Part shown: positions 1 through 64,000 of the stretch, piece after piece
Layout: every line of letters begins with the position of its first letter
How positions within the stretch are numbered: position 1 is the stretch's first letter
Origin: Apus apus
Lineage: Eukaryota > Chordata > Aves > Apodiformes > Apodidae
DNA: 64,000 nt
NCBI RefSeq assembly: GCF_020740795.1
Contig: NC_067294.1
Span: 17,179,001-17,243,000, forward strand
Direction: 5' to 3'
Made by a program: the position numbers and the translations under genes
The notes under the pieces: generated by a model
Told to the model about the DNA's origin: nothing
The model's input: only the letters and a program-made list of their open reading frames with translations
The model's database searches: none

Positions 1-2325
1 GCCCTCAAAAGTCCAGCTTGGGGAGTGCCACTGTCCCCAGACAAGAGCTGACTCCAGCCCAGGGCCTGGGGCTGGGTCAGCCTGCATGGGACAGTGTTAG
101 AACCTCCTCTGGTTTTTCTCACCCTGGTCTTCCCTGTTCCCCACTGTCTGGGAGTGTCCAGGAGAGCTGGCTGGGTCCTGGCCCCAGCTGGGGAGCTCTG
201 GATATATGCTCAGCCCCTTGGCAGGAGCTGGAATTTACATCATCAGGAGTTGCATACCAGATTAAAGATGTTTCCACATGCACAGTGTCCTCATTATGCC
301 ATTTATATGGCACAGAAGAGCCTCCAGCTCTTCTTTTCCTCCATCCCATGGCCCCTTCTCCTCCATCCTCCCTCCTGCCAGACCTCAGCAGCCAGCTCAG
401 CCCAGGGTAGCAAACAGCCAGAGGAGAGGAGGTGGCACCTGAACCTGTGTTGGTGTTTCAGCAGTGGAGCCAGCAGCAGTGAACATCTTGTCTGGTCCCC
501 CAGTGGAGCTGGGTGAGAGAAGAGGTGACACAGGAGAGGTGACAACAGCACATCAGCCACCCCTTGCAGTTGGCTGAACATCTCGAGGTGTTGGCACTGG
601 TGAAGAAACATGTACATCTCTGGGCAGAGCCTGCACGATAGCAGGGATGGGGAGACCTGAGGTCATCTTCCTTGTGGCCATCTTCGTGGTCCACATTGCT
701 GTCTGCTGTCCCTGTGCCAAGGGAATCTCTGCTGGAGGACCTGGGGACTCGGGTGGTTTCAGTGTTGGAAGCAGCAGTGCCTGTCCCAGCTGAGGAGGGG
801 GTGGTGGTGGGGTTGGTGTAGAAAACCATGGTGGGATGGATGTTGATGTGGCTTGGTCACACCAGGCAGAAGCTCACTGAGGTGGCACCAAGGGAGCAGA
901 TGGAGATGTGGAATGTCCTGCACCCCATAAGGCTTATGATGGTAGCAGACTCTGTTGACCTGCTCAGCCCTGGGAGTCTTTCTGCTGCTGGAGGCACCAG
1001 GCATCTCTTTGGACAAGAAGCTGGTCTCAGTTTCTCCTCACTCAGCGGAAGCTGGACATCAAAACCTGTTGGTGTGTGGGCTCAGACAGCCCCTGGGGTA
1101 GGAGAGCAGCCTCTGGGATCACCCTCAAGCATTCCTTCTGCTGAATTGCCCCAGAACTCAAAATGTGATTCCCATCTCTTCCCTCCCCAGAACAGAAAGG
1201 CCAGATCCGTGTCTGTCCTGAGCTGCAGCCCAGCACAGATCCCTCTGTTGGACAGGATATGGGGTCTTTTACCTGTTCCTCTGGGCACTGGAGCTGCTTC
1301 TGGCAGGGCAGATGCTCCAGTGTCCTTCCTCCCACTAAGCTAAGGAGTGAGTGGACATGCTGGAAAAGTTTGGTCTTCACAATACATGTAATTTATAGTC
1401 CTTTTTTTTTTTTTTTCTTTTTTTTTGCAGGGTTGTTTTCTGTTTTGGTATTTTCCCCCTTTTGTTTTCCAGAGGTGACAGAGCAGTATCAGCTTTCCCA
1501 GGCCTGTGTTACAGGAGATAAGGTCCAACATTTCACTTGAAAACCACCCAGAGTCCCACCTCCCTTCACACATCAACACAGGGCTAATTTTTTTTAATTG
1601 ATAGCTCCCTAATTAGCAGCAGGGACACCCCTTCAAAGGGTGGCTGGAGGTTGTGGTGAGGCCTCACCCCGTCCAGCCATCCCAGGAGCTGCATTGTGCC
1701 ACCCCAGCCTGGTCACCTCACATCTGGGGGACACCAGCTGTGACCAAGATGGTGTCACCTGGATTTCGTGGTTGTGTCACTTCAGATCAGGGAGCAGCTT
1801 GGATCGAGACAAAGGCTTTCATCAGAGGAACAGGAGCTTTCACAGCAGCTCCTGCTGAAGGACAACCGCAGCAGGGAAACATTGTGTTTGCAAAGAAAAG
1901 ATTAAAAACGTCTAAATATTAATAAAGACAAAGATAAAATGGGTAATTATTGCCAGAACTCGTTGATCTGCAGGCGCTGGGGGCTGGTGCAGGCCTGATG
2001 TGTGTTGTGGCCCAGATCTATCACTTCCACCCTGCAGGAGCTGGGAAAGCCCATCCTCGCAAAGCGCTGTTGTCGCTGTTCAGGTGCTTCAGGCTGCCAA
2101 GCAAAAAGCAAACACAAGTGGCAGGGAAAGGTGGTGCTGGGGGAGCTTCAAGTCCCCCCCACCTGCCCTGAGCCCTGATGCCTCCAGCCCAGGAGCTGAG
2201 AGTGGCCCCTTCTCCTGTGTGACCTTTTCTGGAAAGAGCTAGGACTGAAGTTCTGGCCCTCAGGATTTGTTCCATGTGTTTAGTTTGCAAACAGGTGTTT
2301 AGATATAGGGAGAGGGACTTTTTAG
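1..2325. other. Non-coding flank, no gene recognised
   Basis: No open reading frame here resembles a known protein and none has convincing splice sites. A poly-T tract lies at about 1402-1426, and an AT-rich patch at about 1890-1950 has AATAAA-like words on the + strand. In human the gene beyond the 5' end of PCDH12 is RNF14, on the opposite strand. I see no RNF14 coding exon, though a non-coding first exon could not be recognised by eye. Confidence 0.5.
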
Positions 2326-2326
2326 C

Positions 2327-2638
2327 ATGCAGGGAAGCTGGGGAGGGGCTTGGGACAAGGGCAGGGAGTGAGAGGACAAGGGAGAATGGATTAAAACTGG
2401 AAGAGGAGAGATTGAGGTGAGACATGAGGAGGAAATTCTTTGCTGTGAGGGTGGTGAGACCCTGGCCCAGGTTGCCCAGGGAAGCTGTGGCTGCCCCATC
2501 CCTGGCAGTGTTGAAGGGCAGGTTGGATGGGGCTTGGAGCAGCCTGGGCTGCTGGGAGGTGTCCCTGCCCATGCAAGGGGTTAGGACTGGATGATCTTGA
2601 AGGTGCCTTCCAACCCAAACCATGCTATGATTTTATGA
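2327..2638 (+). mobile_element. CR1 LINE, 5'-truncated 3' end
   Basis: The sequence follows the shared 3' end of the young CR1 family in this window, from the GGGAAGCTGGGGAGGGGCTT block through TTCCAACCCAAACCATGCTATGATTTTATGA. It is strongly 5'-truncated, as is usual for CR1, and carries no intact coding sequence. The tail is the degenerate octamer repeat that CR1 uses in place of poly-A. Confidence 0.9.
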
Positions 2639-3228
2639 CAAAAGAGAAGTTAAAATTTGCTGTAAGATTCATAACAACAAACTGGAGCCTGGGAACAAGT
2701 GACAATCTTGTCCCAGCTTTCTCCTCCAGGAGGACCCCAAGGCTTATATGCCAACACAGCTTTTTCCTACACAATAAAACGTCATTTCTTTGCAGAGTCC
2801 CCAGCTCTGCTGCTGCCTGCTCCTTGGGTTGCTCTTTGTAGCACTAGACTTTGTAAAATCCAGCCGGGGTCTCGGGTGGCAGCAGCTGCTCATGCAAATT
2901 ACCCCGACATGATTATTCTCTATTCAAAATCAGAGCTTGTTCCAATTTATTTCACTTCTGACTTTCTCCCCCTTCTTAACAATAATCTTTTTATGAACAC
3001 AGAGCAACAATAACTCCTTATCTCTCTCCTCTGAGCAGGGGAGCTCCTGGAGCACAGCAAGCAGGAGCTGGCAGGGACTTTGTGGTTAGTGGTTTTTCCT
3101 CAGAGCCTGATTGCTGCCTTGGGAAGCCTTTAGAACTTCCTGCACCACCTGTTAACTCTGTCCTGATTAGGGATCGCTTGCAGTTCCTTTAATTGCCCTC
3201 CTAATTAGGGTGTTCACCTGCTGCTGAA
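2639..3228. other. AT-richer unique sequence between two CR1 copies
   Basis: There is no coding signal. The stretch contains an octamer word ATGCAAAT at about 2893 and GATA-type words such as CTTATCT at about 3018. It is the only long non-repeat stretch in the 5 kb upstream of PCDH12 that is not GC-rich. Regulatory function is a guess. Confidence 0.35.
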
Positions 3229-3616
3229 TAGGCTGAGAGAGTTGGGGTGTTCAGCCTGGAGGAGAGAAGGTTCTGGGAGACTTTAGAGCACCTTCCAGTG
3301 CCTGAAGGGGCTCCAGGAAAGCTGGGGAGGGGCTTGGGACAAGGGCAGGGAGGGAGAGGACAAGGGGGAATGGATGAAAACTGGAAGAGGGAGATTGAGG
3401 TGAGACATGAGGAGGAAATTCTTTGGTGTGAGGGTGGTGAGAGCCTGGCCCAGGTTGCCCAGGGAAGCTGTGGCTGCCCCATCCCTGGCAGTGTTGAAGG
3501 GCAGGTTGGATGGGGCTTGGAGCAACCTGGGCTGGTGGGAGGTGTCCCTGCCCATGCAGGGGGGTGGGACTGGATGATCTTGAAGGTGCCTTCCAACCCA
3601 AACCAGCCTGGGGTTC
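3229..3616 (+). mobile_element. CR1 LINE, 5'-truncated 3' end
   Basis: A longer copy of the same CR1 type, beginning at GAGAGAGTTGGGGTGTTCAG and ending near CCAACCCAAACCAGCCTGGGG. The terminal octamer repeat is eroded. About 90 bp of GC-rich sequence separate it from the minisatellite that follows. Confidence 0.92.
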
Positions 3617-3701
3617 CAAAGTGCTTGCGGGGTTTGGGGCTGGGGAGAGCCCGGGGACAGCGCGGAGCAGCAGTGGGCTCTGCTGGTGGAGGCGGCCAAC
3701 T

Positions 3702-3930
3702 GCAGGCAGGGGGCAGGCAGGGGGGTGCAGGCAGGGGGGCAGGCAGGAGGGGTAGCTAGGGGGGCAGGCAGGGGATGCAGCTATGGGGTGCAGGCAGGGG
3801 GTGCAGGCAGGGGGTGCAGGCAGGGGGTGCAGGCAGGGGGTGCAGGCAGGAGGGGCAGGCAGGAGGGGTAGCTATGGGTGCAGGCAGGGGGTGCAGCTAT
3901 GGGGGGCAGGCAGGAGGGGCAGGCAGCAAG
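3702..3930. repeat. G-rich minisatellite, about 13-bp unit
   Basis: The array repeats a unit close to CAGGCAGGGGGTG, with variants such as CAGGCAGGAGGGG and interruptions containing AGCTATGG. There are roughly 17 units on the + strand. Runs of three to six G recur about every 8-13 bases, so the G-rich strand could form G-quadruplexes. It has no coding meaning, although it leaves open frames of Gly/Gln/Ala/Arg repeats in two frames. Confidence 0.9.
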
Positions 3931-6834
3931 CCGGGGGGGTGATTTCTGCCTCTCCCCAGCATCGGTGTGTCTGGGGTCCCGGCTCCCAGGCAGGCACCGC
4001 TGGGGCCGGTGCGAGGGGACACGCTGAGGTCGTCGCTGTCATTTTTTATTGTTTCCCCCCCCTCTTTTTGGAGCTGTTTTTTAGGCAGCTCGGAACAAGG
4101 CTCGGCACAAAACGATGCGGCAGGAACTTGCAGCTGGAAGTGGAGGACAAACTTCCCCCTCCCCCCCTCCCCCTCTGGATGGTCGCCCACGGTTGCCTCT
4201 AGGGCACGCGTGGTCCTGGGGGCCGTGGGGCTGGAGGTAACGCGGTGGGGCTGGATGCACTGGGAATCTCGGGTGCAGCTCCTCACCCCTGGGGGGTTGG
4301 GATGTCCCCTGTGTCCCCGTCTTGCCCCGGAGCCTGGGGAGCAGCTGAGCTTCAGCAGAGCCGCGTTTTCCCACCCCTCGATGGCATTTACACCTGCTTG
4401 GGGCATTACCAGCCTCACCAGGAGCTGAAGAGCAACCGCTGCAATAATTGAACAGAACGGCTGCTCTTCCTGAGCTTTCAATGAAAGGTTTTAGGTGCAG
4501 CCAAACTCTTGGGGGGTTAGGGGGGGTGGGAATGTTATGTTCTTAGACACGACCGTGTCTAGGGAGGTCTGGAAGCACCTGCGTGCTGGAAACCTGCCCG
4601 TGTGTGAGCAGGAAACGGGAGGAGACGTGGCTGGTTTTTAGCACCAGATCTTGCTTCACTCGTCTGTGCTCCTGGCAGCTCTCAGCTCGAAGCCCCTTCT
4701 GCCCAGTTTTCTCTCTCGGTTTCCCTCTGCCCACCTTCCCGAGGTGCAGCTGGTGTGCCCTGCTGGTCAGGGATGCTTTTGCAGTGTCCCTCAGCCGTCC
4801 CTGCTGCTGTCCTGACAGCACAGGGTCACAGCTCTGGTCTGCAGGGATTTATAACGAAAGCATTAGATCCTCCAGCTCCTTTTCTCCTGGGCTGCCTGGG
4901 TTTGTCACCAGGGCTGGTACCCACACAGCTGGAGGGAGGGATGGTTCTTGGGATGGGGGGTCCTCTGCTCAGGGACTGTGACTTTTCCCAGTGCCTTTCC
5001 CTGCAGGGACTGAGCAAACTGGGGCTCAAAATGGGGAGAAAAAGAAGCTATTTGGGGCTGCAGCAGCCTCCAGGAGCATCCTCTCTTCAGCCAGTCAGGT
5101 GGGGGCACTGGTGGGTGCTGGCGTTGCTGGGAAAATGAATCTGGCACAGCAGGGGTGGGATAAACATGGAGCACTTGGTGGGGTGGACTTGTTCTGCAGA
5201 TGGCTTGGGAGGTGATGGGGAAGGACACGTCTTTGCAGGGCTCTTTGGGGAACCTCCCTCCCCCCAGTTCTCAGGCACAACATTTATTTCCCTTCCTTGG
5301 TGATATTTCCATGTGGTTCTTCTGTTCCTCTCCACCCCTGAAAAGAAGAGGCAAAAAACCACCCAAACACAAGAGGAGGTGGAAGGATGAGACTCTCCCC
5401 AGAAGGAGGCAGCTTTCCCACCTGGAAGCAGGGCGTGGGCTGGGAGACATCTGCTTCTTCTCCATCCATAGCTCCATGGGCAGCTGGGGAGCAGGGCACC
5501 AGGGCACCAGGATGCTCCAGGAGAGCATCCCTCCAGGAGTGCCCACGGGCTGCATTTCCTCGGCTGAAGAGGAAACCAGAGCACAAAGCAGGGAAATGAC
5601 TTGGCAAAGGTCACCTGGAGCGGGGATGAGCCCAGGAACAGCACCAGCCCCTCTGCCCTGTCCCTTCCTCCTGGTTTGCCAGAGTGGTGGCCCCCAGCTC
5701 CCCAGGTGGGGTGGTGGGTCAGCACTGGGGGGGGTTTTGCTTTTCCTGTTCATTGTGGCATTAACATTTATAGTAAAGAGAAGTGCTGAGTGCAGGGAGG
5801 CAGGTGGTGGGAAAACCTGAGCTGTGAGGGGAGCAGGGAAGGGTGGGAAGAAGATGGGGGCACGGGGGTGCCCAGCAAGGCTGGAGAAGCAGGAGGTGGG
5901 GGGCAGGGTGGGCATGGGACACCAGTAGGGCTGCTGGGGGCTGCCTGAGGGATGTGGGGGTCATGGCAAAAGTGATGTGGCTGATGGGACTCAATCCCCA
6001 CCATCAGGGTGCTCTGCTCTCAGAAATGGCCAAGAAAACTTCTGCAGTGACCTTCTCTGTCCCCAGCGCCTTCACTCACCTCGAGAGCCAAAGTGCAGCC
6101 CAGCCTGGGCTGACAGAAGGTAAAGGAGGGATTTGGGTGGTGCAAAACCGGTGCTGGGCGAGGAGTGATGTTGGGGAAGTCAAAGCCCTGCTGAGCTGGG
6201 GATGGAGCACGTGCCAAGATGGGAAGAGGAGGCCAGGATGGATGGGCGGCGGGGATGGGGACAGCAGGACACAGCTGGCATCTGCTGGAGCCTCCTTTCT
6301 TCCCCTGCACCCACCCGCCTCTGTTTGACGTGGCAGCTCTCCCAGTGATTCACGAGCTTGTTGTGGTGTGTCCAGATGGAAAAAAAAACAAACAAAAAGG
6401 AGCAGTGACAGAATCCCAAGCTGTGAGCTGGGAAACGTGACTCGGGTGCTTTGCCCTCCAGCCCGGCAGCAAGAGGCAGAGCCAAGGGCTGGGGATTGGT
6501 GCTGGGTTTGGGCAACCGTGAGGCTAGGTCAGAAACCCAAGAGTGTGGGGCAATGGGAGGGCAGGAACCCACCACCACTGTTGCTGGCCCTTGCAGACAC
6601 CTCCCTGAGGGACACCAGGCTCTGCAGGGGGGTCGGGGCTGTGGGCAGGAGCGGCACCTTCTGTAGAACATGTTGTCCCAGTAGGCAGCAGTGATGGTCC
6701 CCTCAGGTTTGGAAGCCCAGGGCACCTCCACAACCCCTCTCCCAGCTGGGAAATGTGTTGCCCCCACCCCCCCCCAAGCCCCTGTCCCGCCCAGCCATTG
6801 TACCAGCCCAGTCCTCCCTTTTCCTGTAGGTGGG
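3931..6834. other. GC-rich upstream region of PCDH12, no gene recognised
   Basis: Reading frames up to about 220 residues occur on both strands. They overlap each other, are low in complexity and resemble no family, so they look like by-products of GC-rich DNA. Several C- and G-homopolymer runs are present (about 4055, 4150, 6765). The region probably carries PCDH12 regulatory sequence, but no specific element is certain. Confidence 0.45.
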
Positions 6835-6849
6835 GTTTCCATAGGAAAC
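6835..6849. promoter_or_regulatory. Perfect palindrome upstream of PCDH12, possible promoter element
   Basis: GTTTCCATAGGAAAC has two perfect 6-base arms around an ATA spacer and ends about 315 bp upstream of the preferred PCDH12 start codon. Each arm contains GGAA, the core of ETS-type sites, and ETS factors drive many endothelial genes. The palindrome is visible in the sequence. Its use as a binding site is inference. Confidence 0.3.
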
Positions 6850-6980
6850 ACGGCTGGTCCACCTCCTGGCCCGGCCGGACGCGGGTCCCGGCTGCAGCCG
6901 CGGTGGTGGCCGTTCCCTCTGCTCCGGGCTGGGAACTTCAGCCCCGGGGAGCTGCTGGCTCTGCCGGGCCCCCCCTGGTG

Positions 6981-7100
6981 ATGGCAGGACAGGGAACAAC
7001 CGCCGGGCTGGCTGGTGGTATCTCCTCCTTTCCAACCTGTGGCTGGTGCCTACGGGCCGTGGCGACGGGAGAGGATGCCGAGGGCTTGGGATCGCCGTAA
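6981..7100 (+). other. Upstream ORF in the PCDH12 leader
   Basis: An ATG at 6981 opens a 39-codon frame ending at the TAA at 7098-7100. It lies out of frame with PCDH12 and stops 64 bases before the preferred start at 7165. If transcription starts upstream of 6981, this frame would reduce translation of PCDH12. The transcription start is unknown. Confidence 0.35.
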
Positions 7101-7164
7101 GGAGCTCTGGGGGATGCTGGGGGCAGAGAGAGGGGGCAGCGGGCTGGGGGGCTTGGCCAGCAGC

Positions 7165-9957
7165 ATGGTGCTGCTGAGCTGCTCTGCTCTCCACCTGCCA
7201 GCCCTCTGGTGGTACCTGTTCCTCTGCGCCGACGCCCAGGAGGTGGCCACCTTCACGGTGCGCTACCGGGTGTTCGAGGAGGTGCCGCCGGGAACGGTGA
7301 TAGGGACCCTGGCCCAGCACTTTGAGGGGGGTGGGAGTGGGGAAATGGCAGATGCCTTCCAGCTGATGGAGACCCCCGGGAGGTTCCCGCTGTGCGTGGG
7401 GAGCGGGGACGGGGCGCTCCGCACGGCCGGGCGGGTGGACAGGGAGCAGCTGTGCCGGCACAGCGAGCCCTGCTGGGTCTCCTTCGACGTGCTGGCTGCC
7501 CGGAACCTGGCTCTCATTCACGTGGAGGTCCAAGTGCTGGACATCAACGACCACGCGCCGCGCTTCCCCACGCCTGAGCTGGAGCTGGAGATGTCGGAGA
7601 GCGCATCCCTGCAGACCCGGATCCCCTTGGACCGAGCCCTGGATGCCGACGCCGGCCCCAACGCCCGCTGCTCCTACACCCTCTCCCACAACGAGCACTT
7701 TGCTCTGGAGGTCGTGTCCGGCTCCGACGGGACGAGGCACGCGGAGCTGGTGGTGGTGAGAGAGGTGGACCGGGAGCTGCGCTCCTCCTTCGACCTCGTG
7801 CTGACGGCCACCGACCACGGGGAGCCGCCGAGATCAGGTACCGCTTTAATTAAAGTCATCGTCCTTGACTCCAATGATAACAGCCCCGTCTTTGCAGAGA
7901 GCTCTTTGACGGTGGAGGTGAGGGAGGACGCTCTGCCCGGGACCCTCCTGGTGGTGGTGACGGCCACCGACCCCGACCAGGGCCCCAACGGGGAGATCGA
8001 GTACAGCCTGAGCAGGCACGCGCCGCCCGAGGTGCTGAGGGCTTTCGCCATCGACGCCCGCGCGGGCAGCATCAGCCTCCAGCACCCGCTGGACTACGAG
8101 GAGACCCGCGCCTACGAGCTGGACGTGCAAGCCCGGGACTTGGGTGCCAACCCCATTCCAGCCCACTGCAAGGTCCTGGTCAAAGTCCTGGATGTCAACG
8201 ACAACGCGCCCGAGGTTCACGTCACCTGGGCGGCGCGGGTGCCGGTGCTCTCCGAAGCCCTCCCCAAGGACAGCTTCGTGGCTCTGGTGACAACCAGCGA
8301 CCCCGACTCGGGCAGCAACGGGCAGGTGCACTGCTCCCTCAGTCAGGGGCACGAGCACTTCAGGCTGAAGAAGACCAACAGCCACAGCTACGTGCTGATG
8401 ACCAACGCCACGCTGGACAGGGAGCTGCGGGCCGAGTACAACCTGACGCTGGTGGTGCAGGACCATGGAGACCTCTCCTTGGCCGTGCTGAAGCACCTCA
8501 CCATCTGCGTCAGCGACGTCAACGACAACGCCCCGACCTTCGAGAAGGCCACCTATGAGGTTGCCATTGCTGAGAACACTGAAGCACCTGCCTCCTTGCT
8601 CACCCTCCAGGCCACCGACCCCGACCTGGGTTTCAATGGGAAAATCACCTACAGCATCCTGGACTCCTCCACTTTGGGTCTGGTCTCGATCGACCCCGCC
8701 ACCGGGGAGGTTTTTGCCCTCCAGGCTTTTGATTATGAGCAGATGAGGAGCCTGGAGTTCCTGGTGACTGCGGAGGATGGTGGTCACCCCAGGCTGGCAT
8801 CCAATGTCTCCATCAGGGTGGCCGTGCTCGACCGGAACGACAACGCGCCCGTCATCACCTCGCCGGCGCTGGTGGGAGGCACAGCCACGCTCTCTGTCCT
8901 GGTCCATGAGGAGACAGGGTGCTTCTGGGTGGCCCCTGGGAACGGGAGCACCCAAGGGATAGCAGCAGTGGCCAACGCAACCCTCACGTCGTGTGCTGGT
9001 GCTCCCTTCCTCTTCACCATCGCAGCCCGGGACGTGGACTCTGGCATCAACGGGGCTCTCCGGTACGATCTGGCGGGTGGGGATGACTCCGGGCTCTTCA
9101 TCCTGGATCCCCTCTTGGGGCAGGTTTTCCTCAATGCCAGCAATGCCAGCAGCCTGGCGGGCAGCCAGCGGGAGCTGGTGGTCCGGGTGAGCGACGGGGG
9201 GGACATCCCCCTGCACACCCTGGCCCGGATCCACCTCGTTTTCCGGCGCCACGGGGCGTTCTCCAAGATCTCAGCCTGGGAACCGGGACAGCCGAGCCCC
9301 TCGGTGGTGGCTGTTATCTGCCTGGCTGCTCTCCTGGGGGGGTGTCTCCTCCTCTTGGCTTTAACCCTGTCTCTGCAGAAGAAGGAGAAGAAGGACAGCA
9401 TGGCCTACAACTGCAGGGAGGCAGAAGATGCCCGCAGGCAGCAGCAGCAGCAGCTCAAGAAGCCACACAGGCAGATCCAGAAGACCGACATCCACCTCGT
9501 CCCCCTGCTCCGGGGCCGGTCCCGGGAGGCTGAACCCCCCCATCCTGGCCAGGAAGATCTGCCCCCCATGCCACAGGGATCCCCACAACCTCCCCTCCAC
9601 CTCACCCCCACTCTCTACAGGACCCTGAGGAACCAGAGGGCCCAAAAAGACTCGGACGAGCAGGTGGGGACCTTCAACCTGCCCATCCTGCAGCGTCGGC
9701 CCTGCCAGCCCCACAGACCCAAAAATTCAGCCAAAGAGGCTGCCAGCCCCCCGGATGCACCCCCACACTGCCAGAGCTTGGTGAAGCCGCCACAGGGGGC
9801 TGTGGAAGAGCCACCTGGCCAGCCCGTGGTGGCTGGGGGACCTGAGCAGCCCCAGCCCCACCAGCACATCCTGAGGAGCCTGGTCCGGCTGTCGCTGGTG
9901 GCACTGGCAGAGCAGAGCCCCACCGGGGAGTTCGTCATGGAGTCACCCCCAGTGCAG
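7165..9957 (+). CDS. PCDH12: PCDH12 coding exon 1: signal peptide, EC1-EC6, membrane helix, most of tail
   Basis: This one uninterrupted exon encodes 931 residues, as is typical of protocadherins, whose whole ectodomain sits in a single exon. It ends in phase 0 after the codon CAG, followed by the donor GTAGGA. A CAG run at about 9437-9453 encodes five to six glutamines just inside the membrane. The reading frame continues into the intron to 10134, but the splice after SPPVQ is fixed by exon 2, which begins QISQLL. Confidence 0.95.
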
Positions 9958-12900
9958 GTAGGAGCTGCCCCGTGTGCTGCTGGAGGTCTGGACACTCCCC
10001 TGTCCCCCCACCCCGTCGTTCCTCACCCAGGTCTTGCCCACCTTGGGGTGGTGGGAATGCTCAACCTGATGGTCTTGGGTTGGTCGCTCCTGCCAGCCCT
10101 GGGCAGAGGTGCCCCAGGGGTTGGGGCTGTGTAGGATGGAGCCCACCAGGAGCAGGGTCTCCCTATGCCCACCAGGATGCCCTGGGAACTGGGTGGAGAA
10201 AGGGTGTGTGACAAGGGGGAAGGGGACAAATCCAGTGCTCACTGCCCAGGGGAACGTGGGGGGACGGGGGAAGCGCGGGGGGCAAGGTGAGCTGCAGGGG
10301 CCCTTGTTTTCCCACCCCATGGGGATGCTGAACCATCTGCAGCAGGAGGAAGTGCTATAAAAAGGCTGGGGGAGGAGGGGGGGGGTGGGTGGTCGGAGGG
10401 GACGTCCTGGCAGGAAGCAGCTTGAGTGGCCACCACCAGGGCTCAACAGGCTTTTCCTGCCTTGCAGCAAATCTCCCAGCTGCTCTCCTTGCTGCACCAG
10501 GGCCAGTTCCAGCCCAAAACCAACCACAGGGGAAACAAGTACACGGCCAAGAACGGCAGCAGGTAGGTCAGCAGCTCCAGCCCTCTCCTCTGTGTCCCTC
10601 TGCTTCAGCCTCGCTGGCCCCAAAAGCCTCCAAGGGCAGCAGACACACAAGGTAAAACCTTGTCATCTGTTCTGTGGACCTGACTTTGGGGAGGAAGGTC
10701 CTCCCTTCAGGAGTGGCTGGGCTCCTCTGGTCATGCCTCCCCGTTGGTACCCAGCTGCTGCCTCCAGGACAAGAGGAAATGCTCTCAAGTTGCTCCAGGG
10801 GAGGTTTAGATTAGATATTAGGAGAAATTTCCTCACTGAAAGGGTCATCAAACACTGTCTGGGCTGCCCAGGGGGGTGGTGGTTGAATCACCATCCCTGG
10901 GGGTGTTTAAAAGCTGGGTAGATGAGGTGCTGAGGGACATGGTTTAGCTCTGGACTTGGCAGAGTTGGGTGAGACTTGGCAGAGTCAGGTTATGGTTGGA
11001 CTCAGTGATCTTAAAGGTCTTTTACACCCCGAACCGTTCTGTGATTCTGTGATAGGGCTGCTCTTTGCCTCCTTCCCAGGGCACACTTGGTAGTTCCTTC
11101 CATACCTACCTGAGCTCCCTCACAGCCATGAACCATCTGCCCATCCTTGCTAGAGGAACACCAATGTGTCCATCTGTGATGAAAAGGTGCCCTTGTGAGC
11201 ACAGAGGGTCCAGCTCTGGAGGCACCAGCACAAGGATGAGTTTTTTCATGGCTCTGGGTACTTCCTTAGAGATGCTGTTGCCTGTTGACATGAGTTCAGG
11301 GCATCTGTCCCCAGGCCAGGAGGCCAACTAAGGGTGGGAAGGACTGAGATATCCCCACTGAAGATGTTCCCAGTGACAAACTTCATGGCATTCCCATTAA
11401 ATTGGGCTGTTGACATCTCTGGGTGAAGCCCCCTGAGGGTGCCAGGGCTTCACCACTGCCCTGCCATGTTCCCCTGCCCAGGCCATGGGCAGACACAGCC
11501 AGCACTGCCTTTCTCACCATCATCTCCACCTGCTGAGGTTGGAGAGGGAGGGAGAGCTGCCCTGAGGCAGAGTTGGGCTCTGATGCTTCTCTCCTGGTCC
11601 TGCTCACGGGCAGCTCCTCTGAATCCACAGGGAAGAGTCACCAGCTCCTTGTCTGTTCCCTGCAGGAGGATAAAACCTCTCTCGGGCAAGAAACATGGAG
11701 CAGCCCCACGTGTAGCCCAGCACCAGCTGGGGCCCAGTTCCCAGAGGGTCTGTGGAACCTCCTGATCACGTCTTGTGGTTTTTAAAATGAAAACCCATAA
11801 AGCTCCTCAACTGGTGGGGCCCAAAAGGCTTGTGCCTTTGGGGCTGTGCATGGTGCCCCAGGAGGACACCCGTACCCCGGCGCTGGGTCATTCTGGGGGT
11901 TGGGGGATGAGGACCAGCACCTTCACCCTGATGTTTGGGGCAGGGTGGTGCTGGTGCTGAGGTGTGACCTGAGTTCTGTCCCCGGGGCAGGGCTGGAGGG
12001 CTGGACACGGATGGTCTGAGCACCAAGGACAGTGGGCACGGGGAGAGCGAGGCCGAGGACCGAGACTCCGACTGCGGCTTCGAGCTCTCTGTCCAGCAGC
12101 TGGTGGGAGAGGAGCTGGAGACCCTCCTGGAGCCACAGGCAGGTGAGGTGGCCTCACTACTGGGAGCACACTGGGGCTGGTGGGGGGGGGTTTCAGTGGT
12201 GGGGTCTCCTCAAATAACACACTGAGGCCATTCAGAAGAGAAAACTGGCCGGGCTGCAGCAAGGAGGGGACGCCTCGTCTCCGAGGGTGGCTCTGATGCT
12301 TGGGGCAGCATCTATGGACCCTCCTGTGCTGTTGGGACCAGGCAGTTTACATCAAAGGGACTTGCTGAGCTTCATGTTGGATTTTGGTTGTGTTTAATCT
12401 TGGTAGGTCTTTCCTCCCATGGATGTATGTGCTGTTGTTGAGGTCACCTGAGAGGTCGACCTCTGTTGGTGTGTGGGGGTGAAGTCCAGTTTAACAATGC
12501 CCTGTGTGACCCGCTTCCCATCCTGACCTGAGACCCTTCATTTCATGGTCTATGTAGAGTGAGAAAGGTGAAGAGGTGCCCTTCTTGAGCCCCTCATGAT
12601 GCTGTAGACCCTTTGAGCCCTGTTAGGCTCCTCCTTCCTACCAGGCTGAACTAGTCCCATCTCCTGTGATTACTAGTGCATCTTTATTGAGGTGTGGTGA
12701 CCAGCATAGGATACATCTACACTGTATAAAGAGGTCTTCTGGTGGCATGAGGTCTTCTGGCTTGTTCTTCAAGGACAGGGGGCAACGGGCACAGACTGGA
12801 GCACAGGAGGGTCAAGTTAAACATAAGGAAAAACTTCTTTCCTGTGAGGGTGACAGAGCCCTGGGCCAGGCTGCCCAGAGAGGTTGTGGAGTCTCCTTCT

Positions 12901-15900
12901 CTGGAGACATTCCCAACCTGTCTGGATGTTCCTGAGGGATCCTGCTCTTGCAGGGGGGGTGGACTCGATGATCTTCAGAGGCCCCTTCCAACCCTGACAA
13001 CTCTATGACTAAATGACCTTCCTTTGTGAGGAAGATTCTTTATTCCTACCCTCCCTTCCTGGCTTTTAACACTTGTTGAAAGAACCTGACAGAACCTGGC
13101 TGTGAACTCAGGGCCAGCTCAGGAGCCCTGTGAGCCTGGTTGCTGCTCTTCTGCAAGCTCAGGTGTCCCCTGTCAAGCAGGGCTCTTCCTCTACCTCTTC
13201 CAAAGACACCAACCCATTTGCAAAGTGCAGTTCCCTGCTTAACCAACACCACCTCAGCCCCTGCCCAAGTAGCAGCTGCTCAGTTATCTGCTGAGTCTCC
13301 CAGATATTGATTTTTATGGATTTGCCCACCCCAGATCCACAGATTTAGAACCTCATGTCACAACTTCTACCTCCCTTTCCTCTGCTGCTGTATTCATTTG
13401 AAGCAGTAGTTAACGAACAGCAGTTAATAAACCAAGCAATTTCATATCTGAGTTCCTCCAGCACTCCAGGGTGAACACCATCTGGGCCTGACATTTTCTG
13501 CATGTTCCTTTTATTGATTTGTTCTGAAAAAAAAAAAATCTCTTCTCCTGGCATTTCAATTTGCAAGAGTTGGGCTGACTCATGTCCTGTAGCAGAAATG
13601 TCTTTGTGGAGCCTCTGAGCTCCTCCACAGGTTGAAGAACTCCTTGAGGTTTGCTGTTTCATTCCAGAGTTGGGCATTTTTCTGTGCCCTTTCTTTAGAG
13701 GGAGATCCAGGCTGCTTCTCTCCGTTTGCTTCTTGCCCTTTTTTATTCCAGGAAGGAGCAAAGGAAGGCAAGGCTGGGTGAAATGAGAGCTGCAAAGCTG
13801 CTTTGGGTTTCCAGGCCCTGCAGCCAAGAGCAGGGAGTGAAGAGGCTGCTCCATCCCATGGAGGACCTGCCACACACTGTCCCAGCAAAGGGACTGGTGG
13901 AGTCCTGGTTTCATGCTGGGCTGGCAATTAAACTAATGGCAGATGCTCTCTATTAAACCCTCATGATTAAGGGAGAGAGGCTTAGGGGTTGGAAACTGAA
14001 GTGCACTGCTTTGAGACAACAGGGGTGAGGAGAAAGAATGAAAAATGTGCAAATCTGTAGAAGAGACTTAACTGAAAAGTAGAAGTACTAGGAAGAAAGA
14101 AGTTCTTCCTCTCCTGGCTCAAACCAGGACAACCTGCTCAGCAGATCTGTTTGGATTGAGTCCTGCTCAGACAGTGGCATCCTAGAAAAATAGTGTTAAG
14201 AGGCAGGCATGTCCATGAGGTGCCATCTCCCGTGCTTCTTGGATCTGCCAGGAAAAAACCCTTGTTTGCCAAATTGCTGGAATGCCAGGGAGCAGGGGCA
14301 GTGCAGGCTGGAGGGGCTTCCTGCCCTCAGCAGTGCTGGACATGACAGCAGGGCCTGCCCTGCCCCAGCGCTCAACAGCTCCCTGAGCCAGGAGCCCAGA
14401 CCTTCCTGAAAAGGCCAAGAGCTGCTGGCCTCCTTCCTCCTCTCCCCAGCACAAACAGAGAAGTGGACTTGACATCCGGAGAGGGAGGAAGGAAGCCTTG
14501 CTTGTGCTCCCGAGTGTGGGACCAGCTGGCTGAGCCTGTCTGGGGCTTTGTGCTCTTCACAGTGGGGAGAACTGAGCAGATCATCAGTCCCAGCAGCTCA
14601 GGGGTGTTTCTGCTGGGAGCCCCAGGGGAACTCTCAGCACTGTGACCACCTACTCCCCCACCAGAGAAACCAGGCTCACAGCAGCAGATGAGAGACAGAA
14701 CTTTTATTGCTTATAAAAACACACCCCCCCTTGCTGAAACACCATTCAAAGAAGGCAGTGAAGAGTCATTAAATTAAAGATACCCAATTATAAGGTTTCA
14801 TGGGCACAGGAGCCTCAGCCTGAGCAGTTTGCTGCTGTGCCCTGCTCCAGAGTTGCAGCATTGAAACATTCAGGGAATGCAATGGCTTCTTGGAGGCTGG
14901 GGAGGAGAAAACTGTGGATGTTTCAGAGTAAAAATAGGGGATCTCAGCTTGGGACATCCCTTCAGGACCAGTCACTGTGACTGCAAGAAAATACTGAGAC
15001 TGTAGAAAGAAATCCTGGAAGTTTAGCAACACCGAAGAGTTTTGAGGCTTCAGCTGAAACAAAAATCTAAGTGATGTGTCTGCCCTTCTCTCCCTGCCAG
15101 GTCTGAATCCCAATCCCTCACCCCCATCCCACCCCAGGACACAGTTGTTTTTTGAGAGAAAAAGGCCTAATTATGTAGTTGGCTGAGGAAGGAGACTTGT
15201 CTCAGGGCCAGACTAGCCCCAGACTGAGGACGACACGTCCCAGCCTGGGTATCCATCATCTTCTGGAAGCAGCAGAAGTGCAGGAGTGTGGAGACCCTCC
15301 TTTGGGAGGTCACTAAGTCAGAGGCACAGAATTATTACAAGGACACCAGCTCTTGCCCTCAGACTGGGACTGCAGTGGGGTGTTTTCCTCCCAGATCAAA
15401 GTGATTTGGTTTGTTGCTGTCTGACTCTTCAAGTGTTTCCCAAACCTGGTGGCTGCTCCGGAGCTCCCTGTGGTTCTTGGTTACCCTTTGGGAATGGAGC
15501 AACGTGGGGTTGGGCATCACCTGCCCCAGCCTTGTTTACCAACTGCAAAGCTCAGCCTTAAAAACAAGGACTCCATTTCCTTTCCTGCTGTCTGATGAGG
15601 AAGCTATTCCAGGCTCACCCTGCTACGGGGTCCTTCCTTTTATTTCCAGCTTATGTTTACTTGTGGACAGTTATAATCACTTCTTCTTTTGCCAACACTA
15701 TTTTAAGCATAAAGATTTCCTTTGTTGGTGCTTATCTCATCAGCATAATGATGTTGCAGTCAGATCTCCAGGGAGCATTGGCTTCCTTAGGCTGAGCAAT
15801 CCCTACCACTTTGGGTCATGGAAGCCTGGATTCACCCCTGGTTTCATCTCAATAGTTTTCTCTGCACTGCTGCCATTTTAGCTCCTCTCCCCCACGGATG

Positions 15901-17116
15901 GATAATCAACTTGGTATGTAATATTCCTAACCAGGTCTCACCAGACCTAGTAACAACACCACAGCTGTGTCTTCAGGCCAAAAGGGAATACCTTGACCAG
16001 CAACACTGTGTGATTTCCTTTGCTCATTTTTGGGGCAGAATCACGTTAGTGGCACATTAAGGAGCCTGCAGCCAACACACCCACACCAGGCTCCCACTGC
16101 TCCTCATCTGCTTCCAATTGATGAACAACTACTTTATAGCTCCATTTTTTTTTTTGCTACTAGTCTTCAACCACCCAGCTGTGCATTTTACAATCCAGAA
16201 TTTCATTCTACTTCTCTTGTTACTGTTTTCACAATAACCCATTTCTTTCCAGTCCCAGAAGGCCTGCTTAGCAGCAACTTCCCACCCTAGAGTGCTCCTG
16301 AAGGGAAGTCCACCACTGACCTTTCTTCTGTCCAATACTTCCCCCTTGAAAGCCTTTCCATTGTCCTCTCCCCTTCAGCCACTCCTAAGCCTTCACTTTC
16401 TCTGGCTTTGCTAACACTTTAACAAAGCACTACTGGAGGCTGCAGCAGATGAGAAAGCAAAGTGAGCTGAATGGTTATTATATAAAAACAAAACAAAAAT
16501 CCCAGTAGTTTTAAAGCAGTTCTAGCTTGTTTGCTTGGGTTTGTTGTTTTATTTAAGCTGTTGGTTTGACTGCTGGGAGCTTATCTCTAGACCTGTTTAC
16601 AATCAGTGCTCTCAGAGCTGAGTTCAGGAAGTCTCTGCGTTTATAATTTGGGGTTGTTTTGTTTTTTTTCCTTTTTCTCCCTCCTCTTCTCTCTCCTGCG
16701 GTCTCCTCTAGCCCACATCTCACTGACAGTTCTTGATTTCACTCCCTCCAGAGCTGGCCCTCAAGAGGCTGACTGCTGCTGACCCAGCCTGGGTGGCTCA
16801 ACTCTCCTTGCCCCTCACCAGCAGCTACAAGGACAACGTCTTCTCCCCCGACTCTCCTCATTCCCCTCAGGATGAGGAAGCTGCCAGGCAGGAGAAACCA
16901 AGGACCTTTGAGACCTTTGGCAAAGGTGCTGGGGCTGACTCCAACGCTGCTGGGACAAGACTGGCCAGCACTTTCCTTTCAGAGATGAGCACCCTCTTTG
17001 AAATGATTTTGTCCCAGAAGGTCCAAGCTCACAACGAATCGGGCTCGGGGCTTCTCCGGCAGCTGTCGGCACGTGGGAAGGGCCTTGGACTGGAGGACAG
17101 TGCTCCTGCTCTGTAG
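7165..17116 (+). CDS. PCDH12: Protocadherin 12 (VE-cadherin-2), four coding exons, 1134 aa
   Basis: PCDH12 is a single-pass adhesion receptor of endothelial and trophoblast cells. Coding exons are 7165-9957, 10468-10562, 11991-12142 and 16752-17116; all junctions are GT/AG and the phases join without a stop. Residues 1-25 form a signal peptide. Six cadherin repeats follow, with DxND-type calcium motifs at about 126, 235, 343, 451 and 556 and DxDxGxN motifs opening repeats 2-6. A membrane helix spans about 713-737. The cytoplasmic tail holds the blocks [36 protein letters not shown] and [17 protein letters not shown], which I recognise from mammalian PCDH12 and which separate it from other non-clustered protocadherins. 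Human PCDH12 is 1184 residues. I chose ATG 7165 because a signal peptide follows at once and its context is good (A at -3, G at +4). In-frame ATGs at 7075 and 7114 would add a poorly conserved N-terminus. Confidence 0.95.
9958..10467 (+). other. PCDH12 intron 1
   Basis: A GC-rich intron of 510 bp with a clean donor and a CCTTGCAG acceptor. It contains a TATA-like word CTATAAAAAGG at about 10355 and a G run at about 10376-10386. I see no transposable element or alternative exon. Confidence 0.7.
10468..10562 (+). CDS. PCDH12: PCDH12 coding exon 2
   Basis: A 95-base exon encoding [17 protein letters not shown] and then a basic stretch, which is the most conserved part of the PCDH12 tail. The acceptor is CCTTGCAG and the donor AG|GTAGGT. 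It enters in phase 0 and leaves two bases, completed by the first G of exon 3 to give Arg963. Confidence 0.93.
10768..11054 (+). mobile_element. CR1-type LINE 3' end in PCDH12 intron 2, diverged subfamily
   Basis: The text runs from GACAAGAGGAAATGCTCTCA through GGTTGGACTCAGTGATCTTA to TTCTGTGATTCTGTGAT. It has CR1 3' architecture but belongs to a different subfamily from the abundant copies. The rest of the 1.4 kb intron (11055-11990) shows nothing recognisable. Confidence 0.8.
11991..12142 (+). CDS. PCDH12: PCDH12 coding exon 3
   Basis: A 152-base exon encoding an acidic stretch ([14 protein letters not shown]) followed by [19 protein letters not shown], the counterpart of the LSVKQLLEEELSSLL region I recall from the human protein. 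The acceptor is GGGGCAG and the donor G|GTGAGG. One base is left over for Glu1014. Confidence 0.92.
12770..13016 (+). mobile_element. CR1-type LINE 3' end, older subfamily
   Basis: The sequence from GGACAGGGGGCAACGGGCAC through CCCTGGGCCAGGCTGCCCAG to the GATCTTCAGAGGCCCCTTCC tail follows CR1 3' structure. It differs from the young copies and lacks a clean octamer repeat. Confidence 0.75.
13330..13560 (-). mobile_element. Ancient CR1-type LINE reverse-transcriptase fossil
   Basis: Read on the - strand, the translation includes [20 protein letters not shown] followed by [12 protein letters not shown]. This matches the conserved segment before the fingers of CR1-family reverse transcriptases (the K-S-P-G-P-D-G-I-H-P block). 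The copy is short and flanked by unrelated DNA, so it is an inactive fragment in the PCDH12 intron. Confidence 0.7.
14703..14708 (-). terminator. DELE1: Candidate DELE1 polyadenylation signal
   Basis: AATAAA on the - strand lies about 60 bases after the DELE1 stop codon, followed by a GU-rich stretch (rich in TGG and GGTGG) at about 14650-14670. The 3' UTR would be very short. A longer isoform ending further left is possible. Confidence 0.55.
14769..14980 (-). CDS. DELE1: DELE1 coding exon 11 (C-terminus)
   Basis: The acceptor TTTTCTTGCAG is followed by TC, which completes the G left by exon 10 to give Val. The frame then reads VTVTGPEG and later [19 protein letters not shown], which lines up with the TVTG and FSSP-SLNTLL stretches I recall from the human C-terminus. 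It ends at TAA (14769-14771). The exon lies entirely inside PCDH12 intron 3. Confidence 0.85.
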
Positions 17117-20100
17117 GCAGCTTGCTGGCTGTGAGAAGGAGATCAGAGTCAGTTCAAGCTTTGTGTTTGGGGGGCACACGTGGGCTTTAACAGGATCATT
17201 GTACCCTCTGTGTCTGGGCTGATCACGACAGGCACACTTCTCCCTTTGCCTCACCTCGTTACATTCCATGACTCTTTTCACCTTTAGTTCCCTTCTACCC
17301 GTCTCTTCTTGCCTTCCTGACTCTCCTGCTCTTTCACCCTCATCTTTCACTTCACCATCATGCTCACCCAACAGGAGGAGGGTCCTCTCCTCCCAGGGCG
17401 GGCTGATCAAGGGGGGGGTGTTGCTAGATCAACACAATCAGCTCCATCCCCATGATCACAGACTGCACCGGGGACGATGACATATCACTCATGGACTTCA
17501 CAAGGTGCTGTAGAGTTGGGCTCCAGGATCTCAGTTCTTATTTAAATAAACCAGTTTTTTTTCTAACAGCATCATCTCTGGAACAAGGTGCTCTACAGAT
17601 GACATCACGATGTATCTGCAGAAGGCCTGAAATGGCCACTCTGACAGGGAGCTTTTGCCTCTTGTCTCCCACTGCTCCTTTCAGCTTTTGTGGTTCTATC
17701 ACCGTGAACTTGGCATCCTGTAAAACGCCCCAAAAAGCAGCACTGCTGCTCTGGCAACTCTGCTATGGCTGCCTTAGGTGCCCATAATTTCCTTCTCCAT
17801 GCTCTCTTTTAAGGCCATTGGATTGTGGTGTGCAGTCCTTCCCCAGAAGCAGACAGCAGATGGTTGGAGTCTGCCAAAGGTAACCTGGGAAAAGGGAAGC
17901 CTGAAAACACTGTTTTGAAATATTCCGCTTCAACCATATTCTGGGCTTTCACTTTGATCTGGATGTATGTGAGCTGTAAGATAATTTTATGATCATAATA
18001 CGTGTAGGAAAACCAAGCTACAGCTCTCAGGGAGAAGGACACAGGTGGTGTTAACCACGGGGCTTGGCATTCCCAGAGACTGGAAGGACAGCAGGGCCAC
18101 CAGCAGCTGGAGTGCACATGTAGGCTCTTCTGGATTGTGCCCACGTAGGGCTCTTCTGTACCACAGCCTGTGCCTTCCAGCTAGGATATTAAACACCAGA
18201 ACAAGTCTGGGAGAGGCTGGCAAAGTGGCTGTACAGCTGGGAGGGAGTGGGATGGGCCATCCCCTCCTCTGCTGGCAGTGGCCAACTCACTGCAGTGCTG
18301 GGCACACACTGCTTGCTTTCCTTCACCATCTTTGCATTACACACACTCCACTCCCTTCTCCACAGAATCCATAGCTCTCAACACAGGTTTCTCCAAGTCT
18401 AATCTCATGGTTTGGGTCATCATGCCTTTGGGTGGTATTTTTAGCTTTTATTTGACTGTCAAGTTCATAGAATCCCAGCCTGGTTTGGGTTGGAAGGGAC
18501 CTTAAAGATCATCCAGTCCCAACCCCCTGCATGGGCAGGGACACCTCCCACCAGCCCAGGTTGCTCCAAGCCCCATCCAACCTGCCCTTCAACACTGCCA
18601 GGGATGGGGCAGCCACAGCTTCCCTGGGCAACCTGGGCCAGGCTCTCCCCACCCTCACAGCAAAGAATGTCCTCCTAATTTGTCACCTAAATTTCCCCTT
18701 TTCTACTTTTCAGCCATTCCCCCTGGTCCTATCACTCCCTGCCCTTGTCAAAAGTCCCTCCCCAGCTCTCTTGTAGGTCACATTGAAAAAGACCAGGCAG
18801 CACAACCCAGCAGACATGATCCTGGAGCATCTCAAGAGTTTCCTATGTGTGCTCCTTTCCCATGCAGCTAGAGGGGACAGTGGCCTGCATTGTGCACACA
18901 CACACACACACCCCCGCGTGCCACAGACAATCACACAGATCATTTAAAGCAGGGTAAATGAAAGAGTTCTCCCTTTCTGTTCCTTTTGGGACCAAATGGC
19001 AAAAGCAACTGAGGAAGATTCCCCCAGGTAAACTTTGTAATATCCAAAATACCCACTGCTGGAGGCACCAAGACCTTTACTGATGTCCTCATCTCTGGCA
19101 GTGAACTAGATGGAGGGATCTGCCCCAGCCTTCTGATAGAAACCACTTGCTGCTTTGTTTCACAAACAAAACAGGCTCCTGCACCAAAACAATGACATCC
19201 AGCCAAGGTCTGCCTGAGATGCAGCTGTGCAAACCACCAGGGAGGGATCAGGGTGGCTGGGAGGAGAGGCAGCCCAGCAGGATTCCTCTGCATCCTGGGA
19301 ATGCACACAGAGGACACACAGACACAGCACAACCTCTGGGAAGTCACTTTTGATGTGCATGTGGAAGGACAAGCTTTGCACAAAAATACACTGTGAGGAG
19401 CAGATTGAAAAGGAGACAAATTCCTCTCCCTTGGTTCAATTTCCTGATTCTGCAAACTGCTTTCAACCCCCACCCCCATCCCTCAATCCTTGCCCCCCTC
19501 CTGTCCTGAGGAATGCGTAAGCATGCTGTGGATTATCACAGAATAGGAAATCCACCCGAGGAATTTCCTGCTAATTGTATCCTGTTTGATAAAGGAAATG
19601 GTCTAAGAAAGCTTGGTCTGAGGGGAGAGAGAGAGAACAGACTAGGAGGACAATCAATCAGATGTGCTGAGCTCTGGCTGTGCCCCTCCCTTGCTGAATG
19701 GAGCCCACAGCAAGTTCAGGATGGGGCCATTGCCTTTGTTTTCCAGAGCCTGACACAAAGCACCAGAGCACCGTGGCTACAGGAAGCTGGATAGTTTGTC
19801 CAGATGCCCTTGAACCAGTTTAAACTGGTGTGGACAAATGTCTCTTTCCGGATTCAGCTGCCCCAGTGGAAGAAATGATCATCCCAGCTGCCTGCTGCTG
19901 CCTGCTGGGAGCATCCCTCACCCACTGCAGGGGAGAGGAGGTGCTGTGCTTAGCAAACATGTCAAATCTAAATTTTAAAGCAAACCTTGCTCATTGTAAC
20001 CCAAAGGGGTGCACCCATGGGAGCAGCTCACTGCCAGAGCTGGAGGAAAAACAACCTGGGAAGGGGCACTGATGGTGGTGCAGAATGGCAGAGGACAGCT

Positions 20101-23100
20101 TTGCTCTCACCAGCACAGCTGGATCCATAAGCTACATCCCACAAAAAGCCTCATCATCAGAATTCACTCTCTGGCTTGCACAGGTTTGAAAGCAGATTAA
20201 ACTGCCTCCATAGCAATGCAGAGACCCAGCTCAGCTTGTGCTGGTAGAAGAACCACTGTGGGAACAGCCAGCCTTGAGGGGAGGTCCACTTGTCTCTGAG
20301 GGTGCAGGCCAGGCCCAGCACAGAGTCTGCTGCCAACATCACCATGTGGTGGCTTGTAAACCTTGACCACGTGCAGGGTGTGCAGGGCTACTGGAATTAC
20401 AGCCCCCCAGTCATATCACTATGGGAGTTCATAGGAAACTGTAGCAGCATGAGAAAGGTCTTTGTATGGGAAGGTAGAGGGCCAGAAGACATGGTGCTGG
20501 AGGAGATGTCACAAGGTTTGTTCTAAGAACCCTGGTATTTAAAAACAGCTCCTGCTCCACGAACAGCAAGCTTTTTCTTTCCACTCCCTGCTAGCCTGCT
20601 TGCAGCCCCACACAGACTGAGAAGGGCTGCTGTCCTTCCTGCTGGAGTCACTCACCTGCTGGTGTCACCCACCTGCTGCTCTAGTACCAGCAGAGGTGGG
20701 GCTTCAAGCACTGCAGTTCCCGTGGGGTTGCCCTGTTCCCAAGGGCACGGCTCCACCCTGCACTGCTGAGCACCATCATGTGGAGTCCATCTGCACTCCA
20801 GGAGTGGGGCAGGGAGAGGGAGGATTGTCTGGGCTGGCTGGCCTGGAGGCCTGCAGGAACACGGTCCATGGCCCAGAAACAGGGGCTGGAGGAAGAGGCT
20901 CTTATTCCAGGAGAGAATGGAGGTTTTGTTTGCATATCTGAAAGTACACGAAACCAAGATATTAATGACACACCACACTATGGAACCAGCTGGTAAGAAG
21001 TGGAAAGAACTGAGGAAGAACTGCTCTGGAGACGGGCTGAAAGAGTTGGGGTGTTCAGCCTGGAGAAGAGAAGGCTCCAGGGAGACCTGAGAGCACCTTC
21101 CAGTGCCTGAAGGGGCTCCAGGAAAGCTGGGGAGGGGCTTTTCACCGGAGAGCAGAGTGGTGGGACAAGGGGTGATGGTTTTGAGCTGGAAGAGGGGAGA
21201 TTTAGATCAGACATCAGGAAAAAATTCTTCACCATGAGGGCAGGAAGGCATTGGAACAGGTTGCCCAGGGAGGTTGTTGATGCCCCTTCCCTGGAGGGGT
21301 TGAAGGGCAGGTTGGATGGGGCTTGTGCAGCCAGGGCTGGTGGGAGGTGTCCCTGTTCATAGAAGGGGGGTTGGAACCTGGCGATCCCGAAGGTCCCTTC
21401 CCACCTTAACCATTCTATGATTCTATGAAGAAAAGTGCTCTTTCTTCTTGCCATGGCTCTGCCCTACCTTTTCTCTGGCAATATGGGCTCTGCTTCTATG
21501 GAGTTACTCCCCCCCAACCCTCATCCCCCTGCCCCTGGTACCTTCCACCTCCGCTTCCAACAGGCGCAGTCTCTCCTGAGCGTTGGGGTTCCCTGCAGCA
21601 GCTGATTGCTGGTAGTGCCTCAGAGCTTCTGCCAGGTTCTGCTGCACTCCAAGGCCCTTCTCATAGCAAACACCCACGTGGTACCTGCTTTGGGCATCCT
21701 AGCCACAGGAGAAAGCACAGCAATCAGCTCCACACCATGGAGAAGTGAGGACAGCAGATGAAAGGAGAACAGAGAGTCTTTAACACCTTCTTTAGAGCTT
21801 ACTGCTCTATCTTTGGTCACCTCCTTGAACGTTTACTCCTGTCCCTCAGACCCCATCTTCACTAATATAGACCCTTCTCTGAGCACATAGTGAGGCAGAA
21901 TTTTTTTAGAATCATAGAATGTTTTGGGTGGGAAGGCACCTTCAAGATCATCCAGTTCCAACCCCCTGCATGGGCAGGGACACCTCCCACCAGCCCAGGC
22001 TGCTCCAAGCCCCATCCAACCTGCCCTTCAACACTGCCAGGGATGGGGCAGCCACAGCTTCCCTGGGCAACCTGGGCCAGGGTCTCACCACCCTCACAGG
22101 GAAGAATTTCTTCCTAATGTCTCACCTAAACCTCCTCTCTTCCCAGCTGTCTCTTGACTCAGCTCCTACATATCCCTTCCCAATTAAATTCACCAATTTC
22201 CCTTTGACATCCAGGTCTGCGTCACGGGAACAAAGGAACTGCTGTCTCTGCAGAGCATCCCAATTGTCTCAGGGGTCAGAGCCAACAGGACCTGGGCAGC
22301 CTTGACTGCACCCACATCCTGATGACGCCCAGACTCTGAGCACGCCCTGAGGTTCCTATCACAGTTCATGAGAAGTCTTGTAAAAACATAACAAATGCCA
22401 GAGAGGCACTGGCTGCCAAGGGCTGGAAGGTTGCCCTGGGCAGCATCAGGCCATCAGGACTGACACCACATGCCACACTATCTCACTCAGCCCCACCTAA
22501 TTATATTCCAGAAGAAAAACTCAAGCAGCAGAGATGATGTCAAGCAAGTAAGTGCTAGAGAAAAAGCACCTAAGCTGCTCAGACATGTAAGTGCTGAGAG
22601 TGAAGTAGAAAGTAGAGATGTCATTGCAGGTGGGTCAGTGGAGCCAAGTCCAAACCTGCGATATGTGTCTATTGTCCTTGGGATCCAACAGGAGGAAAAG
22701 GGTCTCACAGAGAGCAAGAAAGCAGGATGGTGGTCCTGAAGACACTGGAAAGACCACATGGGCTAGTGGGCACATGGACCTTTCCAGCCAAACCCCAGCA
22801 ACTTAACTTGAGGAGTAAGACTGCCAGAAACATGATTTAAACAAGGCTTTGCAGAGAAGAAAAAAAACAGAAGGAAGCAAGTGTCAATTTTAATAAAGCC
22901 ATGAAAAAAGAACATATTGCAAGTGTTGCTGTCTGGGATGTAGCTGGTGGAGGAAAGCGAAGAACTCAGTGAGTGGGTGCTTTGCAAAATGTTGCAAATC
23001 TCAGTTTATGACAGCAGTAAACTTCTTTAGAGATGAGAGAAACGTCTTGAAGGATTGGCACTTCAGATGTGAGAAGAGACAGGGTCAAAGAAGTGTGAAG

Positions 23101-26100
23101 TGTTCCACTAGCCCTCTCCTAGCTGAGGAACACCTCAAAGCCAAGACCACAAGGAGAAGAGACCCCTAAATTAGCATGGCATTAGTGACCGTGATATGCT
23201 TTGAAATCTGAAGGTCAGGCTCAGCTCTCCAGCAAGCCCCTTCAGAATGTTTTTTCTCTTCTGTGGTTGCACACATCAAATAAGGGAGGATACAAAGTGG
23301 TAACCAAAGCAAAAGGTAGTTCTCTGAAGCATCCTTGTGTTTGGAAGAACATTTGTCAGAGCTTCCTCCTCAGCTCTAGCACAGAGCAACAACCTGAGAC
23401 AGAAACACTGAACCCATGACTTTTTGTGCCTGTCTTCCTTGTTTTGGAGCTGTAGCTAAGTAGCACTGTCCTTGCTTCACCCATACCCAGTATTCTTTCA
23501 ACTAACTAAACATCAATTCACACTCCAAGGTAAGAGGAAAAGAACAAACTCATGGAGCCCTTCTCCCTAGCAGAACATCCCAGGGAGCATATGAACCAGC
23601 CATCAAGGAGTGGTGTGGTAGATCCACAGCCAGCACCCACTGGGAAGCAGAGATGGGGAAAGATGGACTGGGGTTTGGAAATTGTCATGGCTGTGACCAA
23701 AACACTGATCCACCCCTGGGACCTGCAGTCACCTGCCAGATTTTCTGTTGGGAAGGGCTTGCTAGGCATTCAGTAAATAGCACTCATGTTTGATGAGATA
23801 ACTCCTTGTTACACTGCACAGCACACACAGCTGGCATCAGGCTGGAAGAAAAGAGTCAAAGATGCAGCTTATGGGAGATCTTTAGCAGATTTGGAATTAA
23901 ATGCTTTATCATGAGCTATGAGCTGCTGTGGCCAGTCAGGTCTGGTCCCACCAGCCATTTGACAGTGCCTGGATTCTTAAAAAGGGGGTGAAAACTGACG
24001 TGGCAAAGTTTCCAAGTGATGTAATGTCATTCAGAGTGATCAAACTTGCTGTTAAGAATTAATTAGAGAAGGTGTCACAAGACTAAGAGTGGGCAACACC
24101 ATCACAGAAGAAAACTCAGTGCTGACAAATGCAAAATAAGTGCTTGTAGAAAGAAATTTGTGTGCCACTGTGATAGTTCCCTCAAGGCACCAAATCACTG
24201 CTCAGTGGCAGGCAAAAGGACAGGCAATATTGGGAATTATTGGAAAGAAATACAGAACAAAGCAGAGGATGTCATTATGTGAGATCCCTGGCATGCCTCC
24301 TCAAGTCCAGTTTTAGCCCAAGCATCCTAAAATGGTCAAAGGAGAATTAGAAAAATAGAGAAATGACTGACAAGCAAAATGGAACAGCTTAACTACGTGG
24401 AGAGACAAACTAAACTAGCACTCTGCAGCCTGCAAAAGAAATGACTCAGAGAGGACACACTAAAGGCTGACAGAATCAGAAGTATTAGCCAGAAGAAAGG
24501 GAATAGCTATTCATTATTTTCCAGTACACAAAAGCTGTGGGAACTGAAGTTAAAATGAGCAAGTTCTTCAGGAAAAAACCCAAACAACCCTGGCTATTAT
24601 AATGCAGTGCAAGCTGAAAACCAGTGAACAATGTCACAGTGTTGTAAAGACACAGAGCTGTGGGATGCAGACACCTGGCTGCAAGACATGGGATATCATA
24701 CTCCTACAACTGGAAGTGCTGGTGAGCATTCAGGAGCAGGACTGTGCTGAGACTGTGGCCCTGCCCCTCAAAAAAAAATAAGCCTGGGTCACTTGGAGAA
24801 AGTTCAAAATTGTTGGGATCTAGACAGCATGAGGTGTGAGGAGAAACTCAAACAACAGGGGAAGGCTGAATGGGGACTCAAGTATTTTAAGTACCTTAAA
24901 GGTCCCTGAAAAGAAACAGAAATAGTAATTTCATCCTCTCTGTAGAAGAATAAGGCAACAATTTTGAAGAACAGACTGAAGATAGACACAACAAAGTTCT
25001 CAAAATGATACAGTAGTGAAAAGAGTTTGACTGAAGAGGGTGTAGATGCTCCACAATGTGAAACCTGTAAAATTATACTAGAAGAATATGAGCACTGGTG
25101 CTGTAAGAACTACTCCAACCCCACAGGGCTGTTTCTACATTTCTGTTTTGTAGAGGCTGTGCCCCAGGGCCTGTTTCCTCTCCCAGGTGCACCAGGGCTT
25201 CACTCTGTCCTTCCATAAAATCCTGACACTTGCTCCCATTTCCAAGAAGCCCTGGAATCTGCCACCTGCAATGATCATAAAGTGAGAACAGTCACAGCTC
25301 ACAAAGAGGTTACTTACCCCATTCTTTGCTGCCAGCAGCAGGTACTTCAGGCCTCTCTTTTCCTTAGGTTGCAGCCCCCTCATGTAGAACACTCCAAGAT
25401 AAGCCTGGGCCTGCAACAAAACCACCCGGGTTCAAATCAACCAGGATTTCTCCCCTTCATTGCTCCAGTTCTTTTATTGATTTTGCAAGTTGCTGACAGG
25501 CCAGGGTGGCTGCAGCAAGAGGATTGTGCTCAGTGCCCTGCCTGCTGCAGAGCCTGCTGAGAGAAAGGGGGGATGACCCAAGAAAAATCAGTCTGACGTG
25601 AGAAACACAGCAAAAAAATCACATTTTATCTCTAAAACTCGAAGATACATGCAGTTAACATCACCACACTAACACTGAAAAGACCCAGAATAGGGTTTCT
25701 GACTGCACTGGGGAAGTTGGAGCCAAAGAACAGCTCCTACTCGTGAGCTGTCCATCAGATCCAGCAGATGCACTTCCAGGAACAGTGTGCTACATGAGGC
25801 ACAGGCACTGCCAGGACAACTGGCACTGGCAGCAGAAGATGGCACATGCCTAAATGCATCTCCTGAAGAGTGGGAAAGGAGGGGAGGGTACACAGATCCA
25901 TGTGGATGAATCACCTTGAAAAGTCACAGATACAATATCAGGATCAGTTCTCATGGAAGTTCCTCCACCAAAGCAACCTGTACTCTAGGAATAGTGAGGA
26001 GATGAAACACAAAAAGCTGCATTTTCAACTGTGGGTCAGGTTTCCTGAGCCAATGACTAATCTGGGTGTCTAATCTAAGAGCCACATTAAAAAGCCCAAC

Positions 26101-29100
26101 AGCAAAACAGACAAACAACACTGCTGACACAGTGAGTACCTGGCCATGTCCCACGTGCAGGCAGGGATGTCTCCCATGCACTGTCAGGAATATAAATATC
26201 ACAGAATCACAGAATGTTGGGGGTTGGAAGGGACCTCTGGAGATCATCTAGTCCAACCTCCCTGCCAGAGCAGGTTCACCTGGAGCAGGTTGCATAGGAT
26301 GGCATCCAGGTGAGTTTGGAATGTCTCTAGAGATGGAGACTGGGCAGCCTGTTCCAGTGCTCTGCCACCCCCAAAGTAAAAATGTTTAGATGGAACTTCC
26401 TATGTTCAAGTTAGAGCCCAAACCTTCTTGTCCTGTCACTGGGCACCACTGAAAAAAGACTGGGATATGTAGGAAAAATCCTGGTTCCAGTCCCACAGAT
26501 GCTGCTTTCCAGGATGTCCTGTGGTTCAAATCCTTCAGACAGTGCTCTCTCTGCTGGCTCTGGCCTATGAACTCCCACACTGTGGTCACTAACCTCTGTA
26601 ATCCCAGCCATTGCTGCTTGCTCCAGGAAAACCACTGCCTTCTGCTGCCTGTCCCACTCTTCCTGGGGTCTGTGGCACAAGAGGTACCTGGCGTAGCGGT
26701 ACTGGGCCATGGGGTGACAGCTGCTGGCTGCCTGGGAGTAATAAAAAGCTGCCTGGGAGAAGGAGAAACATACTCATGTGATTCAGGTAATACAAGCCCT
26801 CCAACAGGACCTGACTCCCCCCTTGGCCAGGACAAGCTACACCTGTCTGGATCCACCAGGAGCTGCACACCCTTCCCCCAGCAGCTCTCCCAGCTGAAGA
26901 ACAGGGGATTGTTTCGGGGAGGCAGGGGACTGAGATGCCACCAGAGCCCTCCAACCACGCTGCCTTCTCCAGCCCCAACTCCCCGTGCTGCAAGGGGGGT
27001 GCAGCACCCCAGCTCCCTCCGTGCCGACCGGGATCTGCACCGTGACTCCAAAGGAGCCGCCTCTGCAGATCTTCCCGGCGGCAGAAGCTGCAGGCGCCGG
27101 CTGCACGCACTAGGTGGCAGCTGCAGTTCAGGCACCCGAACAGGACGGGCTGGAGCTGGAAAGAAGCCCTGGGAGGTGCAGCGGTGTTATAAACACGGTA
27201 ACATGACAGGTTTCTCCTCGGCACTCTCCTGGGTGCTAGTAGCACAGCCTGTGTACCTAGGAGAAGAGTTCAGAAGCTATGAGAAAGGGGGCTCAGGAGC
27301 ACATCTCCGGGGGGAGCTCTGACACTGAAGCCAGCTCTGCAAACCTGCAGTTTGCATTCTTTCCAGCAGCTTCTAAAGAGACTTCAGAGACTGTCACACC
27401 CAGGCAAAAGGAGAAAAGTGCCTGTGCACCTCAGCAAGCCCACTCTCCTGCTCTGGGCTGCAGAGGTGCAGCCCTACAGGACGTGGATACCTTTTCCAAG
27501 TCTCTCTCGGTGCCTCTGCCGTGCTCGTAGCACAGACCCACGTTGAACTGGGCTTTGCTGTAGCCTCGGTCTGCTGCCAGCTTGAAGCAGGTGTAGGCTA
27601 TCCTGGCATGGCCTGCCCTCATGCTTTCAACCCCTGAGAAGAACAAAATGTCAAACCAGGGATAAAAAGAAAGCAGGCAGAATGCAGCCTCGAATGCAGG
27701 AACCTCCCCCTACCCTGCTCCATTCCTGGCTGGCTCACCACCCCTCACTCCACAGGACCAAAGTTTCCACAGGGGAAAAAGGGCAACACTGCCTTTTAGG
27801 AATTCCTTGTAGGACCATGGGCTAACACAAGGTATGGTTTGCAGAGAAGCATCTTGCTTTTTTAGGGCTGCAACTAGTGGTGTATATAGGGCAGGGATTG
27901 TTGTGTTGTTTTTTTTTTCCTGGATCATTGCATCTTCCTTCTGCTCTTCTTAGAGGTGCAATCCTGTAATTGCTTTTTTCTGCTTGCCAGGAAGACTGAG
28001 ATCTCAGACAATGAAAAGGGATACAGGGATGTGTCAGCTCGTGGTGCAAAAAAGACAAGAGATGGCTCAATTTCCAACTACAGATGTCAGGACAACAGTG
28101 CAGGCTTCAACCAAGCCTGGATTGAAATATGCTGATATAAATCAGGTGGCAGGATGGAACAAAGGGCAATAAATCTCTCCAAGCACAGTTGAAATTGCTG
28201 AAAGGAGGTTTCAGCTTGGGTATATGCTATCCCTGCCTTTGCACAAGACCTGCAACAACTTGGAGGTCCTTCAAGAAGAGATATGTGTGATTTAAGGACA
28301 AAACCAAATCCGAGTCCACGTTACCAAGGATATTCAATGCAATGGACATGTCAATCCGGAAAATCTGCTGCAACTGGAAAGCAGCTTCCTCTAAATGCCC
28401 TCGCTGAGCTGGGTCACCCTGAGGAGTTAAAAGAAGAAAGCTATGAAGACAGCAAAACCATACAAACCTTCCAGGAGATTCTCTCTGGGAAACTGAGCAG
28501 TGAGACATTTGCACTGAGCTATAAGCTATCAGAGGGTGATGTAATCTGCTGTCATGTGCTCACCAAAAAAATCTCCCTTTCCTTCCCAGCTAGGGAAGCT
28601 GTGTGGACATTGCTGGCCTGCCCTCTGGCCAGGGAGCTTGGTGTAGCCTCTCAGGTGTCATCAGGCTTTTCAGAATTCAGCAAACACCCAACACGACTGC
28701 CGAGTTCCCCTTCTCACCCTTCTTCACCCTCCACATCATGCCAACAGCACAAACTGTCTCTGCCAACCCTGCACTGACATCTCTGTATATGCTTTACACA
28801 ACTCAAGCTGAGCCCATGCTGTCAGCTTACTGAGCACTGCAAGCTCCTAATAAAATCCTGCACAGCAGAGACTATGTCTTCTCCTCCTCGGTAATGAACA
28901 GTATTTTTTACTTGAGCACAGCTCTGGGAGGCAGATTAGCCCGGCCTGCAGCTTTGGCTTCCCAGCTTGTGCACACATTTGGTGCCACCGAGTGGCAGCA
29001 GTGCACGCTGCACATCAGCTGAGAGGCTTCCACGCTCGGGGAAGTCAGGCAGCAAAAATGTCCCCTGCCACCCAGCAGCTTCAGTGCTCAGCCAGAGCTT

Positions 29101-32100
29101 GCAGCTGCTCACACAGGACAAGGCAGAGTCTCCTGAGACCTGCCCCGTGACTGACAAACGAGCTGGAGACTCTTCCTACGGGCCTTGCAGAAAGTGGCAC
29201 CTCCCAGGATGGGGAGTTGGATGCTCATCCCCTCAGCTGATCAACTATAGAATAATAAAATAGTTTGGGGTGGAAGGAACCTTAAAGGTCATCCAGTTCC
29301 AACCCCTTGCATGGGCAGGGACACCTCCCACCAGCCCAGGTTGCTCCAAGCCCCATCCAACCTGCCCTTCAACACTGCCAGGGATGAGGCAGCCACAGCT
29401 TCCCTGGGCAACCTGGGCCAGGGTCTCACCACCCTCACACTACAGAACTTCTTCCTAATGTCTCACCTTAATCTCCCCTCTTCCAGTTTTAATCCATTCC
29501 CCCTCATCCCATCCCTCCCTGCCCTTGTCCCAAGTCCCTCCCCAGCTTTCCTGGAGCCCCTTCAGGCACTGGAAGGTGCTCTCAGGTCTCCCCAGAGCCT
29601 TCTCTTCTCCAGGCTGGACACCCCAACTCTCCCAGCCTGGCTCCAGAGCAGAGCTGCTCCAGCCCAAGGATCATCTTTGTGGCATCCCTTGGACTTGCTC
29701 CAGGAGCTCCATGTCCTTCTTATGTTGGGGACTCTAGAATCAAGCCAATGCCTTCCTGGTGGGGGAGCAGAGGTCATGGCCATGTCAAAGAGAGGATCCC
29801 CCTCAGTTAAATACTAAATGTATTTCCACTGTGTCACAGTGTCCTTGAGGAATTGCTCAGCTGACTGATATTTAAAACGGGGAACTGTCTGCACCTAAGA
29901 CTGTGAATTGCAAGGAATTAGCAGGTTTAATCACAAGAACAATAATTTATGGCCTTGTGACTCTCAAGCTGGTGCACCCTCTTCAAGCCCCAAGTGTCTT
30001 CCTCTCTACAACCGACAAGAGCCAGTCCTGATTTGCAGCTTTGGGAGGAGTGATACCACCTGCTCCAGTCATGGGTTATCTGGTCAAAACCAAAATAGCA
30101 AGTGTGTAATCACCTAGGGGAGGATTTCATCAACATGCAAATACACAAGGGCTCCTGGATGGGGTGGGGGTTGTTTGTTTTGTAGGTTTGGTTTTTGCCA
30201 TTATATTTCAGTGCTTTTCTACCAGCACCCCTGCTGTACAGGCATCTTAAAAGGATGGAGATGCCAGCTTGTACTTCTTGGAATTTTGCTCTGGCTAAAG
30301 CAGAGGGCAGGACATCATATCTTCCTTTCTCCTGGCCTCCAGCTGTGCTGGGCAGAAAAGTGTCTTTGGTGTGAGTGGACTGTTCAGGCTGTGCTTGGGG
30401 TGGCCCTGAGGTGTCCTCCTCTTGGGAAGAGGCCTCAGGTGCAGCTGGAGAGTGTGAAAAATGAAAGCCTACCTTGGCACTGTGGAGAGCTGGCCCCAAG
30501 CTGGAGCTCTCAGGGATTTGGAGCTCCCCTACATTAACACAAACAAACAGAACAGAAAAGAACCAAAAAAGCAGGGTTAAGCAATGCTGTATCTTCACCT
30601 CTTCTTCCTTTACCCATCTTCTCTATTCCACAGCTCTTTCCTAGAGGACCAATCTCCCACCCTGCCAGGGACATTAAGAACAGAAGGAACACCAACCAGT
30701 CTGACCTTTGCATCCAAAGCCATTGAGTGCCACAAGAAAAGGGCCCTGCAATCTGCAGCTGCCTAATGCACCCCCTCCAAAAAGGCCCCCAGTCTTGATT
30801 TGAAGACACCAAAAGGCAGAGAATCTCCCACTTCTTCTCCAAGTTCATTCCAGCAATTTGTAATCAATGCTTTAAACCTCTGTGCCTCATTGCAAATTAA
30901 AAAAGGTTTCTGCTCCCAGGCACTGGCTTTTCCAGGCTTTTTTTGCTCTTTACTAAAAAGCCCATTCTCCTTTTGAAAGTCCTGATCCAACTAATCAACC
31001 CCTCTTCATTCCTGTCTGTGATTCTAAACAGACTGTGCTGCTCATGTCTTTCAAATGAAGTACTTTTCTGCCCAGGTCGAATAATTTTATGACTTTTTTG
31101 TCACTGTTCTGAATTTTCAACATTGTTATTGAAGTATGGACCCTCTCACCAGTGTCACAGGAAGGGTAAGATTGTCTCCTTACTGGAATTTGTAACTGCC
31201 TAGTTTGCATCTATCAGAACTGTGCTCCAATTCCCATTGCCCAGAGCATCACACCGAGATCTCACGCTCAGGTGCTCGCCTCCTTAGCTCCTTTTCCAGA
31301 TAATTTCTTTCCAGGATATTGTTCTGCTTCTGCAAGAGGATGATCAGATGTACTATTCTGCCTGCATGGGATGCAGGCTCAGGTGATCAGCCCAGAGCAC
31401 CCCCCTCGCTCATCGCTGCCCTCTTAAACCACGCTGCCACAACCATGTGTCCAGCCACTGTCTGACCAGTTTCCATCAGAATTATCTAACAAAAAAAGAT
31501 CTACAGCCAAAGCTGAACCACCTTGCTCTGAACAGCACCGTGCTGGAAGTGATTACCCAAGCAATTATGCCAGCTCCTCTAAGAGGATGGTGACCTCCAG
31601 CCAAGGGGACAGAGAGGCCAGGGCTGACTGAGGCCGATTATTTTTAACCTGACTCACCACGAGCAGCTGGATCCCACCAAACACCAGGTGCTGAAGCCTG
31701 GAAGACTCCAAGGCAATGCTGCTAAGGCAGCTGTGCCCTCCCTGTGTCTCCCTGTCCCCTTCTCAAGCTGTGTGGCTGCTGAGCAGAGCTAATAGGAGTG
31801 AAAAATCAGTCCTTTTGGGAGCCCAATTCCTTGATTCCTGGCACTAGACAGCACTTGTGCCAGCCCAGCAAGAAAAGGAGAGTGCAACCAGCAGGACTTC
31901 TTGCAGTGCCTGCCCCGTGTTCCAGCTGCAGCCTCATTATTCCCAGATAAACAATCCCCCTCTGGCTGTATTCAAATGTATTTTATCTGAACAAGCTCCA
32001 CTCACCCAACAAGCAAGATCGCTGTGGCAAACACAGCTCCTATTCATCATCCCATCCAAAATCATATCATCTATGAATTTATTAGTTGTGCTTTACATTT

Positions 32101-35100
32101 GTTTTCAGATTGGGCAGAAAGTTATCTGATCTTTTGCAGGGTAAGACTCTCTTCTCCTTCAGGTATCTCCCTCATGACTTAATTTGGGTTTTTTTTTTTG
32201 CCATACGTACAACAGCAGAGCTTATGAAAAAAGAAGCTTTTCCTGCATTAAAAATTCTCCCAACTGTTTGTTTGAGCCACGTTAGTACATTCAGGCTTTC
32301 ATGAAACTTTACTTTTGGCAGAGACATTTCCTCCTAAATCAGAGATTCACCATTCACTGAGAAAACAGGCTGTACTGTGGACAAATAACTGCCCCACGAA
32401 AAACCAAAGAGGAACTAATTAGGAAGTTTATCAGCTTGCAAAACTGGCTCATGCCCCTTTCCCACTGGAAATCCCTCCTCACCCAAATCCCAGTAATCTC
32501 CCCAGATTGGAGTTACCACTCCCAGAGAGCATAAGGTCATTTGGAAGAAAACACAGGGACTAACTGATCCTGACCCCCAGTTCCATCTCCTGAAGGACTA
32601 GATGGATGAATCCTCTCAGAGTTCACCTTGGAGACTGGGAAAAGCCTCAAATCAAAATTCTTCATGGATATTTAAGACTCGCAGCTGCCCCGACACCAGG
32701 GAGACCATCTGAACACAGTGCCTGGGTTCCTTCAGCAGTAAACTGAGGAATAAAAGGCAGCACAGAATCCCACCCCACCTCAGCAGAACAGGCCAACCAG
32801 CTTAACCTTCAACCTGACAGTAGTTGACACAAGGTCACCCCAACTCTTTGCTTCTTGTTTCCCAAAGAATGGTCAAGCCTCAGCACAACTTCATGCAATA
32901 TAATTCATTGCTACATCAGACACACAGAACCACATTCTATTATCCAAAGGTTCTAGCTTCAAAGCACAGAGCAGCTGGGAATACCACTGTTGGAATTTTC
33001 CATGTAACTTTATTCCACAGAATCCCAGCCTGGTTTGGGTTGGAAGGGACCTTCAAGATCATCCAGTTCCAACCCCCCTGCATGGGCAGGGACACCTCCC
33101 ACCAGCCCAGGTTGCTCCAAGTCCCATCCAACCTGCCCTTCAACACTGCCAGGGATGGGGCAGCCACAGCTTCCCTGGGCAACCTGGGCCAGGGTTCCTC
33201 CTTCCACTGTCTTAGCTACAGCATAAGCACTTGGAAACACATCCTCATCTTCCAGGAAGGATTCCTGGGCAGCCACAGCTTCTCAGACCATCTTCAAACA
33301 TGGGCTATGATGTAACATGACTGTGCATCCTTTTTCCCATGCAATCTTGCAGCTCTTGGTGTGCTGGATGCCCAACACTCACATATGCAGCAGCTAATAA
33401 ATATTTTTTTTCTTTCCCCACTGTTCATCCTGTACTAATCAGATGTTGCTCAAAGCTAGCTTCAAATGAGGAATTAATAATCTTCTCATACACAGTCTAG
33501 ATTGCTCATCCCACAACATCCAAACGCTCCACAAGAATGAATTCACAACGAGAGCTGGAGAGAATCCAGGATTTCTGCCTCATGGAAAATTTTAGTGTTT
33601 CCAATTGGTTTCATTGTGCTTTGAAATGAAAACACACTTCTGCAATGTCTGTAATCTCAGAATTGAAATAACGAATTTTACAGTTCTGCCAGGGGTAAAA
33701 TACAACTCCCCAGGGCAGCATTCAGCTGCTGTAACACTGAGACTGGCTGTAACCACCTGCTTGTTCACTATGTGCCTTTAACTTGCAGCAAAAAAGCTTC
33801 TAGTGAGGCACAAATTCCATGAAAAATAAAATAATAAAATAGGATGTGATTATGCAGCTGAGGACTTGCTGACAGTAATATCCAGAATGCTATTTATAGC
33901 AACTTTTAAATGAATTTCCTCGAGTTTTCTTTTTAAACACAGTAAAAGTAATAGATTCTATCATATTGTGTTATGTTAAAACTGGGATGGTTCATCTGCA
34001 AAGCAGGGATGTTTGACTCCATCACAAAGATCTTTGCTATCTGAGGGAAGGAAGCAGCTGACAGCAAGAGCAGATTGTCACTGTACACACAGACCAGCAC
34101 CAGCAAGGCTGGAGATTGACTGAAACACTGAAAGAAAGGGTGAGGACATGGAATTCTCTCTAGAAGGTCCTTTGTCATTGCTGCCAAGAGCAAACTGGAG
34201 AAGTGAAGGTACATTCTGCTCCACTCTGAGTTCTGGAGGGCTGTTCTCTAATGGCAAGACTTTGCTACCAGATTCTCCTGCATCATCTGCCAGGCGTCTG
34301 CTCTTCCCTTCCTTCTGCTCTGCCCAGATCCTTCCTGCATCCTCATTCAGCCTCATTCTCTCTCAGTAGCTAAACACCAGAAATAAAAATAAATCCTAAA
34401 CCTTAGGCAGCTTTTTCTGTAGAAAGCAAAACACACTCTGAGGGAAAGGTATCACCAAGCTTCACACGAAAACTTCCCATGGAAAGATTCCTGAGACTTC
34501 TTGTATGACAACCTCCATTTTTTTCAGACTCTTCAGGGAAATTCACTCAAGTCTTTTCCCCCTGATTTCTCTCAAGAAATGCCCACAAAATGGATGGGCA
34601 GCATAATGTAAGAATGTAACCTCAGGACTTATTTATTGAGCACAATCAAATTATTTCTGACACACATTATCTCTGACAACTGACAGTTGGAGATGCTGGG
34701 GCAGCAAGTGTAAGGAACAGGGATTAGAGAGTCACACTTTTCCTGGCAGAACTTGCCAGCAATCAGCTGTTCTGTGATCTTCTGAGCAGGAGGCTTCTAG
34801 TGGACCAATTAAGTTTAATTTGAATCTGTAATTTTACCTCATCACTTCTTGGAACCCATTTCAACTTCTGGCTTGTAGCAGTGAGTTCCACAGCTGGCCT
34901 GTGCCCTGGTCAAACATATCCTGCTTTTTTTCAAACTTGCTACCTGAGCATTTTTGTGCTGCTCAAGAATGTGTATAATGAATAATACTGTCCCAGCTCA
35001 GCCTCTCTCAACACCTTCAGTCTCACAGAACACCAGCACACCTGCTGCCTCTTCTTTTTTAAGCTGAAGAGTTAGTCTCTATTTGTATCCCATTGTCTCC

Positions 35101-38100
35101 TTGACATCCTTTTCTGTGCCATCTTTGTTACTGTTTTTAAGCCAGTGCCTTTTCCTTAAGTGTTCCAGAAGTGCCTGCACCTCAAACCTCACACAAACCT
35201 CTGATACTGTCTTGTCCTCAGCTCCTTCCTCTGCAATAATTAACATTTAATTGGCCTCACTGCTGCTGAGCACTGACTTAACCTTATCAAAACCAGATCC
35301 ACAGTGACTTTAAAGGTTCCCTCTGCAACACAGTTATTCATTCAGCACTCCTTGTTCTGCATGTGTATTTACAGCCACATTCCCCTGTGTTTACTAATTT
35401 AACCTACCTTGGGATTACCCTGGCTTTAGCTCTCTTGCAATCATTTGCTGTGACTTTCACCGTTGACTGTCCTGAATAATTCTGGACCATTTGCTTCTTC
35501 TGCCACCTCACTTGTCACCTCTTTTTTTTTTTCCAAATCACTGCTGACTGGGCTGAACAGAACAGGTTTCAAAAAAAAGGACTTAGGGGAATCCAACAGT
35601 AACAGCTCTTCATTTTGAAAACCACTTTTTGAATTTAAAGGTGTTACTGGCCCAAAACTAGCCCCTCTGCCTTCCCTCACATCAGCTTTATTTCTCCAGA
35701 TAGCTTTGTTTTTGGTCCTGACTGAAAGACTTTCAGCAAGCTAAAAGCTGGATAATCTTGCTCCACATGCCTCTTGACTTCTCCAAAGAACTCTTAATAG
35801 ATTTACAGCTGTCTCACTGGAGAGAGCTGGTCTGAGAAATGGCTTCCTAAATCCTTCCAAGACCTTTGACTCTTTGATATAGCACACTCATCCAGGTATC
35901 CAACACCTCTATTCTGTAACACAGTTTCTATCAACTTCAAATTACTGGGTTTGCAGTTCTGTGGCTCACACAACCCCCCTTTTAAAAGCCTGTGTCCAAC
36001 CTGCCAGTGTTCATTCTTCTGGCCATCCAGCAGATTGAAGCACTGGTTTATAGATCATCGTTAAGAGGCTCAGAGCTTCTGAAGAACATCTGAACAAAGA
36101 GCATGTGGCCTCAGTGACTTGCCACTGTTCAATTTACCAGTTTGCCTAAAAGCTCCTCCTGTTGACTCTCAGTAGGAAACTGTTTGTCAGAGACAGACAC
36201 ACACTCACTCCTGCATGTTCTGCTGTGCCAACTGAAGGCATCACTGTCTCCACTTCCTTCCCACCACTTCTCCCAGAGGTCCATGCCCAATGATCTGCCA
36301 GCAAGGCAGCGTGTTTGAGCTCTTCCTCATACGCTCCAGGCAAAAGCAGATGGGTTAAACAGTCTAATTGGCAGTTTAGGTAAATTAACCTGGCTGTCTT
36401 CCTGGAGCTAATGAGGAGACATGGAAACAAAATGCTCCATTTGCCAACTGGTGGGAATGGTAACCTCTGGCAGGAGGTGGGTATGCTGAGCAGTGATGGG
36501 CAGGAGCTTAAATCAGCACAGAAGACAAGACAAAAAATCTGCAAGAAAGTAAAGAAAGGGGAAATGAACCCCTCTGACCTTTCCTGCAGCACCCAGCATC
36601 TGTGGGATGGATTTTTGTGTGCCTCTTTGACACCATGACCATACCGTGCCCTCTTTCTACCTGCTGAAGGTTTTCTGCCTCTAACATCTTCCCTAAAGCC
36701 ATTGTTAGTGTCTCTGCATCTAGTGAGCAGCCCTGCTGTGGGTCTCATCTGATCTTCCTTGGCATGACTTTAAATTTAATGTGGTCAGACATGCTTTCCT
36801 GGATGACTCCCATTTTTTGTGAAGTGTATCTTCCTATTTTTGTAAAACTCGCTGTTATGAAAAGATCTTTGATACCTCATGGAATCATGGAATGGTTTGG
36901 GTTGGAAGGACCTTAAAGATCACCTGGATCTAACCCCCTGCATGGGCAGGGACACCTCCCACCAGACCAGGCTGCTCCAAGCCCCATCCAACCTGCCCTT
37001 CAACACTGCCAGGGATGGGGCAGCCACAGCTTCCCTGGGCAACCTGGGCCAGGGTTCCTCCTTCCACTGTAGTCTTAGCTACAGCATAAGCACTTGGAAA
37101 CACATCCTCATCTTCCAGGAAGAAAAGGATTCCTTTAGTTTCACACCAGGTACACAAGCCTCCCAGATGGATGGCACACTATTCTTCTGAATCCTTCTGA
37201 CTGCAAACATCTGCCCACCAGGAAAGAACAGAAAGCAGATGCTGGCATGGGGTGGCTCAGGCAGATCACTGCTGGTAAAGCTGATGTCCCCTGCCCAGTC
37301 ACAGCCTGGGATCCTCCCTGCCTTCAGGAACTTTTTTCCTCCTGTCCCTGGACTCTAGATTCATCCTTCTGAAGTTCTGTCTTTCCACTCTAACCCATCT
37401 CCTCAGGGTCAATAATTGGCTACACACTCCTTGGCTCCCAGCTTTGCCTCGGGGAGACTCAAGAGACTCAGAAATCCTTCTGCCACAAGAATCCTGTCCT
37501 GCAGCATGTTGCACATACCTGCTTCTGCCCAGGGCTGGCTCTCTCCTTGCCCTGAGGGGATGCCTGAGGATGAGTTCTCTGGTACAGCCTCTGGACTTCC
37601 TTTCTGCAAGAAGTGGGATCCCAGCTGTGTACTGGCACAGCTGGTTGAGGCTTCAGTCACCCCTGGAATACAGAGTGCAGAGCAGTTCTGTTAGCTGTGC
37701 AGTGCCTCTGTAGCAGACAACACTGGACTCTGAATCTACCCAGTGTCCTTCTCTGTTCTGCTCTGACCACAAAGCCAGGCAGGAGGAAAACTCAGGGAGC
37801 AGAGTCCAGAATGGCTCACAAAGGTAAGGACATGCAGGATGCAAAGTGGGATTGCACCAAATTGCTAAGAAACAGTGAGACTGCCCTGACAGACACCAGC
37901 CCTTATTCTCCTCAGAGCGCCTGAAAGCTTGTCAGCTTCTCACAGCAGCTCTTCTCCAGGCATGGTTCATACATCAGGAGGCAGACCTCAGAAGCCAGAG
38001 CTGCTAACCTGTCTGCTCGGAGGGCAACGAGGCGAGCCAGAGAGCCCTGCGCTCCCTCCTGGTGTCGGGCAGCGACCTCAGCCACGAGATCTGTCTGACC

Positions 38101-38628
38101 AGCTGCAGCAGCAGCGCGCCGACTGCTCCCTGAGGAAAAGCAGAGACAAATCAAGGAAACCCGTCCCACTCCGTCCTCGGTCCCCTTCCCAGCCCGGCCA
38201 CAGCTCCGTTTCGGGGAGCTCCCCTCCCTGGGCTCTCCCCTGCCCGCGGCTCCTCACCCAGGTGACGGCCTCCAGCACGGAGCAGCGGGGCACCAGCCCA
38301 GGCAGCGGCCTCTGCCTTCCTTCTCGCTCCCTTCCACCCCGGGGCCGTCCATCCTGACAGCCGGGCGCCCTGAAACGACCACAAACACCAAAACCGCACA
38401 CACCGTCAAGGCCGTAAGCTCAGCCCCTCGGGCGCATTGCCGCCACCAGCAGGCCCCGGGGCCGCCCCGGGGCTCTCGCTGCAGGCCCGGCGGGCTGGGC
38501 CGCACTCACCGCTCGGTGCCGGGGCTGGCGGGGCTGGCGGGGCTGGCGGGGCCGGCGGCGCAGGCCGGGCGGGCAGGGGGCGGCCAGCAGCGGCCCAGGC
38601 CGCGGCCCAGCAGCAGCAGCCGCCACAT
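14769..38628 (-). CDS. DELE1: DELE1 mitochondrial stress relay, eleven coding exons, 535 aa
   Basis: DELE1 (KIAA0141) is a mitochondrial protein that OMA1 cleaves under stress; its C-terminal TPR/Sel1 part then leaves for the cytosol and activates the eIF2-alpha kinase HRI. Exons in coding order are 38510-38628, 38258-38369, 38009-38129, 37519-37662, 30275-30528, 28325-28418, 27491-27633, 26594-26752, 25318-25410, 21542-21698 and 14769-14980. All have GT/AG junctions and matching phases. The start MWRL is followed by an Arg-rich, acid-free presequence. Residues about 71-98 ([20 protein letters not shown]) match the hydrophobic segment of the human protein. A Ser/Pro/Gln linker runs from about 100 to 250. 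Sel1-like repeats fill about 255-466, with [39 protein letters not shown] and [19 protein letters not shown]. Human DELE1 is 515 residues. The exon 5 donor is the weakest junction. The gene is convergent with and interlocked into PCDH12. Confidence 0.92.
16752..17116 (+). CDS. PCDH12: PCDH12 coding exon 4 (C-terminus)
   Basis: After the CCCTCCAG acceptor the frame reads [20 protein letters not shown], then [25 protein letters not shown] and a final [20 protein letters not shown] before TAG at 17114-17116. Each block has a clear counterpart in the human PCDH12 C-terminus. The very last human residues, a Gly/Ser-rich end, are absent here. The exon lies inside DELE1 intron 10. Confidence 0.93.
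17117..17570 (+). other. PCDH12: PCDH12 3' untranslated region, estimated
   Basis: Sequence after the stop codon runs to a canonical AATAAA at 17545-17550, followed by a U-rich stretch. The end of the transcript is inferred from that signal only. Confidence 0.5.
17545..17550 (+). terminator. PCDH12: Candidate PCDH12 polyadenylation signal
   Basis: AATAAA on the + strand, 429 bases after the stop codon, with a run of T about 10 bases downstream (CCAGTTTTTTTTCTAAC). It is the first canonical signal downstream of the stop codon. Confidence 0.5.
18466..18776 (-). mobile_element. CR1 LINE, 5'-truncated 3' end
   Basis: Reverse-strand copy: CATAGAATCCCAGCCTGGTT opens it (the 3' tail in reverse) and it runs to TCAAAAGTCCCTCCCCAGCT. 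It is close to the young CR1 type and lies in DELE1 intron 10. Confidence 0.92.
18895..18911. repeat. (CA)n microsatellite
   Basis: About eight to nine CA units followed by a C run. Confidence 0.85.
21020..21428 (+). mobile_element. CR1 LINE 3' end, sense to the window, left of DELE1 exon 10
   Basis: The copy begins near CTGCTCTGGAGACGGGCTGA, continues GAGTTGGGGTGTTCAGCCTG and ends with CATTCTATGATTCTATGA. It stands 113 bp from DELE1 exon 10 and is in inverted orientation to the CR1 copy on the other side of that exon. Confidence 0.93.
21542..21698 (-). CDS. DELE1: DELE1 coding exon 10 (last Sel1 repeats)
   Basis: Phase 0 entry after GTGGCTAG. The frame reads [20 protein letters not shown], then [17 protein letters not shown] and AQERLRLL, a full Sel1-type helix pair followed by half of the next, nearly identical to the human segment. 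It leaves one base (G) at the donor GTACCA. Two CR1 copies in opposite orientation flank it. Confidence 0.93.
21907..22150 (-). mobile_element. CR1 LINE 3' end, antisense to the window, right of DELE1 exon 10
   Basis: The copy begins AGAATCATAGAATGTTTTGG and ends near CTCCTCTCTTCCCAGCT. It is truncated at 5' and is of the young type. It lies 208 bp from DELE1 exon 10 and is complementary over roughly 240 bp to the copy at 21020-21428. Confidence 0.92.
23985..25000 (+). mobile_element. Degraded older CR1-type LINE 3' sequence
   Basis: Phrases such as GGCAAAGTTTCCAAGTGATG (the F-A-D-D region of the polymerase, decayed), CTGACAAATGCAAAATAA and, at 24790-24900, AGACAGCATGAGGTGTGAGG resemble old CR1 and L3-like 3' ends in sauropsids. 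Stops and indels are everywhere. The boundaries are approximate. Confidence 0.5.
25318..25410 (-). CDS. DELE1: DELE1 coding exon 9
   Basis: A 93-base, phase 0 exon reading [20 protein letters not shown] then [11 protein letters not shown], a Sel1-type repeat. The acceptor is TTGTTGCAG and the donor GTAAGTAA. Confidence 0.94.
26199..26466 (-). mobile_element. CR1-type LINE 3' end, another subfamily
   Basis: On the window strand it reads ATCACAGAATCACAGAATG, then GGAAGGGACCTCTGGAGATC and GGATGGCATCCAGGTGAGTT. This is a CR1 3' end of a subfamily distinct from the abundant copies. It sits in DELE1 intron 8, 128 bp from exon 8. Confidence 0.85.
26594..26752 (-). CDS. DELE1: DELE1 coding exon 8
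   Basis: A 159-base, phase 0 exon reading [20 protein letters not shown] then ARYLL and a Lys/Gln-rich stretch ending in [12 protein letters not shown]. The order and motifs match the human AVLYYQLAAS and AQYRYARCLL repeat. The acceptor is CTCCCAG and the donor GTTAGT. Confidence 0.94.
26985..27140. other. CpG-rich pocket inside DELE1 intron 7
   Basis: A short stretch dense in CG (GTGCCGACCGGGATCTGCAC, then TCTTCCCGGCGGCAGAAGC) stands out from its intron. It has long open frames on the - strand that resemble nothing known. It could be an internal promoter or chance. Confidence 0.3.
27491..27633 (-). CDS. DELE1: DELE1 coding exon 7
   Basis: The exon completes the Gly codon started in exon 6 and reads [20 protein letters not shown] then [20 protein letters not shown] and TERDLEK. 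It is the clearest Sel1 repeat of the gene. The acceptor is TTCTCAG and the donor GTATCC. Confidence 0.95.
28325..28418 (-). CDS. DELE1: DELE1 coding exon 6
   Basis: Only phase 0 is open here: [20 protein letters not shown] then [11 protein letters not shown], matching the human SLEEAVTSIQQLF segment that leads into the repeat domain. The acceptor is CTCCTCAG and the donor GTAACG. One base is left for the split Gly. Confidence 0.92.
28419..30274 (-). other. DELE1 intron 5
   Basis: A 1.9 kb intron containing a long CR1 copy (29244-29790). The remainder shows no feature. Confidence 0.65.
29244..29790 (-). mobile_element. CR1 LINE 3' end, longer copy
   Basis: It opens with the reverse octamer tail CTATAGAATAATAAAATAG and continues past the usual truncation point through CTCCAGAGCAGAGCTGCTCC to GCAGAGGTCATGGC. 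It belongs to the young type, with about 500 bp retained. Confidence 0.9.
30275..30528 (-). CDS. DELE1: DELE1 coding exon 5, donor uncertain
   Basis: The acceptor AATGTAG is followed by GG, completing the Gly codon from exon 4. The frame reads [20 protein letters not shown] then [20 protein letters not shown] and [15 protein letters not shown], corresponding to the human linker around FGFLHASSS and PAQPQPTGEKEQ. Exon 6 demands a phase 0 exit. The best phase 0 GT is GAA|GTACAA at 30274, which is a weak donor, so the last about 20 residues could differ. Confidence 0.7.
30745..31200 (-). mobile_element. Degraded antisense LINE fragment
   Basis: Phrases such as CTTCTTCTCCAAGTTCATTC and CAATGCTTTAAACCTCTGTG resemble the antisense of the 3' part of ancient CR1/L3-like elements. 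No intact frame remains, and assignment is by impression of the sequence. Confidence 0.4.
33017..33268 (-). mobile_element. CR1 3' end fused to an extra block (copy A)
   Basis: Positions 33017-33194 are an ordinary CR1 3' end in reverse. Instead of continuing into CR1, it switches at GGGCCAGGGTT to about 70 bp beginning CCTCCTTCCACTGTCTTAGC. The same junction and block recur at 37053-37133. Confidence 0.85.
34840..35220 (-). mobile_element. Probable ancient antisense LINE fragment
   Basis: GCAGTGAGTTCCACAGCTGG and the following text resemble the antisense of old CR1/L3-like polymerase-adjacent sequence. It is heavily decayed, and both extent and family are uncertain. Confidence 0.35.
36880..37133 (-). 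mobile_element. CR1 3' end fused to the same extra block (copy B)
   Basis: It starts with CATGGAATCATGGAATGGTT and switches at GGGCCAGGGTT to CCTCCTTCCACTGTAGTCTT, then continues nearly identically to copy A through ATCCTCATCTTCCAGGAAG. The two copies differ more within the CR1 tail than within the extra block. Confidence 0.85.
37519..37662 (-). CDS. DELE1: DELE1 coding exon 4
   Basis: The acceptor ATTCCAG is followed by GG completing Gly118. The frame reads [20 protein letters not shown] then [15 protein letters not shown] and QPWAEA, leaving one base at the donor GTATGT. This is the poorly conserved linker. The call rests on splice sites and phase on both sides, with only weak sequence similarity. 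Confidence 0.8.
38009..38129 (-). CDS. DELE1: DELE1 coding exon 3 (hydrophobic segment)
   Basis: Phase 0 after TTCCTCAG. The frame reads [20 protein letters not shown] then [20 protein letters not shown]. With the end of exon 2 it forms [16 protein letters not shown], the counterpart of human ISWGTLAVLALQLARQ. The donor is GTTAGC. Confidence 0.9.
38258..38369 (-). CDS. DELE1: DELE1 coding exon 2
   Basis: After TTTCAG the first G completes Arg40. The frame reads [20 protein letters not shown] then [17 protein letters not shown]. Only the end is conserved (human VSPNTLWDAISW). The other two frames are also open but break the junction phases. The donor is GTGAGG. Confidence 0.87.
38510..38628 (-). 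CDS. DELE1: DELE1 coding exon 1 (mitochondrial presequence)
   Basis: ATG at 38628 opens [20 protein letters not shown], which shares MWRL and a Leu/Gly/Arg-rich, acid-free composition with the human presequence. Three copies of a 9-base unit follow, encoding PAS repeats ([11 protein letters not shown]), then GTE. It ends in phase 2 at the donor GTGAGT. Confidence 0.88.
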
Positions 38629-39060
38629 CCCGCCCGCGGCTCCCGAGGGCGTTGCCAAGCGACGGCGGCCTGGGCCATAGAGACGAGGGATGGAGCCAAG
38701 GGAACGGCGAACCCCGCAGGGGCTCCCGCCGTCGCTGGCGGCGGCCCCGACACCGGGGGAAGGGGAGAGGGGAGAAGGGAGCGGGCGGGGCGGTGAGGAG
38801 GGGCGGGGGGCGGCTTGAACCCGGGGGGCGGGCAGGGATAGAGCGGCGCCGCGAGCATAGAGTGGGGCTAGAGCGGCGCCCCGCCCGGCCCGCCCCCAGC
38901 GCGGGGAGGGCGCCAGGCCCGGGAAGGCCGCGCTGAGGGGCCGGGTGGGGGTGGCGGGGGTTGGAAGGCCAGGGTGTCCCCCGCTGGGTCGGGGACCCTT
39001 GGAGCTGGTGTTGGGGGTTCCCTGAAGGCCCGGGGGGACGGTTTATGGGGATCCCCTGTC

Positions 39061-41225
39061 ACTCGAGGGGATAAATCCCCGTTGGAAAGCGCGGCCTGGG
39101 AGGTGTGTGGGGGGGTGCGGCTGTGCTGCAGGTCTGGGGCTTCTCTGAGGGGTCCCTGAGGCCGGAGGTGAGCCCTGAGGGTGAGTGAAACAAAAATGGG
39201 GAGCTTCCAAACCCCCCTTGCTTCCTAACACTCCTCACCCAAGCGGGAGGCTGGAGCTGCTGGGTGAGGATCCCCAGAGGAAGACCCAGTAACAACAAAC
39301 AAGCTGTTACTGAGCAGGGATTCTTTATGGCAGCTGCTGGGGATTCTCCACCGTTAGTGCTTCGACCAGTTAGTGAAACACCCCAATTAATAGCCACCAA
39401 AACCAGGCATCTTCAGTTCCATGTCCATGAGTTCCCAGAGTTCTTGTACATAGTCATTTTATTCCCTGGAATTGGCTCTCTTTGTGATGATGCCTGCCCG
39501 AGGGTCTCCTGGGGGGGGGTCTTTTGTTGATTCTAGTCCTTTGTGGTCTTTGTCCTGTCTCTATCCTGGTCCTGTCTCCAGTCTCCTGCTGGTAGATTGC
39601 CCAGGTGGGTCAGAATCAACATCAGTGTGTCTGTAGGAGCCACAGGTTCTTGGAAGACTCGATGTTATCACAAGTAGGATGCTTGGCAGAGCTGACTGAT
39701 AGTTTCACAAAGCATATTGTCTCAAAAGTAAACCATTCAGCTAACTTAGTGCAGCAAATTAATTATTTTAGTACGTTTTTATTAGACTATATTTCTATGG
39801 AATCTACTAACCAGTATCCTATAATTATCATGAGGACTTAGAAGGCAGGAACCAAGTGAGGTTCCAAGTGAGGAAGTGCTGAGGTACAGCTGAGCCTGGT
39901 GTCACCTCATAAAACCTGATCAAAGCTTCTCCTGACCCAGAATGGCTGGTGCCAGCAGGGCTGGTGGACATGGAGTGCCCTGAATGGGGTTAGACAAGAA
40001 GCTGCCTTGCTGCAAAGTGCTTCTCATACAGCAAAAAACCCCAAAAGAAGCCATTTCAGGTGTGACCAGAAGCTCAGCCAGTTCATCTCCCTGTACTCAG
40101 CGGCGTGATTGATGATGGTTGGGAAACGGGTATAAAAGTGAAAGATTTGTGAATGGGAGGGTGTTAAAAAAATGCATGAAGGGGCAGTCGTGGTTTGGGT
40201 TGTTGCATGAAGTGTCTTGTGGGCAGGCAGCCTGGTCCTGTGATGGATCACCCAGCTTCTTGGCTGATACCTGCTGGATGTCGGGGTGTTTGTTTCTCCA
40301 GTGTTGCAACAGGAGATGGCCAGGTTCCCAACCTGGCATGCCAGTGTGAGCAAAGACAGGCTTTTTGTTCTCCTTACCCTAGTGGCTTCCTTCAGAAGTA
40401 GGACTTGTTGCCACCCCTGTGCTCCCTGCAGCTCAGCAGTGTGCTTTCATGTTGATTCCTTTGTTCCACGGGCACAGAAATTCTTGGTCATTTTGGCAGT
40501 TTGTCTCTGTTTCCACAATAAGGTTTTTCTCTTTGCTGGGAGTTCCTTTTATGGACTTGTAATGCTTGTTCAGTATTATCTATGTTTTATGCTTGGCTGG
40601 CAGCAAGTTTAGCTCCAAGTGTGGCTTTCCAGGAGATATATAATCACTCTCTTTCATCAGCCTAAATGCTTGTTGTAAGCCATTGGATTTCTGTTGGGTT
40701 TTCCATAGCTTTTATTTTTTATTTATTATTTTTTTTTGGGTAGTGCCATGTGGGATACAAATCCTTTATCCTTTTCACCCCAGATTTGGCTTAATACCTT
40801 AATTACAAAGTCATTTAGTTGTCTGTTTTAGTAACTGTGTTTGTAATTGTCTGGTGTTAGTAGGCTGGTATTTCCTGAGCTACTACAGTTTGTTTGGGGA
40901 GGAAATTTACATGCAAAATAGAAATATCAGCATCTGTGCTCTATAATCTTGCCCTAATTTTCTCACTCATCAAGTTGATATCAGTAATTAATGCTCCAAA
41001 AACTTAAACTGCATTTGTTGGGATTGGTTCATCCAAGATCTCAGCTAATCACTGCCTTTTTAATGCCTTTAGCTGTGGTTTTTTTTCAGCTATTTGGGGT
41101 GTGATACTCTCTGTCTTTTCTGCAACTGGCAAGTCTGCAGCAGAGCTAATCTGTTTGGATGCATCTGGTGAGGATGCCACAGGAGTTGAACTATGTCAGT
41201 TGTGCAGTTGTTGTGTGTTGTGTGT
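39061..41225. other. Intergenic, no gene; possible LTR-like segment
   Basis: No coding exon is recognised. At about 39.9-40.4 kb a TATA-like GGTATAAAAGTG (40129) is followed by a stretch that resembles LTR promoter and leader organisation, without gag or pol traces nearby. The stretch 40.4-41.2 kb is AT-rich with a run of T at about 40730. Confidence 0.4.
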
Positions 41226-41702
41226 CACATGGAGCTCCAGGAGTGAGTCCAGAGGAGGACACGGAGATGATGGGAGGGCTGGAGCAGCTCTGCTCTGGAG
41301 CCAGGCTGGGAGAGTTGGGGTGTTCAGCCTGGAGAAGAGAAGGCTCCAGGGAGACCTTAGAGCACCTTCCAGTGCCTGAAGGGGCTCCAGGAAAGCTGGG
41401 GAGGGGCTTGGGACAAGGGCAGGGAGGGATGGGATGAGGGGGATGGATGAAAACTGGAAGAGGGGAGATTTAGGTGAGACATGACGAGGAAATTCTTGGG
41501 TGTGAGGGTGGTGAGAGCCTGGCCCAGGTTGTCCAGGGAAGCTGTGGCTGCCCCATCCCTGGCAGTGTTGAAGGGCAGGTTGGATGGGGCTTGGAGCAAC
41601 CTGGGCTGGTGGGAGGTGTCCCTGCCCATGCAGGGGGTTGGATCTAGATGATCTTGAAGGTCCCTTCCAACCCAAACCATTTTATGGTTCTATGATTCTA
41701 CA
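41226..41702 (+). mobile_element. CR1 LINE 3' end
   Basis: It starts with ACATGGAGCTCCAGGAGTGA and ends TTTTATGGTTCTATGATTCT. It is a young-type copy with about 475 bp retained, abutting an antisense LINE fragment. Confidence 0.93.
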
Positions 41703-41965
41703 ATCCATGTTGTTGATGAAGATACTGAACAAAACTGGGCCCAGTACTGGTCCCTGGGGAACACCACTGGCCACAGGCCTCCAACTTCAGGCTGCACCAC
41801 TGATCACAACCCTCTGATCTCTGCTGCTGAGCCAGTTTTGAATCCACCTCTCAGTCTGCTCAGCTGTCCCACATTTCTTGCGTTTTCCTATGAGGATGTT
41901 CCAGGAGACAGTATCAACCTGTCTCCCAAGTTCTTGATTGTATCTTTGAGACACTTTTGCCACTG
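41703..41965 (-). mobile_element. Antisense CR1-type reverse-transcriptase fragment
   Basis: CCAGTACTGGTCCCTGGGGA, ACCACTGATCACAACCCTCT and GAGGATGTTCCAGGAGACAG are the reverse complement of the polymerase region around the G-x-P-Q-G-S-V-L-G-P block of CR1. It is degraded and not coding. Confidence 0.7.
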
Positions 41966-42507
41966 GAACTTTATTCCCTGGGTGTTGGAGCTGTTCCCTC
42001 TTGGCTCATGGTGGTCTTCTGGTGAGTTAGGTTCTCACATGCATTTTTCTATTTCTGCATCTTGAGCAAAGTAAGTTAGTGGAGCACAGAAGCTTTGATG
42101 CACAACAGGAGGTCTTTGTTTTCCTCTAGCCAGAAATTTATGCCTAAAAAAGCACCTCACCATGTGACTTTGACCAAGTATTCTTGAAACATTGTAATTA
42201 CAGATGATCTAGTTTCACAGCTCACAGGCAAAGAAAATGTGTTTGTTTTCCTTTATTAGATTTCTTATAATACCTTCATACAACAACAAATGTGCACACA
42301 CACACTCTGTCAATACTGCCAGCTGCAATTTATTAAGTTTTATCCATTTTTTCCACTAGGTCATTGTATTCTTAAGCAGACACTGAATGCAGGATCAATG
42401 CTAAAGATGAGAAGGCTAAATTTCACAGTCAACAGTCTCATCTTTCTCTTAAGAAGTTTTTAAATGGCATTTTTGAGGAAGTCTTAATTTATCATGGGCC
42501 TAATTGT

Positions 42508-43013
42508 GTCTAGTTCTGGAGTCCCCAACATAACATGGACATGGAGCTTTTGGAGAGAGTCCAGAGGAGGCCACAGAGATGAGCCCAGGGCTGGAGCAGC
42601 TCTGCTCTGGAGCCAGGCTGGGAGAGTTGGGGTGTTCAGCCTGGAGAAGAGAAGGCTCCAGGGAGACCTTAGAGCAGCTTCCAGTGCCTGAAGGGGCTCC
42701 AGGAAAGCTGGGGAGGGACTTGGGACAAGGGCAGGGAGGGAGAGGACAAGGGGGAATGGATTGAAACTGGAGGAGGGAGATTGAGGTGAGACATGAGGAG
42801 GAAATTCTTTGCTGTGAGGGTGGTGAGACCTTGGCCCAGGTTGCCCAGGGAAGCTGTGGCTGCCCCATCCCTGGCAGTGTTGAAGGGCAGGTTGGATGGG
42901 GCTTGGAGCAGCCTGGGCTGGTGGGAGGTGTCCCTGCCCATGCAGGGGGTTGGAACTGGATGATCTTTAAGGTCCCTTTCACCCCAAACCATTCTCTGAT
43001 TCTATGATTCTAA
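42508..43013 (+). mobile_element. CR1 LINE 3' end
   Basis: It runs from TCTAGTTCTGGAGTCCCCAA to TCTCTGATTCTATGATTCTA. It is one of the longest and best preserved young copies here. Confidence 0.94.
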
Positions 43014-45387
43014 ATCTTCTCTTAATGTGGTTGTACCTTTCTAACAAGAAAGGAAGGGAAGGTGTTTGGGCAGGAGCTGTAACTCTCACTGCCAGTTTCC
43101 AGTTCCTTGACTGCTGCAGAGCCCCTCAGTCAGTCATTGTAATCCAGAGCTGGAACCAGGAGCACATTTTGGGGATATATCTTGTTGCTTTGTGATGAAC
43201 TCGGAGGCCCTGGGAGAATCTGTTGGTGTTGACAGTCCCTGACAGTAAATGTCACATGGATTTGGAGGGAGCTCAGAGCCTTCTGGTGACTGCTATGAGA
43301 AGAGACATGGTGACAGCAGAGCTGATTGATGAGCCATGCCACAAGAAGTGGGAGCACTGGGTGGTGATTGTCTGTAATTGAATGGTCTGTGGAAGTTATT
43401 TCTGGGTTTCCTGTGAGTGGTGACATCCACCCCAGGAGTGGTTTCACAGGGGAGGCCACAGATTCCAGCCCTGGCACTCAGCAGCTCCCTCTGAACACAG
43501 CCTTCCAGCCTTTACAACTTCACAGGCTGTTTTAGCTTCATACCTAGCATCATAATTAATGACAGGTGGGGATGGTCAGTCATGCAGTCACCTTTGGAAA
43601 GGTTCCTGTGTCAGTTTTTACCTCCTCTTTTCCCTGCTTTCTTCTTGTGGCTGGGCTCTGTGATCTGACAGTGCAGAGATGTTGATTCTCCAGGTTCTCC
43701 TGGGTTCTGATGCTGCTCTGCTCTGACACAGGCTTGTCACAGCCATGCTGAGCACCACGGTGATGCTCCAGGCATTCCAGGGGAATGTGAGACCTTGGAG
43801 TCCACTCACCCAGCAAAGCAGCTGCTCTCACTGACCAATTAAATTGGCTTCTCTCTCATTAAAACCCTCTTGCAGGCTCCGGTGTGTCACAGATCTTTAA
43901 AATCTCCATTATGAATTCCACTTTCTTCTGGGTATTTTTAGCTTATACTGGAAGAAATGATTATTGTCTCTTGCACTTAAACATATCAATTTTGGCTCCT
44001 CAGACATCTCCTCTGGGCCATATTCAAAGAACTGAGCTGACTTGAACTGCTGAATTTGGAGGGAAGATTTCAAGACAGCTCTAAGCACTTGGACACTGGA
44101 GCCAGGCAAGAGGGAAGAAGGACAGAAATGCAGGCCCTTCCCCCCCCCTTCCCTTTGGTAAGTCAGGAGCACATCCCTTACAGATTTACTTGGTTGTGCC
44201 AATTTAATGTGATTTCTTCTGAGGGCCAGGAACCGCTCAAGGAAGGCTGACAGGTTTTATCAGCAGAGTGGAAACTGAAGTGATAAGGTGAGAGTTATTG
44301 ACCTGATAACTAACAAACAGAAAACTTCAGTGTCCCTCAAGCTAAATATTGCACTCAGCAGGTAAGTAAAAGATGGCAACAGCTGTGGTCTTGTCACTGA
44401 GTGAGAGTGTGTTTTAGTGGAGAGGAGCAGGAGGTGAGCTGTGAAAACAAACACAGTCTGTTTGCTACAGACTATTTCCCTCTATTACCTTTAATGAGAG
44501 CTAAACTCCAAAGTGCACAATGGGACAATAATATTTGAGATAGAGGGAACTCTTTATACAGCTCCTTAAATTCTAGACACCCGGTAGCAATTAAAATGAT
44601 TGCTTGCATATTATTAATAGCTCACCAGTAGTATCAGGCTGTTATTCCATCTGGGACCAATTGGTCCTAGCCTCTGCCACAATTGCAGGAAGAGTAGTGC
44701 TGTCCTTGAAGGAGCTGAGTTAACAGCCTGAACACAATGCTCAAAGGAGGCTGAAAAATGAGAGAAATGTAAAAAAGGTGGGAGGAGCTGGGTTAAAATG
44801 CATCACTGTAGAGGCTGGGAAGCAACATGGCTGGACTGCCACACTCAGGTGTTTGTAAATGCTGCCTACGTGGGGTTTTATTTATTTTCATTCTGAAATT
44901 GCAGCCTGGGACAAGCAGAAGGGAAAGGAAGTAGAGACCTCTAATGAATTATGATTTAGAAATAATGGAAACATAAAGTGCTGCAAGTCTTTTGTTCCTC
45001 CTTTTCCCCCTTAGGTTTTTTCCTGAAAACGCACTGGGATTGTGTGTGAGACCGAGGTGATGGAATTCTCACACAAATTATCACTCTCCCTTGAAATTCT
45101 TGTCTGACAGAACGTGAGGGCAGCACCAGCTGAACAAGAGAGGCACAGAGTGACAGACAGAGCTCTTGTGCTGTGTCCATCTCCCTTCACTGGCGTCTGG
45201 CCTGCTGAGAACAACTGGGGAAGACACATGGCAACTGATCACTTCCTATTCAACTTCTTTGTGCTAACTTTGTTTCTCTCAGGGAAGCAGTTTTGTACTT
45301 GTGTTTGTCATTCTGCCATGTATCTTCTCTGGATTTTTTTTGGTGGTTGGTTGTTTTTTGTTGTGTGGTGTTTTTTTTTTTTAATTT
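43014..45387. other. Intergenic, nothing recognised
   Basis: Short unrelated open frames only. There is no splice-supported exon and no clear repeat. Confidence 0.5.
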
Positions 45388-45809
45388 TTGGAGCCCCTCT
45401 TCTCTGGAGCCAGGCTGGGAGAGTTGGGGTGTTCAGCCTGGAGAAGAAGGCTCCAGGGAGACCTTAGAGCACCTTCCAGTGCCTGAAGGGGCTCCAGGAA
45501 AGCTGGGGAGGGGCTTTTGGCAAAGGCAGGGAGGGATGAGACAAGGGGGAATGGTTTCAAGCTGAAAGAGGGGAGATTTAGGTGAGACATGAGGAGGAAA
45601 TTCTTTGCTGTGAGGGTGGTGAGACCCTGGCCCAGGTTGCCCAGGGAAGCTGTGGCTGCCCCATCCCTGGCAGTGTTGAAGGGCAGGTTAGATGGGGCTT
45701 GGAGCAGCCTGGGCTGGTGGGAGGTGTCCCTGCCCATGCAGGGGGGTTGGATCTAGATGATCTTTAAGGTCCCTTCCAACCCAAACCATTCTGGGATTCT
45801 GTGATTTTT
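45388..45809 (+). mobile_element. CR1 LINE 3' end
   Basis: It starts GGAGCCCCTCTTCTCTGGAG directly after a run of T and ends TTCTGGGATTCTGTGATTTTT. Confidence 0.93.
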
Positions 45810-48103
45810 GAGGTGTGGGTACCAGAACTGCACTTGATGTTTAAGAAACAGCTGCACCATGAATTCATACAGTGGCAGAGTCATACTTTTCTCTCCTAAG
45901 AATTCTGAACTTTTGATTTTCTTTTTTTGACTGCTATTGAGCAGTGCAGTGATATATTAATGGAACTAGCTATTAGAGTGTCAGGATGCATTTCCTAAAT
46001 TGTGCAAACTAGCTCAGAGCCCATCACTCTGTGTGTAAAGCTAGTGTTGCTTTTTGTAGATAGCCAGATTATGCTTGTCAGGGCTGAAATTTATCTTCCA
46101 CTATATCATGAGGCTGCTCATTGCCATGAGATCTTGAAGCTTTTGTAGTAAATATTATGGTAATTAATTTAGTTTTTATCAGAAATCTTCCCCATTCCAC
46201 CTACTTTCCAGATCACTTCTGAACACATTGAGCACCGTGGGCCTTGGTCCCCACAGGAATCCATTCGTGATCATTTTCTACTGTGAAAACTCATCCTTTA
46301 GTCTTATCTTCTTTTTCCAATATTAAACTATTATTTAACTCTCTGAGGTACTTACCTGTAGTCCCCAGCTGTTTAGTTTATTTAAGAGCCTTTGATGAGA
46401 CCTCCAATCTCTGATGTTTCTGGAAGCTTGGGGTGAGTTGGAAACACAGGCAAAATTTCTCAGCTGGATCTCTGTTATTTACATGCTTTTGACTCCTTCA
46501 AAAAATTCCAGCAGATTGAGGAGGCTCAGCTTTCCTTTTACAAAAGTCATGTTTACCTTTCCTTAATGTGTTACTTTTTATTCATGTATTCACTAATTCT
46601 GTTCTTTACTGGAGCTTCTGCCAAGATGACAAATATGGACATTGGACTTAGTGATCTGGGGTTTCTTGAGTCGCCACTGGATTTCTTTTGAGAAGCTGAT
46701 TTCTTATTAGTTACCATCCAGTCCTTTGATAATTGCAGCAATTTCCAGCAAAAGGTTAGGTACTGAGGGTGTTAGCTCAGCTGATTCCTCTTTAACATGC
46801 TGTAAAAATCGGGTATGAATATCATCTGCACCCAGTGAGATGTTATTCATGTTGTCTGCTTTGTAATCTGCTCTTAATGACCTTAAATTCAGACAAGCTG
46901 CTGTGAATGCCTTAGAGATGAGACAGTTTCTTTGAGATTCTCCAGGTGAGCAGAGATTTTGAAAAGAAGAGTTTGGGATTTTTTTTATTTTTTTTTGCCA
47001 TGGCATTATCTTCTCTGACTGCTTCTTTCACACCTGTTTAGCTGACTGATTCTTGCAAGCTTCTTACTCTTGATGTGTTCAAGAAGGATTTATTGCAATT
47101 TTTTTTTAAAATACCTTGAGCAAACTGCTTCTAAACTCTACCTTCAGTCCATGTTACTGTGCTGGTACATTTAGTCTGCCAGGATTTATGTTCTTTTTCG
47201 TTTTCCTTTCTCAGACACTACTCCAGCTTTTTGCAGGATACCTTTTAACTTCCAGCAGCCTCCCTGATACTGCTATTTTATGATGCTAGCTTGTTGGGTT
47301 TCTCTCAAGTCTTTTTTGACAGGTTATATGCATTTGCTTTGAGCCTCCAATATAGAATCCTAAAATAGCCTACCTGCCATTTGAAAACATTTTACCCTTC
47401 TGTCTGCCACTCTCAGCCCTTTTTTAAACAGGTTTCCTAATTTTTGAATTTTCTCTGGAATCAAGCACAACCACTGCCTTTGCCAACATTTCTTTGTTTC
47501 AGAGTATGTAGTCATGGGTTAGATGAAAGGATTAAGGGTTTTGACCTAATCTAGTCTCTAGGAGGGCTAGAAATACCAGCCATTAACATGGCACTAATTG
47601 AAATTTCACTGATTTCATGAACTGAGAACCAGGGAAGGAAATGGCTTGCTAGGGCTAAAGATGGTGGGTTCCTAAGGATGGGTTCCTGCCCTCGAACATC
47701 AGCTTCTCTGCCCAGCCTAAAGCAGATAAAATGACAGGTAATTGGGAGAAAACCACTCTGGTCTGATTTGTCATCTCATCACTGAAGTTATTTACTAACT
47801 AGCTTGAGTGTTTTGGGCAGAGCCCATCTCTGCTGTGCTGGTGAGAACCAGAGTGAGATAGAGTCACCCTGAAATGCTCTTTTAGAGCCATCTCCAGGGC
47901 TTGGTGTGGAGTCCCTCTGCTCAGTAAAAGGACACAGTCATGGTAAGGCAGGTTTGATTCTTTTAAAGTGTATGAGTGGGGCTTTTTCATGGAAATTGAG
48001 CTACTGTCCAAAAGGTTCCTTTGCAAGGCTGCAGGACAAAAACTGACCTGCCCAAATTCACCTTATGGGAATTTGTCTCAGCTCATGAAAAAGACATGAA
48101 CAG
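45810..48103. other. Intergenic, AT-rich, possible old antisense LINE debris
   Basis: The stretch 46.2-46.65 kb has phrases that could be antisense remnants of an old LINE. Homopolymer T runs occur at about 46980 and 47100. No exon is supported. Confidence 0.35.
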
Positions 48104-48515
48104 TTTGGATTGGGTTCAGAGGAGGCCACAAAAATGATCCAAGGGCTGGAGCAGCTCTGCTGTGGAGACAGGGTTGGGGTTGTTCAGCCTGGAGAAGTCT
48201 CTAGGGAGACCTTAGAGCACCTTCCAGTGCCTGAAGGGGCTCCAGGAAAGCTGGGGAGAGACTTGGGACAAGGGCAGGGAGTGATGGAATGAGGGGGAAG
48301 GGTTCCAAGTTGGAAGAGGGGAGATTGAGATGAGATGTTGGGAAGAAATCCTTTGCTGTGAAGGTGGTGAGACCCTGGCCCAGGTTGCCCAGGGAAGCTG
48401 TGGCTGCCCCATCCCTGGAAGTGTTGAAGGCTGGCTGGGGCTTGGAGCAGCCTAGGCTGGTGGGAAGAGATTGTTAAGGTCCCTTCCAACCCAAACCAGT
48501 CTATGATTCTGTGAA
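48104..48515 (+). mobile_element. CR1 LINE 3' end
   Basis: It runs from TTGGGTTCAGAGGAGGCCAC to TCTATGATTCTGTGAA. A small internal deletion near 48425-48470 removes part of the conserved GGAGGTGTCCCTGCCCATGC block. Confidence 0.9.
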
Positions 48516-50340
48516 GTCTGGGATAAGGTCTGACCACAAAAGGACTAAGACTCTGGATGGCAGAGACTGATTCTTTTCAGGTCTCTCCAATTCCAGACTG
48601 CTCCTTGCAGTGAGCAGTAGCTGCCTGCTTCCAGCTCCAAAGCTGCTCTGGAACTGGTGGGCAGAAGCAGTTTTTGCCAAGCAGGTGCTGCACTTCAACC
48701 TGTGCCTAAAGCTTGGTCACCAGTGCAAAACACTGTCTCAGAGGTTGAAAGTTACTGCAAAGTGCACTTAGATCAGGGTGAACCACACAAAGAGGTTACA
48801 GGGCAAGGGCTGCCTGGCTCTGACTGCTTAGCAACAGGGAGAGTGATATGGGTGCAGATGAATTGGCTGTTTTCTGAGCAAGCTGGGTAGGAAGAGGGGT
48901 AATTAGCTGCTAGCTGATGAAAAGGCATGCTTAGTTATTAGTATAATAATTCAGGAATTGTTCAGTAGAAATAAGAAAGCCAGTGTGTTATAAAGAAGGT
49001 AATCAAAGTGGTAGAAGAAATGAGAGCAGTGTGAAGGGGGGTTGAAACTAGATAATCTTTAAGATCCCTTCCAACCCAAACCATTCTATGATTCTATGAA
49101 TTCTCCAGAAGAAATATAAAGAATTATGATGATAAATCTTTTGGGTTTCCACTCTCTGACATATCAGCTCGATTTAACAATGGTGTGAGGTATTGGAGAG
49201 CTAAAAATATTGGCTTGTGTTATTTCTGGTTTTGTCTGATGTTGGTTTAACTGATTGTGTGCTGGGAGGTTGAGCTGTATTTTCATAAATCTCAGAATCT
49301 GCCCAGCTTCACAAGGGTCTTTGTTCTCCTTCCATCACTACAGCCACTTGGTTTCATGGATCCTGTGGGAAGCTGAACTATATCTGGTTCTGATCAATAC
49401 TGGTAATTGATTATGATTCTTTGTAAAGGCAGCACTGCTTTCCTTTGGCACCCTGAGTGGATAATTGTGACTAAGCAGCAGTCGTGTCAGGCAGCTGCCT
49501 GACCAGGGGAAGGGGGGTCTTCTATAAGAATCTGGAACTGAGGCCCAAGATGTATAAAATGTTTTCTGAAATTGTAATAGTTTCTACAATGATGGCAGAG
49601 GGAGGGGAGACTGGCACCAGCAGCTCTCATCTAGATCCTCTGAGTCTGAGAGTGGTGATGCCAGCTGATTACAAACCATTTTGCCCACTGTGCTGGTTAG
49701 AAAGGGAAATCAAGATACAAAGATTTTATTGAATTACTATTTGAGGACTAATTATTAAAATGGCTTTTGATGAATGAGTTGTGAGTCAGGCTGGTTTGGC
49801 AAATAGCACTTTGATAAGGTATTTGTAAGACAGATAGTCTTAAGGTGGGAAGATGGACGTAAAACATTGTAACCTTAATGATGATGTTAATGCAGAAATG
49901 ATGTAAATGTGCATGAGCAATGGCTGTGTGAAGTCACTGGGGTCCATCAGGACAAACTGAGTAGAGACAATCTCTAATCAGCATCAGCTGAGCCCAGCAT
50001 CATTGGAAAGTGAAGCTGGAAGAAGTCTCAGAGCATCACTTCATCCATCTCCTTCCTCCACAACAGGATCAGATCTGCTTATGACATCCTTGGCATATGC
50101 AGAAATGTTGTTCCTCTTCCATTTTGTCTGCTACAGGACTCTTGCTGCACCCATCCTGAGTCTGTCAGGACTGTTAGTGCTCCTCTTTGTGGTCTTCTCT
50201 CTTTTGAGCCCCTTGTGTTCTCAGTATTTTAATTCAGTTTGTGTTTCCCAGACCTCTCACCATTATTATTATTCTTGCTGCTGAGCCTGTCAGCCTTTCC
50301 TGAGGGGCAGTACCCAAGACTGGACCTGCCTCTGCATTGA
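48516..50340. other. Intergenic with one CR1 tail
   Basis: Only the short CR1 tail at 49034-49101 is recognisable. Confidence 0.5.
49034..49101 (+). mobile_element. CR1 LINE, last about 65 bp only
   Basis: GAAGGGGGGTTGAAACTAGA through CCATTCTATGATTCTATGAA. It is a very short 5'-truncated insertion retaining the tail octamers. Confidence 0.88.
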
Positions 50341-50797
50341 GGTGTTACTTAGTACAGCAAAAGGACCTTTACTTGGCTCTCATGAGACCCCACCTGGAGT
50401 CCTGTGTCCAGTTCTGGAGCTCCAAACATCAGAAGGACATGGAGCTGTTGGAGTGAGTCTGGAGGAGGCCACAGGGATGATGGGAGGGCTGGAGCAGCTC
50501 TGCTCTGGAGCCAGGCTGGGAGAGTTGGGGTGTTCAGCCTGGAGAAGAGAAGGCTCCAGGGAGACCTTAGAGCAGCTTCCAGTGCCTGAAGGGGCTCCAG
50601 GAAAGCTGGGGAGGGGCTTGGGACAAGGGCAGGGAGGGATGGGATGAGGGGAATGGATTAAAACTGGGAGAGGGGAGATTGAGGTTGGACATGAGGAGGA
50701 AATTCTTTGCTGTGAGGGTGGTGAGAGCCTGGCCCAGGCTGCCCAGGGAAGCTGTGGCTGCCCCATCCCTGGAATTCTATGATTCTAAGATGTCTTA
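50341..50797 (+). mobile_element. CR1 LINE 3' end with an internal deletion
   Basis: It starts near TGTTACTTAGTACAGCAAAA and follows the young type to GCCCCATCCCTGG, then jumps directly to AATTCTATGATTCTAAG. About 150 bp present in the other copies are missing just before the tail. Confidence 0.92.
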
Positions 50798-50799
50798 CA

Positions 50800-51330
50800 G
50801 GTGATTCTTATGCTGATATATCTCTGTAGTGTTTTCTGTTTGCTCAGGACAATAACCCCTGTCCAGCTTGTGATCTATCAGAACCTTCAGGTCTTTATTC
50901 ATTTTCCCAGACTACTTTCTGCCCAGCTGATGTGTGTCCTGTATTTGTGCACTTTACTCCTGCCTGAGTTAAAACACTCTTCTTTTTACAATGGAGATGA
51001 CTCCTATATTTATAGGCAACTTGTCTAAGTTGTCAAAAGTTTTTAATTCTGCTCGCCCCCATGTGTTTGTAGCTGCTCTACTCAGATTTAATCTTGGCAG
51101 ATTTAATAAACACACAGTCCATTCCCTCATCCAGGCTATCAATAAAATATTGAATGGGACTTATGAACAGCTGAGTAACCATTCAATTTGTCCTTGAAAT
51201 TTCACAGTGAACCCTTGGAAACCACTCTCAGAGTGCAGATTCCAACCAGATTTGTGTCAAGGCTTCAGCCAGGGCATTTTGCATTGACATTGAGGTATGT
51301 GGTATCTGCTGCTTCTTCCCTATCCACAAA
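50800..51330 (-). mobile_element. Degraded antisense CR1-type LINE fragment
   Basis: Phrases such as AGAACCTTCAGGTCTTTATT and CCAGGCTATCAATAAAATAT are recognisable as the antisense of the old CR1/L3-like polymerase region. The sequence is heavily mutated. Confidence 0.5.
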
Positions 51331-54300
51331 GTCCTGTCCATCAGGGAGGCAAATCAGATTGAGTCAGTTGTTTTGTTTGGGTGGAATTCAAGTTGACAAC
51401 ATGAATCTCCTTGATTAGTTTCTATGCTCTTAGAAATCATTCAGATTATTCTAGTGTCTTTCTCTTCCTGGGCTTTAAATCTTTTGGTATCTTAGTTATT
51501 CTGCTTGACTTGTGGAAGGTGACCAGAAGTTGTTTGGAAGTGTAAGAACTTTGGGGACAGTTGTAAAGGCAACAGATACAAACCTCTCAGCAGGAGAAAC
51601 CCTGTGCCAAATGTGAAGTTCCTGTGATAAAGCACAGAGACACAAACAGTTCTCAAGAGAATGGTAGGAGGAGCATTTTCTCCAAAAAACCACATTATTT
51701 TATTTCAGCCTGAGAAATTATGATGCAAATCAGCCTAATTTAAAAAAGAGATTTCAGGCTAGCTTGAGAGAAATCTTTACAGTTTGAACTTCAAGTCTGA
51801 ACACTTGTAGAAATATTGTCAGGGTGATGTAAAAGAAGAAGTTGGGAAACCTTAATTTTGGGCAACCTTAATTTTGGGCTGCACTGACTTTTTTTGCCCA
51901 TAATAGATTGGTAGTGAACATCTAAGAAAATAGAAGTAGAGATTAGGCTAAATTTCATAACCTTTTAACCCAGAAAGCTTGGATCTCCTCAGCAGTGTTT
52001 TCTGAACTCTAATATATGCTCACTGTTGACAGGGGCTTATTGACAGAACAGAATAACCTTTGCACAGCTCAACGAGAAGTGCCTGTGTGATAAGTTTTAG
52101 TATCTCCTGTTCCAGGTGCCCATGTGACTGTAAGTTTGAATCTTCCCACAACAAGGTGTTGCACTTTGTCTTGTAGCACTTCTGGAGTGTTTGATGCTGT
52201 GTGGGTAGGAAGTGTGTGTGTATTTATATGAACACTTCAATGTATGAATAAAGGAAGAACCTGCCTTTCTTTACCAAGGAAGAAGGAATCCTTGGTATGA
52301 AGGGTTTGCAGGTTTTCAGACACTTTGATTTTGCCTGAATTCAGCATTCCAAAGGGCAGTACCATCCAACAAACTCCTATCTGGGCTGTGCCTTACCAGG
52401 CCTTTGGGTCAGTGCCATTTCCACTGTGCATTTTGTTATGCAGAGTTATCATCCTGGTTGTGCCTTGAGCTGATGGGAAGCTGGAATTGCTGGCAGGGGA
52501 GGGAAATCAGAAGTGTCATCAAACTCTGAAAACGGAGGCAGATGTATTCCATGATGGAATTTTGAGGTGTGCATGTGGGCCCTGTTATGACCCTTTCTTC
52601 TTTCACCTCTTCTTTCCATCATCTTCTGCAATATAAGTCCCCTTCTGCTTCCTGGCCCTTTAAGCTTAAGGAGCTGTACAAGTACTCTAGAAGTCACCTG
52701 TGTGTGGAAAAGTGTTCTTCCTTCCTGGTATCCTTTGCTTTTGCATGTACCCTCCACCACAAGGTTGGAAATGAGCTTGGTGGTGAAGCAGAGACACATG
52801 GGAATACCCTGAGGACAGGGGTGCAGGGCAATGCAGCTCAGATTTTATAACACAGAGGTGAGTAATTTCTTAATAGACTTTTGAACATTAACTCTGGGTG
52901 ATTTCACTATGAGGCAGCTGTTAACATATTACTGTGAATTGGTTTGGAAAAACAATAGAAGAAAATTGCACAAGTAGATAGGTTCTAAAGAGACAGAAAT
53001 AATAATGACATGAAAATGAGCTGGAAGAGCTGAGCTGCAGTAACAATGGAATGTTTTAAAAAAGAAATGGGTGGCTAGGAAAGGGTGTAGGGAGAAATGC
53101 TGCTAGGAGGCACCTGAGCTTGACAGTTTCTATGACTGCATGAAATGGAGAAGCACAGCCAGGCCCCCACCCTCTCCCAGCATATTATGCTGCACAGCAA
53201 TCAGGTGTAGGAACACATTGCTGAGGAAAAGCCTCCCACTCTTTAGTATTCATCCTAGATGGCATTTTTCAGATTGCAGCTCAGCAGTGTAAACAAGGCA
53301 CGCTGGAGGAAGAGTGGAGAGCAGCATTTCTCCAAGCTCTGCTTCATTTCATGTTGGTGTTCAGTGACTACACAAACCTATGGTAGCACCAGTTCTAGGC
53401 AGGGAAAGCAACTCTCAAACCACCAGTGTTTTCTAGTGTTCTTGCAGGAAGCCAACCCAACAGGAGGAGAAACACAATTCCTGCAGTAGGACAGGCACCT
53501 GGCTCCCTGCTGGGGCTGGAACATCTGGTAGGTTTGTTTCTGTGGATCTGTGGGCCTGCCTGGCTCCTGCCAGCTGCCTGCTTTCCATTCCATTTATATT
53601 GCATTTGGTAAAGCTGGTCTGTCCCTACAGTCAGGGTGCTGCTGTGCTGGAACACCTACATCTGGAAGCAGAAAGCTGCCTGGACAGACTGAAGCACCTT
53701 GGGGCTGACCAGCTGCTGTCACATCCAAGTGTGGAATGACACCAGCCAGTGACATAGCAACTGGAGAGCTGTCCTGCCTGCCTGCTTGGCTTTGTAGAGT
53801 GAGGTGAGTGACCCCCCCTTGCATCCCATTGGGACTGGCCTCTTTTTTTGGTGTGCAGTTGTTTCTTCTGGATGCCAGCCACCCAGAAAAGCAACACAGG
53901 TTTTCCATCATCCATGAGTCATTAATTCCTGTAAGCCACAAGGATGCTGAGCATGGCAGCAGAGGTGGGAGCCATGTAGGGAAATGCACATGGGCTCCCT
54001 GCAGCCTCCCCAAGGCCCACTGAGCAGAAGGTGATCTGAGATGCTGAAGAAAGGCCACACAGGACAGCCCTGCTCTATATGCCCTGCCTGTGTGAGCACA
54101 GAGAGCCTGGAATAACAGAGGATCTTTCCAGCTCCCTGAACGACTGAGTTCAGATCATTCTGCTGACACAGGCACATTCCTGCTTTAAATGTGAATCCTC
54201 CTCTGGGAGCTGCTTCTCTGCATTCCCTACCTGTCTTTTACCTGCTGCTGATGCAGCCTCCTCGCAGGTCCTCTCAAAAGCTTGGTACTAGAGGTGCCTC

Positions 54301-54417
54301 TGCTCTCATCCCCCAGGTCCCTGCTCCCTGCAGTGCTGTGGCAGAACCCTCCCCACCCTTCCTCTTCCGGCTGGAGGTGTTAGATCTCCCCCTCCCTCCC
54401 AAGCCTCCCTTCTTTGG
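51331..54417. other. Intergenic, nothing recognised
   Basis: Mixed-composition sequence with short frames only. No exon, RNA gene or clear repeat is seen. Confidence 0.5.
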
Positions 54418-54800
54418 ATACCTGGAGAAGAGAAGGCTCCAGGGAGACCTTAGAGCACCTTCCAGTACCTGAAGGGGCTGCAGGAAAGCTGGGGAGGGAC
54501 TTGGGACAAGGGCAGGGAGGGATGGGACCAGGGGGAAGGGATTAAAACTGGAAGAGGGGAGATTGAGGTGAGACATGAGGAGGAAATTCTTTGCTGTGAG
54601 GGTGGTGAGACCCTGGCCCAGGTTGCCCAGGGAAGCTGTGGCTGCCCCATCCCTGGCAGTGTTGAAGTGCAGGTTGGATGGGGCTTGAAGCAACCTGGGC
54701 TGGTGGGAGGTGTCCCTGCCCATGCAGGGGGGTGGGACTGGATGATCTTGAAGGTCCCTTCCCACCCAAACCAGTCTGTGCTTCTATGATTCTATGATAC
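54418..54800 (+). mobile_element. CR1 LINE 3' end
   Basis: It starts CCTGGAGAAGAGAAGGCTCC and ends TGCTTCTATGATTCTATGAT. It is of the young type. Confidence 0.93.
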
Positions 54801-54879
54801 CTGTCTTTTTTTTCAGAGGCAATAATGACAGAGCATCTTAGGACTATTTGCTTTTCCCCCACAACCACCTCAGAAATAC

Positions 54880-55760
54880 CTAACTTAAAAATGAGACCTA
54901 CTCAAAAGTGAGGGAGCTTCTTAAAAGGAAATTAAAAGCAGCTGCTAGAAGGAAGCAGAAGATGAGAAACTAGATAAAAACACCCTGTGTGAAGCTCAGA
55001 GCAATATATCACTAAGTGAAATAATTCTACAAGGGACCAAAAAGGCAATATTCTAACAGCAGTGTAGAGGAGAGTATTCAAAATCTGGGATTTCTGAGCA
55101 AATAAAGAAAAGGGATGGGGGGGGAAGCATTAAATGTGAAGCTAAGTCTGGAGGGCAGGCGGGGGAAATTTTTGAGGTGCAAACTCACTGAAGGAATAAT
55201 AAAAACACTAGTAAAAATATTTTCAGAATTGCTAGAATCAGGTTCTTTTTCAGAGCTTGGGTCAACAGACAACCATGCTCTAAAGGGATTTACTGTAAGA
55301 GAGGAAAACTGCTGTGGAAAAGTAAACTGAAGGTTTGTGTTGGTTCTCACTGTGCTTGAGGGAGGTTATTCTCCCATGAAAGCCAAACTTATGGGGGGAC
55401 AATTGTAAGGAACTGTCTCAAATTAAATGACATTAAAATGCTTTTTAGGACTAATTGATAAGATGAAGAGTCAGAGATTGCTGGGACCATATGGTAATCA
55501 CTCAAGAGCTCTGGAGGAAAACACATATGCAATTATGGAGTTACTATAGTGTGTAGCCTATCACTTAATTCAGTCTCCCTGCAGGAGGGATGGAAGATGG
55601 GAAATGTGACAACAGTCCCTGAGAAGCTCCCCAGGAGCAAAGTGAGTCCTGCAGACCATCACACTGGAGTCTCTACCAAGCAAGTGAGTAGAAATTAGAA
55701 GAAGAAAATGATGAAATGGATAAACCCCAATTTTTCTGGTGGGAAGCCACATTTCACAAG
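54880..55760 (+). mobile_element. Ancient CR1-type LINE polymerase fossil
   Basis: GCTGGGACCATATGGTAATC with AAGAGCTCTGGAGG recalls the P-G-P-D-G-x-H-x-R-V-L-x block, and CTGCAGGAGGGATGGAAGAT recalls the following W-K-x-A-N-V block. Stops and frameshifts interrupt every frame. Confidence 0.6.
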
Positions 55761-55774
55761 CTTATTAGAGCTCT

Positions 55775-55881
55775 GTTCCTGTGGGATCTGCTGTAGGTCA
55801 TCCTGCTCTAGCAGGGGGCTCGACTAGATGATCTTTAGAGGTCCCTTCCAACCCCAACCATCCTGTGATTCTATGACTCTG
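55775..55881 (+). mobile_element. CR1-type LINE tail, other subfamily
   Basis: AGGGGGCTCGACTAGATGAT through CATCCTGTGATTCTATGAC. It has the CR1 tail structure but a different preceding sequence from the young copies. Confidence 0.8.
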
Positions 55882-57934
55882 CAAGAGGGTTCTGAAGGTG
55901 CAACTGAGATGACGTGGTCACAACAATGTCAGAAATGCTCTAGTGGGTCAGATCAGTGGTCCATCTACCTGCACTGTCCACCTGTTGCTGCTGTGATCAT
56001 AGGTTTTGTGTCTTGCTCACGTTCCCTTCTCTCCAAACTGAGAGAAGTGTCTTTTCCAAAGAAACAGCTAGAAATCAGTTTAATCTGGTTGATTGTTCTC
56101 CACAAAACCTGTAATTGTGCTGTAAAATCCCCTGCCATAGGATATTATGGATGCTCAAAGTTTACTTGTGCTCAGGGTGTAACAGGAAAAGTTGATGGGG
56201 AGAAGTTAAAGCATAACCCGTTAAATAGTAAACCCAAGGATTGTGTAGCTCAAAATATCCCAAGGCACATATTCTTGGAAAACAGGAGAATATTTCAGAA
56301 AGGCACCACTGCATCCTGGTGCAGTGTTCCTGCATGCCTGGTGTCTTCTTAAACTCCTTCCTTGGGCTTCTGTAGTGAAAACCTGATGCTGCAGTAGAGG
56401 AACCTTTGATCTGACCCGGTGCAGTTCTTTCTTGTGTTTTGTTGTGCTCTGTCAAAAGAAAATGAAACACAGATATGAATGTAAACACTTCTGATGGTAA
56501 CAGTGAGCACTGAGCAGTGAACACTGAACTCATCTCCTCACTGTACAAGCAAACAATGAATTTGTATTGGAATGCTAATGAAGATCTCACCACGATGCTG
56601 TTAGGTCTCATCTAGCCATATAAAGAGAGAAGCTACATGGTGGAAATAGAGAAAGGCTCTTTATGAAGGGATGAAAATGTGTTGCAAATATTGATGTCAT
56701 TAAACACTCGCAGGTCAAAAATATACTTGAGGCTACTGATGTAATTTGAAGTAGGTAAACAGGTATGAAGAAGGATGTTTTCCTACAATTACTGCACCTG
56801 CTATCATCTGAAAAGGAGAAATTTGCATTTCTTGTGTGCCTTTTAACTCCAAGTGATCCCAGGTTTGTAGTCAAAAAGCAGATCTTCCTACAGCCATCTA
56901 ATCTATTCTTGATCTCTTTGGGTTTTTGGATCAGAGCTGAGACAAGCTTCTTCTGCAGATTTGTGCTGCAGTTTACTAAGAGAGTTGTTCCTTGCCAGGA
57001 GAATATTACATACAGTTCTGAGAAAAATGAACAGAGTCAGCTTGTTTGAGAGCCCACTGATGCTTACTCACAACACTGATAAGCCTGACATTTACTGAGA
57101 AGTGCCACAGTTCTCAGCCCAATGAAAAATCCCAGGAGTATATTTATATATATATATATTTTTTTTTTTCAATGGTGCTTCTATTGAGTCAGGGTAAGCA
57201 GGAGTCTTCTGAAGTATTTTACTGAAAAAAAAAAAAGAATGATGTGGAGCCCAGCTCCTCTGCTTGACTTGGATACAGATATACAAGCCTTCCTTGGCAC
57301 ATTTGTTAATGATTGTGGTGAATTTAATGATGTTAAATTGTCAGCGCCTTATGTGTCATATTTCATTCCTGTAGTGTATTAAAAGCACTTATGCAAGAGT
57401 TCTTGGTGCCTTGATTGCAATTACAAAAATTATACTTGGAATAATGCCACTTAGCACCCCTGCATAAAAGCCAAAGCTTGTAGTGAAATACCTGTTTGTG
57501 ATATTTGAGGCACTTTTCTGGCTGTTGCAGTTGGTCTGTGCTTGGCTTTCTCGTAGCATCTGCAATATCTGGCCATGCAGGATTCTTCTGGAATGGGCCC
57601 TGTCTCCAAAGGACTGTCAGAAGCCTCTTGAATGTTCAAGTAGATGATGTCAAGCAGTTCCTTTTTGATAATTTTTAGAAAGGTATGTTGAAATAATTCT
57701 GAAATAGTAGTGATGCAAAATGTGGTGATAATTAGCTCCTACCCTATGATGCTCCTTATCTAGGAGTTCCCCTATTCTTTCTCTAATTATCAATTTGATC
57801 AACTTTCAATGTAAAAAGCTGTTTCTCTGGTGCTTTAAAATAGACAAGTAATCCAAATAGTGGCTAAGAATTTTCTGACAAAATTGTTTTTCAGGGGGAA
57901 AAAAACCCACCTCCTTATTTATCAAAACTTGAAC
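55882..57934. other. Intergenic, nothing recognised apart from a TA repeat
   Basis: A (TA)n run followed by poly-T lies at about 57139-57169. Otherwise there are only short frames. Confidence 0.5.
57139..57169. repeat. (TA)n microsatellite and poly-T
   Basis: About ten TA units followed by eleven T. Confidence 0.85.
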
Positions 57935-58560
57935 TTTTCACAGGAGCATATGTTCCAGATGTCAAGAGCTGCAAAATCCATCACTTCAGGTGGTAGTTTG
58001 TTCCCAAATTTAATCATCACTGCTGTTAAAAAATGTGTGTTTCATTTCTGGTTTGAATCACTTTCATTTTTCAGCCCTTAGTCTTTCTTCTGTCTCTGCT
58101 AGATTAAAAAGTGTTGGTTGATATTTTCCCCTTGTGAAAGTATTTATCGAATCGCCTCGCAATTGAGCTGTTTAAGTTGGCCAGCTCCATGTTCTCCTCT
58201 CCTCATATCCTTTTTATGGCTCTTTTCTGCCCCCAATCTCATCTTTCAGCAGCTTTAAATGTGCACAGCAGAATTAGATAGACTAGTGGTTTCAATGATG
58301 CTGTACCCAGAGGTTGAATGGATTCCTTATTTCTAATCACCTCTCTCATTTTATCCTGCTTTTACCTCGGGTGTTTGTGGGGAGCTCCTTGCCCATTTAG
58401 ACCTCGTAAGTCATAACCATTGCACTCCAAAATAGAGTTTTCTCTTCTCCAAGAGCAGCCCATATTCTCTGCTGGTTCATTGACTGCCTCTTCTTGAACT
58501 CACTCCTCTTGTACCTTGCATAAGATGAAGTAGAGAGCAGCCTCTCTGCTGGGATGTTCA
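57935..58560 (-). mobile_element. Degraded antisense CR1-type LINE fragment
   Basis: The text around GTTTGTTCCCAAATTTAATC, CGAATCGCCTCGCAATTGAG and CCTCTCCTCATATCC reads as the antisense of an old CR1/L3-like element. Confidence 0.45.
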
Positions 58561-60239
58561 GGATCTAATCGATCTCCAAAGTAGTCCTACCCTGTATCTG
58601 TAAATTGGTGCTCTGACATTTTTTCCCTTTGTGCCTTTATATCAATTTATTTATGAATAATGGAGGTCCCCATGTTTAGTATTTCACCTCTCAACATTAA
58701 GCACTCAATCTTTCTCTGGTGACTGATGGGATAACTCTACTCATACATTTACATCCTTACTGCCAGACAGTTTCAGTGTATAGCATTTTTCCAGTAAGAA
58801 TTTTAGTCTGACTAGATTCCTTAAAACATTTTCTTTGACTTAAGGAAAATCCTTTCAATTTTATGACTTATACTCTCTTTTCTCTAGTTTATGGCCATGT
58901 GCTATGACATACCATTGGTTTTGTCACTGGGCTGTACTATTTTCTGCTGTGTCAAGATTTGATGACATTACCTGGGCTTTATTTAATCTAGGGTGGGTTT
59001 TTTTTTTTTCCTTTTTGTTAAAAATTTTTAGTTTATATGCATCTATGTATAGTTCTTACATATGTATATGTCTATCTTTATCTATGTATAGTTCTTACTT
59101 TGGGGGGCACCTTTTTTTAGCTTCTTAGTTCCATGTCCTCTTGATGTAACACAATTTCACCTCTGAGCTCTTCCCATCCCTGTAGTAAGCTTTTTTCTCT
59201 GAACTAGCTGGATACAGAGCATTTTTGTTTTGCCAGCCCTCAGCAAGCTGTTTGCCTCAACTCCTGACAGATTTCCCCCAGCTCCCACTTAATTAAATGC
59301 ATCATATATGTTTTCCTTGTGAAAAAATCTGATTTCACTTTTGACTTTTGATGGAGACTCTCACCTCCAGATAGTGCCTCCTTCCCCTCTGCCTAATTGG
59401 AGTTGTGTATATTACTGGAAGGATTTCAGAGAAACTGTCAACACTGCCCTGAGGCTGAATCTTCTAGCCAGCAGTCTGACTTTGCCTTCCAGGATCCTTT
59501 GTTGGCGTTTCCCTTTCAAATTGGTGACATGCAGGAGGACCTCCTGCACCTCCCCAGCACTTGCTAGCATCCACCTAGGTGGCTCAGAAAAGACCCCTTC
59601 ATATTCTGCCCTACCAGGCAGCAAATCTCTGTCATCTCAGGCACAGCTGCTGGTATGCTCCTGGTATTTAAATTCCCATCAGCACAGTAGACCAAAAGTT
59701 CTCAGCTGAAAATGTATTTTCAGCTATAGGCTCCCTGGAGTTGTCAGCTTGTTTTTCCTCAGCTGGAAGGCAGTTTCCTGCCAGGCTAATGCTGGGCTGT
59801 GCTCTGCTGTGCTGTGCTAAACCATCCGTTGTGAGAGGAGCCTGAGCCTCCTCGCAGGGGACAGGAGAGCAAGCAGTGAGCTTGGCCTAGTCCCTCATGC
59901 CCTTTTATACTGGTTTTGTGCCTTAATTGTTCTCTCTTTGTCCCACCAGTTCAGAAGCTCTGACCTCAAACTGCTCTGGGTATGAGCTGTGAGAGCCACG
60001 TGGGCAATGAAGGCAGGAGCTGGAGCAATTACTGAAGCATTAGTGACCACCCTGGAAGCTCTTGGAAGGCAGGTGAGATCACTGAGCTTTATAGAAAGGC
60101 AACCACAGTTCACTTTTTTGAAAAAGAGGAATTAGAGAGCACTCTTCCCAGAAAGAAGTCAGAAAAAAATATTACATGATCAATTGAAAGCAAATAGAAG
60201 ATAAAAAGGAAAGAGAAAAAAAAAAAAAAAAGAGGCATA
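58561..60239. other. Intergenic, nothing recognised
   Basis: No exon or named repeat. A poly-A run lies at 60216-60231. Confidence 0.5.
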
Positions 60240-61075
60240 GATTTACCAAGAATAAATCATGTGATCTTACTCTAATTTCCTTCTTTGAGAAAAAAAATGT
60301 CTGGTAGATGAAAAAGAGGCAGCAGATGGGACATATTTTGCTTTAGGAAAGCTTTTGAAACTGTTCCACATGATTCTCTCAGAAGCAGACTAAAGAAATA
60401 TGGTCTGTATCAGTGTGCCCAGTGTTTCTGGCTGGGCAAGACACTTACCTTGTTTCTGTGTAAGGGAGAGACCATATGTTGTAGCCCTTCCTCTCATGCA
60501 TAACTGTATTGTGCAAGTGTAGAAAAGCCAGGGCTTCCTGGGGCAGTGAGATTTATTGCATCTGTGCAGACAGATTCACCTACTGCCATGATCAGAGGCA
60601 CTAAGTGGACTCCCAGCAAAGATGGCCTGCAGGGTAGTCAAAATAGCCCATCCAGCAGGCAGCCCTCCTCCCTGTGGGCTCCAGGCTGGATCCAGAAAGG
60701 GTGAGGGAAACCACAGCCAAATTCATTGTCCTGGCAGGCCCTGTGCAGTTCATAGCTTGAAGTTCATCATTTAAAAGGTGTGTGATATTCCTGTAATGTG
60801 GGTGGCAATGATGCACTGTCAGACTGGGAGGTTATTTGGACTGGAGCCCTGCTGGCCTATATCCTGGGCACAGTTCTGTTCAGTTTTTTAATGACTTACC
60901 TATATGATTTAACAAAAAACTCACTGATAAAATGTGTGGTTAAGGCAAGATGCATTTTGAAGGTCAGGAGTAGACTTGTGATGATCTTGAGAAAGTGGTC
61001 CAGAAATCAGAAGTATGAACTAAAAAAGAAACAAGTGCTCTGTGCATCATTTATGAAAGAGGAAAAAATACCTAA
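60240..61075 (+). mobile_element. Ancient CR1-type LINE polymerase fossil
   Basis: TTTTGCTTTAGGAAAGCTTT with GAAACTGTTCCACATGATTC corresponds to the K-A-F-D-T-V-P-H-D block. At 60861 the frame reads ILGTVLFSFLMTYLYDLTKN, corresponding to V-L-G-P-x-L-F-x-x-x-x-N-D-L. Stops separate the two parts. Confidence 0.65.
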
Positions 61076-61090
61076 ATATATATATATATA
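61075..61090. repeat. (AT)n microsatellite
   Basis: About eight AT units at the end of the LINE fossil. Confidence 0.8.
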
Positions 61091-61899
61091 AATAAAAGGT
61101 ATAACTGGCTGCCTGAGGCATGCCAGGAAAAGTTTTGGGAATTAGAGGAAATGAAACATGAGTGAGCAGGTCTCATACTGGGGGGTTGTTAATGAAATGT
61201 ATTTTTAAAACATGGGAGGAAGTCTCATTTTCTGCAGTTCTTTTGAGGCCTTTGCTGGGCTTTCTTAGTCCAGCTCTTAGTGCTAAGGAGGAGCTGGTGT
61301 TGGGAATGATGTGGGCAGTGAGGACAGCAGGAAAGAAGTTTTCAAAGTGGCATTAGAGTGTTCTGAATTGTCACAGGAGCAGACAAGGAGATTCTGAGTC
61401 ATTGGTGAGGTTGTTTTTACAAGAGAGATAAGCTGTGTAGATCAATGTGAGACTGACTGGCAAGGTTTTAACATTCAAAAGCAAGGAGGTATTTTTATAG
61501 TTGACAGTCATGGAAGCTCACCAAATCAGCAACAGCACATGGTTCAGGATTGCAACTCCAAGAGAAACAGGAAAATTCTGGTAATTTAGAAAAATGGAAG
61601 GAACTGGAATCAATAATGTTGAGGAAGGAAACAGCAAAGGATGGTCTCAGCAGTTAAAGTCCCAGCTAAGCAAGGTCCATGAAAAATAGGCAACTAGATC
61701 AATAAAAAAAATGTAGAAATATATCTATACAAATGCTGCAACTCTGAAGCCCAAAAGAGGTGAACTAGAATGTCTGATTTTAAAGGAAGTTATTGACATA
61801 ATAAATGCCTCAAAAACTTGGCAGAAGGGTAGGAAACTGTAATAATAGGGAACAAATTATAGAGGAAGGCTGGAAAGGGGTATATTAGTGGTGAAGCAG

Positions 61900-62660
61900 T
61901 GGAGAGTATGAGGAATTGTCCCTAAATGAAGTTTCAGCAGAGGACATTTTGGAACAAATCAATAAAATGAGCAGTAAGAAAGCACCAAGATGATACTTGA
62001 TCAAGAGTTTTGAAAGAGCTCAAACACTAGATTAAGAGAAAGCTAAATGTAGCATGAAAAGTGTCATTTAAGTGGACCACACTGCAAGAAGGATGGAAGG
62101 TGGCAAATGTGTCTTCAGCCTTGAGAAAAAGGACTCCAGGACAAATGTGGAAAACCACAGATCTGTAAATCTCACTTCCAAACTGAGTAAGTGGGTAAAA
62201 ACTACAATAATAAAGAAGAGAACCCGTAGACATATTCATAAATGTGATTTATTTGGAAAAAGTCATTACAGTTCTTGCAGAAGGAGACAGTGTCTCATAA
62301 ATCTATTTGAACTCTTTGAAGATGTCAACAAGCTTGTAGGTAAGGCTGATCTAGTTGATAAAGTGTGTATGGACTTCCAAACAAATGTCAATAAGTCTTT
62401 CTGCAAAGACTCTTAAAGTAGTTAAGCTGAGATAATAAGATGTCCTCTTGTAAGTAAATAAGACAGACAAAATGGGAGAAGAAGTGGGAGGAAAGATCAG
62501 TTCTCCCAGGGAAAGGGGACTCCCCAGCTTAGTCACACAACTGCTTGATTGAGGTCCTGTGCTTCTCAATGTCCTTACAAGTGGTTTGGGGAAGGGGGTG
62601 AGTGTGGCAGTGACAAGGTTTGGGAATTACAGAGAATTAGCTGACAGGCCAATGTGACCC
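61900..62660 (+). mobile_element. Ancient CR1-type LINE polymerase fossil
   Basis: The order of decayed motifs follows the element: ATTTTGGAACAAATCAATAA, then GGATGGAAGGTGGCAAATGT (W-K-V-A-N-V), TGTAAATCTCACTTCCAAAC (V-N-L-T-S), CAGTGTCTCATAAATCTATT (C-L-x-N-L) and, near 62555, GTCCTGTGCTTCTCAATGTC (G-P-V-L). It is broken by stops. Confidence 0.7.
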
Positions 62661-62865
62661 TGAGAAGAGAGGTAGGAGGTTCTCATGGCAGTGAGTGTCT
62701 GTGTCAGAGATGGCATGTGAAAGGCAATGCTAATAGATGCAAAGTAGTTTATCTGGAAATTTACATATTCAATTCTATGTATGAGCTTGGAGCCCAGAAA
62801 CCACCCGTGGCCTGGGCTGCATCAAAAGCAGCGTGGGCAGCAGGTTGAGGGAAGGGATTGTCCCC

Positions 62866-63402
62866 CTTTACTTGGCTCTCATGAGACCCCACCTGGAGAA
62901 TTGTATACAATTCTGGAGCCCCCAACATCAGAAGGACACAGAGCTCTTGAAGTGAGTCCAGAGGAGGCCACAGAGATGATGGGAGGGCTGGAGCAGCTCT
63001 GCTCTGGAGCCAGGCTGGGAGAGTTGGGGTGTTCAGCCTGGAGAAGAGAAGGCTCCAGAGAGACCTTAGAGCAGCTTCCAGTGCCTGAAGGGGCTCCAGG
63101 AAAGCTGGGGAGGGGCTTGGGACAAGGCCAGGGAGTGAGAGGACAAGGGGGAATGGATTAAAACTGGAAGAGGGGAGATTGAGGTTGGAGATGAGGAAGA
63201 AATCCTTTGCTGTGAGCGTGGTGAGACCCTGGCCCAGGTTGCCCAGGGAAGCTGTGGCTGCCCCATCCCTGGCAGTGTTGAAGGGCAGGTTGGATGGGGC
63301 TTGGAGCAACCTGGGCTGGTGGGAGGTGTCCCACTAGAGGAGGGTGGGATCTTTAAGGTCCCTTCCCACCCAAACCAGTCTGGGATTCTATAATTCTATG
63401 AC
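62866..63402 (+). mobile_element. CR1 LINE 3' end
   Basis: It runs from CTTTACTTGGCTCTCATGAG to TCTATAATTCTATGAC. At about 537 bp it is among the longest young copies. Its 5' part is shared with the copy at 50341. Confidence 0.94.
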
Positions 63403-64000
63403 ATACTTACTCAATTACTGATTGAACATTATGTTGTTATCACTCCTAAATAGAGCTGCTGGGGGATAACTCCTACAAAAACATTGATGCAGTGACCACA
63501 GCCATAAAAAACTCAAACTGAATGAGAGAAATTTTTAGAAAAGGAAAAAAGAGAAAGAAAAACATGATTATGTGATTATGTCACTGTATAAATGTTTGAC
63601 AAACCCACATATGGATTAATATGTTGAGTTCTGTTCACCCTGTCTCATCAAAAATAAAATAGAGCTAAAAAGGATGGGTGGGAGTTATTTAGCTCAGAGA
63701 TTTAGACACCTAAATTTAGGTTTCTACCTGTAGCTGTCAATCTGTGAGGGAGATACTGGAACTCCAACACTAAATCAAAGTTTTTTAATCTGAATTCCAC
63801 CCACAGAAAGTGGATGAGGACAGAATGGTTTTCATATCAAGAGAAAGAAAACAGTCAGGCATGGGACAGAGAGCTTGAGATCTCCTGGCTAGCTGGGAAC
63901 AATGAAGGGAGGGGTTGGGTGTCCTTTTTAAGAATAGGAGGAGGTAAAGGTACCCCATGATATCAAGCATCAGACCTCAACCAAAGCCTCATACATTCTC
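63403..64000. other. Intergenic, nothing recognised
   Basis: AT-rich sequence with no exon and no named repeat to the window end. Confidence 0.5.

Follow-up and report, generated by a model that had tools for sequence, protein, structure and literature searches.

Organization of the PCDH12 and DELE1 genes

In Apus apus, PCDH12 (plus strand) and DELE1 (minus strand) are probably reciprocally interleaved, with the last exon of each gene lying inside the last intron of the other. Taken as a whole, the locus most likely represents a convergent overlap of about 2.9 kb in which each RNA is processed through signals on its own strand and which has been tolerated as a by-product of a change in gene structure. 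The window analyzed is a stretch of 64,000 nucleotides (contig NC_067294.1, positions 17,179,001 to 17,243,000), from which positions, strands and open frames were read directly and the transcription and splicing of both genes were predicted. A preliminary description of this stretch had proposed the interleaved layout; its PCDH12 half is secure, whereas its DELE1 half is likely but falls short of proof. The human PCDH12 and DELE1 genes are not known to interleave in this manner.

Four PCDH12 coding exons splice in frame through to a stop codon. Exon 1 (7165..9957, +), the start codon of which was picked from several in-frame ATGs, encodes cadherin repeats and a transmembrane segment. It is followed by exon 2 (10468..10562, +) and exon 3 (11991..12142, +), both with in-frame joins, and by exon 4 (16752..17116, +), which carries the stop codon and lies inside DELE1 intron 10. 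Splice sites were scored with general vertebrate base frequencies and are given as percentiles among all GT/AG sites of the window, so that the values can be read as ranks only: the exon 1 donor stands at the 98.4th percentile, the exon 2 sites at the 95.6th and 99.6th, and the exon 3 acceptor and donor at the 83.3rd and 99.9th. For exon 4, the acceptor reaches the 99.0th percentile. The predicted protein combines cadherin repeats (PF00028, E 1.9e-75) with a protocadherin-type cytoplasmic tail, and it is presumably PCDH12, its C-terminus resembling that of the human protein. Exon 4 matches the genome at full identity in a single place, and its best other match genome-wide (E 0.002) is a frame on C5 that we take to be a PCDH19-like last exon; no relatives were confirmed among the viral and the bacterial/archaeal contigs searched. 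Given its strong splice sites, its single genomic copy and its PCDH19-like C-terminus, the sequence-based assignment of exon 4 can be regarded as secure, and intron 3 (12143..16751, +) is flanked by strong sites that give an in-frame join to the stop.

The body of DELE1 is likewise secure, as judged from its sequence, as far as 21698-21542 on the minus strand. Its predicted product contains Sel1-type repeats (PF08238, E 2.2e-27) and finds its best match in DELE1 (PDB 8d9x, E 5.1e-72, the next best being 2.8e-37). The repeats are encoded by exons at 27491..27633 (-; 5' end placed by eye at an AG), 26594..26752 (-) and 25318..25410 (-), and the last Sel1-like repeat by exon 10 (21542..21698, -), which is 79% identical to human DELE1 over 47 amino acids. 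The donor of exon 10 at 21542 is weak (83.7th percentile). An alternative donor at 21549 (83.9th percentile) joins in frame to 14999 or 14993 with about equal scores, the acceptors of the candidate last exon standing at the 96th percentile, and the junction may be 21542/14980 or else 21549/14999 or 14993. The strongest nearby donor, at 21468 (98.6th percentile), is located past an in-frame stop.

The candidate last exon of DELE1

The likely last coding exon of DELE1, as predicted from its sequence, lies at 14769..14999 (-), with its 5' end at 14999, 14993 or 14980, the last being the choice of the preliminary description. It is separated from exon 10 by an intron (15000..21541, -) that encloses the oppositely oriented PCDH12 exon 4, and is itself contained in PCDH12 intron 3. 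The candidate carries TVTG at its very start and then FSSP, in the same order as in the human tail, an arrangement reached by 18 of 20000 shuffles; these motifs were chosen after the exon had been proposed, and such odds are therefore flattering. Two human-tail 4-mers occur in order at seven further places in the window, and [LVIM]TVTG occurs once across its six frames. Of 3000 Markov sequences, 4 showed a fair acceptor with TVTG after it in phase; with [LVIM]TVTG as the motif, none of 300 did. The peptide encoded by 14980-14769 has one genome match, at its own position, and the candidate falls outside repeat-like intervals and appears to be coding.

The motifs and the single match speak for the exon first proposed at 14769-14980, but the overall alignment with the human tail does not. 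When the human tail was used as query against the 2463 stop-free segments of at least 15 residues in the window, the candidate ranked only 458th (gap costs 11/1) or 264th (8/1), neither of which is significant, with 1214 or 591 of 5000 shuffles, respectively, scoring as well. Similarly, a genome-wide search with the human DELE1 tail did not find 14999-14769, a presumptive orthologue of that tail. The top human-tail score in the window (55, versus 24 for the candidate exon) belongs to 12974-12720 (-), which was rejected as a DELE1 exon and consists mostly of a CR1-like interval. This frame is also situated within PCDH12 intron 3.

Both genes present a putative poly(A) signal. An AATAAA at 17545..17550 (+) is the putative signal of PCDH12, and another at 14703..14708 (-), whose start is 63 nt away from the stop codon's first base, that of DELE1. 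Taken by itself, the poly(A) criterion is weak. Among 53 in-phase candidates for the DELE1 last exon, nine carry a signal no more than 200 nt from the stop, all of them in PCDH12 intron 3. At a limit of 150 nt, the control strand gives 4 of 20 candidates with a signal and the DELE1 strand 4 of 28.

Extent and consequences of the proposed overlap

With cleavage sites placed by us 13-15 nt beyond the poly(A) signals, and conditional on the DELE1 candidate exon, the two pre-mRNAs would overlap by 2876 nt, in good agreement with the earlier estimate that nearly 3 kb of the pre-mRNAs would be complementary. With the same placed UTR ends, the exon-exon overlap of the mature mRNAs is 0 nt. The last exon and 3' UTR of PCDH12 would lie entirely within the last intron of DELE1, and those of DELE1 entirely within the last intron of PCDH12. 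Each pre-mRNA would be spliced and polyadenylated through signals on its own strand, so that the terminal exon of the opposite gene would be plain intron to it. The earlier contention that the splicing of each gene has to bypass the terminal exon of its partner does not hold: splice and poly(A) signals act on one strand only, and an opposite-strand exon offers neither to the transcript. Were both genes active in one cell, at most weak co-transcriptional interference would be expected.

It has also been suggested that the overlap could serve mutual antisense control. A regulatory device of this kind, coupling PCDH12 and DELE1 expression through antisense pre-mRNA or polymerase collision, would be compatible with the interleaved layout and could draw on the 2876 nt of complementary pre-mRNA and on the interference between convergent genes reported in yeast (PMC3900390); we nevertheless deem it very improbable. 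The mature mRNAs have no complementary base, which under the present gene model excludes antisense control at the mRNA level, and Rfam yields no match at gathering score between 12 and 22 kb. Nuclear or co-transcriptional effects would be the sole regulatory routes left.

Alternative explanations and origin of the arrangement

The layout depends on where DELE1 ends. Were exon 10 extended to the stop at 21506-21504, with a 3' UTR ending short of PCDH12 on its right-hand side, the segment 14999-14769 would be no exon and the two genes would converge in the ordinary way, without overlap. The exon 10 frame indeed stays open for 14 codons beyond LLEAE before that stop, and both coding donors are weak while the post-stop donor is strong. 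Such an ending, however, would lose the tail present in human DELE1 and leave TVTG and FSSP at 14.9 kb as a chance occurrence, and after the stop no minus-strand AATAAA/ATTAAA occurs before 18452, at a distance of 3 kb and beyond two CR1-like intervals; moreover, with the 21468 donor in use, the segment at 14.9 kb could remain the next exon, as UTR. We thus consider an extended exon 10 unlikely. An assembly error that misordered the two terminal exons would fit an order that would be swapped with respect to the human layout, but is hardly credible in a window without N, drawn from an assembly of 110 contigs totalling 1.10 Gb, in which both terminal exons have one place each; a simple inversion, furthermore, would flip the strands, and no flip is seen. 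A search of the window with an RNF14 sequence gave a best E of 0.86.

Accepting the interleaved layout, two origins come into consideration for an overlap that would most likely be a tolerated by-product of a change in gene structure. Both terminal exons may be orthologous to their human counterparts, their chromosomal order having been swapped between lineages through duplication and reciprocal loss or through a small transposition, which we regard as a tentative proposal. Neither gene would then have been broken, but their ends would have been exchanged and the convergent pair locked together, with no separation feasible without loss of an exon. Somewhat more doubtful, and equally compatible with the layout, is that the DELE1 last exon was newly recruited from the PCDH12 intron, replacing the old tail exon and making TVTG and FSSP a coincidence. 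An altered last exon is a route to overlap described in PMC2151771, for BLZF1-C1orf114, and the non-significant overall alignment fits recruitment; the ordered motifs, with TVTG opening the exon, argue against it. As for remnants of a duplication, flank matches at E < 1e-3 all fall in CR1-like intervals, no direct repeat longer than 39 nt occurs among the 20 families listed of 24, and a 34-nt direct match (16242-16275/20574-20606, E 0.002) proves nothing on duplication. The RLTAAD of PCDH12 exon 4 reappears at 14672-14689 at chance level (E 2.0).

Relation to known overlapping genes

Given this layout, the locus belongs to a known vertebrate class, that of non-nested intron/exon overlaps: conditional on the DELE1 candidate exon, the genes lie on opposite strands and overlap partially, exon against intron. 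They do not form an exon/exon cis-natural antisense pair, the mature mRNAs sharing 0 complementary nt with the UTR ends as placed. The passages considered from Makalowska et al. 2007 (PMC2151771) count 150 such overlaps in chicken and 160 in human; PCDH12 and DELE1 differ from the plain class in that the relation would run both ways, each gene's terminal exon facing the last intron of its partner, a configuration for which those passages give no separate count. As in BLZF1-C1orf114 (same source), a changed last exon may have made neighbours overlap at their 3' ends, but the new 3' end of that pair carries an Alu in primates, whereas the DELE1 candidate appears to be coding and is outside repeat-like intervals. 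PMC8493703 describes POU5F1-TCF19 as opposite-strand neighbours with overlapping gene structures that, unlike PCDH12 and DELE1, have two exons and the enclosed intron common to both strands.

Should birds and mammals truly differ in exon order, this would be a datable example of convergent genes becoming interlocked and staying so, as well as a natural experiment on whether complementarity of the pre-mRNAs has any effect when the mRNAs have none. It also calls for caution, as automatic annotation or unstranded reads could truncate DELE1 or misassign its last exon. Judged by title, neither of the papers listed as naming both genes has the overlap as its topic, and the papers listed on interleaved or convergent overlaps address the general class, with PCDH12/DELE1 in no title or displayed abstract. 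The PCDH12 candidate adjoins DELE1 in Apus apus, and in the horse PMC6402180 gives both genes in one region.

Results

The interleaving of PCDH12 (forward strand) and DELE1 (reverse strand), in which the last exon of each gene lies in the last intron of the other, is probably real and of a known kind. The coding exons of PCDH12 (7165-9957, 10468-10562, 11991-12142 and 16752-17116, +) join in frame to a stop codon, and the protein contains cadherin domains (PF00028, E 1.9e-75). With score weights taken from vertebrate base frequencies, the donor of intron 3 ranks at the 99.9th percentile of all GT sites in the window, and the acceptor of exon 4 at the 99.0th percentile of all AG sites. Searched against the genome (1.10 Gb in 110 contigs, with no N in the 64-kb window, C14:17179001-17243000), exon 4 yielded four matches at E up to 1 from six candidates scored: its own locus, the only one at full identity, a locus on contig C5 (E 0.002), and two others, each at E 0.9 and interrupted by stops. 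The C5 match sits in a 282-aa open frame (L003, 1177-2025, -), a related last-exon frame that we take to be PCDH19-like. Because the blocks SxYxxNxFxP, FxTFGK and LSEMSxxFxxxL, identified by eye, are common to both, this frame supports reading exon 4 as a probable protocadherin C-terminus, presumably resembling that of human PCDH12. Exon 4 can be regarded as secure.

For DELE1, the spliced query matches PDB 8d9x, a DELE1 structure, at E 5.1e-72, and the last repeat exon (21698-21542, -) is 79% identical to human over 47 residues, a stretch of the human protein that is also printed in the 8d9x alignment. That alignment gives the human tail beyond the last repeat exon as ...LTVTGLKSFSSPSLCSLN....

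The proposed last coding exon (14980-14769, -), here termed D11, encodes a peptide with VTVTG at its start and FSSP further on. TVTG and FSSP stand in this order in the human tail too, and [LVIM]TVTG occurs only once in the six frames of the window. When the peptide was shuffled 20000 times, two human-tail 4-mers in the same order appeared in 18 cases and one or more 4-mers in 1403. Dividing the window into 12762 overlapping tiles of 70 residues gave 24 tiles with two such 4-mers, at eight places that include D11. A fair acceptor followed by TVTG in phase arose in 4 of 3000 sequences drawn from a first-order Markov model. The motifs were selected only once the exon had been proposed. Ordinary local alignment to the human tail, however, did not separate D11 from chance among 2463 window segments and 5000 shuffles (at gap costs 11/1, rank 458, with 1214 shuffles scoring at least equally; at 8/1, rank 264, with 591 such shuffles), and a whole-genome search with the tail missed it, returning two matches elsewhere (E 1.45 and 7.5). 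Since neither approach recovers D11, its putative orthology to the human tail rests on two short motifs and position. A frame at 12974-12720 (-) outscores D11 against the human tail (55 versus 24); it lies mostly in a CR1-like interval and was taken as chance.

The location of the DELE1 end was also addressed by listing minus-strand acceptors between 21460 and 12150 with a score of at least 2 and an open frame of at least 30 residues in either donor phase. In nine of these 53 candidates, no more than 200 nt separate the stop from an AATAAA or ATTAAA signal, and all nine, seven being versions of one frame, map to PCDH12 intron 3 (12.7-15.06 kb); none of the 53 located to the right of the PCDH12 end has a nearby poly(A) signal. 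The chief rival, that DELE1 stops within exon 10 after 14 more codons, would find its first canonical poly(A) signal only at 18452, 3 kb further on. As a strong donor (21468, -) lies 36 nt beyond the in-frame stop of this extension, DELE1 may also have an alternative form that ends in a short, different tail.

For a last exon within PCDH12 intron 3, the junction of 21542 to 14980 given in the preliminary description is in frame, but the donor is weak (83.7th percentile), as is that at 21549 (83.9th). The latter keeps the frame in joins to 14999 and 14993, which place SQYFLA and YFLA, respectively, ahead of VTVTG. Because both donors are weak and the 21549 joins share the frame, 14999, 14993 and 14980 are given as alternative predicted starts. 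A modest donor (87.7th percentile) is also seen at the DELE1 exon ending at 27491.

Discussion

If each transcript is cleaved 13-15 nt beyond its AATAAA signal, the overlap amounts to 2876 nt between the pre-mRNAs, in agreement with the nearly 3 kb of complementary sequence first described, and to 0 nt between the mature mRNAs. Antisense pairing of the finished mRNAs is therefore excluded under this model, leaving nascent RNA as the level at which the suggested mutual antisense control could act. Nor need either gene skip the terminal exon of the other, because each splice site or poly(A) signal is recognised on a single strand. No Rfam family reached its gathering score in 12-22 kb, and a regulatory function of the overlap is unsupported. 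The odds of regulatory and origin explanations are not exclusive of the layout itself.

If both terminal exons are orthologous to their human counterparts and the human genes are, as we assume, merely adjacent, the two exons have swapped places. A natural way to bring this about would be tandem duplication with reciprocal loss. The flank matches with E < 1e-3 fall in CR1-like intervals. Two further matches are too weak to be taken as remnants and could be faint traces of duplication or chance: a direct match of 34 nt (16242-16275/20574-20606, E 0.002) and one of six residues between the exon 4 peptide and the sequence just left of D11 (14672-14689, E 2.0). A simpler route, which requires no rearrangement, is that a new last exon replaced the old one in DELE1.

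Makalowska et al. (2007; PMC2151771) count 150 non-nested intron/exon overlaps in chicken and 160 in human, and describe neighbours brought to overlap through a changed last exon. Parts of other reports describe overlaps in human, mouse and fly as mostly antiparallel convergent pairs (PMC2330155) and convergent overlap as the commonest different-strand type in human and mouse, with estimates varying from study to study (PMC2335118). Our search of openly accessible papers found none on the PCDH12/DELE1 overlap.

Neither terminal exon is covered by the three repeat-like intervals of the interlocked region (12772-13017, 18464-18776 and 21021-21436), which, like the other interspersed copies in the window, we take to be CR1, a repeat that together with the genome size points to a bird. 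To the left of PCDH12, at 3701-3926, lies a minisatellite with about 18 copies of a G-rich 13-base unit.
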